This document shows positions 1 through 64,000 of a stretch of DNA of 64,000 nucleotides, in pieces. The stretch's first letter is position 1; every line of letters starts with the position of its first letter. The stretch is from NCBI RefSeq assembly GCF_002999335.1, contig NW_020312036.1, positions 434,001-498,000 of the forward strand. The letters run 5' to 3'. The notes under the pieces were generated by a model, which saw only the letters and a program-made list of their open reading frames with translations, ran no database searches and was not told where the DNA came from. The translations under genes were made by a program, and so were the position numbers. This stretch comes from Cyclospora cayetanensis. Taxonomy: Eukaryota > Apicomplexa > Conoidasida > Eucoccidiorida > Eimeriidae.

Positions 1-203
1 ACTGCTGCACTCTGCCTCCCCTTGCCGTATTGCTTGCCTCCTCATTTCCCCCCTCCTGTGTGCGTATCTCCCCTTCGTTTTTCGGCCTTCTTTCCATGCC
101 CCCAAGGAAATCGCACCTATCTTTTCGATGCTGTCTGCTTGGCTCGTGTATAGCGTTTTCACATGTGGATGAACATACATATATTTTTTGTATACTGATC
201 GCT

Positions 204-617
204 ATGCCTCCCTCCTCCAGTGTACCTACGGGTGCCGTTTCCTGTACAAAAGTCGGCTTAACACCTGTGAAAACTTCCGTCTCAGGTAGCGAAAAACTGC
301 AGTACCTTCAGGACATATCTCTAACAGGGGGCAGCAGCAAGTTTTTGTCTCCCGATTCCTCCCGTTTCTTCTTCGCGACGGCCTTGCCAATTGTGCGCCC
401 TGTAAAGCGCAGCAGCAACCCCTTCTGCCTCCTCTCCGCCAACAAGACAGGCTTTGTTTACCACAACGAGAACCCTAACTATCTGAAGAAGGGGCCCTCC
501 ACCCTCGTGGGGATTCCCCGACTCACCAAGAGGAGAACGGGATATCCGAATCCTCACGGCAAGCGCAAAATCGGAGGCACCGACCCCACGCCCCCCGTTT
601 TCCCCAAAGGCGTCTAG
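204..617 (+). CDS. Small basic protein, possibly mitoribosomal bL33-like
   Basis: An open frame from the ATG at 204 gives 137 residues. The frame stays open further upstream without an ATG, so a 5' exon is possible. The C-terminal half is strongly basic. A short segment (SANKTGFVYHNENPNYLKK, about residues 78-96) resembles the Ser-Ala-x-Thr-Gly-Phe-x-Tyr...Asn-Pro core of the bL33 ribosomal protein family. The preceding 70 residues would be a targeting extension, which would suit a mitochondrial ribosomal protein. The tail after this core does not match bL33 well, so the assignment is an inference from one motif. The opposite strand is also open across 321-905, but its composition looks like that of a shadow. 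The frame has none of the triplet-repeat tracts seen in its neighbours. Confidence 0.35.
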   Translation: MPPSSSVPTGAVSCTKVGLTPVKTSVSGSEKLQYLQDISLTGGSSKFLSPDSSRFFFATALPIVRPVKRSSNPFCLLSANKTGFVYHNENPNYLKKGPSTLVGIPRLTKRRTGYPNPHGKRKIGGTDPTPPVFPKGV

Positions 618-1127
618 GCCCTGTTGCATGCAAGTGCATATGCAGGCAGCCGTACTGCATGCAAAAGCGCGTGTCGAACATACGATGCACCGGCACCCGA
701 TAAGAATCGCATGCAAATGAAGCCACAGAGCTTGTACAGACACGTATACCCACACGCTCACATCATCTGCTCCGTGTGCGTTTATTCGGGCTGCGTCCTC
801 CCTTCGTCGCTGCATGCAGCGCACGCTTTTTTTGTGAGAATGCTGGCCACCACTAAAAAGCGCTTCCACCGCCGGCCGTCTGTGGGGCGGTCCAACTGCA
901 AACAACCAGCCTGACAGAGCTTTGGGGGGATATACGAATTAAGTTTTTAGATATAAGTAGCGGCTCGTGCTTTCAAGAGAAAGTCACGAAGGCGAACAGT
1001 GAAACAGCCCTCAGGCAGCGGGAAATTCCGACGGGGTTCTCAGCAGGGGCCCCTTGAAGGATCTTCCAGGAGCAGTCCATGGGGGCCTATTCCTACGGCA
1101 CTGCTTGCACATAAGCGGTGGCGGCTG
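618..1127. other. Intergenic, no gene seen
   Basis: This stretch separates the small plus-strand gene from the 3' end of the long minus-strand Gln-rich gene. I see no conserved reading frame, RNA gene or long repeat in it. Confidence 0.5.
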
Positions 1128-4100
1128 CTAGTGCCACGGCGGCTTTTGTTGTTCCTGTTGCTGCTGCAGCGCCTGCCGCTGGAGAGAGCGTTGATAATCT
1201 TCCTGCTGCAGGTACTGGTGCTGCAGCTGCTGGAGCTGTTGACGCTGGGCTTGGTAGCTGTCGAGTTGCTGCTGTAGCTGCTGCATCAGCAGCTTCCTCT
1301 CTTTGTGCATGCGGAGGGAGTTTTGCTGCAGCAGTGCCAGCACGCGCTGCTGCTGCCGGGGGTGCTTGCAGGCTTCCATGCGGTGCAGTCTGTTGTCTCT
1401 GTCTTCCTCCTTCCGTAGCTGTTCGAGTCTCTCCACGGCCAGCTGCAGCAGACGCTGCTGCTCCTGCTGCTGCTGCAGCAGGTGCTGGAGCTGCTTTCGC
1501 TGCTGCTCCTGCTGCAGCAAGAACTGCTTCTGCTGTTGCATGGAGCTCCCTCGAGTGCTGCAAAGAGTATCTCCTCTCCCGTCACGGGTGCTCCTGGAAT
1601 TTTCTGCGGCGTGATGAGCAGCGGCAAAGCCACGCGTCGCAGCCGCCGGTTCTGCAGGGGCCTCTGTGTGATGCGCATGCAGAGGGAACGTCAGCAGCAG
1701 TGCATGGCCTTGTTTTGCCCCAAGTACTCCTTGCTGCTGCATGCCTGCTGCAGACACCGACCCCAACGGGTGCAGCATGCGCTGCTGCTGCGCTTCTTTC
1801 TCGCTGCAAAGTGGCTGCTGCTGCGTGTGCACCTGCTGCTGCGCTTCTTTCTCGCTGTAAAGTGGCTGCTGCTGCGTGCGCATCTGCTTAGGCAGACTTT
1901 GCTCCTGCTGCGGCGGAGGGAGCGCTAGAGGATTACTCTCCAGCATTTGCTGCGGAGAAGGATAAAAGGCCCTTGGATCGACTTCAGAGGCGGCCGCAGG
2001 AGCGAACGCTGCTGCTGGAGCCTCGTACGGATACATCGTAGCAATAATAAGATCCGCAGCATCAGATGCTGGGAGGAAGAGATGGTTGCAGCAGCCGTTA
2101 AGGGTACCCCTTGTTGTCGTCACATGAGAAGCAGCACAGGCAACAGGCTGAGAAACACTTCCTCCAAGCCCTTCTTCATAGCCCGACTGTACGGACGCTT
2201 GCTGTTGGTGTTTCTGCCCCGCATGCGCATGTGGCGGGTGTAACTGCACCGGCGGCTTCTGCTGCTGTTGCACAGGCACGTTGAAGCCACAAGGACCCTC
2301 TTGCTGCAAATCCATCGCCATCTGCTGCTGCTGTTGTTGCTGGGAAAGGAGCAGCTGGAGGTCTTTGCCTTCTGGTTGTTGCATCGTTTCCTGTTTGAGC
2401 CACTGACGTCCTTGCTGCTTCTGCTCTCTCCGCAACTTTTGATCCGAAAGCATTTTTACGCGACGGTGCTGCTGCAGCACCAGCTGGGGTGGCTGCATGG
2501 CGTTCTGGGATCGTCGCTGAGGCGCTTTTCGAAGCTTACAGATGTCTTTCTGCACCAGTGGCCTTTGCGGCTGCCGAGGGAGTTGACGTCTTGGGAATTT
2601 GGGGGAGCTGCTGATGGCGGGTGCCTTCGAAGCAGCTCTGAGTTGCTCAGTGGTTTCGATGCTGCTACAGCAAGGTGTCTGTACCTTTTCTTGCAGCTTT
2701 ACACCTACAATACCAGGCCCTTGCGTGGCCTCCTCATTGCAAAGGTCAGATGTACGGAGCAGTTTTGACAGGATCTCCTGTGGCTGTTCTTGCTGCTGCT
2801 GGCTTTGCTGCTCCTCCTGCGGAGCTTTGAGGTACTCCTCTTGTGCCTGCTGCGCCTTGCTCTGAGTTTGCTGCTGCTGCTCGTTTTGCAGCCGGGTTAA
2901 ATGCTGGGGGTGGTAGTAAAATTCCAGGCAATCCTGAGTCCCCTCCACGTGCTCCTGCTGACTCGGCTTTTGTGGCCGATGCCGAGGCTGCAACCCTTCC
3001 TGCTGCGCTGTCTGCTCAGCTGCTGCTTCCTCGTGCTGCTGCTGCTGTTGCTGAACTTCACGCACCTCATGTGCTGCGTCTTGTTGAGTATGATGCTCGA
3101 GCAACTTGTTCTGTAGCTGCTGCGTTTGGAAAAGCCCTTCCTGCATCGTTTGCTGCTCGACGTCCGTCTTCTGCTGCTGTTTTTGTGTCTCCATTGATTC
3201 ACGTTTTCGATGGGGAGGGTGCTGCTGCTGCTGCTGCTGCTGCTGCTGCATGCTTTGGTCCTGCGGCTGTTTTTTGCCCCGCTGTAGCTGCTGCTCGGCC
3301 TGAAACTGCTGCTGGCGCGGTGTGTTTGCTGTTTGCTGATGCAGCTTTTGCCTGAAGGGAGCTGTTGTTGCATTTGCCAGCTCGACTGAAGCATGCGGTG
3401 CTCGAGCAGCTGCTGCTTCTACTGCGACTGCTGCTGGGGTCGCTTCTTCAGCTGCTGCAGCCGCTGTTGCCGCTACAGCAGCTGCAGCAGCTGAAGAAGC
3501 GGTCTCCTTTGGTGGTGGTGGTGGTGGTGGTGGTGGTGGTGGTGGGTGCTCAGATTTGAGAGAATTCATCAGCATTGTCGAGCTTTTGCTGCTACTAACA
3601 ATGCCGCTAATGCTGCTGCTGCTGCTGCTGACACTGCTGCTGCTACTAACAATGCCGCTAATGCTGCTGCTGCTGCTGACGCTGCATTTTCGCTTTGCGA
3701 GAGCTGCCCTCGTGGCGTTGTAAGGCCATGAATTCAAATCTTTGGACTTGCAGCTTTTGGTGGAGGTGTTGCCTGGCGGAAGAGCCGAAGTCGGAGCGTT
3801 GTATGCGTAGCGGGGGGCCCCCTGCGGCCTCTCTGCCCTGCAAGGGGGGGCCTCATGAGCCTTCCAGACTCTTTTACCCTCTGCGAACGAGGAGTGGGGG
3901 GGAAGGCGGGGAACCTTTTCGTAGCGAAACTGGTCTTGCAAGTGTTCATACGCCTCTCGACGGCCTTGATGGGAGGGGAATCCCTGCCACATGGAGTTGG
4001 CGTTGGTGCGAATTCGCCCTCCTCGTGAAGGCGGCTGCAGCACAGAGCTGCTCGGTGCACTTGCTCTACTGTCACGGTTCAGATTGCTGCTGCTCTTGGG

Positions 4101-4967
4101 AAGACTGCTGTCTGTGCTGTGACTGCCCCCACCCGAGAGGAAGGCCTCTGGCAAGCCGACGGCGACTGCCCGGTGGGGTAGATGTCGGGGGCCCCTTCTT
4201 GGAGAGTAAAATTGACTCTCGCGGGTGTCGCCCATGCCTGCATTCTGTGCGAAGCCGCAGCGCGAGCGAGAAGAGGTATTGGCCAATGTCAGCGCAGGGG
4301 GGGGGGCCCCCTGGGTAGTCGTTGGTAGCCTTGTGTGCCCCCCTTCCCAACAGGGAGGGCAGCCATCAGGGAAACGGAGGAAGGAAAGGCCGTTCTTTCC
4401 ACCCCCATTATATCCCTCTCGGGATGCGGAAGATCCGTGGGATGCCTTCTGCTCGGAGGACGCCTTTGTCCACCTGTCTCGCTCGAAAGTGCCGCGCAGC
4501 GAATGACAGTTGCTGGATCTTAGACGTGGCTGCCCGTCGGAAGGGGCCTCCTGGCCTTGCAAGGCTGTGCTGGAAAGCGTGTTTTTCAAGATCTCGGGGG
4601 GAGGATTTATGGGTAGGCGCCCAGGGAACTCCGCGTCGAGGCAGGAGCGCCTCCTACCCGGATAGGGGCCCTCACAAGTGGGAGCGGAGGGGGGCCCCCA
4701 AACGGCAAACGGCGGCGGCGAGAGGAGGATGAGGGGGGCCCCTGCTGCCTTCGAGGAGCGCATGGGCAAGTCATGGGGGCCCCAGAGACCAGCGGCGCCC
4801 CCAATTCCATCGGGGGGGAGGCGCATGCAAGAAGAGTCCTCTACACTTGAAAAGAGGCGGCAGCCAACTGAGATCCTCCGCTGCTCGGCAGCGGGGGGGG
4901 GGTGTCTTGACGGGGGCCGAAGAATGAGGGGGTGGAATGAATGGTCCGCTGCCTCCGGGAAACTCAT
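1128..4967 (-). CDS. Very long Gln-rich low-complexity protein, function unknown
   Basis: One uninterrupted frame of 1,279 codons starts at the ATG complementary to 4965-4967 and stops at 1128. The first 400 residues are Ser/Pro/Gly/Arg-rich. A Ser block with a repeated SISGIV motif, a 12-Pro run (from a GGT tract on the plus strand) and an Ala block follow. The remaining 700 residues are dominated by Gln, with heptad-like Leu/Gln spacing near the C-terminus that could form coiled coil. A 17-residue tandem repeat contains SEKEAQQQ. There is no signal peptide, membrane segment or recognisable domain. The length of the open frame is partly explained by CTG/CAG repeats lacking stops, so some of it could be intronic or untranslated. 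I do not recognise a family. Confidence 0.55.
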   Translation of the reverse strand: MSFPEAADHSFHPLILRPPSRHPPPAAEQRRISVGCRLFSSVEDSSCMRLPPDGIGGAAGLWGPHDLPMRSSKAAGAPLILLSPPPFAVWGPPSAPTCEGPYPGRRRSCLDAEFPGRLPINPPPEILKNTLSSTALQGQEAPSDGQPRLRSSNCHSLRGTFERDRWTKASSEQKASHGSSASREGYNGGGKNGLSFLRFPDGCPPCWEGGHTRLPTTTQGAPPPALTLANTSSRSRCGFAQNAGMGDTRESQFYSPRRGPRHLPHRAVAVGLPEAFLSGGGSHSTDSSLPKSSSNLNRDSRASAPSSSVLQPPSRGGRIRTNANSMWQGFPSHQGRREAYEHLQDQFRYEKVPRLPPHSSFAEGKRVWKAHEAPPCRAERPQGAPRYAYNAPTSALPPGNTSTKSCKSKDLNSWPYNATRAALAKRKCSVSSSSSISGIVSSSSSVSSSSSSISGIVSSSKSSTMLMNSLKSEHPPPPPPPPPPPPKETASSAAAAAVAATAAAAAEEATPAAVAVEAAAARAPHASVELANATTAPFRQKLHQQTANTPRQQQFQAEQQLQRGKKQPQDQSMQQQQQQQQQHPPHRKRESMETQKQQQKTDVEQQTMQEGLFQTQQLQNKLLEHHTQQDAAHEVREVQQQQQQHEEAAAEQTAQQEGLQPRHRPQKPSQQEHVEGTQDCLEFYYHPQHLTRLQNEQQQQTQSKAQQAQEEYLKAPQEEQQSQQQQEQPQEILSKLLRTSDLCNEEATQGPGIVGVKLQEKVQTPCCSSIETTEQLRAASKAPAISSSPKFPRRQLPRQPQRPLVQKDICKLRKAPQRRSQNAMQPPQLVLQQHRRVKMLSDQKLRREQKQQGRQWLKQETMQQPEGKDLQLLLSQQQQQQQMAMDLQQEGPCGFNVPVQQQQKPPVQLHPPHAHAGQKHQQQASVQSGYEEGLGGSVSQPVACAASHVTTTRGTLNGCCNHLFLPASDAADLIIATMYPYEAPAAAFAPAAASEVDPRAFYPSPQQMLESNPLALPPPQQEQSLPKQMRTQQQPLYSEKEAQQQVHTQQQPLCSEKEAQQQRMLHPLGSVSAAGMQQQGVLGAKQGHALLLTFPLHAHHTEAPAEPAAATRGFAAAHHAAENSRSTRDGRGDTLCSTRGSSMQQQKQFLLQQEQQRKQLQHLLQQQQEQQRLLQLAVERLEQLRKEEDRDNRLHRMEACKHPRQQQRVLALLQQNSLRMHKERKLLMQQLQQQLDSYQAQRQQLQQLQHQYLQQEDYQRSLQRQALQQQQEQQKPPWH
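1782..1880. repeat. 51-bp tandem duplication inside the Gln-rich gene
   Basis: Two nearly identical 51-bp units start at 1782 and 1833 and differ by a few substitutions. They encode two copies of a 17-residue unit containing QQPLxSEKEAQQQ. Because 51 is a multiple of three, the frame is preserved. Confidence 0.85.
3511..3546. repeat. (GGT)n tract encoding poly-Pro on the minus strand
   Basis: A pure GGT run of about 12 units reads as ACC on the complement and as CCA/CCC codons in the minus-strand frame, giving a 12-residue proline run. Confidence 0.85.
3588..3680. repeat. Second 51-bp tandem repeat (Ser-rich)
   Basis: A unit ending in ctactaacaatgccgcta recurs 51 bp apart (3592 and 3643), with CTG runs between. 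The minus strand reads Ser runs interrupted by SISGIV. The period equals that of the 1782-1880 repeat, but the sequence is unrelated. Confidence 0.8.
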
Positions 4968-7283
4968 GATATAGCTCTGAGGCTCCCTGTGCGCGGCTGC
5001 TGCTGCTCTTGGCTCTGTGTTTGTGCTTATCTTAGGGCTGGGGATTTCTCTAGCCTCCTGAAGCTGCTGGACAGCAAGTGCTGCGTTTGCTACAAAAAGT
5101 GGTGCCTCTCCGCTCCTCTGTGAGGCGCCGAAGCCTTCGATTCGATTTGTGGCTCAAGCGCTGAGGCTTGTCTGAGAACATGCAGCGAGAGCCGAGGGAT
5201 ACGGAGGGGGTCACTTTACGGAAGGCGGAAGAAGTGACGGAAAAACCAGGTGGCAAAGGGGTACATCCGAAACGGGGCCCAGTTAAGGCTATGCAGTATA
5301 GGTCAATACCAAGGTTCGAACTGACAAAAAGTTTCATCAAAGATACAAAGACAAGGGAATATGTGCGTTCGCTTGGGAAGCGCTTCCTCTCTTGGGGTGT
5401 TCGGGATACCTCCGCCAAGTTCTGGCCGCTCGGGCAAAGAGAGTGAAATCTTTATGACCACATTTGACTGACACACCATAATAAGATATAGCATCCAAAT
5501 ATGAATATTCCGCGGCTTGCTGCGGCAGCAAACCGTGGGAGGGTGTAAGCGACCCTTCACTAGGGGGGAATCACCCCAAACTGTAAACACTCTTTTGGCA
5601 TGTCCTCCTGGGGTTCGTTTTTCCCAGTATGCCCGAATTATTGTCCTATAACGGTTTATTAATATCCTAAAGAAATACTGAAAATCGATTCATTAGAGAA
5701 TTTAATGAAAGGTGCCCCTTTGGCACCACTGGTCCTGCTATTCGGGTTAGCGCAAAGAGTCCAGCACCAGCCGTTCCCGTAACTTCCCCAGTAGACGCAG
5801 GACACGCAAAAGCAAATACAGAAACAATACTAGGAGTGAATTCAACAGCAAGAACCTGAGAATTAATGTGCCTTTAGTCGCTCTTAGGGACCTTTGCCCC
5901 GCCTTTGTTTTGCATACATTACGTAGAAGAGTTTGAATCATACGGTTAATTCGCCCCCCGAGACACCTGACTTTCATCTACAAGGGGTGAAGATGATTTA
6001 CGTGTCCACTTTACTGGGACCCTGGTTCCAAGCTAGCATTGGGAGACGAGAGAGCCCTAGATAAACTTATTTGGCCGGTTCCCCCCGTAGCATGTGTAAC
6101 ACGCAATGCTACATATAGGCACTTTCTGATGTACTGGTTATATCTGATCAAGGATATGTCAGCATTCAGGGTGTGTGAGTGTGTATTTTCGTATATCTTC
6201 TTGTTGCAGAGCAGTATTTGCCCGATATAAAAAGGCGGTGCAATGTTGTGTACCCGTGCGCTGGATGCTATGTGCAAACAGCCCTAAATGCTCAAATGTT
6301 TCGAGAGTGCAGCTACATGCACCGTACCTGTGCCTCTTTTTCATGGCGGGAGCCATTTCTGTAGGGGCGCGGGCAGGAGAAGGTGAAAGCTCTTTTGAGA
6401 AGCACTACATGACTTTGATAAAATTTGCCTCCCATTTCAAATTAAGTGTCTCCCCGTGGACAAGAAACCTTTAAAAGAACGTTGCACGGCAGAACTTCTA
6501 TGAAGGGCGGGCTCACTTTTTGTGAGCCTCTTTACACGCCAAAAATTTCTGAATAGCCCGCTTGAAAATTTGGCATAGCAGCAGTGCCGGCAGAGATAGC
6601 TACGCAGAATTCAGCGGGCCCTCCCCCCGCTCCCCCCAATGCCACTGAATAAAAGCGACTCCGCCACAGAGAGGCTGGCATTTACACAAAGCGAGAGAGG
6701 GAGAAACTGTAGGGACACCGCTAGAGGCACACGCCTATGGGTCGCTAGGGTCCGACGGACAGAGTGAAAAACGGCAGGAAACGAGAAATACTACGCAATT
6801 GCATCCACTGTCTCACGTCAAGGAGTAAGTAGAAGGCACCAATGTACGGGGTAGGCGCCATGCGTCTCCCCAAAGGCAGAGCTGTGCCTCTAGTGGGGAG
6901 CCTTCCGCTCAGGGCTATCTACCGTGTGAGCAGTTCTGTGGAGGCCCTTGGTCCTTTAGGTTCTGTAGCTGTGAGTGCCACACACTGGAGCGAACGCAGT
7001 ACTGATGAGGCTTACTTTTGCAGATCCTCGAGCGCCTCTCTGGAGGCTTTTTGCCGAGGACTGCTAGGTCCATCTCCTCAGGAGATTCCCTTGCCGATCT
7101 CGCACGAAAAATGCAGCGTGACAGGGGCCCCACGCTGCACTTCCCTACGAAGACGAAGACGCTCAAGTTCTTGGGGGGTGCGACGGTGGTAGCGGCTGGC
7201 CATAGTAGAAGCTGCACAGCCTCACTCTCGCACAAGGCCCCGCCTAGCCGTAAAGCCCAAGGCGAAAGAGGGCAGAGACTTGC
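4968..7283. other. Intergenic, mostly repeat-poor
   Basis: This region holds several short open frames on both strands (for example 5180-5446 + and 5303-5590 -), none with a recognisable motif or good coding character. 5600-6500 is AT-richer and free of triplet tracts, so it probably serves as spacer and regulatory DNA for the flanking genes. Confidence 0.5.
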
Positions 7284-9365
7284 TCAGGTTACAGAGGCGT
7301 GTCCTAGAAGCGCCTTTTTCAACTTAACACGGGGGGCAGCAGCCTTACAGTTCGCCATCCTCATCTGCTTCTCCTTCTCCCCCTGCTGCTGAGAAGGACG
7401 CGCATGCGCAAGCCAGAGAGCCTCTTCCAGCTTCCGGCAGAGCTGAAGGGAAATCGAAGCCTCCGCGGCACAGCCAAGGCCCCACAGGGTCAAGGCTCGT
7501 AGTCGCAGTGCTGTAAACGGCCCTGGAGAACAACGTATTCACACAAAAACTTCAGCAGACGGCAGTGTGGAGTATGAAGTCTGCACTTCTCTCGAGCTCC
7601 CCAGAGTGTCGCTACCGAGGACCGTCCACCAGGCCACACCATCATTTAGCGCCAACCGTGCGTTCCTGGTCAAGCAGCCCCTGCCCTTCTGTGCAGATCT
7701 CCTTGCACGAACAAATACTGCTGCTGCTGTTTGTCTGTCTCCCTCAAGGCTTCCCAGTCGTCGGCTCTGTGTCCCTTGGCTTTTCCGAGAATCTTCCGGC
7801 TCCTGTGTTCAAGGCTGTCTGCAAGGTGTCGTCTTACCGAGTAGGCCGAAGGGCTGCGTGCTGGAATATTCCCCGGAGGCCTTGCTCCCGCTGAAAAGTG
7901 TATGCCCTTTCTCTAGGCTCCCCGCAGTTGCCCAGATATCATGCGACACAGCCGCCGAGGCAGCCTCCAGGGCCTGCAACTCGCACACGCAAAGAGGGCC
8001 TCTTTCTCTGTCTGTCTCTCCGTCTGTCTCTCTTTCTGTCTGTCTGCCTATCTCTATCTTTCTCTCTCTATCTTTCTTTCTCCAGCTTCTACCTGCGCCG
8101 AGGATGGCTGTGTAAGCCATCCTCAGAACGTGCAGTGCTGCAGAGCCGAAGCCGCAACAGCAACAACGGCACGCGCAGAAACTACTTACTCCTGAGAGAT
8201 CTCCAAGGGCCACCAGACACCGCGCACGCCAGGCCTCTGACGCAGCAAAGAAAGACGCCGAACTGAGTCCGGAAGAAGCAGAAGCAGCGCTTGCTGCTGT
8301 CAGGCGCCTCTCGGTGTGCTCTAGGGCCTCCTTTAGAGATCTCTGCACAGCCATGCAGAGATTTCTGAGTGTGCTCTTGGTGCTAATAGAGCTGCTTTGC
8401 CAGGTAGGGGTAGCAAGAACGTCCGGAGGACTTGTACAGCTGCTCTTCTTCTTCCCGCTGCTGCTGCTGCTGCTGCTGCTTGTGGGTTCTTCCTGATGAA
8501 GCTCGCTGAGGGCCGCCTCCATGGACGTTAGCGCCTGCACGAGCACAAGAGATACCCCGTCGCGATGAAGGAGCTTCCCATTCCCATGAGCGAGCAAAGC
8601 CCAGAAATAAATCTCGGCAGCATCAGCATCAGAAAACGCCATCAACAAAATCAAATGCGATACAGCGGGGCTTGCCTGCAACAACGCAGCTTCAAGATCT
8701 GCTGCCCTCGTCAATGCACAACAGGCAGCACTGCTCAAAAGCAGCCCGGCCTCACAGAGGGCTGTACGCCTCCACCATGGGGATAAAAGCATCGCAAAGC
8801 TTCCTCTTGAGCACTGACTCATCATCTCCCCAGCGCTTCCGTGGCAACAGGTTAGCCTTAGAGCGGCCTCCAGCCGAAGGCCTGCAGAGACAGTTCCCAG
8901 GCAACGCGCCCTACTATTCGTACATGCGCGCATAAGCTGCTGCAGTGCCAGACAACGCATCACCTGCACAGCAGTCTCCTGGTTGGTCAAAGCCTCCCCT
9001 TGGCTTAAAGCCTCTACTGCTGCTGTTGTTGCTGCTGCTGTTGTTGGCGCTGCTGCCGCAAGGACTGCAGCTACTCGCAGCGCTTGTTGCAGCAGCCACA
9101 CGTCCCTCCGCCGACGGTTGCCTGCATCAGAGTGCTTCACGGGTTCCTGCTGCGTTTCTCCTTGCTGCTGTGATACCAATACCCCCCCCTCGTGCTGCTG
9201 TTGCTGCTCATGTTTGTGCTGGCGAAGGAGCATCAGTAAGCCAGCAGGCAGGCGTCGACACCACTTGTAAGTAGGCCCCTGCAGGGCTGCCAATGCCACA
9301 TCAGGATTCACACAGTCCAGCGTGAAGGAATTCACTAAACAGCTGACTCCCTGCTGCTGCTGATT

Positions 9366-9396
<31 letters not shown>

Positions 9397-10643
9397 TGTT
9401 GCTTCTGCTGCTGCTGCTTCTGCTGCTGCTGCTGTTGCTTCTGCTGCTGCTGCTGCTTCTGCTGCTGCTGGTTCAGTCCATGGCAAACCCTCGAGAGGCT
9501 TGGCTGCCGCAGGTGCCGCAGCTGAAGGGCCGCTAAAGAGGCCGCCAGCCCTGGTAGCTGCAGCAATAGAGCTGCTTGCGCTGCTGCGTGCAAGCTCAGA
9601 ACGCTGCGACAGGAAAGCCGCAGCAGCCGCAAGTGCCGTGCTTCGAATAACGCATACATATACATAATATATATATTTATATATATAGATATATATATAT
9701 ATATAGATATATAGTCATTGCAGCAGCAGAAGTTTTCGATCCGAATACGCAGAAGCTCTTCACCTGTGAGGTTTGAAGCGCAGGGCCCTAGAAGCAAATC
9801 TAAGAGCTTCCACCAGCAGCCTTTGTGGATTCCCCCGTGCTGCCTTTTCTGGCGAATCAGCAAAAGCTGCTTTTGCTACTGCGCGTGCTGCGGCTATGGG
9901 AGCTGCACTTTGGCTCCAAGGCCTAGGGGGGGGCGCTGTGCGGCTGCGGAGGTGTCTTATGCTGCTGCTGCTGCTTCTTCTGCCACAGGCTGCGGCTGTT
10001 GCCTCACCTGCCGCTCGTGCTGGTGAGCTTCTTCTTCTTCTCAGGAAGGAGAGAACTGTTGCGCCACCTTCGAGATCGCCAGCAGCGTCTAAGCAGCAAA
10101 CAGCAGACCTGAAAGAGAGCCCGCGACACAACACGTGTGCAACGTCCACACTCCATGGCTTTCTGTTGTTGCTACCACTCTATTTACTGCTGCTCCCTTT
10201 ATTTACTGCTGCTCTCACTCTTTTCACTGCTGCTATCACTCGTTACTGCTGCTATCAGCAGTACTCCTACTACCCTCTACTGCAAATGCTGCATCGCTAG
10301 AAAGCCCTGTAGAGCGCCTATACGTCCTTGGAAGCGTCTTCCATGGAGGAACCAAGAGAAATCTGCATAGAGGAAGGCAAATCTGCGTCATTCGCTAGGC
10401 CCCCGAAGGTCGAGGAGAAAAAATAAATGCGTAAAGCTAGAAAATTGACCCTTTCCTGAACCTGCATTCGACGTACCTACAGAGAGCTTCTGCCAACTTG
10501 TGCCTGTTTCTTGCGGCTGCCGCTGCGGCTACCGCTGCCGTGTAGCTTTGGAAGGCTCCAGGAAACTGTTGCGCGGCCCTAAGGGCGTCACCAGCCCGAA
10601 GCGCCTCTTGAAAAGGTGCAGTGCCTCTGCTTGAGCGCGGCAT
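7284..10643 (-). CDS. Helical-repeat (TPR-like) protein, five-exon model
   Basis: Proposed exons, 5' to 3' on the minus strand: 10643-10477, 10108-9764, 9603-8190, 7973-7838 and 7522-7284. Every junction uses GT-AG, phases agree throughout, and the product is 766 residues. The start ATG is complementary to 10641-10643. The N-terminus (QEALRAGDALRAAQQFPGAF, then an AEALCR helix) and the C-terminal part (VALGDLSGALEAASAAVSHD; LCRKLEEALWLAHARP) have the small/large residue spacing of tetratricopeptide helices. In between lie Leu/Ala helices, a poly-Gln block and a Ser/Lys linker. There is no signal peptide. TPR-like proteins are protein-interaction scaffolds, but which complex this one serves cannot be told. 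The introns carry (CTCT)n and (TA)n microsatellites. The last exon could instead splice at a GTAAGG near 7330. Confidence 0.6.
7985..8090. repeat. CT/GA-rich microsatellite in an intron
   Basis: Degenerate CTCT/CTGT repeats lie within the intron between exons 3 and 4 of the minus-strand TPR-like gene. If read through, they would insert an Arg/Glu/Asp-rich stretch, but good donor and acceptor sites remove them. Confidence 0.75.
9345..9476. repeat. (CTG)n/(TTC) tract encoding poly-Gln/Lys on the minus strand
   Basis: A near-pure CTG run broken by TTG and TTC triplets. In the minus-strand frame it encodes a block of Gln runs punctuated by Lys inside the TPR-like protein. Confidence 0.85.
9659..9716. 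repeat. (TA)n microsatellite in an intron
   Basis: A TA/ATA-rich stretch inside the intron between exons 2 and 3 of the minus-strand TPR-like gene. Confidence 0.8.
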
Positions 10644-11876
10644 TGGAGGCCGCTGAAAAGGTGGACGTGTGCCTCGTGGAGCCCATTACCTCCTGCGAGC
10701 GAGGGTGGGAAATAGTCGCTCCCCCCGCTTCCTCCTTCCCTGTTGACTGGCGACTCCTGTCTCGGTTCCCTTCTTTCTACGCCGTCAAGTCTCTAAGCAT
10801 GGCCTCTCAAGTACCGCCTCCTAGCCATTTGTGCGCGGCTGCATGCGCAGTGCTGGATTTCTCGGGACCTTGTCGCGTTCAAGGCCGCCCTTGGGGAAGG
10901 AGAGGTCTATCCGGTAAAACGGAGACAATTCTTCTGTTGTTGCGAAGTACCTTTCTGTACACTGGATGCGGAAATGCAAACTCAGTAGCTGGCCTCAGGA
11001 GGCCCCAAGGGAGAAGCGACGTCGTCGGCTATGGGGCCCCTGCGCATCGTCCCCTGGTAGTGGGTGGTATTGCGGCGGGAATCCTGGAGGCTGAAACTTT
11101 TCTTTCTGCCCCCATTTGACATTCTAACACTTCTTGCTTTTTAACCGAATCTTTTTAATGCCTCACTGTGTACTGGTTGCTTGGCAGAAGAGGCAGGGGT
11201 TCCGTGCTCTGGTGGAGCTCCCAAATCGAGTGGCGGAGTGCACGCGGGGCCCCCTACACCGTGCTCGGGAGAGTGCTTAAAGGGGCCCTACAGACGCTTT
11301 AAGGCCGAAATATCCTACTTTTAAATTTTCTCTACATTTATTTCAGGGGATTTCAACAAGGAGACCGGCAGCAGCCGCTGCGGCACCACACAGGGGGCGG
11401 TTGCGGAGCGCTCACGTCCTGCAGGCTATCCCTGCACTCCAAAGCCCCTAAGGCTGCAACGGCTTAGTTCATCTAATTAAGCAGTCCTTCAAAGAAGCCT
11501 CGTCTAGGGATCACTTTGCGGCCTGCATGAGAGCCCAGGAGACAAGGCTTTCGGCTGCACGGAGCCACCAGTGCGCAAAAATCGACGCTGAAAACACCTA
11601 CTGCCGCTTTTCCCGCTACTGTAGTTTCTAGCCACATCAGCAGTACGGGAGAGGAAGGCAGAGGGGGGTGTGTGTGTATGTATCAATGTATGCATGCATG
11701 TATGTAGGAATGCATGTACGCATGTTCTGGTGCGACTGCTGTGAGCCGGAGAGGCTTATCAGGTAGCTGCGACGGGGAACCTCTAGTCAAAGGACTGCTG
11801 GATTACGACCCGAGATTCCCCTTTCTACTGCTGGCCTCTCCGTGGGTCAGCACATAGAGAAGATTTCAGCCAAGCC
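10644..11876. other. Divergent intergenic region
   Basis: This region separates two divergently oriented genes (TPR-like on minus, basic protein on plus), so it should hold both promoters. I see a short TG/TGTA-repeat at 11668-11724 and no conserved reading frame. An open frame at 10616-11119 on plus overlaps the first exon of the minus-strand gene and has no recognisable features. Confidence 0.45.
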
Positions 11877-14636
11877 ATGAAAACATATTCAGGCAGCGCC
11901 CTCCTACGCTCGGCCCTTACCACGCTCCCTCGAATGAAGCCTGGCGGAGGAGAAGCTAAAGGCACCGGCAACAGTAGCAGCGGCGACAAAACCAGATGGT
12001 GGCTACGGAACAAACAATACAGCAAGTACAGAAAGAAGACTGAAGGCGGCTCAGGAGAAGGAGCTTTCACGTCAACGGCAAAGAGTCGCCGTTTTTTCTC
12101 CTTAAGGCGCCGACCAGCGGCCACACAGGAGGGGCTCTCCACTGTAGGGGACTGCGGCAAACGAGAGACAGAAGAGGGCAGTGCCGGTAACTCGCACAAA
12201 GTTAAGCGAATTTTCTTCAGCTGGACCACCAAGCAGACCGATCTCAGCCCCAAGGCCCTCAAACAAAAGCAGCCACGGGGGCGGAAACTAGCCAGTCTCA
12301 GCCGGCAGCGGCGCAAGGAGAAGCAACTTGAAGGGCAACAACAAGACCAGAACACGCAGCAACTGCAACGTGAAAAGCAGCGCCTTTTGAGGAGAATCCT
12401 TGGGAGCAGCAAGGCCAAGAATACGCGGCAACAAGGGCAGCAGGAGCAGCAGAAGCAAGTGGAAGCGCAGCCGAAGCGTCGTCTGTTCAGTCGCAAGCGC
12501 CATACAGACAAAGGCACCATCACAGGCGAGTTGCATCAGGCAAGCGAGGTACAGCGGCAGCCAGAAGAGCTGCAGGCGTACAAGCACAACGCAAAACTGG
12601 GCTTCTTCAGTTGGACAAGCCGGAGGAATAGGACTTTAAAAACGATGCAGCAGCAAAAGCGATGGCAGTGGCAGAAGCAGCTCCTGCCGTGGAGGCGAAC
12701 CATTGGAAGTCAGCAACAGAGCGAAGCTCCAGAGAGTGAGCGACCGCTCCAACAACAAGTCGAGGCAGCGCGGACCGGCACCCAGAGAAGCAAGCCCCTC
12801 CATACCCTCCACATAATTCAGCGAAGCCGCAATACGAATCCGCTAGGGCAGCAAGAGACACTGCCCTGCATCCAAACGCACGAGGTCTTGCAGCAGTGTG
12901 AGCTGCAACGCGAGGAGCAAAAGCACGATCTGCAAGAGTACAAGCAACAAGAGCATAATCAGCAAGAGCAGCAAGAAAAACAAGTACCAGCCAGAGCGCA
13001 CCAGTGCACGCCTCACTCAGACGCCACCAATGATAGCGTCTCAGCTATGGCTCCTGCACAGCAAACGCAACAGCAGCAAGAGACAGGAGCACTCAAGGTC
13101 GACGCAAGACACAACACCTTGACTTCCGGGAAAAAGTCCTCCCCCCGCGCCATCGATTCGCATCGCAGGCGACACCACAAAAAGAGCCATCGGCCAGTCC
13201 CCAAAGAGACACAGCCGCCCTACGGGGACAAGGCGCTGCAGCAGCAGCTTCAAGAGAGCCTCGAGGAAGACAAGAAGCGCGAAGCGTTGCATGCGCCGCA
13301 GCATGGGGATGATGAGGGGCGATACGAGCACGGAAAGAAGGAGCAGCATCCGGAATCTCGGCGGAGCAGCAAACGCAAAAAGAAGGAAGAAAAGGCCCTG
13401 AAAAGCCTTAAAAGGCTCAATGCTCAAAGGGCGAAGAAGCAAAGGTGGCCTAGGCACCTTGCAGACCACGAACTAGACCAGGCTATGCAGGCTCAAGAAG
13501 AGTCGGAGGAGCTACAGGAGAATCAATGCGAAGCAAGCCAGGTTGGCCAATACATGAAGAATCACAAGCCTGCACTTGCACTGCAAGGGCAGGCAGATAA
13601 GGAGCCGTGCCTCCAGAAGCAGCAAAAGCTTCGGCAGCAGCAGCAAGAAGAAGAAGAGCGACAGTTTCAGCAGCCGATCGAAGACCAGCCACAGCATCAA
13701 GACGCTCCTGGAACGGTTCCTGTTCAGTCCGCAGAGCACGATAACGAGCTGCAAGTCCTACACATGTCTCAGCTGCTGTTGCCAGTAACACTGGAGAGGG
13801 AGCAGCAGCTCCTCCCGTGTGGCATGAGTAGCCATGCACACCCCTCCTGCTCAACGCCCTGCGGTGCGCTGGCAGCAAGAGCAGCAGCAGCAGAGGCAAC
13901 CCGAGTGCCGCATGATGAGCCAGAGCCTCCTCATGCATCCGGAGCGGCGGGGGAACGCGACGAGGCTGAGGCTCGGCAAGCGAAGGCAGTAGAGGACCCT
14001 CGAAGGGCCCCCCTCTCAGAACATGGTGCCACACCCCACGAGAAGGGCGACCAGCGCGCGCAACAGCAAGCGCTTCACAGGGTCGAGAGGGTTGGCTCTG
14101 CATCAGCGGTCTCAACTCCCCAAGAGGATGATATTGGAGAGGCGACACCCACGGAGCATCATCGCGGCCTACTTCATCACTTGCGGCGCCCCCACAAACG
14201 CTATTCCTCCCCCTTCGCTTCCCTGCCGGCTCAACAGCGTGCAGCAGAACTGCCGACATCCGAAGAGCAGCAGCAACTCCCTCCTAGGATGTCTTACAGC
14301 CTGCCCAACCCCACACAGTCCGAGCGCCGAGCTCGCGGGCGCAAGGCCCCTAGAGGAGAATTCGAGTTGCCAATTCGCACGGTTCGCAGCCACGGCAATG
14401 CCCTCTACAAGGACCAGGAGAAGGAAAAGAAGCAGCACTTGCAGCAGCATCCAAGGCAGCTAGAAGCGCAGCTCGAGGAGCAGTCGATCAGTCTGACCCC
14501 GCAGGCCCGTTGCGATATCAGTAGGGTGTTGCAAAGTTTTGTTGCCATCGGTGCGAGCTTCATGGTGGCTTTACGGGCGCTGCTGCAGGCTGCAACAACG
14601 AGCCGCAACAACTACCCAAGCGGCACCCACACGTGA
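11877..14636 (+). CDS. Lys/Arg/Gln-rich protein with repeated FFSW-type motif
   Basis: A single frame of 919 residues starts at the ATG at 11877. The sequence is very rich in Lys, Arg, Gln and Glu. A short motif recurs in the N-terminal third: RRFFSLRR, KRIFFSWTT, KRRLFSRKR and KLGFFSWTS, spaced roughly 50-90 residues apart, so there are at least four degenerate copies of basic-FFS-(W)-T/R. The C-terminus ends with a hydrophobic helix (about residues 880-905), which might anchor it to a membrane. There is no N-terminal signal peptide. Unlike neighbouring genes it uses mixed codons with few pure CAG runs, which supports real coding. I do not recognise a family. Confidence 0.65.
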   Translation: MKTYSGSALLRSALTTLPRMKPGGGEAKGTGNSSSGDKTRWWLRNKQYSKYRKKTEGGSGEGAFTSTAKSRRFFSLRRRPAATQEGLSTVGDCGKRETEEGSAGNSHKVKRIFFSWTTKQTDLSPKALKQKQPRGRKLASLSRQRRKEKQLEGQQQDQNTQQLQREKQRLLRRILGSSKAKNTRQQGQQEQQKQVEAQPKRRLFSRKRHTDKGTITGELHQASEVQRQPEELQAYKHNAKLGFFSWTSRRNRTLKTMQQQKRWQWQKQLLPWRRTIGSQQQSEAPESERPLQQQVEAARTGTQRSKPLHTLHIIQRSRNTNPLGQQETLPCIQTHEVLQQCELQREEQKHDLQEYKQQEHNQQEQQEKQVPARAHQCTPHSDATNDSVSAMAPAQQTQQQQETGALKVDARHNTLTSGKKSSPRAIDSHRRRHHKKSHRPVPKETQPPYGDKALQQQLQESLEEDKKREALHAPQHGDDEGRYEHGKKEQHPESRRSSKRKKKEEKALKSLKRLNAQRAKKQRWPRHLADHELDQAMQAQEESEELQENQCEASQVGQYMKNHKPALALQGQADKEPCLQKQQKLRQQQQEEEERQFQQPIEDQPQHQDAPGTVPVQSAEHDNELQVLHMSQLLLPVTLEREQQLLPCGMSSHAHPSCSTPCGALAARAAAAEATRVPHDEPEPPHASGAAGERDEAEARQAKAVEDPRRAPLSEHGATPHEKGDQRAQQQALHRVERVGSASAVSTPQEDDIGEATPTEHHRGLLHHLRRPHKRYSSPFASLPAQQRAAELPTSEEQQQLPPRMSYSLPNPTQSERRARGRKAPRGEFELPIRTVRSHGNALYKDQEKEKKQHLQQHPRQLEAQLEEQSISLTPQARCDISRVLQSFVAIGASFMVALRALLQAATTSRNNYPSGTHT

Positions 14637-16602
14637 GAAGCGACAACAGCACTCGATGGAGACACTTGGAAACTTACCAACAAGCAGACCAGGATCTAAG
14701 CTAGCCCGCTGCGTCTAGCCTCCCCGGCAGACGGAACGCCAAACATGACCTTGCTTGGCAGAACGCCCTTTCGTCCTGAGGGCCAAGGACGGATTCAGCG
14801 TGAGGGGATCTTTCTAACAAGTCGGTATTTAAGGCTGCCCCCTATCGACGCACTGTCTCCTGGCAGCCGCGAAGTGTTGAGCCTCCTGAGCACCAGTCTT
14901 GCGGGCAGTCGCTCGCGCAAGGCCGAGTGCTGTTACGTTAAAGGGTCGGCAGCAAAAGAGAGAGCTGCATGTAGGGGCGACACTCCTAGAACACACGGGA
15001 CCTTTGATCTGTGCAGCACCACAAACCAACTCGTGCGACTCCCCCTCTATGGTTTTTCGCGGGGAGACGCTTGCCTCCAAACGTAATCTAGATCACCACA
15101 ACGTTACTGAGGGTTTCCTCAAAGAGCTTCCTTTTCTTCCCTCTTCGGCCCGCCCTTCAGAGTTCAGCATGAGAGGAGACGGACAGCCAGGGTGCACGTC
15201 GTTGTAGCTCCAAGCGCACCGAGTATTCACAGCTAATTACACACAGCGTGTAGCACAAAGGCGCACGACCTTGCGGCGTGTTGTTTCGAATTGACGCTCC
15301 TCTGCGATACCCAAGGTCTATGCATGGACAGACCGACAGACTCGTCAAATCTCTGCACATTCATGGTGAAATATAATTGCTGGAAAGCGCCCGAGCCTAC
15401 CAACTGAGGGAGCTCGAAATAGCTTCCTCAGTTGCATGTAGCAGGTATCTAATTGGACACCACTCGGCAGAGCCAACCGCAAATAGTACGTGCCTTTGGC
15501 GTCACAGAAGTTCGCGGTGCAGTGCAGTGCAGCCTATTTTGCACGGGATAACCCTGAGCCTTCTAGGCGCTATGGTGTCGGAGGTCAAGGGGCGCAGCAC
15601 AAGGCATGTGCGCAGTTGGAATCCCCTTCCTCGTCGCCTTTCTGTGTACCCAGTCCCCTCTCTTCTCACAGACAATGGCCCTTAGTTCCCCCTAGCAAAA
15701 CGCCCTTAAGCCAAAGCTGTGCCTGACGGCCCTCAGTTTGCAGCTAAAATAGTCGCCAAGAAGTGCAGCTGAGGAAGCGGCTCGCTATACGCCGTGCACT
15801 CAGCTAAAAGGACTCCTCCCCCGAAAAACACTCAGGATCCCCGACCGCAAAGGCACTAGAGGCCTTTTCAGGGGAGCCTGCTGTCCTTCTCGCAGCTCCC
15901 GCGGTTGCAGTGCGCGAGGAGGTATTTTTATGAGTGTTGGGGGAAGCAGCGCAGGGAGCAGCAACACACGCAGACAGTCACAGCAGGAGAGGAGAAAAGC
16001 GGCAGAGAGGAACGGTGGGTGGCTGGCAGCTGCAAGAGGCAGGGGAGATTATCAAACGTGTGAACGTAGGTATAAACACAGCAGCAGCCGTAGCAGCCGT
16101 AGTAGCAGGAGCAGCGACGACCGAATCGCGGTCGGGCATGAGGAGCTGGGTTTGCCGAGGGCTAGAGGGAGTCCAATCTTCTTAGCAGATCAAAAAGGAT
16201 AGCAATAATACCACATTGCCGGCCGAAATACGGAGAGCATTTAATCGGGGATCTGCCTGAGACTGCTGGAGTCTGGAGGGTGGAGTCGGTGGCGGGTTCC
16301 TGGCAGTTGTTGCTGTGACTGTGTGGTCCTAAAGGAGGCGCCATGGATGGTATTTCTCTGTATTTTTGGTGAATTATTCGCTCGAGGGCACTTGGTTGTG
16401 GCTGAAAAGGCCCGGAGGGAGGGGGCGGTTGCTGGGTGTCGTGCACTCTCCTGTCAGGAGCAGAGCTGCTGCTAGAACCGCGAAGCTCAGCAACGAACAG
16501 CAAAGGCAGCGGCAGCGTCTGGCGCTGCATCGTGAGCAGCATGACTTTTTTTTTTGAGGCAATGTGGGTGTCCCCTGCGGCTCTGCGTACACTGCAGTCT
16601 TG
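14637..16602. other. Intergenic upstream of APC1
   Basis: No supportable gene. A 90-codon Ser/Arg-rich frame with an ATG at 15930 (ending 16202) shows no recognisable features. A T-run at 16544-16555 precedes the APC1 frame, so an upstream exon ending in a CAG acceptor just before 16603 cannot be excluded. Confidence 0.45.
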
Positions 16603-19600
16603 ATGCTGCTGGACGTGGCAGCCGCGGAAGGCTGCGTAACTCGCGCCTACCCATGCCCGCTGGAAGACACAGTCATCACTCCATTTATCCTGGGGGGCGA
16701 GGAGGGATCCTTCCCTGGAGAATGCAGCTGCTTTTGCAGCGGCACCCCGTGCGGCAGCAGCAGCTGCTGCTGCAGCAGCAACAACAGCGGCCACCTCTCT
16801 CGGGAGCCGGAGGACGGCTCGCTTCCCCTGCAGTCTGCGCCGCGCTGTACGTCCACAACAGCACCACCGGCAGCAGCAGCTTCCCCCCCAGGCACCTCGA
16901 CTTCCAATGGCAGCGCGTATCCTGCTTCCCACAGCAGGAGAGGCGCAGCTGCGCATGCAGCGGCAACAAGGGCATCGGCACGAACGGCTGGAGCTCGAAA
17001 GGGTTGCGGGGGAGTAGGAGAGCATCAGGATGTCATTCTGAGTGATTTGGCATGTTTGAGTCAGTCCTTGAGAGCTGTTGCCGCGCGTCGTGTTCATGCT
17101 GCAGCTGCTGCTGCAGCTGCTGCTGCAGCTACAGGAGGAGCAGCCGCTACAGCAACTTCGGCCTTGAGCCCTTCGGCTGTCGCGGCAGCACAAGCAGCCG
17201 CAGCAGAAGCCGCAGCGGAAGATGCAGCACTATTTGCTGCGCAAAGATGGTGCTTGTTGCAGCAGCAGGAGCACAGGGTTCCCTGTCTGCTGCGGCAGCA
17301 GCCGCTGCTCGCATGCGGACGTGAGGGAGTCGCGCATATTCAGCTGTATGGACACCTGAGGCGCGCTGCTGTTACGGTCGGGACGGTCGTGGCGAAGGCT
17401 GTGCGTACAGCGCATGCGCCTATTGCAGCCGTTCTAGCACCTGCTGCTAGCGGCTCAGCAGCTGCTGCTTCAGCAGCGGGAGAGAGCCGCAGCTCACGGC
17501 AGAGTGGGCAGCCTCTGCGTCTCTGGATTCTAGAGAGAGACGGAAGCGGGGAGCGCGCGCTTGTGGAATGCTTCGATGTTAGCAGCACAAGCAGCAGCAG
17601 CAGCGGCATACAAGTCGCAGCAGCGGAGCGACAGCTGGCTGTCGACGTTCCCGTTGCGGCTCGCCACATTTGGGTAACTGCAGCTTTGGCAAGTGTTGCA
17701 TTTATCCTTCCTAACACGATGCCTTTCCCCATGCAACACTCCCAAAAGCAAGAGCAGCAGCAGCAACGTAATCCAGAGCAGCAGCAGCAACATAAGCCAG
17801 AGCAGCAGCAGCAGCATAAGCCAGAGCAGCAGCAGCAGCATAAGCCAGAGCGGCAGCAGCAGCAGCAAGAGCAGCAGCACAAGCAAGAGCCGCTTATGGT
17901 AGCAACAGGGAACTGTGCGCGTGTTATCCTCTTCTCTGTGTCTGTACGGGGAGGTGGCAGGGCAAGGCCAGTTATGTTTCGATGTTGTAGCGGCTGCGTC
18001 AGTAATATTCGCAGGAGCGATCGCTGCAGCACTGGCGTCTGCAGTATTCATCAGAGTGCTGATGCGTATGTTCGCTTCACCCACGCAGGAGGCAGCAGCA
18101 GTGACACTTATTCAGTGACGGTGTTGGGAATTCTCAATGAGCTGCCTCTGGCCGTTGCAGTAGCACCTGCAACGCAGCGACTTCTGCTGCTCCTTCTCCT
18201 GCCGCTAGACGAAGAAGAAGCACTCTCCCTAGAGCATCAGCAATGTCAACAGGAGCACTATGCAAAACAGCAACTGCAACAACAAGAGCAAGATCAACAA
18301 CAACAAGATCAAGATCAACAGCAAGATCAACAACGAGATCAACAACGAGATCAACAACAACAAGATCAACAAGATCAACAACAGCAACAAGATCAACAGC
18401 AGCAACAAGATCAACAACAGCAGCACCTACACCAACCAGATCAACAACAACAGCAGCAATATCAACAGTACCAACAAGATCAACAGCAATCACAAGGGAA
18501 AGATGAGAGAGTGCTGCAAGGCGGGCTGCCTCTGCAGAAGCTTCTTCTCACTTCGCAGCAGCAGCAGCGTCTGCATCAACTGACTCTGCCTCGGTGTCTC
18601 GGGAGTGCGCCTCTCTATGAGCTGCAGCAAATCGCATCTTTTTCTTTGGAGCAGACACGAGAAGTAGCAGCAGATGCTCCGTCTAAGGCAGCTGCAGCGA
18701 CAGCAGCAGCAGCACGGGCTGCTGCTGCTGCTGCGATTCCACCTGAAGCGATGCGTGAGGCTTGCGCAGCTCCACTCTGTCCCCCTGCGCTGCTGCTGCT
18801 CCCGTATGGCAGTCCTTATGCTGTGGAGACACGCTTGCGGGTGCTTCTGCTGCTGGAGCAATGCCACAAACTGTTGTTGCTGCCTCTTCCCACAAGCTGC
18901 AGCCCTTGCAGCAGCAGCAAAACTTGCAGCAGCACGTATAGCGTTATTGCTGACATCCTTGCCTTTTGCTGCTTGAAGAATTCGGCGGAAACGGCGGCAG
19001 CGTCAGCCTCTTTACCGCTATCCGATGCAGCTGCGCGCGATGGTCGTATAGACGGCAGTTCTCGTGTGCTTGTTTCCCTTCCTGCTGTGTCGCTGCAACA
19101 GCAAGGGCGGTGCCAAAGCTCCTGCGCAACAAAGTGCTGCTCCTTCCCAGTGCTGCAGCATGAGCTGCCACAGCATTTTGTGGGGTTACACCTGGACGGA
19201 GTGCTGCGGCTGTATGCAGGGGACTTGCTCCTGCAGCAGCTGGTGCTGCTGCATCCAGACAGAGGTTTGGCATGCGCAGCTGCTGCTCCAGTTGCCGTCA
19301 GCCCCTTAGCAGCAAACACCTTCCGAGTGACGCTGCTGCTGCAGCAGCAGCAGCAGCAGCAGCGTCCGCCCTCACCAGGTTGTCTGCCTCAACTTCCTCA
19401 GCAGTGTCGAACTCTGCAGCACCGGAGACAGCTGCAGTTGCGCCGCCTCAAGAGCTTCCGCTGCAGCGTGCGGTTGCAACAGAGCAGCTGGCTGCTACGC
19501 GCATGCATGCACACCCTTGCGGCGCTGCTGCAGCCGCAAGCAGCTGCACTTTTGCTGCCTGCTGTCTTCCGCTTCTGCCAGTCTCCACATGCCCTGGCCT

Positions 19601-20863
19601 CCTACCAGTCAGGCATCTTGAGTGCTTCTCTTGAATCCGCCAACCTCGCGACGTTCGAGTGGAAGGCCTTTTGCTCGCTCCTCTGCCTCGAAACATGCGT
19701 CACCCCCTGCAGTCAAGAGAGCAGCGAAGGCAGCAGCAGCTGCAACAGCGGAAACGAGCACTTTGAAGTCATGGAAGTGGGGGTGCAGCTGCTTGAACAG
19801 CCCTCTGATACGCTTCTTGGGGGCCAAGACGACTTACCCCTCCCTTCTCAGAAGCATCAGCAAACACAATTCGCAAAACACCAGACACCCCTCAACGTGC
19901 GAAAGATTCCACAGAAGCGGCGCCGAGTTGCTGAATTTTTTCCGCGCTCTCAGCAGGCGAATCGCTGCTGCAGCGATCGAGGTAGGCCACAAGCAGCAAC
20001 AAGTGCAAGTGCATCAACACAAGCAGCAACAAGTGCAACAGCAGCCCTCCTCCGATCTCTTGAAGAGGATGGACTAGGATCACTGTCTGCAATCATTCGC
20101 GGCGCTCACGGCTGCCTAGAGCAGCTTGATCAGCAAGAAGAGCAGGCACAGCAACACGAGGCGTCGCAGACAGATTCTCCAGCAGCATCTTCCACGCCTC
20201 CTGCGTCACTGCCTGCAAAGGCCTCTGCAGCCAGCAGCAGCAGCTGCTGCTGCTGCACCGTCGGGGAGTGGCAGCAGCTTGGCTTCCGCACGCAGATGCC
20301 CTGTGTCTTTTTGGTGCTGCATTTGCTACTCGAGGACCTTCTCCTGCGTCAGGTGTCAGTACACCAGGAGGTGCAGCAACTTGCGCGGCTCTTGCACACC
20401 CTGGCTCGCCTTTTTAAACTCCCTCTCTTCGCTAGTTACTACCAGTGCTACTTCCCCGCCTTGCAGCAAGCGCAGCAGCAGCACAGCAGCAGCAACAGCA
20501 ACCCCTTCAGCGTCTGCTGCTGCACAGGAAACTTGAGATGCGTGCACCTCCTTCGGCATTTCGCCGTTGCTGCTGCTCAAGCCGCAACGGGAGGCCCTCA
20601 CTTACACGGCACCGATGCTGCAGCAATTGCAGCTGCTGCAGCATGCAGCTGCAGCAGCTGTGAGCCGCCGCTGCTCGTCTGGCTAAGGCACCTGCAGGAG
20701 GTGCCTTCCTGTGTTTCACTGTTGGAAAAGCTGGCGAGCAGTAGACATGGGCAGGGGCGTCATTGCACAGCAGCAGCAGCATCCTTGCAGCGCCTTATAA
20801 GGAGACGCAAGGCTGCTGCTGCTGCTGCTACTGCTGCTACTACTGCTGCTGCTACTACTACTG

Positions 20864-20895
<32 letters not shown>

Positions 20896-23021
20896 TCCCC
20901 CGAGCAGCAACCCCGAGCCACCGGCAGAATCAGCGGCGAATGCAGCAGCAACAGAACTCACAACACTCAAAATATCGAAGCGCTCGCAAGTGTACCTTGC
21001 AGCGAGGATACAATGGACTTACGGAGTTCGCCGCTGCCACATCAACCACACACAGTGCTGTATCCGTCCCTTATGCTGCCATTAACACGCTTTGCTGCTT
21101 GTGCTGTTGCTACAGCCTACGGCGCAAAAGTGCACCAGCTGTTTCCCGACGTAATAACTCCCCAGGGGCCCCCACGGTGCAGCCTCTCCACGAACGGGCA
21201 GCAACAAGAGCAGCAGCAGCAACAAGAGCAGCAGCAGCAACAAGAGGACGGCGCTTTGTGGGAGGTGTTGCAGCTCAGCAGCAGAGCAGGCTTGGATAAC
21301 AGGCTACTGCAGCAGTTGATGCTGCCGCTGCGGCTATGGTTGAGTCAGGTGTTTCGTCGATTGGGTGTGACTGAGGATTTGTTGAGGCGGGGCCTTACTG
21401 AGCAGCAGCTGCTGCTGCTTCGCCGAACGGATGTTGCAGCAAACCGTCTGCTGCTGCGAGCCGTGCAGCGGCGTGCTGCCATTGCATGCTGCACAAGCAG
21501 AAGCAGAAGCACAAGCCTCGAGAACGAGGCCTTAGCGGCTGCTGCAGGGGAGATGCTGGTGCGTGCTGTTGTGGCATCGAGCTACAGATCTCGCGAGCAG
21601 GATTCTAGCGAAGGGCGCAGCGGAGGAGGCGGCAGCAGCAGTAAGCTGGGTACAGACAGCCTGCCTGCACAGCAGCAGCAGCAGCAAGAAGAAGAAGAGC
21701 AGCAGCAGCAGGAGCAGCAGCAGCAGGAGGGCAGCAGGCTGCTCAGCAGTGGCAGTACCTTGGCGAGTCTGGCGAAGCGTCTCTTGGACTGCACGCTGCA
21801 GTGCAGTGCGCGGGTGTTGCTGGAGTCTGCTGCCGCAGCAGCTGCTGCTGTTTCCGAGGATCTGTTGCGGCAGAGGCAGCAGCAAGCGCTTGAGCGTCGG
21901 CTGTCCCTTCCTCTGGGGTGGGGTGCCCTCAGACTGGGATCGGCGGATCCCGAGGTTTTTCTTCATTCTCGTTTAGCAGTGCCTCCCATGGATCTGCGCT
22001 GCCAGCTCGTGGCCGTTGCTCCCCTGCAGCAGCAGCAGCAGCAGCTGCAGCAGCCGAGACAGCAGCAGCAGCACCTGCTGCAGCAGCCTACGACTGACTT
22101 TTCGTGGGACGTTGTAGACGAAGAGACCTTGCCACTGCAGTTCTCTCCGGAAGCCTTTTGCGCTGCGGGAGCTGCCGGCGTTGGGGAGACAGGGGCCCCC
22201 TCTGCCCCTCTGGGGGGGGCCCCCGCAGGGGCCCCCCCCGCTGTGAGAGGCACAGGTCGCCGAGCCTGTGAGCGACGACGTGTTCTGCACATGCAGCTTC
22301 CGTTAGGATATCAGCGTGCCAAAGTGCGAGTGTCTGCGGAAGCACTCACGTGGCCGGCTTTTAGCAACGCATGTGCTGCTGCTTTGGCTGTTGTCAGCCT
22401 GCAGCGTCGGCGACGGGTTGAAGCGGCGGCAGCCGCTGCGGGAAGGATGCACGGTGAGGAGAAGCCTCTCTGCTGCAGTGTCTGTGCATGCTGCGCCGCG
22501 ACGAGAGGCAAGGCGCCGCAACCCCCTTCGGGAGGAGACATCCCGCGTGCGAGGTTTCCTCCGGATCAGCAGCAGTTTGAGACGAGCCGCTTCTGGCAGT
22601 GGCTGCTGCGGCACAAGGACGCGCTAACGGGGGCAGAATTCGGAGGAGTCTGCTTCGGACTGTCTCTACAGGGGCACCTGCAGCAGCTGCGGAGTGCGGA
22701 TTGGGTGCGGTTGCTGCAGACAGCGTCTGCGGATAATAGCGCGCTGCTCGTGGGTCTGCTGCTCGCAGCCTGCTGCAGCAACATTGGCACTTGCAGCACC
22801 AGTATCCGGCGGCTTTGTTTCCTCCATCTGCCTCCCTCCCCCGTCATGACATCCGCCTTTTTCAGCAGCAGCGGCAGTAGCAGCAGCAACAATACAAGCG
22901 GCAGCGGCTCCGTAGAAGCCGCAGCTCTTGTAGGCCTCGGTGTACTCCACTTCGGCTCGGGAGACGCAGCCTTGACGCGCACGCTGCTGCAGCACCTGCT
23001 GCACCCCCCGTGGCTCTTGAT

Positions 23022-23059
<38 letters not shown>

Positions 23060-26000
23060 GACACGCCTATGCCTTCAGCGCTGCTTGGGCCTTAGGGGCT
23101 GTCTGGGCAGGATGTCGGGGACGGCTCGCGAATCGCTGCTGCGGCGACAGTCGGCGAAAGGGAGCCGCAGACAGCGCGGAAGACGTGCAGCCTTGGATTT
23201 CTGAGCTGCTGCTGATCGCAAATCTGACGACTTCAAGGCTGTGGGGGGGGCACGCAGGAGTGTCTTCCACTCACTGCAGCCTCCGGGGAAGGCAGCGCTC
23301 TGGAGCAGAGACTACTCCTCTCCAGCGTTCGCTGGCTCTTGTGAGTGCTGCCGCGGCAGCAGCAGCGACTGCAGCAGCGGGGGAGGGGGGAAGCGGCAGG
23401 GGCATGCCCCCCCTCGTGCTCGGAGACGAACATGCGCGCCTGTTGCTGTCTCCGTGGGGTGACGGGCAGCAAAAGCAGCAGCTGCAGATCGGCGGATACA
23501 GCAGCAGCAGCAGCAAAAGCAGCAGCAGCAACAACAACGCACACGCCGGGGGAGTGGATGCCTCCTTGCTTGGAGCACCTGCCGCTCTCGCAGTAGGCCT
23601 CGTTTTTCTTGGCACAGGAGACGAAGAGATCGCGAGGGCCTTGCAGCTCCCAACAACTGCGCAGCAGCTCAACGAATGCCTTCCGCATGTTGTGTCTCAC
23701 AAGGTATAGAAAAAAAGCTCTTCACCCCTCCGTGTCTTCGCCTGCAGAGTCTGCAAACGTCTTCGAGCGATTGGGGCCTCACCTAACCTACACCTATACC
23801 TACACCTATACCTACACTTACACTTACACCTATACCTACACTTACACTTACACCTACACCTATACCTACACTTACACTTACACCTACACCTACACCTACA
23901 CCTATACCTACACTTACACCTACACCTACACCTACCCCCTGGCCCTTCTCCTTCCCTTGCACGCAGCTGCCGTGCAAAAAAACAGAAATTCTAGAAAAAG
24001 AAGGCCACACTACTCTAGAGGTGGCGTGGCGTCGAGGACGCGATAGGCAACGTTCTTCGCTGTGCATTTTCAAGGTGAAAAATGCCGCTGTTCAACGCAG
24101 AGTCTCGAGGAGTATATCTCTGTGCTCCGTTTTTTGCGGCGTGCTGCAGGTGCTGGCTCGCTGCATGATTCGCCTCCGCAGTGCACGACCCTCGCATGCG
24201 TGGATCGCCACACAGCTTCCCCCCATTCTCCGCGTGCTTCCCAGCGATGCCCCTGCATCCCCTCGTGCTCCACCTAGCGAGGCCCCTAGAATGCCATATG
24301 CGGGCTTAGTGAATCGCCAGAGCGGCTTGCTTTGCCCACCCCGAACCGGCAGCCGCGACCCCTCCTGCAACCCCACCATGACAACCACCACCCCCACCAT
24401 GACAACCACCACCCCCCCCATGACAACCACCACCCCCACCATGACCACTCCTCTTAGCGGAGCGAAGAACGGGGCAACTGGCAGCGGCAGTAGCGGCGGC
24501 AGCTTGAATCTCTATAAGGCGAATCTGGTGCGAGCGCATTGCATCGGGGCCTTATTGTGGAGTCTTGGCTTGCGGTACGCTGGCAGCGGCAACTCTGCTG
24601 TCGTGCTGATGCTGCTGCAGTACTATTCGGCGTTTGCCTCTGCGCGGATCGGCAGTGTGGAGCCTCGCCCCTTGCAAGACCCCCAGCAGCAGCAGCAGCA
24701 GCAGCAGCAGCTCGTATGGGTGCCCTCCCTGCCTATCTTCAGCTCCCAGCTGCAGCAGGAGGTCGGTCTGGATCCGGCAGCAGCTGCCACAGTGCTGCGC
24801 TGCTGCTGCTGCGCCCTTGCATGCGTCGCTGCAGGGACAGGACGTCAGGATGTTTTTTCGGTGCTCTTGCGGGAGAGACACCGCCTCAGTACGAGTGGCA
24901 GCAGCGACGGAAAAGGCTACGCCGACCAGCTGCTACTGCATCACTGCGTCGGCTTGTTGTTCATGGGGGGGTGCCAGTGGTCCCTGCAGCGCGACAGCAG
25001 CCTTGCTGTCGCGGCGCTGGTGCTGTCTCTGCAGCCCCTCCCCACAGGAAGCCCCACAGATGCATGCGGAAGCAAGTTGCTGCTGCAAGCCGAAAGGCAT
25101 CTCTACGCCCTAGCTGCTGAGCCTCGTTTCTTGAGGGCAGCGGAAGTGAACTCCGGAAAGGCCGTCTCCCTCCCTGTAGAGCTGCTGCTGGTGCGACCTC
25201 AACGCGCAGCCTGTCGTGACAGCGGAACGGCATGCGCTGCAGCAGCAGACTGCAGCTGCATGCAAGCCTATGACGTCCATCGCGTGTGGCTGCCTGCAAG
25301 TCTCCCCGAGGCCTCTTCGATCTTAGGCATTCGTGTGTCGAGCAACAAATACTGGCCGCTGTCTATTAGCCGCTGCAGGGGAGGATGCAGCACGCGCAGA
25401 AGCACTGCCGGAAGCTGCTGCTGCTCAAGACGCTGCTGCTGTCAGATCGAGAGTCTCCTTGAAGGCGGGCTGCTGCTCGTGCAAAGGAGGGCTCTCGCTC
25501 TGCCTCAGGGGCCTGTGCCTTATCGGTGCATGCAGCAGCAAAAGGCGCAGCAGCCTTGGCCGCAACAACAGCAGCAGCAGCTAGCAGTGCAGCTGCAGCA
25601 GCGACTGGTGAGCGGCGAAGCGTTCGCACAGAGGCTGCTGCAGCTGCTGCACCTGGCCTCTGCTGCCGAAGGCTGCACGCTCGAGGGGCTCCAGCAGGAG
25701 CTTTCGCGTGTTTGGGGTGTACTGACACCTTCGAGAGGAGCAGCAGCAGCAGGAGAAGCAACAGCAGCAAGGGGTGCGGCTGCTGCACTGCCGTGGGAAA
25801 GGCAGCCTGCTGTGGAACCCTGGATCGAGACACTGCACCAGCTACTGCCGCATGCAGCAGCAGACTTTCCTGCGCCCTTTTCTGCTGGAGGCGGCGGTGG
25901 TGCGCTGCTTCTGGTGCTGCTGCTGCAGCTGCAGCTGCAGCAGCAGCACCAAGACAGAGCCTTAGAGTGCCTTCTGGGAGGTCATGGCAGTCCGGCTGCA

Positions 26001-27107
26001 GCCGCTGCTCTCGTCACACCTTCCGCTGCAGCCGGAAGAAGTCAGATGCAGCGGCAGCTGGACGCTGCGGTGCGGAGTCTCTGCAGCAAAGACGTCTCTG
26101 CAGCAGCTGCAGAGCTGCTGGCGCTGCTGCAGGAATGTGCAGCGGAGGATAAGCTCTACGCCTTGCCCCTGCTGCAGCACTTTTCCGCAGTCGCAGCCGA
26201 AGCGGAAGCAGCAGGAGGATCAGGAGCCTCGAACAGCATCCATCTGGAGCCTCAGCAGCTCAGAGAGCTAAGGCTGTTGCTGCAGCTGTCTCTGCCGCCG
26301 CACGCTGAGGCGCTGGATGGAGTCGTTAGCAGCAGCAGCAACAGCAGCAGCACCGGAGGAGGCCCCGCATGCAAAGAGCTTGTAACGCCTCTCGTAACAC
26401 GGCCGCTGCTTCTCCGCTGCAGCAACGGTGTAGCGCAGGCACTGCGGTCGAAGGGTGCCTCGCACTGTGCCTTTTTGGCATACTATGCAGGTTGCCTGCA
26501 TGCCACATCACGAGCAGCTGCTGCAGCTGCTGCAGCTGCCGGAGAACGCCGAGGACGCACGATCCCACGGGAGATGCAACCGCAGTCGCTGACGGTCCTT
26601 CTGCAGGCAGCCTCGCAGCGGCAAGAGCACTTGTTTGCAGCAGCAAGAGCAGCGCTGAAGGAATGCGTGGACAGAGAAGAGCCCCCCGCTCCACTAGGAG
26701 GCCGTGTGTGTTGCTGTCCAACCGGCAAGCCGGCTGCCGCTCAGACGCAGCTACGCGCACTGCTGCAAAGCTGCAGGAGCACCGCCAGTGCAGCCTACGT
26801 GTCCTTTCACGCGTTGCCTCTGCTACCGCAGTGGATTCGCGCGGTGGCTCTAGAGGTGCCTGTGCTGCTGCGGCGACTGCTGCAGGATCTACACGCCAAG
26901 ACCGGGCCCCTGCAGCAACGGCCGCTGCTAAGTACAGCCGTCGCTGCTATGGCAGCGCGGATTGCGGTATCTGCAGCTCCCGCGGCGTCTGCAGAGGGCC
27001 AGCAGCTGCTCCAGAGCGCCGTGCGGCACTTTTCTCACGCCCTGCTGCTGCTGCTAGAGCAGCAGCAGCAAGCGTCACCTAGTGTTTTGTCTGCTGCTAG
27101 ATGCTAG
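16603..27107 (+). CDS. APC1: Anaphase-promoting complex subunit 1 (APC1), two exons
   Basis: APC1 is the largest scaffold of the APC/C ubiquitin ligase that drives mitotic exit. Exons are 16603-23703 and 24150-27107 (CACAAG|gtatag donor, ctgctgcag acceptor, phase 0), giving about 3,350 residues against roughly 1,950 in animals. The proteasome/cyclosome repeats are clear: LTGAEFGGVCFGLSLQGHL (about residue 2000), NSALLVGLLLAACCSNIGT, AALVGLGVLHFGSGD, YAFSAAWALGAVWAG, LGAPAALAVGLVFLGTGDEE, then in exon 2 HCIGALLWSLGLRYAGSGN (about 2490) and CVGLLFMGGCQWSLQRD. The stretch across the intron (ending LARCMIRLRSARPSHAWI) matches the APC1-specific segment that links repeats, which separates it from Rpn1/Rpn2. 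The excess length is homopolymeric Gln, Ala, Ser, Gln/Asp and Thr insertions. The upstream stop at 16555 makes 16603 the first in-frame ATG, but a further 5' exon is possible. Confidence 0.88.
17745..17890. repeat. CAG-rich tract encoding Gln/His/Pro/Glu repeats in APC1
   Basis: Units of about 24 bp (CAGCAGCAGCAGCATAAGCCAGAG-like, 20-24 bp with variants) recur four times and read as EQQQQHKP repeats in frame. Confidence 0.8.
18286..18495. repeat. CAA-rich Gln/Asp repeat in APC1
   Basis: Irregular 6-15 bp units of CAACAAGAT/CAACAACAG read as QQD-type repeats. Gln here is encoded mainly by CAA, unlike the CAG-dominated tracts elsewhere in the same gene, which suggests an independent expansion. 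Confidence 0.85.
20810..20896. repeat. GCT/ACT triplet tract encoding poly-Ala/Thr in APC1
   Basis: Runs of GCT and ACT triplets read in frame as Ala and Thr runs. It is a homopolymeric insertion in the poorly conserved middle of APC1. Confidence 0.85.
23022..23058. repeat. Pure (CAG)12 tract within the APC1 repeat domain
   Basis: Twelve uninterrupted CAG codons encode 12 Gln between two proteasome/cyclosome repeats. The run is a good candidate for length polymorphism between isolates. Confidence 0.9.
23786..23937. repeat. Telomere-like CCTACAC/CCTATAC array in the APC1 intron
   Basis: About 25 six-base units of the form TACACC, TATACC or TACACT, in irregular order. The array lies entirely inside the 446-bp intron (23704-24149) of APC1. 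It resembles, but is not, the apicomplexan telomere repeat (CCCTAAA/TTTAGGG), so it is best described as a degenerate microsatellite. Confidence 0.85.
24376..24446. repeat. Four ~20-bp units encoding Met/Thr/Pro repeats in APC1 exon 2
   Basis: The unit CACCATGACAACCACCACCC occurs four times with a final variant and reads in frame as TMTTTTP-type repeats. It sits between the interrepeat linker and the next proteasome/cyclosome repeat. Confidence 0.85.
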
Positions 27108-27354
27108 TGGGGCTGGCGGCGACGGGGACACAGCAACGACAGTGTCTCTTTCCGCAGAAGCTATTTTCTTGTCTACTTCCGGAGCAGCACCCACAGGCGC
27201 ACGCCTCTATCGCGCGGGGGGTCAGGATCTAGGTGCCTTACGTATTTAGGCTAGGCGCCCTGCTAGTTGCTGCAGCATCGGCATCTAAAAAAGCTAGTGC
27301 GTCATGACCTCATAGAGTGCCATGTTTTCGAATGCTTTCGAGGAACGTTTTCCG

Positions 27355-27795
27355 TCAGTCCCCCTTGTGGCGGCCGCCGCTACTGCCGCGGGTTGGTTGC
27401 TGCGGGGGGTGACACTCAGGGGGTTCTGCAGCAGCAGCATCGGCGAAGTCGTGCTTTACGGCTAGCGCAGAATACGCCAGCGTCAGTAGAAACAGAACGA
27501 CACATGCCCCAACCCCAGAAAGCCACATGTTGTCTGCTGCCGCTGCATCTGGCCGTCGTTCCTGCAGCCACTTGTAGCCCCCCCAGAGACACCCAAGCGG
27601 AACCACCAGCAGAAGCAAAGACCAAACCACAAACTCCTTCATAACACCCCTATTCCCCTCGTGGCATAAGACCTCCTTCAGGGTAGGGCGTCGTTGCCTG
27701 TGTTGTGGCTGCTCTGTCGGCTCCGACTGCTCAAGCGGCTTCTCCGCATGACTACCAGCTCGCCAGCGGACAGCCGTTCCCTTCGACGTCTGCAT
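27355..27795 (-). CDS. VMA21-like V-ATPase assembly membrane protein
   Basis: The 146-residue frame starts at the ATG complementary to 27793-27795. A polar N-terminus (residues 1-50) leads to two membrane segments, about 55-73 (VVWSLLLLVVPLGCLWGG) and 91-113 (SGVGACVVLFLLTLAYSAL), joined by a short basic/acidic loop. A polar tail ends in KGD. The arrangement, the Pro-Leu-Gly in the middle of the first helix and the small size match VMA21, the ER chaperone that assembles the V0 sector of the vacuolar H+-ATPase. Yeast VMA21 ends in a dilysine-type retrieval signal; here the tail is HKGD, only loosely similar. The gene is convergent with APC1 (about 250 bp apart). The assignment rests on topology and the first helix; a generic two-pass protein is the alternative. 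Confidence 0.55.
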   Translation of the reverse strand: MQTSKGTAVRWRAGSHAEKPLEQSEPTEQPQHRQRRPTLKEVLCHEGNRGVMKEFVVWSLLLLVVPLGCLWGGYKWLQERRPDAAAADNMWLSGVGACVVLFLLTLAYSALAVKHDFADAAAAEPPECHPPQQPTRGSSGGRHKGD

Positions 27796-28881
27796 GGTTG
27801 GTTATTCAGAAGCTCCTGAAAGCACACTCTTGCGCGTCTGTAATGGTGTCGCTGCATGCGTTGCTGCTGCTAAGGCCTCTGATCTTGAGCGTCTTCCCAC
27901 CCCAAAAAAAGGCGGTGGCGCTTCCACCAATGGCTGCTGTCCGTCTTGCTCCTGCAAGAAGAGGGCTGCCCTCTCACGCTGGCCCCTTCCCTTGCTGTAT
28001 GCTGCTGCCGCTAGTGCTGTCTTGCTAGCGCAATGCGAATACTTGGGACTGGGCTGCGCTCGACGTCGAGTGTGTTTCCAAGGGGTCTGCTGCAACTCTG
28101 GCACCGGGCGGCCCTTGTGCGCCTAAAGTGTTGAAATTGAAACGTCGGTGCGGCTATTGCCTCCGGATCATCTGCCGTCGCCGTGCTTGCAACTGCTGCA
28201 GTGCGTGTGCATATATATACATGCACCGGAGGCCCTTTAGACTCGGTGTGCAGAGCGAAAACGCCCCTCTTGTGGGACTGCACTGCATCCAGTGGCCCCT
28301 TATATTGGTTGCGTCAGCATAGATAACTCCCTGCTGTAAGTCCGGCCACTCCTCCTTGAGGTGTACAGACACCTCGCGCGCGCTGGGGCTGGGTAGCAGC
28401 CCCGAATTGTACATGCAGGATGTCTGTAGAGTGGCGCTCTTGAAACCATCATTCAAGTTATTACCTCCTCCGACAGTACGACTCTGCGGCACCTCGTCTT
28501 GGGTGTCTTTCGCAGTGGTTGCTCTGCAGCGCTCCGCCTGCCTCGCCACCCTCCTCTCTTGCACTGGCCGAGCAACTCGCCTCGTCTTGCTGCAGCAACA
28601 AAAGTACAGACAGGGACCGCCCTCTGCCTTTGCACTCCTCTTTCGCCTGCTGGGTCTGTGTTACTGCCGTAGCTCTTGCCTCCTCCCTTCCCATCCCGCG
28701 GTAGCTACACCTCGCTTGCGTGCAACCGCAGCCCCCCTCCACGTCTGCGCGAAAGCGTCCTCTTCCCGCTGGGGATTCCTCTGCTTCTCCCATCTCAGCT
28801 GCGAGGCTTTCGTGTCGCGAGCTGTCCCGTGTTGCTCCTGCAGCGGCTTCACGCGCACGCGCTGCAGCACGTCCCCTCGCG
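27796..28881. other. Region between VMA21-like gene and EMC2
   Basis: This is the upstream region of both divergent genes. The plus strand carries a 110-codon Cys-rich frame (27794-28126) whose ATG overlaps the VMA21-like ATG in a single CATG. The minus strand carries 28154-28564. Neither has a recognisable motif, so I do not call them. Confidence 0.4.
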
Positions 28882-31410
28882 ATGGCACCGGGAGGGCCCC
28901 TCGGGGGCCCCCCCCATGGAGATCCCCGGGCCCTGAGCTTTGCAGCGTTAAGGGAGGGGCTCCTGCATGCGCAGGCGCGGCAGGCGCCCGCGATTTCCTT
29001 CGCCTTTGGCAAGGAATTGTTGGAAAAACATGCAAGATCTCTCAAAGATGAGAGTGCGCGTTGGCGGTCAATGCCACCAGCGCCACTCCCGCTGCTGCTG
29101 CTGCTGCCCTCGAACCCGCCTGCTGATGCATTGCGAACAGCTTTCGCAGCAGCGGCGGCAGGTCACGTCGCCGCCGCTTGCGGCAAGAATACGTGTCTGG
29201 TATTGCTGTGCGTGTGAAGTGCTGCGAGTGCGCATGCAGTCTGGTCAGTCTATGAGGCGGTGTACTTGGCGGCGTTGACGCTGCATAGGCCTTCGGCTAT
29301 CAAGGTATGCGCCAGACGAGCCCTTGACGCGCTGGCGTGCCTCGAATACTGCGGCGAGTCGTGTGCCCTTCCCTGCAGCAACAGCTTCTTCACGCATTGG
29401 TGCGCTGATTTGGGGGCTTATGTTTGCGCATCCGCGCGATTTCCGCCGCCGCTGTCTGTGTGGGCTCGCTGCAGAGCTGCTATGACGCTCTCGCTGCGCG
29501 ATGGGGAGGCACCGGCAGCAGGCGACTTCGGGGGTTGCTGCTGCTGCAGCAGGAGGCGGAAGGCAAGCCCCTTGAGGCCCTTCGGCTGCTCACCAATCAC
29601 CTCCAGATACACCCCGGCGATGTTGCAGCGCGGCGACAAGTTGTTTCTGCATACAAATTGATGGTCTGCTGCTGCTGCTGCCGTCGGTGGTGTGCACCTG
29701 TTCTAGCTGCGCATGCTGCAAAATGTCGGTGTTTCCGGTAGGAGGATTTTCTCTAAAGGCACTTTTCGCGGCTCGATGTGTGTGTATGTGTGTATGTGTG
29801 TGTGTGTGTGTGTTTCTCCTGCAGGGCAACTATAAGAACTGCATCTCGTTCCTTATCGCGTAAGGTCCCACTCGCTTCCCTGAACGGCACAAGCGCCACG
29901 AGCAGCACCTGCAGATCTCACGCAGCATGCAGCATGCAGTGGGCTCTGCTGTGTCTCGATGTCTGTGTGGCCGTTCGGTGGTTGCGCGGGGTGTCTGTAC
30001 AGGCATCTGAGAGAATACGCAGCAGACAAGGAGGCGTGGCATGAACTGGCGGAGATGTATCTCTATCTCGGCCTCCTCCATCAGGCGGCATTTGTGTGGG
30101 AGGAACTGCTGCTTAGAGAGTCGAACAACCTCTACTACCTCCTGACTTATGGAGAGGTACTGCTACTACTACTACGATGCGCGAGCTCTTTACAGATCTT
30201 GCTGCGGGTTTTCCTCTTTGCTAGCTTCTGCACGCCTCCGTTTGCGCGGTATTTGCAGTCCCCTACGGGAACCTCGAAGGGACGCTGTTAAGAGGCGCTG
30301 CTGTTGGTGATTGCTGCATGCCTCTCGAGGGCTTGTTCGGCTTATTTTTCGAGTCTATGTGCACAGCAGTGCTGTACACGTGAAATAGCGCTGTATACAC
30401 GACCCCTTTGTCTGCATCTGGACAAATGTGTGTGCAGCTGCAGTGTGCAGTGCAGCAGCCTGCCTTAGGATGCTGCTACTTTTCACGCGTTCTTTTAATG
30501 GACGCTGGCAACCCGCGCGCCTTGTGGAATCTCTTGCTTGTAAGGCGTGTGCCTCTGCTTGAAGAAAGTCGTTTCTTTTTCTCGCCGCTTGCCAACGTGT
30601 CAATACGCCCTCTCCCTACATCCTCCTGCGGCGCGGACGCCGTGCAAAAAACTTCACACAACGATGAGGGGCAGTGTGTGTGTATGTGTGCTGCCTCACC
30701 GTCTTTTTTTTCTCTCTCTCTCTCTCTCCCCGCTACCTTTTCCGCTGTTAGTGGTGTGTTTTAATCGCCTTTTCTTGCCTTTTTGTTGAAATTTTTTGCG
30801 GCCCTGCGCGCGGTATCAAGTTTTGGGGGCGCAAGGGGGGTGGCACAACTCTGCTGTCTTGGTTACAGGCCTCACAGGACGTTGTACTGCAGCAGCAGCC
30901 GCAAAACACCTCCAAACAACAGCAACAGCAGCAGCATCAAAGGCAGCGGCAGCAACGGAGACGCGTGGAAGACGTCGAACTCGCACAGAATACCAAGGCC
31001 CTCGTAACGCTCGGCATTGAGGCCGCTGCGAGGCTGGACGGCGTGTACGCAGCACAGCTACGGCAGGTGAGCTGAGGAGGCTGCACCTAACTCGGCGGAG
31101 GTGGCAGCCGAAGCAGCGACACTACTGAAATATTCGGCAAAAAAAATTTCGTGCATGATCTTTTGTGTGCCTTTGTTACTCGCGCTTCAATTTATTGCTG
31201 TGGATGCGCATATAAGCCTAGCACTAGCCGCTACGAGTACAATAACTGCCGTCGCTGCCACCGCTCTCGTGCGGTCTGTGAACGCAACTGGTATGCGTGC
31301 TGCACGCGCTGTCCGTTTTTCTGCAGCACACGGGCAACTTATTCGCTGTAGCAGCAAAGCGGCGGATTGCAGCCATCTCTCAGTGTCTGAAAGATTTTCA
31401 AGGTGCGTAG
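28882..31410 (+). CDS. EMC2: ER membrane protein complex subunit 2 (EMC2/TTC35), eight exons
   Basis: EMC2 is the cytosolic TPR subunit of the EMC insertase, which places tail-anchored and multipass proteins in the ER membrane. Exons: 28882-29053, 29240-29304, 29475-29663, 29825-29859, 30003-30156, 30438-30539, 30869-31066 and 31327-31410. All junctions are GT-AG with matching phase, and the product is 332 residues (about 300 in animals). Signature stretches: SLKDE-I-WSVYEAVYLAAL across intron 1, EALRLLTNHLQIHPGDVAAR, DKEAWHELAEMYL (near-identical to the family), AAFVWEELLLRESNNLYY, YFSRVLLMDAGNPRALWNLL, and a helical C-terminus ending KDFQGA. Additions are a GGPLGGPPHG N-terminus from GC-rich palindromes and a Gln/Arg-rich insertion in exon 7. 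If the 31067 donor is not used, the protein ends three codons later at 31075, losing the last helix. Confidence 0.9.
29777..29812. repeat. (TG)n microsatellite in EMC2 intron 3
   Basis: A TGTG/TATG run immediately precedes the pyrimidine-rich tract and CAG acceptor of EMC2 exon 4. Confidence 0.8.
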
Positions 31411-32732
31411 ACGGCGTCGAGAGCTGTGGGTGCAGCAGGGACAGCAGCAGCCTCAGCGCGCGGCTGCAAAGGCAAGCAGTGCCTGCTAGTGCTGCTGCCA
31501 AAATTAATCACGCATGCGCTCTTTGCAGCGCCTCAGTATTCCTGCACCTCTACTGCTGCTGCATCAGCTTTCTGCTGATATTGGCCCCCTGCAGCAGACA
31601 TGCCTGCTGCGGCAGGCATATCTCGTAATGCTGCGCTGTCTAGAATAGTGTCTCCTTGGAGGCGCAAGGACGTAGAGCGTTAGTGTCCAAAGCTTGGGGT
31701 ATGCTCGCGATGATAGCGGGCTGATGCCCCTGCTAGACTGGCAAACAGGGAGGTGTGTGTATTGAGCGGAGCTCCGAAGGCGCTGCCTTCCCCCCTTAGC
31801 GAGCCTAAACACGACAGAGGCGCGCTTAGATAGCTGACGAGATTGCTCCTTAGGGGATGGTGGGTGGTGGTCCCCTGCAACTGTGGCTAGCCCTGGCTAG
31901 CTCGTCTGCTGGACAGTGCTGCGTGCATGTGGTTCCTTCATTGAACCAGAGGCAGCATCCTTATGGCGAGGCAGCTGGGCATGGGAACTGCTGGCGCGTC
32001 TTACCTGTAACGAACGCCTGATGAAAACGGCTAAATACTGGGAATGCAGGGCTGTCTTCAAGAGGCTGCCACGCCCTTCCCGCGCCTCTTCAGGACTACC
32101 ATTCAAATGGTAATCCTTTCTCTTGCTCGGGGTTCTTTTCGAACTCTCTCTCATTGCAAAACACGTGTTAATACTCCGATGTAACGTATACGAGCAGCAG
32201 AATCTCGTGTGGTGCTCTCTGCTACGTTTCCGCCCATACTTACTACCCTGGGGTCAAAGGCGGCAGCGGTTGTCTCGGAGGCGGCAGGCCTTCTTGTCCG
32301 AGCAGCTATGCTGGGAGTTCTTTCTTCCACGCGCTTGATTTTGGACGGAATCTTGAATTTTTTAAGTTTAAAGATTGTGCAGCGGGGACTCACGTAGACA
32401 GACACACTCGCAGCGCGCCGCTACAACGTTAGCCGCTGACTACCTCGCCGCCAGCAGAGGGTCAGTACATGTTCAGAAACCAGGGAAAAAATGCGAAGCG
32501 CGGCATCAGGCCGCCTAAGTGACTTTTACAGCGATATTTACTCATACACTTTTTCAGAAGAGTCATCGTACTGCCACCATAGCGGCTGCAACAATACGCA
32601 CACTGCTCTGGCCACCGCCGACTCGCTGCCACGCAGAAGATTGGAGGGAATACAGGGGACGCTACTGCTGCAGCACCCCGATCTGGCATGAGAGCCGTCG
32701 TCATAAACCTCTGAGGCTGCACTTTTTGCGGA
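31411..32732. other. Downstream of EMC2, no firm gene
   Basis: A 39-codon Leu-rich frame follows a good acceptor (31529-31648) and might be a stray exon, but it does not join EMC2 in phase. Nothing else is supportable. The last 300 bp are the presumptive promoter of the following gene. Confidence 0.4.
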
Positions 32733-34400
32733 ATGTCGGAAGCAGCAGCAGCAGGAGGAGGCCTCGCCGGGACGGCAGCGGGTGACTTCCCATGCGCAAA
32801 GAGTTCATTGGAAAGGCAATACGCGATGGACGGCGGCTCTCTAAGTAGCAAGACAGAAGCAACTGTGTCGGCCATGGCTGGTCTCAGCGAAGAGGCTCTA
32901 AGGGATACCTACACCCGAATTAGCCGGGCTGCAGTTGCACTACGCCAGGAGCTAGAGGAGCAACAGCAACTGCTGCTGCTGCATGCGCGACAGCGCAGGG
33001 TCCTCGATGCAGAACTAGCAGAGCTCAAGGGCAGAGTGGTGTTGCCTCCCGTGAGTCGTCCTTCCCCCAGCAGCTGCAGCGCAGCAGCTGCAGCAGCAAC
33101 GGCAACGCCCGCTGCACCCCCCGCAGCAGCTGACTCTGCGACGGAGGAGCATGTGCCCAAGTTTCTGAGGGAAGACCCCTTTGTCGCTCTTCCAGCAATG
33201 CTGGGAGACCTCATTGGTCGCTATAAACAGCCGGCTAAGCAACTGGGAGCCACACTCCTTCACGGAATGCAGCAACTGCAGCAGGAACTGCACCACCTGC
33301 AGCAGCACCAAAAGCAGTCCGAGGCACAGAGGAGGGCCGCGCTTCGCGAGAAAGCCATCCTCAGGCAGCAAGAATGCCTAGAACACAGAGCAATAGAAAA
33401 ACTCAAGAAGCAGCACATGCAAAAACAGCAGCAGCACCCACAGCCGGCAGCCAAAGCGTGTGCTCCAGCATCTGTGGCTGCTCCTCCTGCCTCTTTTCTT
33501 CCCACGAGCAGACAAGCCCCTCCGGCATGCAGAAACAAGACGCTTATTGCACGTCTGCAGCATCTATTTAGTGACCCTACCGCCCCCCCCCTCGTAGCAG
33601 CCCCCCCTCAACCAGCCGTCCATCGACGTTCTTTTGCAGCCTCGCACCAACTGCAGCAACAACAGCGACAGATGCAGCAGAAGCAATTGCAGCAGCAGCA
33701 GTTGCAGCAAAATGGTGGAAAAGAGCATCCGCTCGTTGAGGCTCCCGCCGCTCAGCTTTTCCGCATTTGGAGCGACGGAGATGCCACACCGGAACAAGAC
33801 AGCACCAGGATCGCCGACGTGCCTGCCTTGCAAAAGGCTGTCTGTAGAAGAGGCAGCAATGCGAGGGCAGGTGCTGGTGAGGAGGAATGTCATGCTGGGG
33901 GCCTCTTGAGCTCGGAGCGATGCAATCTACGAAATCGAGTGCTGCCGTCACCTTCCAGCGAGAACCCTGCAACAAATATTGCATCGCCAGGGGCAGTACC
34001 TTTCGCATGTGCAGGCGGTGTCTCGACATTGGCTGCCGCCGAGGTGAATGTGAGTGGTGCCTCCTCCCCCCTCCCGCCTTCTCCCCACAGCGCCACTGAG
34101 GACTGCGTAATTGTGGCAGCGGAGATACTTGTCGGCTCGCGGAGCTTGCCTCTGAGGCTGGCTGCCACTGAGAGCTGCGAAGAAGCAGCCGCTGCATGGG
34201 TAGATCGGCACTGGGGAGCGTTGCAGAAACACTGGCGCGCTGGGTGCCCTGCCGCAACCTTCCTTGGTAGAAATAAGGCGATAGAATCCCTGGAGTCGTT
34301 CCTCAGGAACGTAGAGGAAACTTCAGAGGAGCTGCCCGTAAAAGTAACGCGGTCGTGGAGTCTGATTCTCGATCCACAGAGCGAAAAGCAACTCAACTAG
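32733..34400 (+). CDS. Gln-rich coiled-coil protein, function unknown
   Basis: A single frame of 555 residues starts at the ATG at 32733. Residues about 50-105 (AAVALRQELEEQQQLLLLHA region) and 160-235 (LQQELHHLQQHQK and REKAILRQQECLEHRAIEKL) have heptad spacing typical of coiled coil. Pro/Ala linkers and a Gln-rich stretch (about 300-330) separate them from a more ordered C-terminal part (about 450-555) rich in hydrophobics and Glu. There is no signal peptide or membrane segment. The C-terminal 100 residues lack repeats and could be a small domain, but I do not recognise it. Confidence 0.65.
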   Translation: MSEAAAAGGGLAGTAAGDFPCAKSSLERQYAMDGGSLSSKTEATVSAMAGLSEEALRDTYTRISRAAVALRQELEEQQQLLLLHARQRRVLDAELAELKGRVVLPPVSRPSPSSCSAAAAAATATPAAPPAAADSATEEHVPKFLREDPFVALPAMLGDLIGRYKQPAKQLGATLLHGMQQLQQELHHLQQHQKQSEAQRRAALREKAILRQQECLEHRAIEKLKKQHMQKQQQHPQPAAKACAPASVAAPPASFLPTSRQAPPACRNKTLIARLQHLFSDPTAPPLVAAPPQPAVHRRSFAASHQLQQQQRQMQQKQLQQQQLQQNGGKEHPLVEAPAAQLFRIWSDGDATPEQDSTRIADVPALQKAVCRRGSNARAGAGEEECHAGGLLSSERCNLRNRVLPSPSSENPATNIASPGAVPFACAGGVSTLAAAEVNVSGASSPLPPSPHSATEDCVIVAAEILVGSRSLPLRLAATESCEEAAAAWVDRHWGALQKHWRAGCPAATFLGRNKAIESLESFLRNVEETSEELPVKVTRSWSLILDPQSEKQLN

Positions 34401-37400
34401 GGCAGTCCTTGCTCGCGTGGCAGGATACCCCACACTGCGAGAAGCAACACTTTTCGGCGCTGCCCCTCCCTACTCGACGGTGCTGCCTGAATGTTGAAGC
34501 GACAGTAGGCAGTGATCGGGGAGTCACAGGAACTGAGGGAGGGTCCTTGTTTAGAGGCATCTCAGGGGGTAGCCTGAAGGGCTCATTGCGGGCTGAGTGC
34601 ACGTAGCCTTATTTTTCGTGCACCTGCATCCCCACTCCACTGCTCTACTTCTTTGCTTCCTCTTGCCTCTTGCTGTCGCTTTCGTGTTGTTTTCCTTTCC
34701 GACCTTAGGCGCATGCAGTCATCCTACCCCAAACCCCTATATCGCAGGTTTCTGGACACTTGCCGCTTTCTTCCTCCTGCACCGGCCGAAGCCACATCTA
34801 GACATTTCTGCTGCACTAGTTTTATTGAAACAGAAATTGGTAAACGGCTGACTAATTGTTTTGTATGCTCGTATATCTAATTTCTTCCAATGTACTGGTA
34901 GCTCAGTACCACAGTACGCAACGGTGCGGGCTTGTGCGCTTGGTGCTACGCTCAACCAGCTGTTAACAGCCGGACTGCTCAGAAGGTGCAGCTGTGGCAG
35001 TTTAGCTGCCCCTCGTTCCTGTCGTCGAGAGCGCTGGGGGGGCGAGAGCAGGGAAGGCGGGAGTTTTTTGGGAATGCACTCAACAACTCTATTAAGTTTG
35101 TTTTGTGTCGGGATGTAAGTGGCCCTCTGAGCAGATCTTGTATGAAAGTGGCACAATAAATATTCGTGGTCCCCATCCCTTTTAAAGGAATTCGCTGCCT
35201 AAGAGGTCCTCGGGGCTCAACATTCTAGAGTCCAGCACTTCTACGGCTCCCTGTGAATCCTCTGCCTCCATGTGGATTATTTGCCTGCGCCACAAAGTCC
35301 ACGAACACTTCGGGGTGTTTTGAAGCTTGCTAGTGAAACCAATAAAGATAATTCTGCGGCATCTCCAGATTCTAGGGAAATGGGTAGAATAAGAGCTTTG
35401 ATTCTTGCGATGATGGCATATAGTCTTAGCCACCTGGCGGCAAATTCCTTTGTCTGCCCCCTTTTGCTGGGCATCATACAGCCTACCCATCCACCCAAAC
35501 CAACCCTTTAGACTGGAAACACACACCGGACCGCGGCTTTTTCAAAGTTTCGTGCTTTTCTCGAACTATTGCGCACATGTTCCCGTAGACTAGCCAAATA
35601 TTCATTGATTCCGCCCCTGCAGAAGGTGGGTGCAAATACCGAACCACCAGCACCTGGTCGCGTATTGGAGAGCGGTTCCTCAGCGTAGATCAGGGATGAG
35701 GGCGAGGCACAGTTACACGGGTGTACTGTTGTATTCTAAGCCCACTCAGCACAAGTAAAAATATTAAGCCACGCAATTAGAGTTGTGTGCGAACAGAGTT
35801 GCGAATACTGCAGAAGCTTGAGATTGGTGCGCTCTGCGTGTCTGTCCGTCTGCCTAAGGGTGGTGGTTCATAGGTGGGTCGTTAAGGCACGCCACATCGC
35901 ATACACGAACGTAATTCCTACGGTGGTCATACTCCCTGAGGATCCCTGCAGGTTCCGGAGATGAGCTTAGGATAATTGGGTGACTCCCTGAGCCGCAACA
36001 CAGCTAGAACAAGGGATGAAATGGGTATATTCGCGTTCTGCGGAGACCGACGTAGATGGTACCTTCATTGTTGAACTCCGGAAGTCCAATAGTAAGAGTT
36101 TATAGTCAGATTAGTTCAAATCCTTTAACGACCTTCAAGGAGTTGCAAACGGCCAGATCCAGAAAAATTTCGTGGCTTTAGCTGCCGAAAGGCTGGGCAT
36201 GACAGTGCATTCATCTCTGCCGTACGATGCATGCGGACTGTCAGAAGAACCAGGCAGGTTTTCCATGGGGGCGTGTATCGCACCGTGCTCCGAAGGAACG
36301 TGACCATATGGTTTGCGCAGAGCGGCACTGGGGGGCGAAGTTGTACTGCATAGGCGACGGAGATTGGGCTTTGTTTTTAACCACAGCAGACTTTCTTCAA
36401 CGTGGTTGCATCTCAGCCAGCTGCCATTCTGTATTTTGGCAACAGCAGCAGATGCATGGATGTTAGAAGCACAAGACTCAAGCGATTTCAAGGGACATAA
36501 GACAAGGCCGGTTGCGCCGCTCAGCAATGAATCTCTGGAGCCTTGCGCGAGCGCGTCGAAGGCCGCATTTGAGACGGTCTCAAAATGCTTCACTCTAAAG
36601 TACAACAGGAGGCGTCAAAGCCGGCGGCACAGCCCTAGGATAATCAAAGCCCTGAAAGCTTGTCGTAAACAGAAAAGACTAATAACCGATCTGACAGTAA
36701 AATCACACCCATATAGCACTGCGGGAACACTTGACACCCTCACCACGCCAAATAGCACCAAGCAAAATAGCGCGCATTGATTTCCGCTGCTCGTTTGGGT
36801 TAAAATGATGAAAAGGATCAGCAATGTTTTGTGTTTTGGAGAACCCGTAGTCTGGTGGGAGAGACTGCCACCCACCAACACCCCACTTATATCCGTTGTA
36901 AGTAGGTGTGAGTAGGAAAGGACGCTTACAATTTAGCAGTGTATGCAGTGGAGGACTTGTAAAACGACTGATAAGCGTCCTTGTCACGGCATCAGCCTTC
37001 TGTGTCGAGCTTACAGACTGCGGTTCATAATCAGTTCAGTAGTTAACGCAGCAATCCAAAAATACCCAGGAATGAAATTCGTGTAGTGAGAGGTAGAACA
37101 ATAGAGCTTCGCAACGCTCTTGCAGGTGAGCAAAGTTAATGGTAGCGTCATGCTTGCTTCAATTTTTGCCAGAACTAACTTGATTCCTGCACTCTTGTCC
37201 TCATGCGTATGAGCTGCATGCCTTGCCATATCAATTCTTTTCATAAATGGCCTTTAGTGCAAGGATTAGGTACTTTTGGTGCAACTTGAGCGCCCTGCTC
37301 AATTAAAGGAGGCATCACCCGTGTAGAAAGCCATCCATCCTTTCATGCTAGGCTCACTGAACTCCCGATCAACTTCCAGTTGTAGCTCGGCCCGGCCATT

Positions 37401-40400
37401 TTGTGTCTATCATTAGGTTGAATGGTTTTGAATGAGGGCACCTGTGGAATCTAATGCTGATTTGACTGTAGAATCGTGTCCTTTGTCAAGCCGTTCGCCA
37501 CCATGAGGTATCAGAAACTTTTGTTAGACTTTACGTTTGTTCAGGGGCTTAAAATTATGCACATGGCTCACCTTACATCCTTTTTCGGCACTTACACAGG
37601 CTCTTGCCAAAAGGTGCTAGCCCATTCCTTTACTCTGCCGTTTTTCCACAGCCCATCCACTTGCGGCTCATACTCCTATTCACGCTGCGGGGGTTCCCGA
37701 CACCGCGAATCATAGCTTAGGGTTTACCAATGAATTATGCCAATAAGGCAAGCTGGACTGCCGGTATGTGATCAGCCTGTCAGCAGCTTGTTATTATTCA
37801 GCACATGCCCGAGCCGCCACTTGGAATTTGCCCATTCCTGCTATTACTCGAATGACAAATCAATTGCAATCCTTAATGCGAAACTAGTTGAAGAGCCACC
37901 AAGACGGAAAGCAGCCTCAAAACCGTCTTCTCTTACTGCGCTGCTGAGCTGCCATATGGAGACTCTGCCTTACCTTGTTGAGATACGGACTCGACCCCGC
38001 TCACCACAGATGATATGTGCGATGTTCAGGAGACTAGCGGTTGTTGTTTTTCACCGCTTGCCGGATCAACTCAACAGAACGCAATAATGACCACCTGTGG
38101 CTGCTTTTGCGGTCACCCTTGACATCCTTAACAGTGCACGTGATGCATGGGTCCAGGTTAGAAGTCACGGACTATTCTGATGGATCACGATTCCGATCTG
38201 AAGGAATATTCAGGTGCATAGCCTTAGCAATGCTTGTATTGTGCCACTCTTCAGCATGTTCGGGTCTTAAGGACTGCGCTCACGAATGAATAGCTAGATT
38301 GCACTGCAGCGCCGTCTCCTCGATAGCAGCTCCACTAAATATCGGTGTGAAGTATCATTAGCAAGTCTTGATCATTAATGTGAAAAATTAGTGCATGATT
38401 GAGGGATGGGGGATTTCTTACTGAGTGTTTGTCCTCTAAAGCCCCTTCACTGCGTTGCAGCCTGTGGAAGGCTTTCGTTCACTTGACGCGCCTTTTTTAA
38501 TCACTTTGCTGACTGGTTCCGCTGGGTTCAGTCCCACTGCTTAAGTTCGTGGGCTTGCGCATGCGTTTGCAGACTTGAATTATATGCCCCAATGTTCTAC
38601 AAAAATACAGGTGCACTGTTTTGGGGGTGTCTGCGACCGTCTCGGACGACAGGTTCCCTCTAGCTGCTTTTTCTCTATTACTTTAGATTATCGAGTAAGG
38701 CCTGTCGACACAGCCCCGACATCCATAGGCTCTAAGTCCCTCCCTTTGGCTCCTCTTATCCAGCCAAAGACAAAGCGATTGCTCTCATTTGCTCCTGAAA
38801 CCTCAAGTAGTCTATCACACGTTAAAACCCACTGATCAGTCGTTTGATCACTTCGTCGCTGCCCATCGGGCAACCATTGAACATCACAAGGCGGCTAGAC
38901 CCGAGGCAAATTACTGACAAGGGAGCTTTTAGTCTATGTTATGGCATTCGCTAGCCAAGCTTTTACATTTGTTGATGCTTCTATCTGTCGGTCAATTCTC
39001 CGGCAGCTTTCTCAAACGCCGAACGCTTGCTGTTGAGCTGATTCTGGCATAGACCAATGAGTCAGGGCTTGTATAAATGCTTACACTGTAGCAATCCCTG
39101 CAGGCAGAATTCTTTCACATCGATGGAGATGTCCTTTAAAGAGCCTCGCCCTCCACTAAGAAATGCTTCAAAGAACACGTGTTTCTCTTTTTCCATGGGG
39201 TGCATTGCGAGATACATCTCCCATCAGCTGATGAAATCTTGGAGTACTTGACCATCCTTATGGCCACCATAATTTTGAGGTCAATATAACCTATTCAACG
39301 CATCCATAGACATTTGGCTGGTTCGCAGACCATGCCTTTGTACCAGTTGTGTCAAAGCGGCTTTCAGGCAGGCCTGTTCCTCCAGAAGTGGGTTGCACCA
39401 CCGTGTACTTCCATAGCCAGTGGATTGCTCTCCCATGTAGTTGCCAAAGAAACTCAAATTCTTGAACTAACAAATAACTTTATTGAATCTCGACAGCAGT
39501 TGTGGGGAAAGCGGATATCGTCTTGCACCCGCAGCCAGTGGTTGAACAGGGAACAGATGCATCGACCATTTAGGTTTTACCAGAATAAGAGTGCATTCAC
39601 ATACATCCGAGTGTATCGAACACCTCGACTTTTGAATGAACAACTTTTCAAACAATAACTATGGATGAAGGTAGCTATTTCAGGCAGGACCTGGACTGGA
39701 ACATGGCAATTACACAGGGACGCAAGGAATCCCATTAATGGCGACTACCGCCATAAATGAAATTAAGCTGCGCAGATGTTCGTAAAGGTCCAAGAGCTCG
39801 CATGTGCTCCTCTATTAGGCCTTGGCAGTAAGTGACAAAGGTACAATTTAGCGCTTTCTACCGGACAAGTTTTTTTAAACCAGGGACTAGTGAACATTTT
39901 AAAGAATTGGCTTGCATGTTCGTATCTCATATTAGTCCCGGAGTGCTGTAAGTTAAGTAAAAAGAGACGTACCGTTGTGTGAGCATGCGATAGATGCTGT
40001 GTAATTTCCTAAAAATGCTCTAGGCCCAAAGAGCGTGTGCTGCGTTGATGTCCCTCTCCCCTTATATGGGTTACTTGAAGGGGCGCTGGCGAGCAAAGGG
40101 AGACACGTCCTTAGAAAACCTCATGATTTTTCGTTAAGCGTGTATTAATTCTGGCTTCAGGTTTCTCTCTAGGCAGGCCTTTGGTGAGGAAGTTACAGTT
40201 TGGTTTTGTCTCTCCTTCCGCTATTGCAAAAAGTTATCGAGACAGGATATCAGGGATTAAATAGGATTATTCCTCGCAAAGTTTGTGCCCACGAAGACCA
40301 CTTGTCGTTTTCGCTTTTGTGTGGCTGTGCAGTTTCTGGGGCCCCTCCCCACGGAAACAACAACGGGGTACCGTAGCCAGGGTAGAGGAGGAGCAGCCAC

Positions 40401-41421
40401 CCCCAGGATGGGTCAGATAAGGCAGACAAGCTATGCTTCGTGAAAGTATTGGTACCTGCCTGTAGGGAGTCTAGCCACTGTGTGTATGCGGCAAGGAGGA
40501 GGCCCCTAAACCACTGGTCTTCCGCTCTGTGTAGCTATGCCCAGCGAGCTTATACAGCACCCGCGGAGCTTTCAGTCTTGCGAAAGCGCCACACGTGTTC
40601 GTGTCCTACTAATGGCCCTACAAATGAGGCTTTTCGTGGGAGGCCTCTTTGCTTAGACAGCTCAGGGTTCGGCTTGACCGCTATTAGGCCCTGAAATCGC
40701 CTTCACGCGGAGGTGCAGGATCTTTAGGCGCCCAAAGTGCATCGTTTCCAAGAAATCGCTTTTTGTCACAACTTTCTCTTGTGCTCAAGCAGTTGCTGTG
40801 CAGACCCGTGCAGCTGACGTCGAGGGCTGCATGCGTATCGCTCGCCTTCCAGGGGGGCCCTGGCGAGGCAGCGGTAGCACGTTTCGCATTTTTTGATTAT
40901 TTGTGCGAAACCGAATGAGAAGAGCTATTTTCTAAGGAGATCAAGGACATCCACTGAGTCTCAGTGCTCTCAGTGTACAGACGCAGGTCATCCTCTTCCT
41001 TATTAGCCCATGTCGCGATAAAAGGCCACAGCCACGGTCCCGCATATCTTCTCTCCATTCGTATCGGTAAACAAACTCCTCACACACCAACAGCGTGCAT
41101 AATTGACACCCTTTGGCAGCAGCGGCGTCATCAGCAATCGCCACCACCGCACAGCGCGCAACACTAGCAGCCGCAGCTGCTTGGATCAGCTGCATCAGTT
41201 AGCCGCTATAGGTGAGCCACCCACAGCGTTGGTTGGCTGCATTTCAATTATTCCGTTTCGCTGTCTGGGGGCAGCGTGCGGTCGAGGATTTGCGTCTCGG
41301 CGCTGCTTCACAACGCGGCATCGCATTGCTGGACAGCCCTTCGAAGACATTCTTCCCTGTGCTGGACTTGGACCTCTCCAGGGCCCCTTCGGGGCTATAG
41401 GGTCATTACTCTCCGTTTTCA
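34401..41421. other. 7-kb repeat-poor stretch without supportable genes
   Basis: Base composition is near balanced, triplet repeats are virtually absent, and no reading frame exceeds about 155 codons or shows a motif on either strand. I found no tRNA or rRNA signature by eye. Short GT runs are also absent. It contrasts sharply with the flanking repeat-rich gene regions and looks like a repeat-poor (P-type) segment. Non-coding RNA genes cannot be excluded. Confidence 0.6.
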
Positions 41422-44400
41422 ATGGAGATGTCAGACGCAGCATCAGCAGCGTGTGCAGCAGACCCTGTAGCAGCAGCTACAGGGTCTTCTTCCCAAGGGA
41501 CCTCCCCGTCAGCGGATTCCAAGATGGGGGCTCCCGAGGGGGCTGCAGGCGTTGATTCAGCGAATCCTGGAGGCCTCTTGATCAGCGCTGGCGGCAGCGC
41601 ATGCGGAGCTCCCGCTGGTGGGGGTGGCAGAACCAGCAGCAGCAGTGGTGGGGGGAATATGAGCAGTTTGGATCGCCAGATAGAGCAGCTGCGTCGGTGC
41701 GAGTGCATCCCGGAGAGAGAGGTGAAGGCGTTATGCGCAAAAGCCAAAGAAATCCTGGTGGAAGAGAGCAACGTAGAGAGGGTCGACGTGCCCGTGACGG
41801 TGAGCAGGCAGCATGCGGTCTGAGAGAGAGGAAGTGTCCTTCAAAAGACCATTCGCTTTTCTTGTATTAGCTTTGTTTTCTTCCCGTAATAAGTGATTCC
41901 TAGTCTGTGCGTGCGCCTCGCGGTGTGAAATACAGATTTGTGGAGACATCCACGGCCAGTTTTACGATTTGCTAGAGCTGTTTCGTGTCGGAAACTTCCT
42001 GCCGGAGACGAATTATCTCTTCTTAGGGGACTTTGTTGACCGCGGTTACTTCTCTGTGGAGACATTCTTGTTACTTCTCGCCCTGAAGGTTCGCTACCCG
42101 GATAGGATAACGCTTATTCGTGGCAACCATGAGAGCAGACAAATTACGCAGGTAAGGATAGAGGGACGTAGAGAAAGGGGTCAAGGTCACCGCTTTCCAA
42201 AGAAGAGACGCATGTGCTTTTTGGCACCCCAGCTGCATGTCAATTTTGCAAACTGGGTATGGAGTTCATTGCCTGCTGCTCCATGGCTTCTCCATAGACT
42301 TTTTAAACACACCCACAGGTTTACAGCACACACAGGCATAGATATATATATATATGCATGCTATACGGGCTGCTCGCAGCACGCATCTGCACACCTTTCG
42401 TCTCTACTGCAGAGAACTAATGAACTGCATGCCTCTGTATGCTGCGTCCTTTTTTCTCTTTGTGCGCCCTGTCTGCCGCTCAGGTGTATGGCTTTTACGA
42501 CGAATGTCTGCGCAAATACGGGAGCAGCAGCGTTTGGAGGTACTGCACGGAAGTCTTTGACTTCATGTCGCTAGCGGCCATCATTGACGACCAGCTCTTC
42601 GCGCTCCATGGGGGCCTTTCCCCGGCGATTTCAAACATTGATGAAGTCTGTCCACGACAGCACTTCTCGAACACGGGCACAACAAAGAATCCAGCCCTCA
42701 CGTTTTTTCCCTATACACTACATAGACAAATAGACGTGCTAGCGAGCGTCAAATTCTTGCCTCTCCTGCCCTCCTCTTTTTGCATGATGGTACTGACTGT
42801 CTTGCGACTCCCGTTGGGGATGCATCCCTCCATAATCTTGCACGTATATGTACGCAGCTCCTCTGTGTGGGCTCATTTTGCCACTATTTACGTCTCCTGG
42901 TGCCTCTCCGTATGCGCCTTGTTGTGGCGTGAGCCGTTTTACTTGGTTTGGTGTGCTGGTTTGCCTGTGTTTATATATGTGTGTGTGTAACATGCGTCTG
43001 TATATATTATAGAGCTGCTTATCCTTTCGCTGAGTCGCCATTTTGCATCAAGGCGTGATTTTGGTGCTGTCCGCTGTGTTCTGTTCTTGTGTGTATGCCT
43101 TCGTGAGGCGCTTTCTGCGCCGCGGCGTCTCCCATGGCTCTGCGTTCTACTGCTTTTATGTTTATCTCGGGGAGGCCGTCTGCGAGTTTCTGATGCCTGC
43201 TCGAGTTTGAATTTTTCTGTGAATCTGCAGATTCGTTCAATCGATAGAAAGCAAGAAGTGCCTCACGAGGGGCCTATGTGTGATCTTTTGTGGAGCGACC
43301 CCGAAGGCAGGTTTTTTTTCAAGTTCTAACGCAGCAGCCTGTGCTCTTTGCTGCATGCATCCAAGGGGCTTGGTAATTGTATAATGCGCGAATTTTGTGA
43401 CGTTGCTGCTGCTCTGCCTCTCCAGAAATGAAAGGCTGGGGGTATAGCCCGCGAGGGGCTGGCTATCTCTTTGGTTCCGACATCGTTAAGACGGTATGCT
43501 GTATGTACACCCCAGTCTGTACTCCCAAGACTTCACAATGGTGGAGGGAAAGGGGCTGCGCGTGCCTTCTGGTGGGCACCCATCCTCGTTGGAGGCGATA
43601 TTAGTTCGAGCTGCTGAGTTGACATTTTGTGGATGCAGTTTTGTCACACAAACAACATCGAAATCATCGCCAGAGCACACCAGCTAGTCATGGATGTGAG
43701 CGATCAACTTCCGATCATCGTCGCTTCGCTGCTCTCTTCCGCGTTGTCATACCTGATAGCCTCCCTTCTCACAGGATTATTTGCTAGATCTTCGGCGATT
43801 TACCGTTCTCCTTGGCTCTTCTCGCTCCCTCTCACTCTCGTTGCGCATCAATAGGCGTGCCTACGGGTGTCGCGTTCCCCAAGCAGTGCGGCCCTCTCAA
43901 ATTGCCTTCCAAGTTCTACACGGTTGCGTCGTGTTTTCTCAGGGCTATAAGTGGTGGTTTGACAAGCGACTGGTTACGGTGTGGTCTGCACCCAACTATT
44001 GCTATAGGTTCGTACTAAGGCCTACACACATCACATGCTTGCAGCCTGCTGGGAAGCCTCACGCTTCGAGTATTTTCCCTATCCGTATGGAGGCTCCTCG
44101 GCAACCCTTCAGGCCATACAAATACCTCTTTTTAGCAAGGGGCACCCTTAACTCCTTGAATTCGTTTCCTCAGATGCGGGAACGTGGCGACGGTTATGGA
44201 GTTAGACGAGCACCTGAACTACCAGTTTAAGACTTTTGAAGCTGCGCCTCCGGTACACGCGGGCGGAAGTCCCTTAAAGCATTCTACGCGGCGTTGTATA
44301 TATTATTACTACCCCTTCTATTTGATGCGCTTCTTTACTAGCTCCCCTTGTTCGATTCTGCCCTTCACATGTTCTCCATTTTTCGCATACAGCTTGAGGA

Positions 44401-44504
44401 TTGTGATCTGAACATGTGCACGTACTCACATGCGTGCATGGAATTCTTCTCAGGAGCGTCGTGGCATTCCTTCCAAGAAACCCCCTCCGGATTACTTCTT
44501 GTAA
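41422..44504 (+). CDS. PP4C: Serine/threonine protein phosphatase 4 catalytic subunit, nine exons
   Basis: This is a PPP-family metallophosphatase acting in DNA-damage, centrosome and splicing control. Exons: 41422-41799, 41936-42151, 42484-42645, 43231-43306, 43426-43493, 43639-43695, 43943-44007, 44174-44252 and 44454-44504; 383 residues. Metal-binding and catalytic motifs are intact: GDIHG (129-133), GDFVDRG (157-163), RGNHE (188-192), then [23 protein letters not shown] and the carboxyl-terminal DYFL whose Leu is methylated in PP2A-like enzymes. [11 protein letters not shown] and [19 protein letters not shown] identify PP4 rather than PP2A/PP6. The first 79 residues are a Ser/Gly/Ala extension; Met80 (ATG at 41659) would give 304 residues, the normal family length. 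The exon 4 to 5 junction works only with a GC donor at 43307 (AAG|GCAGGT). The GT at 43311 shifts the frame into a stop. Confidence 0.93.
43307..43425 (+). other. Non-canonical GC-AG intron in PP4C
   Basis: The exon ends ...GACCCCGAAG followed by GCAGGT, a good match to the GC-donor consensus. The acceptor is CTCTCCAG at 43418-43425. Using GC gives [15 protein letters not shown], the same length as other PP4 proteins. Using the nearby GT (43311) gives an in-frame TAG seven codons into the next exon. Confidence 0.8.
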
Positions 44505-45147
44505 GAGGGGCTGTTGTGGGCTTGAAAAAGGATCTTCTGGAAGCCGCTTGGCCACCCTTGTTGTGGGGCTGTAGTTTTCTCTAAAGGGCTTGTAGAGGCA
44601 GAGCCACTTCTTTACGTGCTGCCCTCCGAAGCACTCCATGAAGTGCTTGAGGGAGCACAAGCCCTAAAGACTAACTACCCGCCCACCGAATTTGGTGGTC
44701 TATGTGCCTCCATTTTCTCATCGGTGACGGCTAGATGGTGGTTCTGCAAAGGGGTAATTTAGGGGCCTCAGTACACCGTGCCTGAAGGAGGCCCCAGGTG
44801 CCGCAGAGGCACCCCGGGGAGCGCAGTCTCATGCCGAGACTCCTGCGCAGTATCTTTGCACGGGCCCCCTTGTTTGCGCCATTCGCTGGAAACCTCTAGT
44901 GCGGCGTATGCGCCAGAGCCTGGCTGAGGCGTCCCTTCATTCCTCCTTGTTAAGTAGCAGTGCCACACGTCACCCTGGTTTCTACCTTATGACAGTTTGC
45001 TACGGCAGTCAGCTTGCTGCTGGATCATGTTGCCGCTGCTGTGACCGCTTTTTCCGGCGAGCCTTGTAGAGGGACCCCTGCGCCTTGCACTGGCGCGTTT
45101 CTCAAGAACCTTCCAATACGCGCACCTAGTGGCTGCGTTCGTCTGGT
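44505..45147. other. Convergent intergenic region
   Basis: This lies between the 3' ends of PP4C (+) and the secreted protein gene (-). It should hold both polyadenylation regions. No gene seen. Confidence 0.5.
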
Positions 45148-46548
45148 TCAAAGGGTATTGCCTGCTGCTACTTCGGCTGCTGTTTGTGTTGCTGGTTGGC
45201 TCTGAAGGGCTCTTGCCTCTTCCACTTGCTGCTTTAGCGCCTGGAAGTTCTTAGCCAGGTTGCGCATCAGAGCGTGGCTGGGGCGCACTTCCTCGGAACG
45301 GTTCTGGAAGGTCCGGAGGATGTTTGCATGCGTCATCATGTGCAACGCTGCCCGGCCCTTTGAAAGAAACGCCCGAGTCCAGCGCACTACAAGATCAGAT
45401 TGCCCGGGTACTTCGGGTACCTCAGGGCTGTCTTCAGAGCCGGGAATGGTTAAAAAACGACCACTGGGGGCCTCTGCTGGGGGCCCCTCTGCGTTCTCGG
45501 GGGGTGGAGGAGTAGCGGCAGCATTCTGGGACGCCTCCTCCTCAGCAGGGAGTGTAGACAAGATTTCTTCTGGCGATGCACGTATATCTGCTTCATTTTG
45601 GACATCCTGGTTTTCCTCCGTCACCGGTGTAGGAGGAACTGCGGGGGGCATACCCGCTTCAGTAGACTCCTTATTGGGAGCAAGGGCGGAATTCTGTGTC
45701 TCTGCGGTCGTCTCATGAACAGATGATTGCGGTAAGCCTTCAGACTGAAGAGGCACCTGCTCTAGAGGGGGGGGCTGTCCTTGAATGGCGGCGGGAGCCT
45801 GTACTGGCTGGTCTGGGTATCCCGCCGCTGCCCCTGGAAGAGACGCTTGCTTGGGAGCTGGATGCGAAAGGCTTGATTCTACTGCATTGTCTGCCTTCTC
45901 TGACTGCTCGGCTGTTTCGTCATTTTGCTCCTGTGTACCTTGAGCTTCACTCAGTGTCTCCTCTGACCCTGTAGGCGCCTCATCTAACCTTTCGGATGCC
46001 CCCTCTGACCCTTCGGGTGCGTCTTCTGACCCTTTGGATGCCTCTTCTAGCCCTTCAGATGCTCCTTCTGACTCTTCCGATGCCGCTTCAAGCCCTTCGG
46101 GTGCAACCTCTGACGCTTCCTTAGTATCCTCAGCAGCTGCTGTTGCTATTCCTGGTCTCTCCTCACCATTTGCCGTAGGCGAGCTGCTACTGGGGTCAGA
46201 TTCAGCTTTAGAACCTGACACAGGCCCCGTCTCCTTGTTGGTGGCGTGCTGCTGTGCTGCTTGGTTGTCGTCTGTGTCTTCGGGCTCATTCGCTTCGGCC
46301 CCCTCCTCCTGCATACTCCCGCTGCCCTCGTCGAGGGGCTCCTCCGGCAAGTCGTTATCCCTCTGCAAAAAACTGTTGTCTTCCTGCGACAGTGCTTCAA
46401 AGGGCCCCTCTTGGGAAACCTCCTCGTCCATCCATGGGTACTGCGGGCTGCTCAGTACGGCATCCCTAAAACTCTTGACTCTTCGGAGGCCCGCGGCAGG
46501 GGCCCACATTGCCTGGGCCACCACGAGGCCGAACAGGCATGGCCTCAT
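45148..46548 (-). CDS. Predicted secreted acidic protein with degenerate Glu/Ala/Ser repeats
   Basis: A single frame of 466 residues starts at the ATG complementary to 46546-46548. The N-terminus (MRPCLFGLVVAQAMWAPAAG) fits a signal peptide. Residues about 50-260 are Glu/Ser/Ala/Pro-rich and include a run of roughly eight degenerate units of the form EGLEEAS/EGSEGAS (about 150-200). A Pro-rich stretch with PPAVPPTP and PPPPENAEGPPAEAP follows. The last 85 residues are different: basic and helical (RWTRAFLSKGRAALHMMTH; NLAKNFQALKQQVEEARAL), possibly coiled coil. The gene lacks CAG-type runs. Secreted, acidic, low-complexity proteins are common among coccidian secretory-organelle and wall proteins, but no specific family is recognisable. 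Confidence 0.7.
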   Translation of the reverse strand: MRPCLFGLVVAQAMWAPAAGLRRVKSFRDAVLSSPQYPWMDEEVSQEGPFEALSQEDNSFLQRDNDLPEEPLDEGSGSMQEEGAEANEPEDTDDNQAAQQHATNKETGPVSGSKAESDPSSSSPTANGEERPGIATAAAEDTKEASEVAPEGLEAASEESEGASEGLEEASKGSEDAPEGSEGASERLDEAPTGSEETLSEAQGTQEQNDETAEQSEKADNAVESSLSHPAPKQASLPGAAAGYPDQPVQAPAAIQGQPPPLEQVPLQSEGLPQSSVHETTAETQNSALAPNKESTEAGMPPAVPPTPVTEENQDVQNEADIRASPEEILSTLPAEEEASQNAAATPPPPENAEGPPAEAPSGRFLTIPGSEDSPEVPEVPGQSDLVVRWTRAFLSKGRAALHMMTHANILRTFQNRSEEVRPSHALMRNLAKNFQALKQQVEEARALQSQPATQTAAEVAAGNTL

Positions 46549-49500
46549 TATGATGCTCGTGTTCGAATGCCAGATGCGTCGAAGCTACCACTGCGTCAAA
46601 AACATGTGCTTGCTGGATCTGGGAAACTGGGGCTGCGGGTCTCTATTATCGAACGCCTGTGTGTCTATGGGTAAACGTAGAGCGTGCGGGGCCTTAGGGA
46701 GTTTTGAGGCTCTTTGCATTCGGTGGTTCTGACTTCAGGGCAGAGACACGAGGCTGCTGCGTCGTCGAGACACCGCAGGCAGGGTCTCCCCTAGAGGCGA
46801 CGCGGCGGCACTCTACCTCTCTGTCAATAAAACGCATACAGCATGAACAATTAATGTATTTTGGTGAGTTTCTCGTGGAAGTAGCGAGTACTGTGGGACT
46901 GCGCTTAGGGGCACCTGGACCAGCGCCGCCTCTTGACCGCTGGACTGGGCCGCAGTGGACTGCAGTTTGGCCACCAGCAACGTCTCAGAGGCCCCCTGCA
47001 GCTGCCTTCTTTTTAACATTTATGCTTTTTTGTCCTTGTTCATATGTTGATCTTGACTTTCGTCGGGGGCAGGAGAGGCAGAAAGGGTACCCATGATCTG
47101 TTTCCTGGGCGGTGCTGTGGCCACCACGGCGCAGACGAGAGCACGTAGGAGCCGAAACGTAGTTGAAATCTCCTACCACGTAAGAAAGTAGGCCATATTC
47201 CCTACCTTGAAAGCCTGCGCTCACTCCTTTCGCTCCCCTGAGCATCAGATCCCCGTAGTACGTGGTACCTCTGGCCGTGAGGGTATTTAAAGTGATTCAC
47301 CGAGATGAGGTAAAGGCAATTGTTGCTCGGCACATTACTGCTGAACTGAGCAAGTCTGCAAGTACATAGGCTGATCCATTCAGGGGGTTGTTAGGGTTTG
47401 CCACTTCTTCGCACATCCTGACTGGAGGAGCACATGAGAGACCTCCCATCAAAAATCTCCATGTATCCAGTCTTTTTCGTACGCCCCAAAGCGCTAGCTT
47501 GGCCTTCTGAAATGTGTACGAACTCTGAATTTGCTATTTCGTCGGGTGGGTACAGACCACGGGCCTGAGAAGTTAGCCGAGGCAAATAGATGCACGGTAC
47601 GAGGAGTCTTACACGGGAACGGAGCGGCCAAGGGACCCTCGGAAGGCTTCTTTCCATGTGACAGAAGCGAATGGCAATAAGAAATGGAGACAGGAGCCCC
47701 CTGTTGTAGCCGCCTACGTAGGCAGCTCCCTCCGCCGAATGTGCTAGTAGGAAATTTAGCGGGGCTAGCTCAGCATACGAATAATGAGGCTGTTCGATTG
47801 TGTGGGTCTTCCCTTACATGCCCTCAAAAGTTTTAACAGCTGGAGATAGGGATATTTTAAAGGAGCCTTCTGTACGGATCCCATGCACTTTTCGTCCTCT
47901 CTGATCCGACCCATGACTAGAGGTTCACTATAAATGTACCTGCTGCCTTAAGGCTGCAGTTTCCATGTTTTGTGGGCCTCTACCTGTCCAACGCTCCACA
48001 GTTACCGCTATTATAGACTAAGAAACACCGTTTTGGTGGGTCGGTGGGTAAGTTGGGGGTGTGAGGGGACAACGGGCTAGACAAGCCAGTTCTAAGGGCA
48101 GCCTGATGAATGGAGCACCTCACTTTCCCGTACGTGCAAAAACAGTTCAATTTGGCCAGGGGCATTTGAAATAAGTCGCTGGGGCCCATTGCATCTACTT
48201 TTGCGCTCTGACACACTGGCAGTGACTCAAGGTGAGTGCGGCTAATTGCGTATGGAGCCCCTCTGACACATTACGCCTCCTACTCTACAGGTCCTTCCTG
48301 TTTCGAAGCCAGCTACGAACCGAAGGGCTGCCTGGTAAGTGTTTCCAATAAAATCTTGGACTGCCAGAGCTTTTGGCACTTCCAAATGCTGGGAGAGGGG
48401 TAGGTAGGCCTCTAATCAACGCCAAGACGATGTGCATGCTTGAAGGGACCCTGGAGCCTCACATACCTCCATGGGGATCTCGCGGCTATGCCGCCCCCTA
48501 AATGACGAACAGTGTAGCCCAGACACTGTTTCCTGGCTAGGCCAGTAAACACATAGCCTCTAATAAGGCTCTCTGGCTCTTCGTGTACATGGGTGCTGCG
48601 TTACTACAGCAAAATGGAAGGGGATATCCAAAGACCCTTACCTCCGAGAGGTGGCATTTAGAAACAAGTTTGGCGCGCCCTCTAAGGCCTCAACAAGGAA
48701 GTCTCAGCCTCCACATTCGGTAAGAAAGCTGCACAGAAAGCTAATATAAGTTCCGTCACACGAGCGTCGCCCTTTCTTTGCCCTCATTTCACAAGGTCCC
48801 CGGCGTGCTGGGAGGAAGGGAAACCAGGGTGTCAGTCCTCAACGTTCCCCAAGTACTCTGGACATTTACGCATTACCATCGCATGCGATAGCGCAATGCT
48901 CAAGCGCAAAGCACACAATCTGTAAAAACTGCAGCCAACTCTGCCATGCAGCATATAGAATAAAAGAGCAACTTCATCAATGGATCAATTCTCCGCATAA
49001 TCTTGACTTGACATCATTGTCCTGATAGTAAATGTGTAGAAGTAGCTTAGCCCTCTGCATTTCAGGACGAGCCTACACTTCGGCTCGTTGCACTACCCCA
49101 GTGCTGCTCGAATAGTTTTCAGGGGAGAACTGACTCAGTGGTAAGGCCCCTTGCACATACACTATGTGCTGCCGAGTATGGCTTTGGCTCAATACTATAC
49201 CCGTGGACTCTGTGCTCCATAGGTTGCTGTGTGTAACTGGATGTGAATGCTGAGAGTGATGAGAGGGAGCATCAATGCCTGCGCAGCCTAGCCGTTTCAC
49301 TCCTTCCCCTTAAGCTGGAACCTTCTCGGATGAGGGCCTCGAGGCAGGAGCTCTTTCAAGGGGACACATGACATTTTTTTACGTAGTTTCGCATCAGCTT
49401 GGTGCTAGAAACGTCTCGCTACGGCGAGCATCGAGGAGGGACAGCTACACCCTACAATAAACATGTGGTTGGGCTACCCGTAAGTTGGGTAGCAATCGGT

Positions 49501-50338
49501 GCACAGACGACGAAACAACCCTATGATCACATATAACAGATCAGGGTGATAACATAGTGCAAAAGTGATGCAGTCCCAAGTCTGCCTGTTCGCTAGGGGT
49601 CCTGCAGTTCTCAGGCTGTCCCTGTATTTGCGGCTTTCCTAGCCTCACGGGGAAGCCGAGACAGGGATTCCGCCTTCTTCTACTTTGGTCGCAATCCGTT
49701 CGCTTATGGACATTTTTTCGCAGTTCAACATGCGTACTAACCACTGCGGTCTGCAATAAATGGTATCCGTCTGCCGCCGTGCCCCCATGCCATGTATGAT
49801 GGCCTTTGATGGCGCCGTTGGCAGTTATATGTCGGCATTCTCGGTGCCTCTCTACGCTCAATGGGTGGCTCCTTAGGGCTTCTGCGTCCCTGCAGTTCCT
49901 CATTTGGGAAAAAGTTCCCCAAAGACGCAGCAGAAGGCGCAGAAAGCGGCGAAAGCCACCTCACGGCGCAAACAGCTCAGTCGAAGCGTCATGGGGTGTT
50001 CGAACACTCAAAGGGCGCAACATGAGTCAAGTGAAGCTTTGCCTTTTAAACGCAGTTAACTCAGTGCAAGCTTTCCTTAGAAATGTCATTGGAACTATGG
50101 GGCCGCTAGGGGCCCCGCAGGAGCCCCTTTGCGGTGTCGCTGGTGGGAACCCTTTGCGGGGGCGCAGGGAAGGGTGAGCGGCGAGAGCGCCCATTATCGG
50201 CTCGAAAGGCGAAATAATTGTGTTTAAATGCAAGATAAGCAGGGGGACACAGAGGGATCGTTGATGTGTGTATGTGTGTGTGTGGGGAGATAAGGGGGGC
50301 AACGTCAACGTGTACAGTTTGGGTGTGAAGCACCTGAA
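46549..50338. other. Second repeat-poor stretch without supportable genes
   Basis: This is about 3.8 kb of near-balanced composition with only short frames. A 123-codon frame at 49806-50177 ends just before GTGAGC and contains a basic stretch (RRSRRRRKRRKPP). It could be a 5' exon of the ABC transporter, but no acceptor joins it in phase. A (TG)n run lies at 50262-50284. Confidence 0.5.
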
Positions 50339-53300
50339 ATGCCTGCAGTACTGTCCAAGCCGGAGGGGCCCCCGGGGGGGTTGGGGGCTTTAGGGGCCCC
50401 TGAGACCCTTCGGGGCCCCAAAGAGAATGAATCTCCCCTTCGCTTCTTTTGCCGCATTGCCCTCGAGGGGTCCACGAAGGCTCGACTGGCCTTAGGCTCT
50501 TTGGCGCTTGTTGTGTGCTCCGCATGCAACATGCTGACTCCTTACATCCTGGGAACTTGTGTGGACTCTGCCTACACGGGAGAGGGGCTCCTTAGGGGCC
50601 CCTTGCGGGGGCCCCTCGCCCTCGGGCCCCTAGCGGGGCCCCAGGGCAAACAGCTGGCTCTCGCCGGAGGAATTTTTTTCCTCGGTGCACTTGGCAGCGC
50701 GTGTAGGACGGAGCAACTGGAACGTGCGGAGGAGGAGATCCTCACGAGGCTTCGGTGAGCCAGTGCTTAAGCCAGCCCTTAGGAGCGGGTTGTGTGTGGA
50801 CGCACTGGGCGGATGGCGGCTTTTTAGGGGCCTGTCTCTAGTTGAATCGCATGACGATCCAATCCACGTGCTCGTCTCTTCGAGTGCCAGTCTCTTTGCA
50901 TCCTCTATGTGCGAGGCACACCCTCTCTTTGGAAGAAAAAACCAAATCTACACGCCGAAGGCGCTTCTTTCGCTCCTTCAGGCTCTACTTGTTTGCACGG
51001 TGTATAACGAGCCCCCCGAGCTTCTTCACAGTGCACACCCCAGGAATACTCTGCGCGCTTCTCGGAGAGGACTGCCGGCAACTGGCCTCAGTAGTAAGCC
51101 GCGCGTTTCCCACTCTCCTTAGGTACTCCAACTCGGCTCTGGGAGGCACCGTCGCTCTTCTCCTCATCAGCAGGAAGCTCACTGCAGCCGCGCTGCTCCT
51201 TCTACCGGCAGCTGCGGCGACTGCAATCCTTGTTGCCAAGTAAGACTCCACGTGACTTTGTGGGGTGTGCCTAAGGCTCTGCTTTTAGCGGCAGGAGAGG
51301 CCGCGCGCCCTTGGACGAAGAGGGGTTTCTGCTGTGGGGGTGCCTTCACGGTTCAAGCCTGACGCTTCTTCGTCTTCTCGCTTCTGTACTGCGAGCTTCT
51401 TCCGCGCTTATTTCAGGCTGCTATTTGGGGCCTTTTTGCTTTTTAGGCGTCTAAAGCGGTTGCGAGAGGCACGCCAGACTGCAGAGGGTCGGTGGACGGA
51501 GTTCGCTCTGGACCGCCTCTACGCCCACAGCGCGGTGTACGTACACCAGCAGCAGCAGCAGGAAATTGCGCGCGCTGCTGATGTATCGCAACAGGTGTTG
51601 GCGGCTGCAGCAGCGACCTCCAGAGCGAGCGGCACCCTCATGGGGTCCTTAACGGTGGCTACAAACTTTTCGTTGCTTCTGGTGCTCTCCGCTGGAGCCA
51701 GTCTCCTCAGGAAAGGTTCTGTAGGTTTCTCCATGTCGGCATGTTTCGCATGTGTAGCAGAAAGACTTCATGTGGCGAGCTTCGGTTGTTTTGTAGTTGG
51801 TGTTGCTGTTGCTGTGGTTGGTGATCCCCCTTCTGAACGTTGCTGATGGTGGTGAAGTAGGGAGACTCGAGGAGTCTCTTCAGTCGGAGGCTTTGCAAAA
51901 GCCTCTTTTGTGCTGCCTCTCTCCTCTCCTTTGCGCCTTTCGTCCTGCGCGCTGTCTGCCTCTGCGAGAGACTCCCTTTGACGCTCCCTCCGTCCTTCTC
52001 TGCTTTTTGCAGTTTGGTTTCTTACAGCTACGACAGTTTTGCTGCCGTAATGGGTCGCTGTGCCTTCATGCTGCTTTCCCTCCTCACATGCGCTGCAGCT
52101 GACATACGGGAGTTTGACGTCCTTTGTCGCATACAGCATGATGGTGGCAGCGGGGTTCAGCGGCCTTGCGTCGCTCTCCGGCGAGTGGGCTAAAGGACGC
52201 GCAGCGGCAGAGCGTCTCTTTGCTGCTATTCAGCCCTCCCTGCAGCAGCAGCAGGAGCAGGAGCAGCAGGAAAAAGAAGTGCTCTCCTTAGAAGGACTCA
52301 AGGGCGAGATAGAATTCCACAACGTCTCCTACTTCTACGACCAGGATGCGGCGACAGCAGAAGCAGCAGCGGGAAGCAGCACTAGCAACAGCAATAGCAA
52401 CAGCAACAGCAGCAACAGCAGCAACAGAAACAGCAACAGAAACAGCAGCAGCCGATGCGGAGAGGGCATAGGCGGGATCGTGGATTTGTCCTTCCGTCTC
52501 CTTCCCGGGGAGCTGCTGGGCATAGCAGGTCCTTCAGGTGCTGGAAAGAGCACCATCATGAAGCTGCTCACTAAGGAACTAAGACCGCAAAAGGGGTGTA
52601 TCACCGTAGACGGTACGGCTACGCATGACGTGCTGCTGCACACTATCTGCTGTTGCTTATGACCCCGTCCCACCTCTCCCCTCCCTGCCCGTCCTTGCAT
52701 CGTGGCTGCAAACGGCGCGCGGTGTGGAGGGGGAAAGGGCTGTTTTGGCCTTCTTGTGTTGTGGTGCTACGGCAGGGATCGACCTGGAGAAAATTCCCAC
52801 CGGCATGTGGCTGCGTCGCGTGCTGGGAGTAGTGAGCGACAGAAGCAGCAAACTGTTTGGGAGCCTCAGCATCCGAGAGAACATTCAGTATGCAGCGTGG
52901 GAACCAGCCCCCACTGCTTGCGCCGCTGCTGCTGCAGCGCAAGCAGCGGAAGCGGCGGCACAGAGGGCAAACTGCTTGGGCTTTGTTCAGCATCTGCCTC
53001 GGGGTATGGAGACGCTTGTAGGGGGTTCGGCAGGCTGCTGCTGCAGCAGCGGGGAGCAGCAGCGACTCGACATCGCGCGATCGCTATACAAGCAGCCTCG
53101 TATTCTGCTGCTGGACGAGCCCTCTAGTGCCCTAGACGCGGAGAGCGAGCGTTTCTTCACCGAGGCCCTCACACAAGCCATGCAGCAACAAGACAAACAA
53201 GAGCAGCAAGAGCAGCAACAAGAGCAGCAACAAGAGCAGCAACAAGAGCAACAAGAGCAGCAACAAGAGCAGAAACAAGAGCAGAAACAAGAGCAGCAAC

Positions 53301-53482
53301 AGCAACAGCGCTTGCTGTCTTCACTTCTGATTGCTCACAGCCCCACGGTGTTGAAATGTGCCTCTAGGCTTTTGGTTCTGCGCAGAGGGACAGTAGTCGA
53401 GTCGGGGACCTTCGAGCAGTTGTTGCAGGCAAAGGGAACTCTGCATGCGCTACTCTCAGGAGACCTACACGACAAATTCTGA
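50339..53482 (+). CDS. ABCB-type half ABC transporter, five exons
   Basis: Exons: 50339-50754, 50982-51239, 51417-51720, 52099-52612 and 52776-53482; 732 residues, phases consistent. One transmembrane domain (hydrophobic segments about 55-80, 110-130, 180-225, 300-322, 330-350) precedes one nucleotide-binding domain, the half-transporter layout of the mitochondrial/ABCB10 group. Family stretches: GEDCRQLASVVSRAF, LTYGSLTSFVAYSMM, Walker A GPSGAGKST (470-478), Walker B ILLLDEP with catalytic Glu612, D-loop SALDAE, H-loop His685. Atypical features: Asp519 replaces the Q-loop Gln, and the signature reads CSSGE (587-591) instead of LSGGQ. Insertions: GC-palindrome-derived GPLRGPLALGPLAGP after the first helix, an Asn/Ser run between the first NBD strands, and a Glu/Gln run of about 45 residues between D-loop and H-loop. 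The exon 3 donor (TCT|GTAGGT) is the least certain. Substrate unknown; localisation inferred only from family. Confidence 0.85.
53180..53312. repeat. CAACAAGAGCAG repeat encoding Glu/Gln run inside the ATPase domain
   Basis: Units of 12 bp (GAGCAGCAACAA-like), about ten copies, read as EQQQ repeats between the D-loop and H-loop of the ABC transporter. Confidence 0.9.
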
Positions 53483-54033
53483 ACGTTGGATCGTTGACCT
53501 GCATAAAGTGCATGCAGAATGGGGACTTGAATTTCGGTGTGAGCCTAGCGCCACTGACACTGCACAGGATCTCTACGAAGGCTGCGAAAGCAGCCAGCTC
53601 CCGCAAGAAGGGCTCCTCCCGCCGCTGAACTCGCCACGTTGCTAGACGGCACTGCTGGGAGAGTGCTCAATGTAGCTTGTATAGGAATCTCTTGAACGCG
53701 CAGGGCAAATTTTTTCGGGCTGGCGATTGGCTATCCGTAGCTGCTTCTCGCGATTTACACGGGTGCCGGAACTCAAGTGTTGCTTGCCGAACACGTATAC
53801 AGGTAGAATCCAGATACATCATACGATATCTGTATGTACCTACGTACGGTATTATATATATAATTTGTGCATACTCCGCCACGCATTTATGTCACTGCGA
53901 GCTGCTTAGGGTACTATGTTGTGCGGGAGTGATGCGTGGGAGTCCTCCAGCAGTCAGTCAAACAGAAATATGGAGTGCGTTGTTGCGACGCGCTCCTGAG
54001 GCACAATGCTGCTTGTTGTTGCTGTTGCCTTCC
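53483..54033. other. Convergent intergenic region
   Basis: This lies between the 3' ends of the ABC transporter (+) and the methyltransferase gene (-). It contains an AT-rich patch at 53810-53870 and no supportable gene. Confidence 0.5.
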
Positions 54034-57000
54034 CTACTTTGGGGAGGCAGTACTACTAGGCAGTGTATCCCTGTTGTACTCGAGAAGCTGCACGTCGATG
54101 CCTGAGTTGCTGAAACGGCCCAAAGGCCTCCAGGGGAGCAAAGCCTCCGCCCTGAAGGACCGCCCCGCTGCAGACAAACTCGCAGAAAGCCCCAGACACA
54201 CACGCCCCCTTGTTTGTGCGAAAACAAAAATAGCCCTGCATGCACGCCAGGGATGAGGAGGGAGTCGACATATCTACGAGGTGTTTGCTTCTCGAAAATG
54301 CAGCACGCGCGAACCGTTCCCTGCGTGGGCTGCACTCGTGCGGACGGCCCACAGGGCTGTCGCGGGGGCTCTCTTAAGGAGCAGTGCAAAGAAGCAGCGT
54401 ACAGCGCGTAGACGGGCAGACAAAGTCGGGAAGACAACTTGAGAAACAGAAAATCACGGGTTAGTGCGAGGGGTATTTAGAAAGACGGCTCGGAAACCAG
54501 AGATGCTAGAGATACCGGCGGAGAAGGCTCTTTTGGCCTGAAAGTCAGAAGTCATTTTTTACGGCAGCGCCACTATTTCTGCAGTAATGAGGGGGACATA
54601 CGGGCAATGAGGTAGGCAGAGCGGATGTTTGGGTTGGATGCGATCTCCTTCTCGAGCCGCCTCATCGTCCTTTGTCGCTTATCTCCCCGCAAGCTCCGCA
54701 CGCCGTATGGCGCATTCGTCAACACTACAGATTGAGGAGGCAGGGCACGCAGCACCTGCACTCAGGGAGGCAGGAATGCAACAGCGCGAGGTCTCCATAC
54801 TCCACAGGCAAAAAGACCCCACATGCGCTACCCCGCACGTTCCAAAGGCGAGGCTCGCGAAGAAAACAAGGCGGACCGAGGAGATACAGATAAACGGCAA
54901 AGCAGACAGTGACACACTGTTTGCAAAGCGGCCCACGCATGCCAAGCAACTTCGACACATAAAATGCAGTCACCTCCCCATGTGCAGTGCATGCGCGCTA
55001 CCCGGAATCAACCGGCTCAGTAAGAAGAGCCGGGCAAGCATGCACAAGACCGCGAAAGGTAAATAGCTCGAGGCAGCAGGTGCTCGACTCCCTCCGCCCC
55101 TTCTTCCAAGACGAAGACACGCGGGAAAAACATAAAAAAGCTACAAAAGCCACACAAAGAGTCGACGCGCTGCGTGGCACTATCGCGTTTTGCGGCTCTT
55201 ACCGGCGAGAAGTCAGAGTGCGTCAGCGAGAGGGGACAAGGCAGACCGCCTTCTGCAAAGCCACGCGCGCACTGTATGGACACTTGACTCCAGTGCGTGC
55301 AGCTCTTACACGCCCCGTCGACAAGCACAAACGCCATCTACAGAAGCAGAAAGGTCTAACAAGAAGCGCCGCTATATCCTGGCGGCAAAAACGTAGCTCT
55401 GTGTTCCTGCAGCTCAACTGAGAACGCTGCTGCTAACTAACCATCGTCCAGTCCTTCCTCCGCCTTCATGAGTCTTGGAGACCTCAAGCGAAAAGCCTCC
55501 ACGTTTAGCTTGGCACTCTGCGAACAACGCCAGCCCCAAGTTTGCCTTTGTGAAACCGCGCTCGCAAGAGCTTTCGCAGAAACCCTCGCGAAAAACTTGT
55601 GCAAAATTTTTGGGGTCGGGTTACAACAGCGCACGCACCTCCAGCTGCTCCTTGTTATTGTCACACCCAAGAAGCCGAAGCGATCCCACCTTTGGATGGG
55701 GCCTGCAGCAACAACAGGAGCCGCATGTGAGCGTCTGTGGAGCTAAACTGTGGCTGCGTCTTGCGAGAAAGGAGGCCCTTCGCTTCACGGAACGAAGCTC
55801 CCAAGGGAGCCGCTTGTTCAGAACAGAGGCCTCAAAGGCTGCAAATCTACAGCTTCGGGCTGGATCAAGCCAGCCGAAGGTTTGAGGCTTTACAGGATAT
55901 CCAGGCAGTCAAGAAAGGAGTTGAATCGCGTCATCGAGTGGTTGGGGAACTGCGAAGAAGCAAAGACACAAAGCCCACAGCAAAGCACCAGAAGGCGGTA
56001 GAAAGCCCCTAGCCAGCCTCCCAGCAGCTAGCCAGCAGGCCACAGAACCGGAGAACTCAGAGCCTTACAAGAAAAATAAAACTATTTTTACAGGAGGTGC
56101 TGCTTACGGGTGTGGGTGTCGTGCTGCCTGCGTGTCTATTTGGCTAGCTGGTCACGTAAGCTGATTCCCGGCCTAGGAGACTCGACTGTTTGTGCCCTGC
56201 TTGGCAAGCTAGCTCCCCCGTTCGCTTGCTTCGTGTGCAGAGGCTAGCTAGAGAGCTCGCTCACACTGAAAAAGGGAAAGCTCCTGCGGGGGGAGTTTGG
56301 GAGGCTTCCAGCAGCGATGCCCATGAGCTCCAGCAAGAGGGCGCCACTCCCACACATCGGATCGAGGACAGTGAGGCTGACAAGAAGGACAGTTTGACAC
56401 AAGCAGCAGATGTGGAGGGGCTGCCTTGTCTGGTCTCTACGATGAGCGCGTCAAGTCAAAAGAGAACGTATCGCTGCCAGGCCCAGCCCTGATGCTCCCC
56501 AATGTCTCTACATTACATGCATATGCACAGCCGGTGCCACACCCAAACATTTTCCCCGCTTTCCCCCCCGTCCCTCTGTCGCTCAATCCGGAGGCATCGA
56601 GTTGCATTGGAACGGCTACTATTGCATCAGCCGCTCAAAGAAGGCAGCGCTTCAAGGAGGGGAAACGGCAGCGCAGAAAAACCGTGAGAAGTAGAGCAGT
56701 TCGGAGGGACGGAAAAAGCGGACTGATAGGCTCATGGGTGCAAGTACAGATTTACGCGAGGCCACCTAGAGCGGCACGGATCCCCGGGCAATCGCAACCG
56801 CACAGGCCATGCATGCGCTTTGACAGGAGAATGGCGAAGAGACAGAGGTACGACAGGCACGCGTGGCATAGGGGAAGAAGGGCAGACTGGAACGGCACGA
56901 CGGAAACAAGAGCCAGCAGCTCGCCATCCGCTCGCCTGCACTGACCTATCTTGCAGGCTAAGTCGGTTCAGTATTGGCGAAAGAAAGACGGCTGCTGCTG

Positions 57001-59942
57001 CCAAAGTCTCCCTAAGGGGGGCAGTGCCCTGCCGGACGCGCCACAGGCGCGGCGTTAGTGGCCCCGAAGCAGCCACACTTACCTGCAGCAGCACCCGCAT
57101 AAGTTGCAGCAGTTTGGAATAGCCGGAGGCAAGCAGGCACAAGCGATGCAGAGGCTGCTGCGGCAGCAAGGCCATCTGCAAGGAGGGGGCTGCCTCAACT
57201 GGACAGCAGTACGCGTTGAAAAAGCAGCAATCAGCCGTAGCAGCGCGAGAAGCTTAGCCGTAGCAGCGCAATTAGCCGTAGCAGCGCAATTAGCCGTAGT
57301 AACGCAATTAGCCGTAGCAGCGCAATTAGCCGTAGGAGCGCAATTAGCCGTAGGAGCGCAATTAGCCGTAGCAGTGCAAGGCGGACATAGCAGATGTTGT
57401 GTCGGAGAAGAACGTGAATTTTTGACGCGCCTGAACCAGCTGCGATGCACGGAGGCCGTAAACAAGCGCAGATAAGAGCGAGACCATCTTTGAGAGGCGC
57501 ACACACAGCCTACCGAAAATACAGGGGATAACCCGAACAACGGTGACAGAGGCCGCCTCGCCTCTTGTGCCCAGCGGAAGGATTGCAACAAAAGTTTAGC
57601 GGTGGTGGCTAAGCAACATCGCAGAAAAAGAGACAAACTGCAAGAGATGGAAGGGGAGGGTGCGAGGCTAAGGACTCTCGACAGCCACTGACAAATCAGC
57701 ACACACAGCGGACCATGAAGACATAGGCGACGCGAAGGATAGCGTCTCAGAGGCGCATAGACAGGCCGAGAAAAAAGGCAGAAGGGAGCCGTAAGAAGCC
57801 TTGCTCGAGAGTGCTCGGAGAAGTCTGTCCAACGGGCATGTCTGAATGGGGATGCAGAGAGGAATTTCGGCACTGCCGCAGCAACAAGGGGCAGCAATAA
57901 AGTGCTGTTTGCACTGGCCACGAAAATTCTCGACACGCGGCCGTTTTGGCAAGACCACCGCTGCCAGCGCGTGGGCGCAACGGAGGAGCACGTGAGGTAC
58001 ATCAGCATCACGGTATGCACAACAGCAGCAGCAAGAGCAGCAAGCTACCTCCTCTCTTTTGCATGGAGCTGGGAAGTGCATCGGGCAGCTCTGCATGCTG
58101 CAGCAAGCGCCTTCTTCTCTCCTTCAAGCCGTCCAGGACCGCGGAGGAGACCAGGGAGCGGCTATACAGCCGAGACGCGTTAGAGGAAGCCTGATAAACG
58201 GTGGCAGCAGTAAGAGCAGGAGCACCAGATGGAGAAAAAGCAGTAGTTGCCATCACAGCCCGCACTGCAACAGCACTGGTTAATACAACTGCTGCTTCTA
58301 CTTCTTCTGGAACGCCTGTCTCAGCTCCCCCGTCCGTGCTTCTATCTATTTTCCGGAGAAAAATACAAACGACAGGAGTGCTCGTGACTGCGTGTGCATC
58401 AGCAGGTGCTGCCTACTGCGATGATCGGCTCTTCAAAGGCCGCGGAGAAGGCCACATACTTTTCCCTAGAGGCAGCAGCAGCAAGCACTGTTCGAGCAGC
58501 AACCTAGCCTTGCAGACAGTCGCCTCTGCATCTGTGCAGCAATAAAGGCAGCGCAACTCCGGTGATGGATATATCTCCCGCATTCAAAGGCCGTACCAGG
58601 GCAGGGATGCCGCGCCTCTCATAAGTTCTTTCTCTCCCCTAAGCAGCAGCACAACAGGAGCAGCAGAGACCAACAGCAGCTTCGTGGGTAAGCGAAAGGC
58701 TGCGCAAGAGCAGCACACGATGCAGCCTCAACAGACCCCCACACCCTCAAGAGGAAAGACCGCACCAAGCGCAGCAGCAGCAGAAGCAGCAGCAGCAGAA
58801 GCAGCAGCAGCAGAAGCAGCAGCAGAAGCAGCAGCAGCAGAAGCAGCAGCAGCATCATGGACACCTACCGGGCAGGAAAGGGATGCCCAACGGCAACTCG
58901 AACTTCTTCGGCAATTCGACTGCGGCACAGCATCCATGAAGAACAAGAAGAACGTCAAGGAGCTGTGTCAGATGCCGCTACCCATGAAGCACCTTCTGCG
59001 AAAGGTTTGTGCGTTGCCGCACGCTCTGTGTGCTGCAACAAAGCAACAGCAGCAGCTGCTGCTGGAGCTGCTGCAGCTGCTGTGTTGCCGCAGCCAGCAG
59101 AAACGCAGCAGCCGTCCTCATACGCACCTCCGGAGAGCAATATTCCACAGGAGCTCAGGGGGACCCCTGACTGCTATGCCGCCCTCTTGTACATCCACGG
59201 AGAGCACGGAGGAGGCTGCCGCTGCGGCATCCGCTGCAGCTGCCGCTGCAGTTGCTGCTGCAGAGTCGCCCCTTGCTGCAGCTTCAGAAGCAGCGGCCAA
59301 GTGCGACTGCGGAGATAACAGTAATAGCTGCAACTCCCGAGCTAGCAGCGACTCGACCCCCGGGCTGCATACACAGAACATGGTTAGGGTGCGCGAATCT
59401 TCGGCTTCTTCGTTTGCAGCGGCAAAATTAGAAAAAACCGTCGCAGCGGCCCTTCTGGTACTGTTGTGCCTGCATTGCTGCTGCTGTTGCTGCTGCTGGT
59501 GCTGTTGCTGCTGCGCTTGCCGCCGCAGAGGAAGCAGCAGCCAATTACGCGTGCGGGTGCTGCCGTTGTGTTCAGAGAAAAGACCGACGCAGGCAGTCGC
59601 CGCTGCTGCTGTTTCCGCTGATACACGTCCTGGAAAATAATAGCGGCAAAACGGCAGACGCAACGCACCAGTCGTATATTGCTAGGGGCTTCGATTATCG
59701 CCTAAGGATTCTTCTCAACTGTATAGGACCCCCTCGGAAGACGCATCTACCTCACCTGAAGCACCCCGATGCCAAAAAAAGTCCCCCCTCGTTGCTCTTC
59801 TGGCTGCAGCAAGCATCACTGCTGGTGCTGGTGCTGCAGGAATGACTGCTGCAGGCCTTGCTGCCGCTGCAGAGCGGCCGTTGAAACACCGTGCAAGACC
59901 ATGCTGCGCTCCCAGCTGCATCTGTCTGACCGCAATCATCAT
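54034..59942 (-). CDS. THUMP/UPF0020 (RlmL-type) RNA guanine methyltransferase, thirteen exons
   Basis: Family members transfer methyl from S-adenosylmethionine to guanine N2 in rRNA. Proposed minus-strand exons: 59942-59756, 59629-59128, 58917-58867, 58638-58597, 58275-58049, 57198-56946, 56376-56265, 55949-55894, 55846-55639, 55517-55442, 55252-55203, 54755-54602 and 54167-54034; 683 residues, all GT-AG, all phases consistent. Order of motifs: Arg/Ala-rich N-terminus (targeting-like), THUMP start FCVCSPGVESLLARELQ (147-163), GGIAVRGPPELLWNIALRSR, SNASRLYSRSL, QGTAPLRETLAAAAVF, SAM motif I DPMCGSGALLLEL (426-438), LLGCDNNKEQLESAKLNV, HSDFSP, catalytic NAPYG (602-606; usually NPPY), RFSNSGIDVQLLEYNR. 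Exon 4 and the 5' ends of exons 4-6 are least certain. Bacterial RlmL methylates 23S rRNA; an organellar rRNA target is inference. It lacks the second (RlmK-like) domain. Confidence 0.78.
57233..57380. repeat. ~18-bp minisatellite in a methyltransferase intron
   Basis: About eight copies of CGCAATTAGCCGTAGCAG with single-base variants (GTAGTAA, GTAGGAG). The array lies inside the 58048-57199 intron. On the minus strand it would read as repeated Thr-Ala-Asn-Cys, but it is spliced out in the proposed model. Confidence 0.85.
58770..58858. repeat. (GCAGCAGCAGAA)n tract in a methyltransferase intron
   Basis: CAG/GAA repeats between exons 3 and 4 of the minus-strand methyltransferase. On the plus strand they would read as EAAAA repeats inside a 318-codon shadow frame. 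Confidence 0.8.
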
Positions 59943-60452
59943 TCCGCGAGGAGGAAGGCTGGGGGGAATGCGGAGGGAAAGAAGGCGGGGGCAAGGCCAG
60001 GGGCCCTAGGGGGCCCCTGGTGGACAAACCCCTTGAACCTTAAGCCTTCGAATAGACAGAAGTGCCTAGTGCCACAACGCACGAATTGCGCCTAGAAATG
60101 CAGAGAGAGCTTTCTGCTCATGGCATAGGTCTTCGCATACCAGTGTGCGGTAATGAGTGTACCTACACCGCTCAGGCGGGGTGCCAGGCCCTGCTTGCAT
60201 GCGCATCGATTTCAAAAAGTGTCACGGACCTTGAAATACACGCTCTTCCCTCTCTGTACGCCTTAAACTCACAGGAAAGCAGACATAATGATGGCCTTTC
60301 AAGTTGAAGGAGTGCACTATGGGCTTTAGAACCAGTGTACGTACACCCGGTGCCTCTGGATACAGCAGTCGCCGATTCTGGTCATGCAAGTCGCCTCGTC
60401 TGCGAGGCATCGCAGCACTCGAAGGCAAGCATTAAAGGGGACTTAAGGGTTC
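59943..60452. other. Divergent promoter region
   Basis: About 510 bp between the start of the minus-strand methyltransferase and the start of the plus-strand 998-residue protein. It contains a perfect-looking GC palindrome (GGGGCCCTAGGGGGCCCC-like) at 59999-60017. No gene seen. Confidence 0.5.
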
Positions 60453-63449
60453 ATGCAACGGCATGCTTTCTTAAACAAAGGCTCTTCAACGGGCCGAGGC
60501 TTCGCCTTCTGCCTTCGAGGAGGCGGGACCGCCCCCCTCCCCCGAGGCAAGAGCACCACAGCAGCAACCACAGCCGCACAGCTGCACCGTCCCCAGAGCA
60601 TGTGGCGACTGGCTGAAGGGAAATTTGCGACTGTCGCTGTTACTACTGCGGCCGCTGCGATCCCTGCGGTAGCTCGAACAGTCACAACGGGGGTCCCCCG
60701 GAGAGCAGCACTCCCACCAGCAGCAGTCGCAGCATCATCACCAGCACCACCAGCCAAGGCTGGTGGAGCGGCAGAAGCCGCTGCATCGGCCTCTCCAGAA
60801 AGCCCTCCCGATATATTTTTGGAGTGCCACACAGAAAGCTGCCTCCCAAGGCAGCAACACAGACAGCGCGAACGAGGTGCCATACGTATTAACTTAGAAG
60901 GGCGAAAGGGGCAGCAGCTTATCCGCTCAATCGGCGTTTTGTTGCTGCAGAGACACCGCCCTGGTTCCGTCCAGCAACAGCAACAGCAACAGCAACAGCA
61001 GGGACGCTGTGCGCGCGCGTCATGGCCGCCACTGCAGCCCTGTGGTCGTTTTTCTCGCACTCTTCGTGCAGCTGCACAGAGTGGAGAAACTCCATCTGCG
61101 GCGACAAGGAGGGCAAGTGCAGCTCGCAGCACATCGCCAGCGGAGGCAGCAGTAGCTGCTGCAGCTGATGCTCTTCCCTCCTGTCTGCCGCCAGCCATTA
61201 GAGGCGCAACTTGCAAATACGCGAATGCCATTTTGCGGGGAACACTGAAGCGGCAACACCATCAGTCTCTGAATGCTGGCTTTTCTGCAGCGCCACGTTT
61301 CCCTCTGTTGCTGGCCCTCCTAAGCGACTTGGCAGATGCAGAGCAACAACTGCAGCAGCGGAAGCAATACAGCGGCGGACCCCTCACGCGACGGCGCGGG
61401 CGGCTTCTGCAGCTCGAGCAGGAGCTGGCAGTACACCGCAGCACCTTCTTTGGACTCGAGCAGAAGCAAGACTTGGAGGGGCTCAAAGCGGCAGCTATTG
61501 CCTCCGCAGCAGTGACAGCAGCAGCAGCGGCAGGTGAACCGAATGGCAGCGCTGGCGGAAATTTGATTTCCAGATCCCTGTGCTTGCTCCTACAACAGCT
61601 TCTTCTCGACGCAGCTCCGCATGCCTCCTTAGGAGACGTAGAGAGCCTGCTGCACCTCTTCGTCAGCACTGGCCAACAGCAGCTGTTGGTGCATGCGCGC
61701 AGCGCCAGCAGCAGCAATCCTTGCCTTCCTGAGAAAGGCGGCGAAACTGCGTGGATTTTCGAAGTCTTTCAGCCGAAGAGCCTGCGGCTCTTGCTGCAGG
61801 CAGCACACCGCCAAATGAAGCAGCAGACGCAGCTGCGAAACGGAGCTGCAGCAGCAACAGATCCCCGAGATGTGCAAAGAGTCGGACGGCTAGCAGCGCT
61901 CTCTGCTGCAGCAGCACGCATTTGCAGCGAGGTGACAGCGGCCCCCGTGGCAGGCGGAGTAACACCCTCCCCCTCGGGAGGAGAGACTGCGGAGGTGGCT
62001 AGAGCAGCAACTCAGGTAGCAGCTAGCGAAGAGCTTTCGAGGCTGGCGGCTCATATTGCAGAATTAAAGCCACCAACGATCACACTAAAAGTTGCGGGAG
62101 CAGCAGCAGACCCAACTCCCCTACCAGAAGCTCCCGAGACAACCGCAGCAAAATCGGCAGAGAGCGCTTCTTCACCAGAGGCTTCAGCGGTCCTGTCTGC
62201 AGCCGTACGGAGGAGCTCTGCTGCTGCTGCTACTGCTGCTGCTGCTACTGCTGCTGCTGATGCCACCTCCCTCACTCGGCACGGAAGACGTGTCCTGAAG
62301 CGCTGCTGGCTTTCCGTCATGCTGCTGCAACAGTTGCAGCGCGAGCAGCACCTGCGGCGGCAGCTCCCAGCCGTTCCAGTGCTGCAGCAGCAGCTGCAGC
62401 TGTTGCAGAGGACTGGCGACACTCGAAAAATCCAAGGAAATCTCCTGGCGATGCCGCTGCCCGAGCTGCTGAAGCTAACCTCAGCCCTTGTGCGCATGCA
62501 GCAGCGACAGCAGGCTACAGGACCAGAGGGTGAGCGATTTCTCCCGCATCAGGCGTTCCTTACAGCGGAAGAAACAAGGCCTTCAAGCACAGCGGGAAAG
62601 GCAGATCGTGGGGTGCACCAGCTGCAGACGCAGCCGCAGACGGTGCTGCAGCTGTTGCTGCTTGCAGCGCAGGTTCTGCTCCTCAAGCTACAGCCAAGCA
62701 GCAGCCTCAACAGCCTTAACCGTACAAGCCTCAACGGCACTCCCGCCAGACATTTCGTCCGCTGCCTCGGCGCCCTAGCTCAGCTCCAACGCGCGGTAAA
62801 TAAACAACAGCAGCACGTAATGTCAGCGGCAGTGATTATAGGGCCTCTGAGCGTGGAGCTGCTGCAGCAGCTGCCGCCGCAGCACATCACGTCGTTGGTC
62901 CTTAAAGACTTCGTGAGGCTCTTTGTTGCACTGTCACACCTACTACCGGTACTGCTGCACTGCATGCAGGAGAAGCGGATATGCTCGGAGGCGGCTGCTG
63001 CGTCGCCAGCCGTAAAAGAACTCGACGCGCTGCCGTTTTCGTTGTATCGACACCTCAACACACTTCAGGAAGCCGCAACAGCACTTGTAGCCGGGCCTGA
63101 ACCCCTGCCGAGTTCTCTCCCCGCTGCTGCATTCCCCCCTCTTGCAAACGCAGCACGCCACATTCGGCAGCAGCTTTTGCTGCATCATCAGTCGCTGCGA
63201 CAGCAACAGCTAGAAGGTCAGCAAGAGGAGCAGGCACAGGAACAGCAGCACTCGCGAGAAGAGGCAGCTTTTTTGTCTCGCGCATCGCGGAGGTCCCTCG
63301 CTGCTCTCTCATCTGTCGCTACACCTCGGCACTTGCTGCAGGCTGCCGATGTTGCTGCGCTTGCGGAGGCGTACGAGCGGCTTATGGACACGGCTGGTGC
63401 TGTCGTTGCCGCCGCAGCGGACGAGCCCTCTACAACTGAAGCGATTTAA
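60453..63449 (+). CDS. Long Ala/Gln/Leu-rich helical protein, possibly organellar
   Basis: A single frame of 998 residues starts at the ATG at 60453. The N-terminal 100 residues are basic, Ala/Thr/Arg-rich and nearly free of acidic residues, as in mitochondrial or apicoplast-type targeting regions. From about 275 onward, Leu-rich helices of 30-40 residues recur (MPLPELLKLTSALVRMQQ; LQLLLLAAQVLLLKLQ; GPLSVELLQQLPPQHITSLV; DFVRLFVALSHLLPVLL). This pattern recalls the helical-repeat (HPR/OPR-like) organellar RNA-binding proteins abundant in apicomplexans. No RAP domain is visible at the C-terminus, so this is a tentative comparison. CAG/GCT tracts give Gln and Ala runs. The composition makes the open frame partly uninformative, and short introns could be hidden. 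Confidence 0.6.
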   Translation: MQRHAFLNKGSSTGRGFAFCLRGGGTAPLPRGKSTTAATTAAQLHRPQSMWRLAEGKFATVAVTTAAAAIPAVARTVTTGVPRRAALPPAAVAASSPAPPAKAGGAAEAAASASPESPPDIFLECHTESCLPRQQHRQRERGAIRINLEGRKGQQLIRSIGVLLLQRHRPGSVQQQQQQQQQQGRCARASWPPLQPCGRFSRTLRAAAQSGETPSAATRRASAARSTSPAEAAVAAAADALPSCLPPAIRGATCKYANAILRGTLKRQHHQSLNAGFSAAPRFPLLLALLSDLADAEQQLQQRKQYSGGPLTRRRGRLLQLEQELAVHRSTFFGLEQKQDLEGLKAAAIASAAVTAAAAAGEPNGSAGGNLISRSLCLLLQQLLLDAAPHASLGDVESLLHLFVSTGQQQLLVHARSASSSNPCLPEKGGETAWIFEVFQPKSLRLLLQAAHRQMKQQTQLRNGAAAATDPRDVQRVGRLAALSAAAARICSEVTAAPVAGGVTPSPSGGETAEVARAATQVAASEELSRLAAHIAELKPPTITLKVAGAAADPTPLPEAPETTAAKSAESASSPEASAVLSAAVRRSSAAAATAAAATAAADATSLTRHGRRVLKRCWLSVMLLQQLQREQHLRRQLPAVPVLQQQLQLLQRTGDTRKIQGNLLAMPLPELLKLTSALVRMQQRQQATGPEGERFLPHQAFLTAEETRPSSTAGKADRGVHQLQTQPQTVLQLLLLAAQVLLLKLQPSSSLNSLNRTSLNGTPARHFVRCLGALAQLQRAVNKQQQHVMSAAVIIGPLSVELLQQLPPQHITSLVLKDFVRLFVALSHLLPVLLHCMQEKRICSEAAAASPAVKELDALPFSLYRHLNTLQEAATALVAGPEPLPSSLPAAAFPPLANAARHIRQQLLLHHQSLRQQQLEGQQEEQAQEQQHSREEAAFLSRASRRSLAALSSVATPRHLLQAADVAALAEAYERLMDTAGAVVAAAADEPSTTEAI

Positions 63450-63863
63450 ATTCATGAACTGTTTCAGATAGAACAGTAGGGCCTACAAGCCTGTCTGTCC
63501 TCCTCTGCAGTTGTAGTGCGAGTGTATATCCGCTAGCCCTCAAGTAGCAGCAGCAGCAGCAATAGCAATAGTGGCGCCCCCACAAAGCTCTGTAGAGCGG
63601 CAGCAAAAGCAGCACTCAGTGTGCATTTAGAGGCCCCTGTAGATTGCGCGGGTAGGGTTAACACGTGTTGGAACTGCCAGTTTGGTTGGGGAGCCTTGGG
63701 AGGCGCAGCAGTAACTGCCAGTGAAACGCAAATCGCCAAAGTTGCGAAAGGCAACACAGTGGCCTCCGTAAGAGACACCCCCGAGCATCCACCGACTTTC
63801 GTGAGAACGCAAACTACATGGGGTTACCGTCCATGTTAAATGCTTGGTAGTGTGGCGACAGTC
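63450..63863. other. Convergent intergenic region
   Basis: Downstream of the 998-residue protein and of the gene entering from the right edge. A short CAG run lies at 63545-63565. No gene seen. Confidence 0.5.
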
Positions 63864-64000
63864 CTATAGCTCGACAACCCTTCTGGCAGCAAAAAGTGCC
63901 TCAAGGGCCTCCTCATCGATGCGTTGAGCAAGGCCCTTTCCTCTCTTCTCCAGCGAAAGTCGAACCGACTCCGCTGCCTGCAGCAGAGCGGCCCTCATGC
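63864..64000 (-). CDS. C-terminal fragment of a gene cut by the window edge
   Basis: On the minus strand an open frame enters from the right edge and stops at 63864-63866 (TAG). The visible 44-45 codons encode an amphipathic helix (AALLQAAESVRLSLEKRGKG, then AQRIDEEALEALFAARRVVE). A Met codon occurs two bases from the edge, so this could be complete, but the frame is open to the boundary and more likely continues. No family can be named from this fragment. Confidence 0.5.
   Translation of the reverse strand, partial: MRAALLQAAESVRLSLEKRGKGLAQRIDEEALEALFAARRVVEL

What the first reader, a model, noticed from the sequence alone, without database searches (positions are those of the whole stretch)
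54034..59942. Cryptic thirteen-exon RlmL-type RNA methyltransferase
The stretch looks like a jumble of short frames, and longer frames lie on both strands (58684-59640 +, 57079-58020 -). Joining exons only at GT-AG sites of matching phase recovers, in order, a THUMP domain, the RLY-containing linker, APLRETLAA, SAM motif I DPMCGSG, the acidic motif II GCDNN, NAPYG and the terminal NSGIDVQLLEYNR. The catalytic motif is NAPY rather than NPPY, and the N-terminus looks like an organelle-targeting region. An automated gene finder would probably miss or fragment it.
Basis: partly seen in the sequence, partly recalled or inferred. Interest (0 to 1): 0.8.

Follow-up and report, generated by a model that had tools for sequence, protein, structure and literature searches.

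The report
Coccidian RlmL-type RNA methyltransferase gene
This is a real, heavily split nuclear gene of a Cyclospora-like parasite for a bacterial-style RNA-methylating enzyme; half of it is already in public databases, so the gain is a fuller gene model rather than a new kind of system.

Summary
The gene is real, on the minus strand, and encodes an RlmL-type RNA methyltransferase. A public Cyclospora cayetanensis protein, "RNA methylase family protein" (P0001, 291 aa), matches the spliced window translation residue for residue and fixes seven introns of the 3' half. So the catalytic half is already annotated; the N-terminal RNA-binding half is missing from that record. Apparent orthologues in Eimeria flavescens and E. 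intestinalis carry N-terminal sequence and support most upstream exons. My model has 14 or 15 exons and 588 or 609 residues, not 13 and 683; exon 1 and one 25-base microexon remain uncertain. Pfam finds UPF0020 (2.9e-13) and RlmL_1st at its cut-off, but not THUMP PF02926. The E. flavescens fold model matches bacterial RlmL chains best. NAPYG is a minor variant: the catalytic-motif Asn is kept, E. intestinalis has NLPYG and one Gemmatimonadota relative has NAPYG. Most likely it makes m2G in an organellar large-subunit rRNA; the enzyme class is well supported, target and compartment are inferred. New member of a known kind; low interest.

The parts
59756..59942 (-). exon 1 (tentative): start codon and low-acidic, Ala/Arg-rich N-terminus
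   Evidence: GT donor and phase fit; little sequence conservation; the two Eimeria proteins give two different first introns, 59729-59502 and 59755-59618, neither being my 59755-59630
59128..59629 (-). exon 2: RlmL_1st start (FCVCSPGVESLLAREL) to GGIAVRGPPELLWNIALR; 5' boundary tentative
   Evidence: aligned to E. flavescens and E. intestinalis; RlmL_1st 27.2 bits, cut-off 27
58869..58919 (-). exon 3: SRIAEEVRVAVGHPFPA
   Evidence: both boundaries found with P0002, with P0003 and with bacterial-type P0006
58675..58699 (-). possible 25-base microexon (model B only)
   Evidence: with the longer next exon it raises the spliced score from 556.5 to 565.0; undecided
58417..58503 (-). exon with EKYVAFSAAFEEPIIA; starts at 58503 in model B, at 58465 in model A
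   Evidence: E. flavescens ERFVAFSAAFDEPQVS
58049..58190 (-). exon with ASSNASRLYSRSLVSSAVLDGLKERRR (THUMP part)
   Evidence: E. flavescens alignment; the E. intestinalis record lacks this stretch
57387..57439 (-). exon GSGASKIHVLLRHNICY; donor GTCCGC is weak
   Evidence: E. flavescens PPKIHVVIRHNVCT
56946..57082 (-). exon VSVAASGPLTPRLWRVRQGTAPLRETLAAAAVFLSPILNRLSLQD
   Evidence: P0002 and P0003 both use the acceptor before 57082; all three coccidian proteins use the donor after 56946
56265..56376 (-). exon with SAM motif I LDPMCGSG
   Evidence: both junctions as in P0001, P0002 and P0003
55894..55949 (-). exon FPNHSMTRFNSFLDCLDI
   Evidence: both junctions as in P0001 and P0002
55639..55702 (-). 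exon with acidic motif GCDNN
   Evidence: both junctions as in P0001 and P0002
55442..55517 (-). exon SAKLNVEAFRLRSPRLMKAEEGLDD
   Evidence: both junctions as in P0001
55203..55252 (-). exon EGGLPCPLSLTHSDFSP
   Evidence: both junctions as in P0001
54602..54755 (-). exon with catalytic NAPYG
   Evidence: both junctions as in P0001
54034..54167 (-). last exon with NSGIDVQLLEYNR and stop
   Evidence: acceptor and last residue as in P0001

Best explanation
An apparently single-copy, intron-rich nuclear gene encodes an RlmL-type RNA methyltransferase: a ferredoxin-like plus THUMP-like RNA-binding half presents a guanosine to a Rossmann-fold domain that uses SAM and an N-x-PY motif to make N2-methylguanosine. 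Shown: the gene, splicing of the 3' half as in a public protein, homology, domain order. Inferred: activity, m2G as product, and that the substrate is a bacterial-type large-subunit rRNA of the mitochondrion or apicoplast (I put that target at about 0.45; the confidence below is for the gene and enzyme class).
Against: No Pfam THUMP match, though only 5 of 23 proteins listed carry PF02926. The coccidian proteins used as guides are themselves gene predictions as far as I can tell, not transcripts. Guided by a bacterial-type protein (P0006) the spliced score is only 148.5, and most of its introns upstream of 56945 differ from my model. The coccidian branch is long (2.71 changes per column), so a shifted target is possible. 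No organellar rRNA was found in the assembly, so the target base could not be examined.
Confidence: 0.88

Rival explanations
1. The protein is a tRNA m2G methyltransferase (Trm14/TrmN, position 6; or Trm11, position 10) rather than an rRNA enzyme.
Confidence: 0.2
2. The annotated record is right: only a C-terminal 291-residue protein starting at 57175 is made, and the upstream half is a separate gene or remnant.
For: P0001 is annotated so.
Against: E. flavescens has the N-terminal half and the start of the catalytic domain in one protein, E. intestinalis the RlmL_1st part and the catalytic part through NLPYG; the first 31 residues of P0001 have no counterpart in E. flavescens, where HNVCT runs straight into VRVAASGPL.
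Confidence: 0.06
3. The plus-strand ORF 58546-59640 is the real gene and the minus-strand exons are chance.
For: It is a 364-codon open frame.
Against: The minus strand scores 1004.5 against the E. flavescens protein, the plus strand 80.5, a chance value; much of the plus-strand product is Ala-, Glu- and Cys-repeat. I did not scan this ORF against any library.
Confidence: 0.01

Closest known systems
RNA methylase family protein, Cyclospora cayetanensis (P0001, 291 aa)
   Same: Identical residues across all seven introns found for that record
   Different: Lacks the RlmL_1st and THUMP half; its first 31 residues fall in an intron of my model
Hypothetical proteins Efla_003796 (E. flavescens, P0002) and ACSSS7_007468 (E. 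intestinalis, P0003)
   Same: Apparent orthologues, with the same Ala-rich insertion after the first RlmL_1st segment
   Different: The E. flavescens record lacks the NxPYG end; the E. intestinalis record lacks most of the THUMP part and has NLPYG
E. coli RlmL module of RlmKL/YcbY (3V8V, 3V97)
   Same: Domain order; among the best fold matches
   Different: No RlmK domain here; NAPYG in place of NPPYG (the NPPY of E. coli is recalled); long N-terminal extension; insertions
Single-module bacterial relatives (3K0B, 3LDG, 3LDU; Gemmatimonadota P0012, P0038)
   Same: Domain order and conserved blocks through to the C-terminal NGGI/NSGI block
   Different: 26-30% identity over six such rows, which are 373-410 residues long and without the Ala-rich insertion and long N-terminal extension

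Membership tests
RlmL-type (THUMP, class I SAM RNA methyltransferase) | UPF0020 methyltransferase domain PF01170 | tested here: met
   50.4 bits, cut-off 22.3; match covers profile positions 1-101 of 197
RlmL-type (THUMP, class I SAM RNA methyltransferase) | RlmL_1st ferredoxin-like domain PF22020 | tested here: met
   27.2 bits, cut-off 27, only 21 of 55 positions; P0002 31.3 and P0003 32.5 bits
RlmL-type (THUMP, class I SAM RNA methyltransferase) | THUMP domain | tested here: inconclusive
RlmL-type (THUMP, class I SAM RNA methyltransferase) | SAM motif I and catalytic NPPY | tested here: met
   DPMCGSG exact; NAPYG keeps N, second P, Y and G; the first Pro is Ala, as in Gemmatimonadota P0038. 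Strict NPPY is not met
RlmL-type (THUMP, class I SAM RNA methyltransferase) | makes m2G in LSU rRNA | not testable with these tools
   needs an assay
Bifunctional RlmKL | C-terminal RlmK domain, equivalog NF008748 | tested here: not met
   76.1 bits against 466; match ends at profile position 339 of 704; bacterial P0012 also fails it, 247.9 bits
Trm14 (tRNA m2G6) | equivalog NF040721 | tested here: not met
   44.4 bits against 280

The most novel reading that the evidence does not exclude
Coccidia keep a bacterial-type RlmL, imported into an organelle, that marks the peptidyl-transferase region of the mitochondrial (fragmented) or apicoplast ribosome with m2G and helps assemble it.
Probability: 0.35. 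Interest if true: 0.45.

Novelty: new member of a known kind. Interest (0 to 1): 0.2.

Why it matters
It gives a fuller gene model for an annotated fragment and indicates that three public coccidian records of one gene are each incomplete in a different place. If organellar, it would add an rRNA-modifying step to parasite organelle ribosomes, which are drug targets. It is otherwise an ordinary housekeeping enzyme.

Tried and rejected
E. flavescens reads straight across the first two, and P0001 leaves out the last. The third row of the microexon test masked the needed acceptor as well and is not usable. The spliced path guided by E. intestinalis P0003 has introns 58868-58098 and 58048-57083 and differs again downstream of 55893, because that record lacks or adds stretches.

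Organellar LSU rRNA: the bacterial LSU model gave one match in the own genome, from 2 of 793 candidates scored, and it is a eukaryotic LSU gene at the edge of C96; absence of organellar rRNA is not shown. Rfam at gathering threshold and ARAGORN found nothing in the window.

Tree of 71 rows: 3 coccidian, 58 of the 80 loci (22 dropped because no stop-free frame over 250 aa with a PLRETLAA-like motif was found) and 10 of the 152 other fetched proteins. The coccidian rows are split from the rest by a 100/100 branch of length 2.71; where they attach among the bacterial clades is not resolved. No row is named as cyanobacterial.

Toxoplasma or Plasmodium orthologues: none named among the 17, 23 and 120 proteins listed; each search scored only about 8000 candidates and one search listed 120 of 3457, so absence is not shown.

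Papers: none with UPF0020 and Apicomplexa; one listing each for RlmL with apicoplast and THUMP domain with Toxoplasma and methyltransferase, seen as listings only, neither about such an enzyme by title and abstract start; one search lists 12 of 13 papers with apicoplast and rRNA methyltransferase, of which I looked at passages of PMC4042851 only: it names RlmE, RsmB and KsgA homologues and the word RlmL does not occur in its main text.

Full report
Setting. The window is C1:434001-498000 of a 43.2 Mb, 392-contig assembly. One public C. cayetanensis protein is identical to the spliced window translation, so the genome is C. cayetanensis or something very near it.

Is the gene there? Yes. Three-frame reading of the minus strand shows the named motifs in order. 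A spliced-alignment script, with introns allowed in any phase and guided by public proteins, recovers P0001 without a mismatch over 291 residues with seven introns (56945-56377, 56264-55950, 55893-55703, 55638-55518, 55441-55253, 55202-54756, 54601-54168). Guided by E. flavescens P0002 it finds the first four of these again and, upstream, 59127-58920, 58868-58700, 58674-58504, 58416-58191, 58048-57440 and 57386-57083; its first intron (59729-59502) and its last (55437-55170) differ from my model. With E. intestinalis P0003 it agrees on 59127-58920, 56945-56377, 56264-55950 and several single sites, and differs elsewhere; with bacterial-type P0006 the score is 148.5. The real pair scores 1004.5 against 58 to 111 for 23 controls.

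Gene models. Model A has 14 exons and 588 residues; model B adds a 25-base microexon and a longer following exon, giving 15 exons and 609 residues; both are open from 59942 to the stop at 54034, with GT-AG introns throughout. The score favours B slightly (565.0 against 556.5), and the solved SMU.472 chain aligns residues across that stretch, but this is not decided. Exon 1 rests on splice sites and an open frame alone. The two Eimeria records are incomplete: E. flavescens lacks the NxPYG end, E. intestinalis lacks most of the THUMP part.

NAPYG. Of the 155 proteins fetched, 150 have NPPYG, 2 NAPYG (P0001, which is this gene, and Gemmatimonadota P0038), 2 NLPYG (P0003, P0037), 1 none (P0002, truncated). 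The set is biased to relatives of the queries. An Asn-to-Ala change at 309 abolishes m2G2445 in E. coli RlmL (PMC11194073 passages); that this is the NPPY Asn is recalled; the Asn is kept here.

Function. In E. coli the RlmL domain makes m2G2445 near the peptidyl-transferase centre and also aids subunit assembly independently of methylation; separate RlmK and RlmL proteins exist in other bacteria (PMC11194073, passages). A nuclear copy in a parasite with an apicoplast and a mitochondrion (both genomes reported for C. cayetanensis, PMC4851813, passages) is best read as an organelle rRNA enzyme. The first 60 residues hold 1 acidic and 8 basic (window model), 1 and 5 (E. flavescens), 2 and 5 (E. 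intestinalis) residues, which fits import but does not prove it. The target rRNAs were not found in the assembly.

Known or new. The catalytic half is already public under the name RNA methylase family protein. The genome paper PMC4851813 describes AUGUSTUS, SNAP and GeneMark-ES predictions, and the word methyltransferase does not occur in its main text (passages and one section); that P0001 comes from that project is my guess. Hence a fuller member of a known kind, of low interest.

Noticed in passing
G000:C1:331995-332069 (-), L001, about 100 kb outside the window: A second UPF0020-type stretch (DPFCGSGGLLLEAALLLNGLPP), 25.5 bits in the genome search and 28.4 bits in Pfam for a typed piece; probably another intron-split RNA methyltransferase gene.
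   Followed up: partly
52610-53482 (+): Open frame with an ABC-transporter ATPase match (ABC_tran 6.9e-10) and a long Gln/Glu repeat, converging on the methyltransferase gene.
   Followed up: no
60447-63449 (+): 1000-codon open frame with no Pfam match at E <= 0.1, divergent from the methyltransferase gene.
   Followed up: no
57227-57379: Tandem repeat, period 18, 8.2 copies, 87% matches, inside the intron 57386-57083 of my model; it keeps a long minus-strand frame open.
   Followed up: partly
L002 (G000:C96:1-3809): LSU, 5.8S and 5S rRNA genes at a contig edge; the eukaryotic LSU match is about 1.16 kb for a model of 3401 positions, so it is probably collapsed or partial.
   Followed up: no
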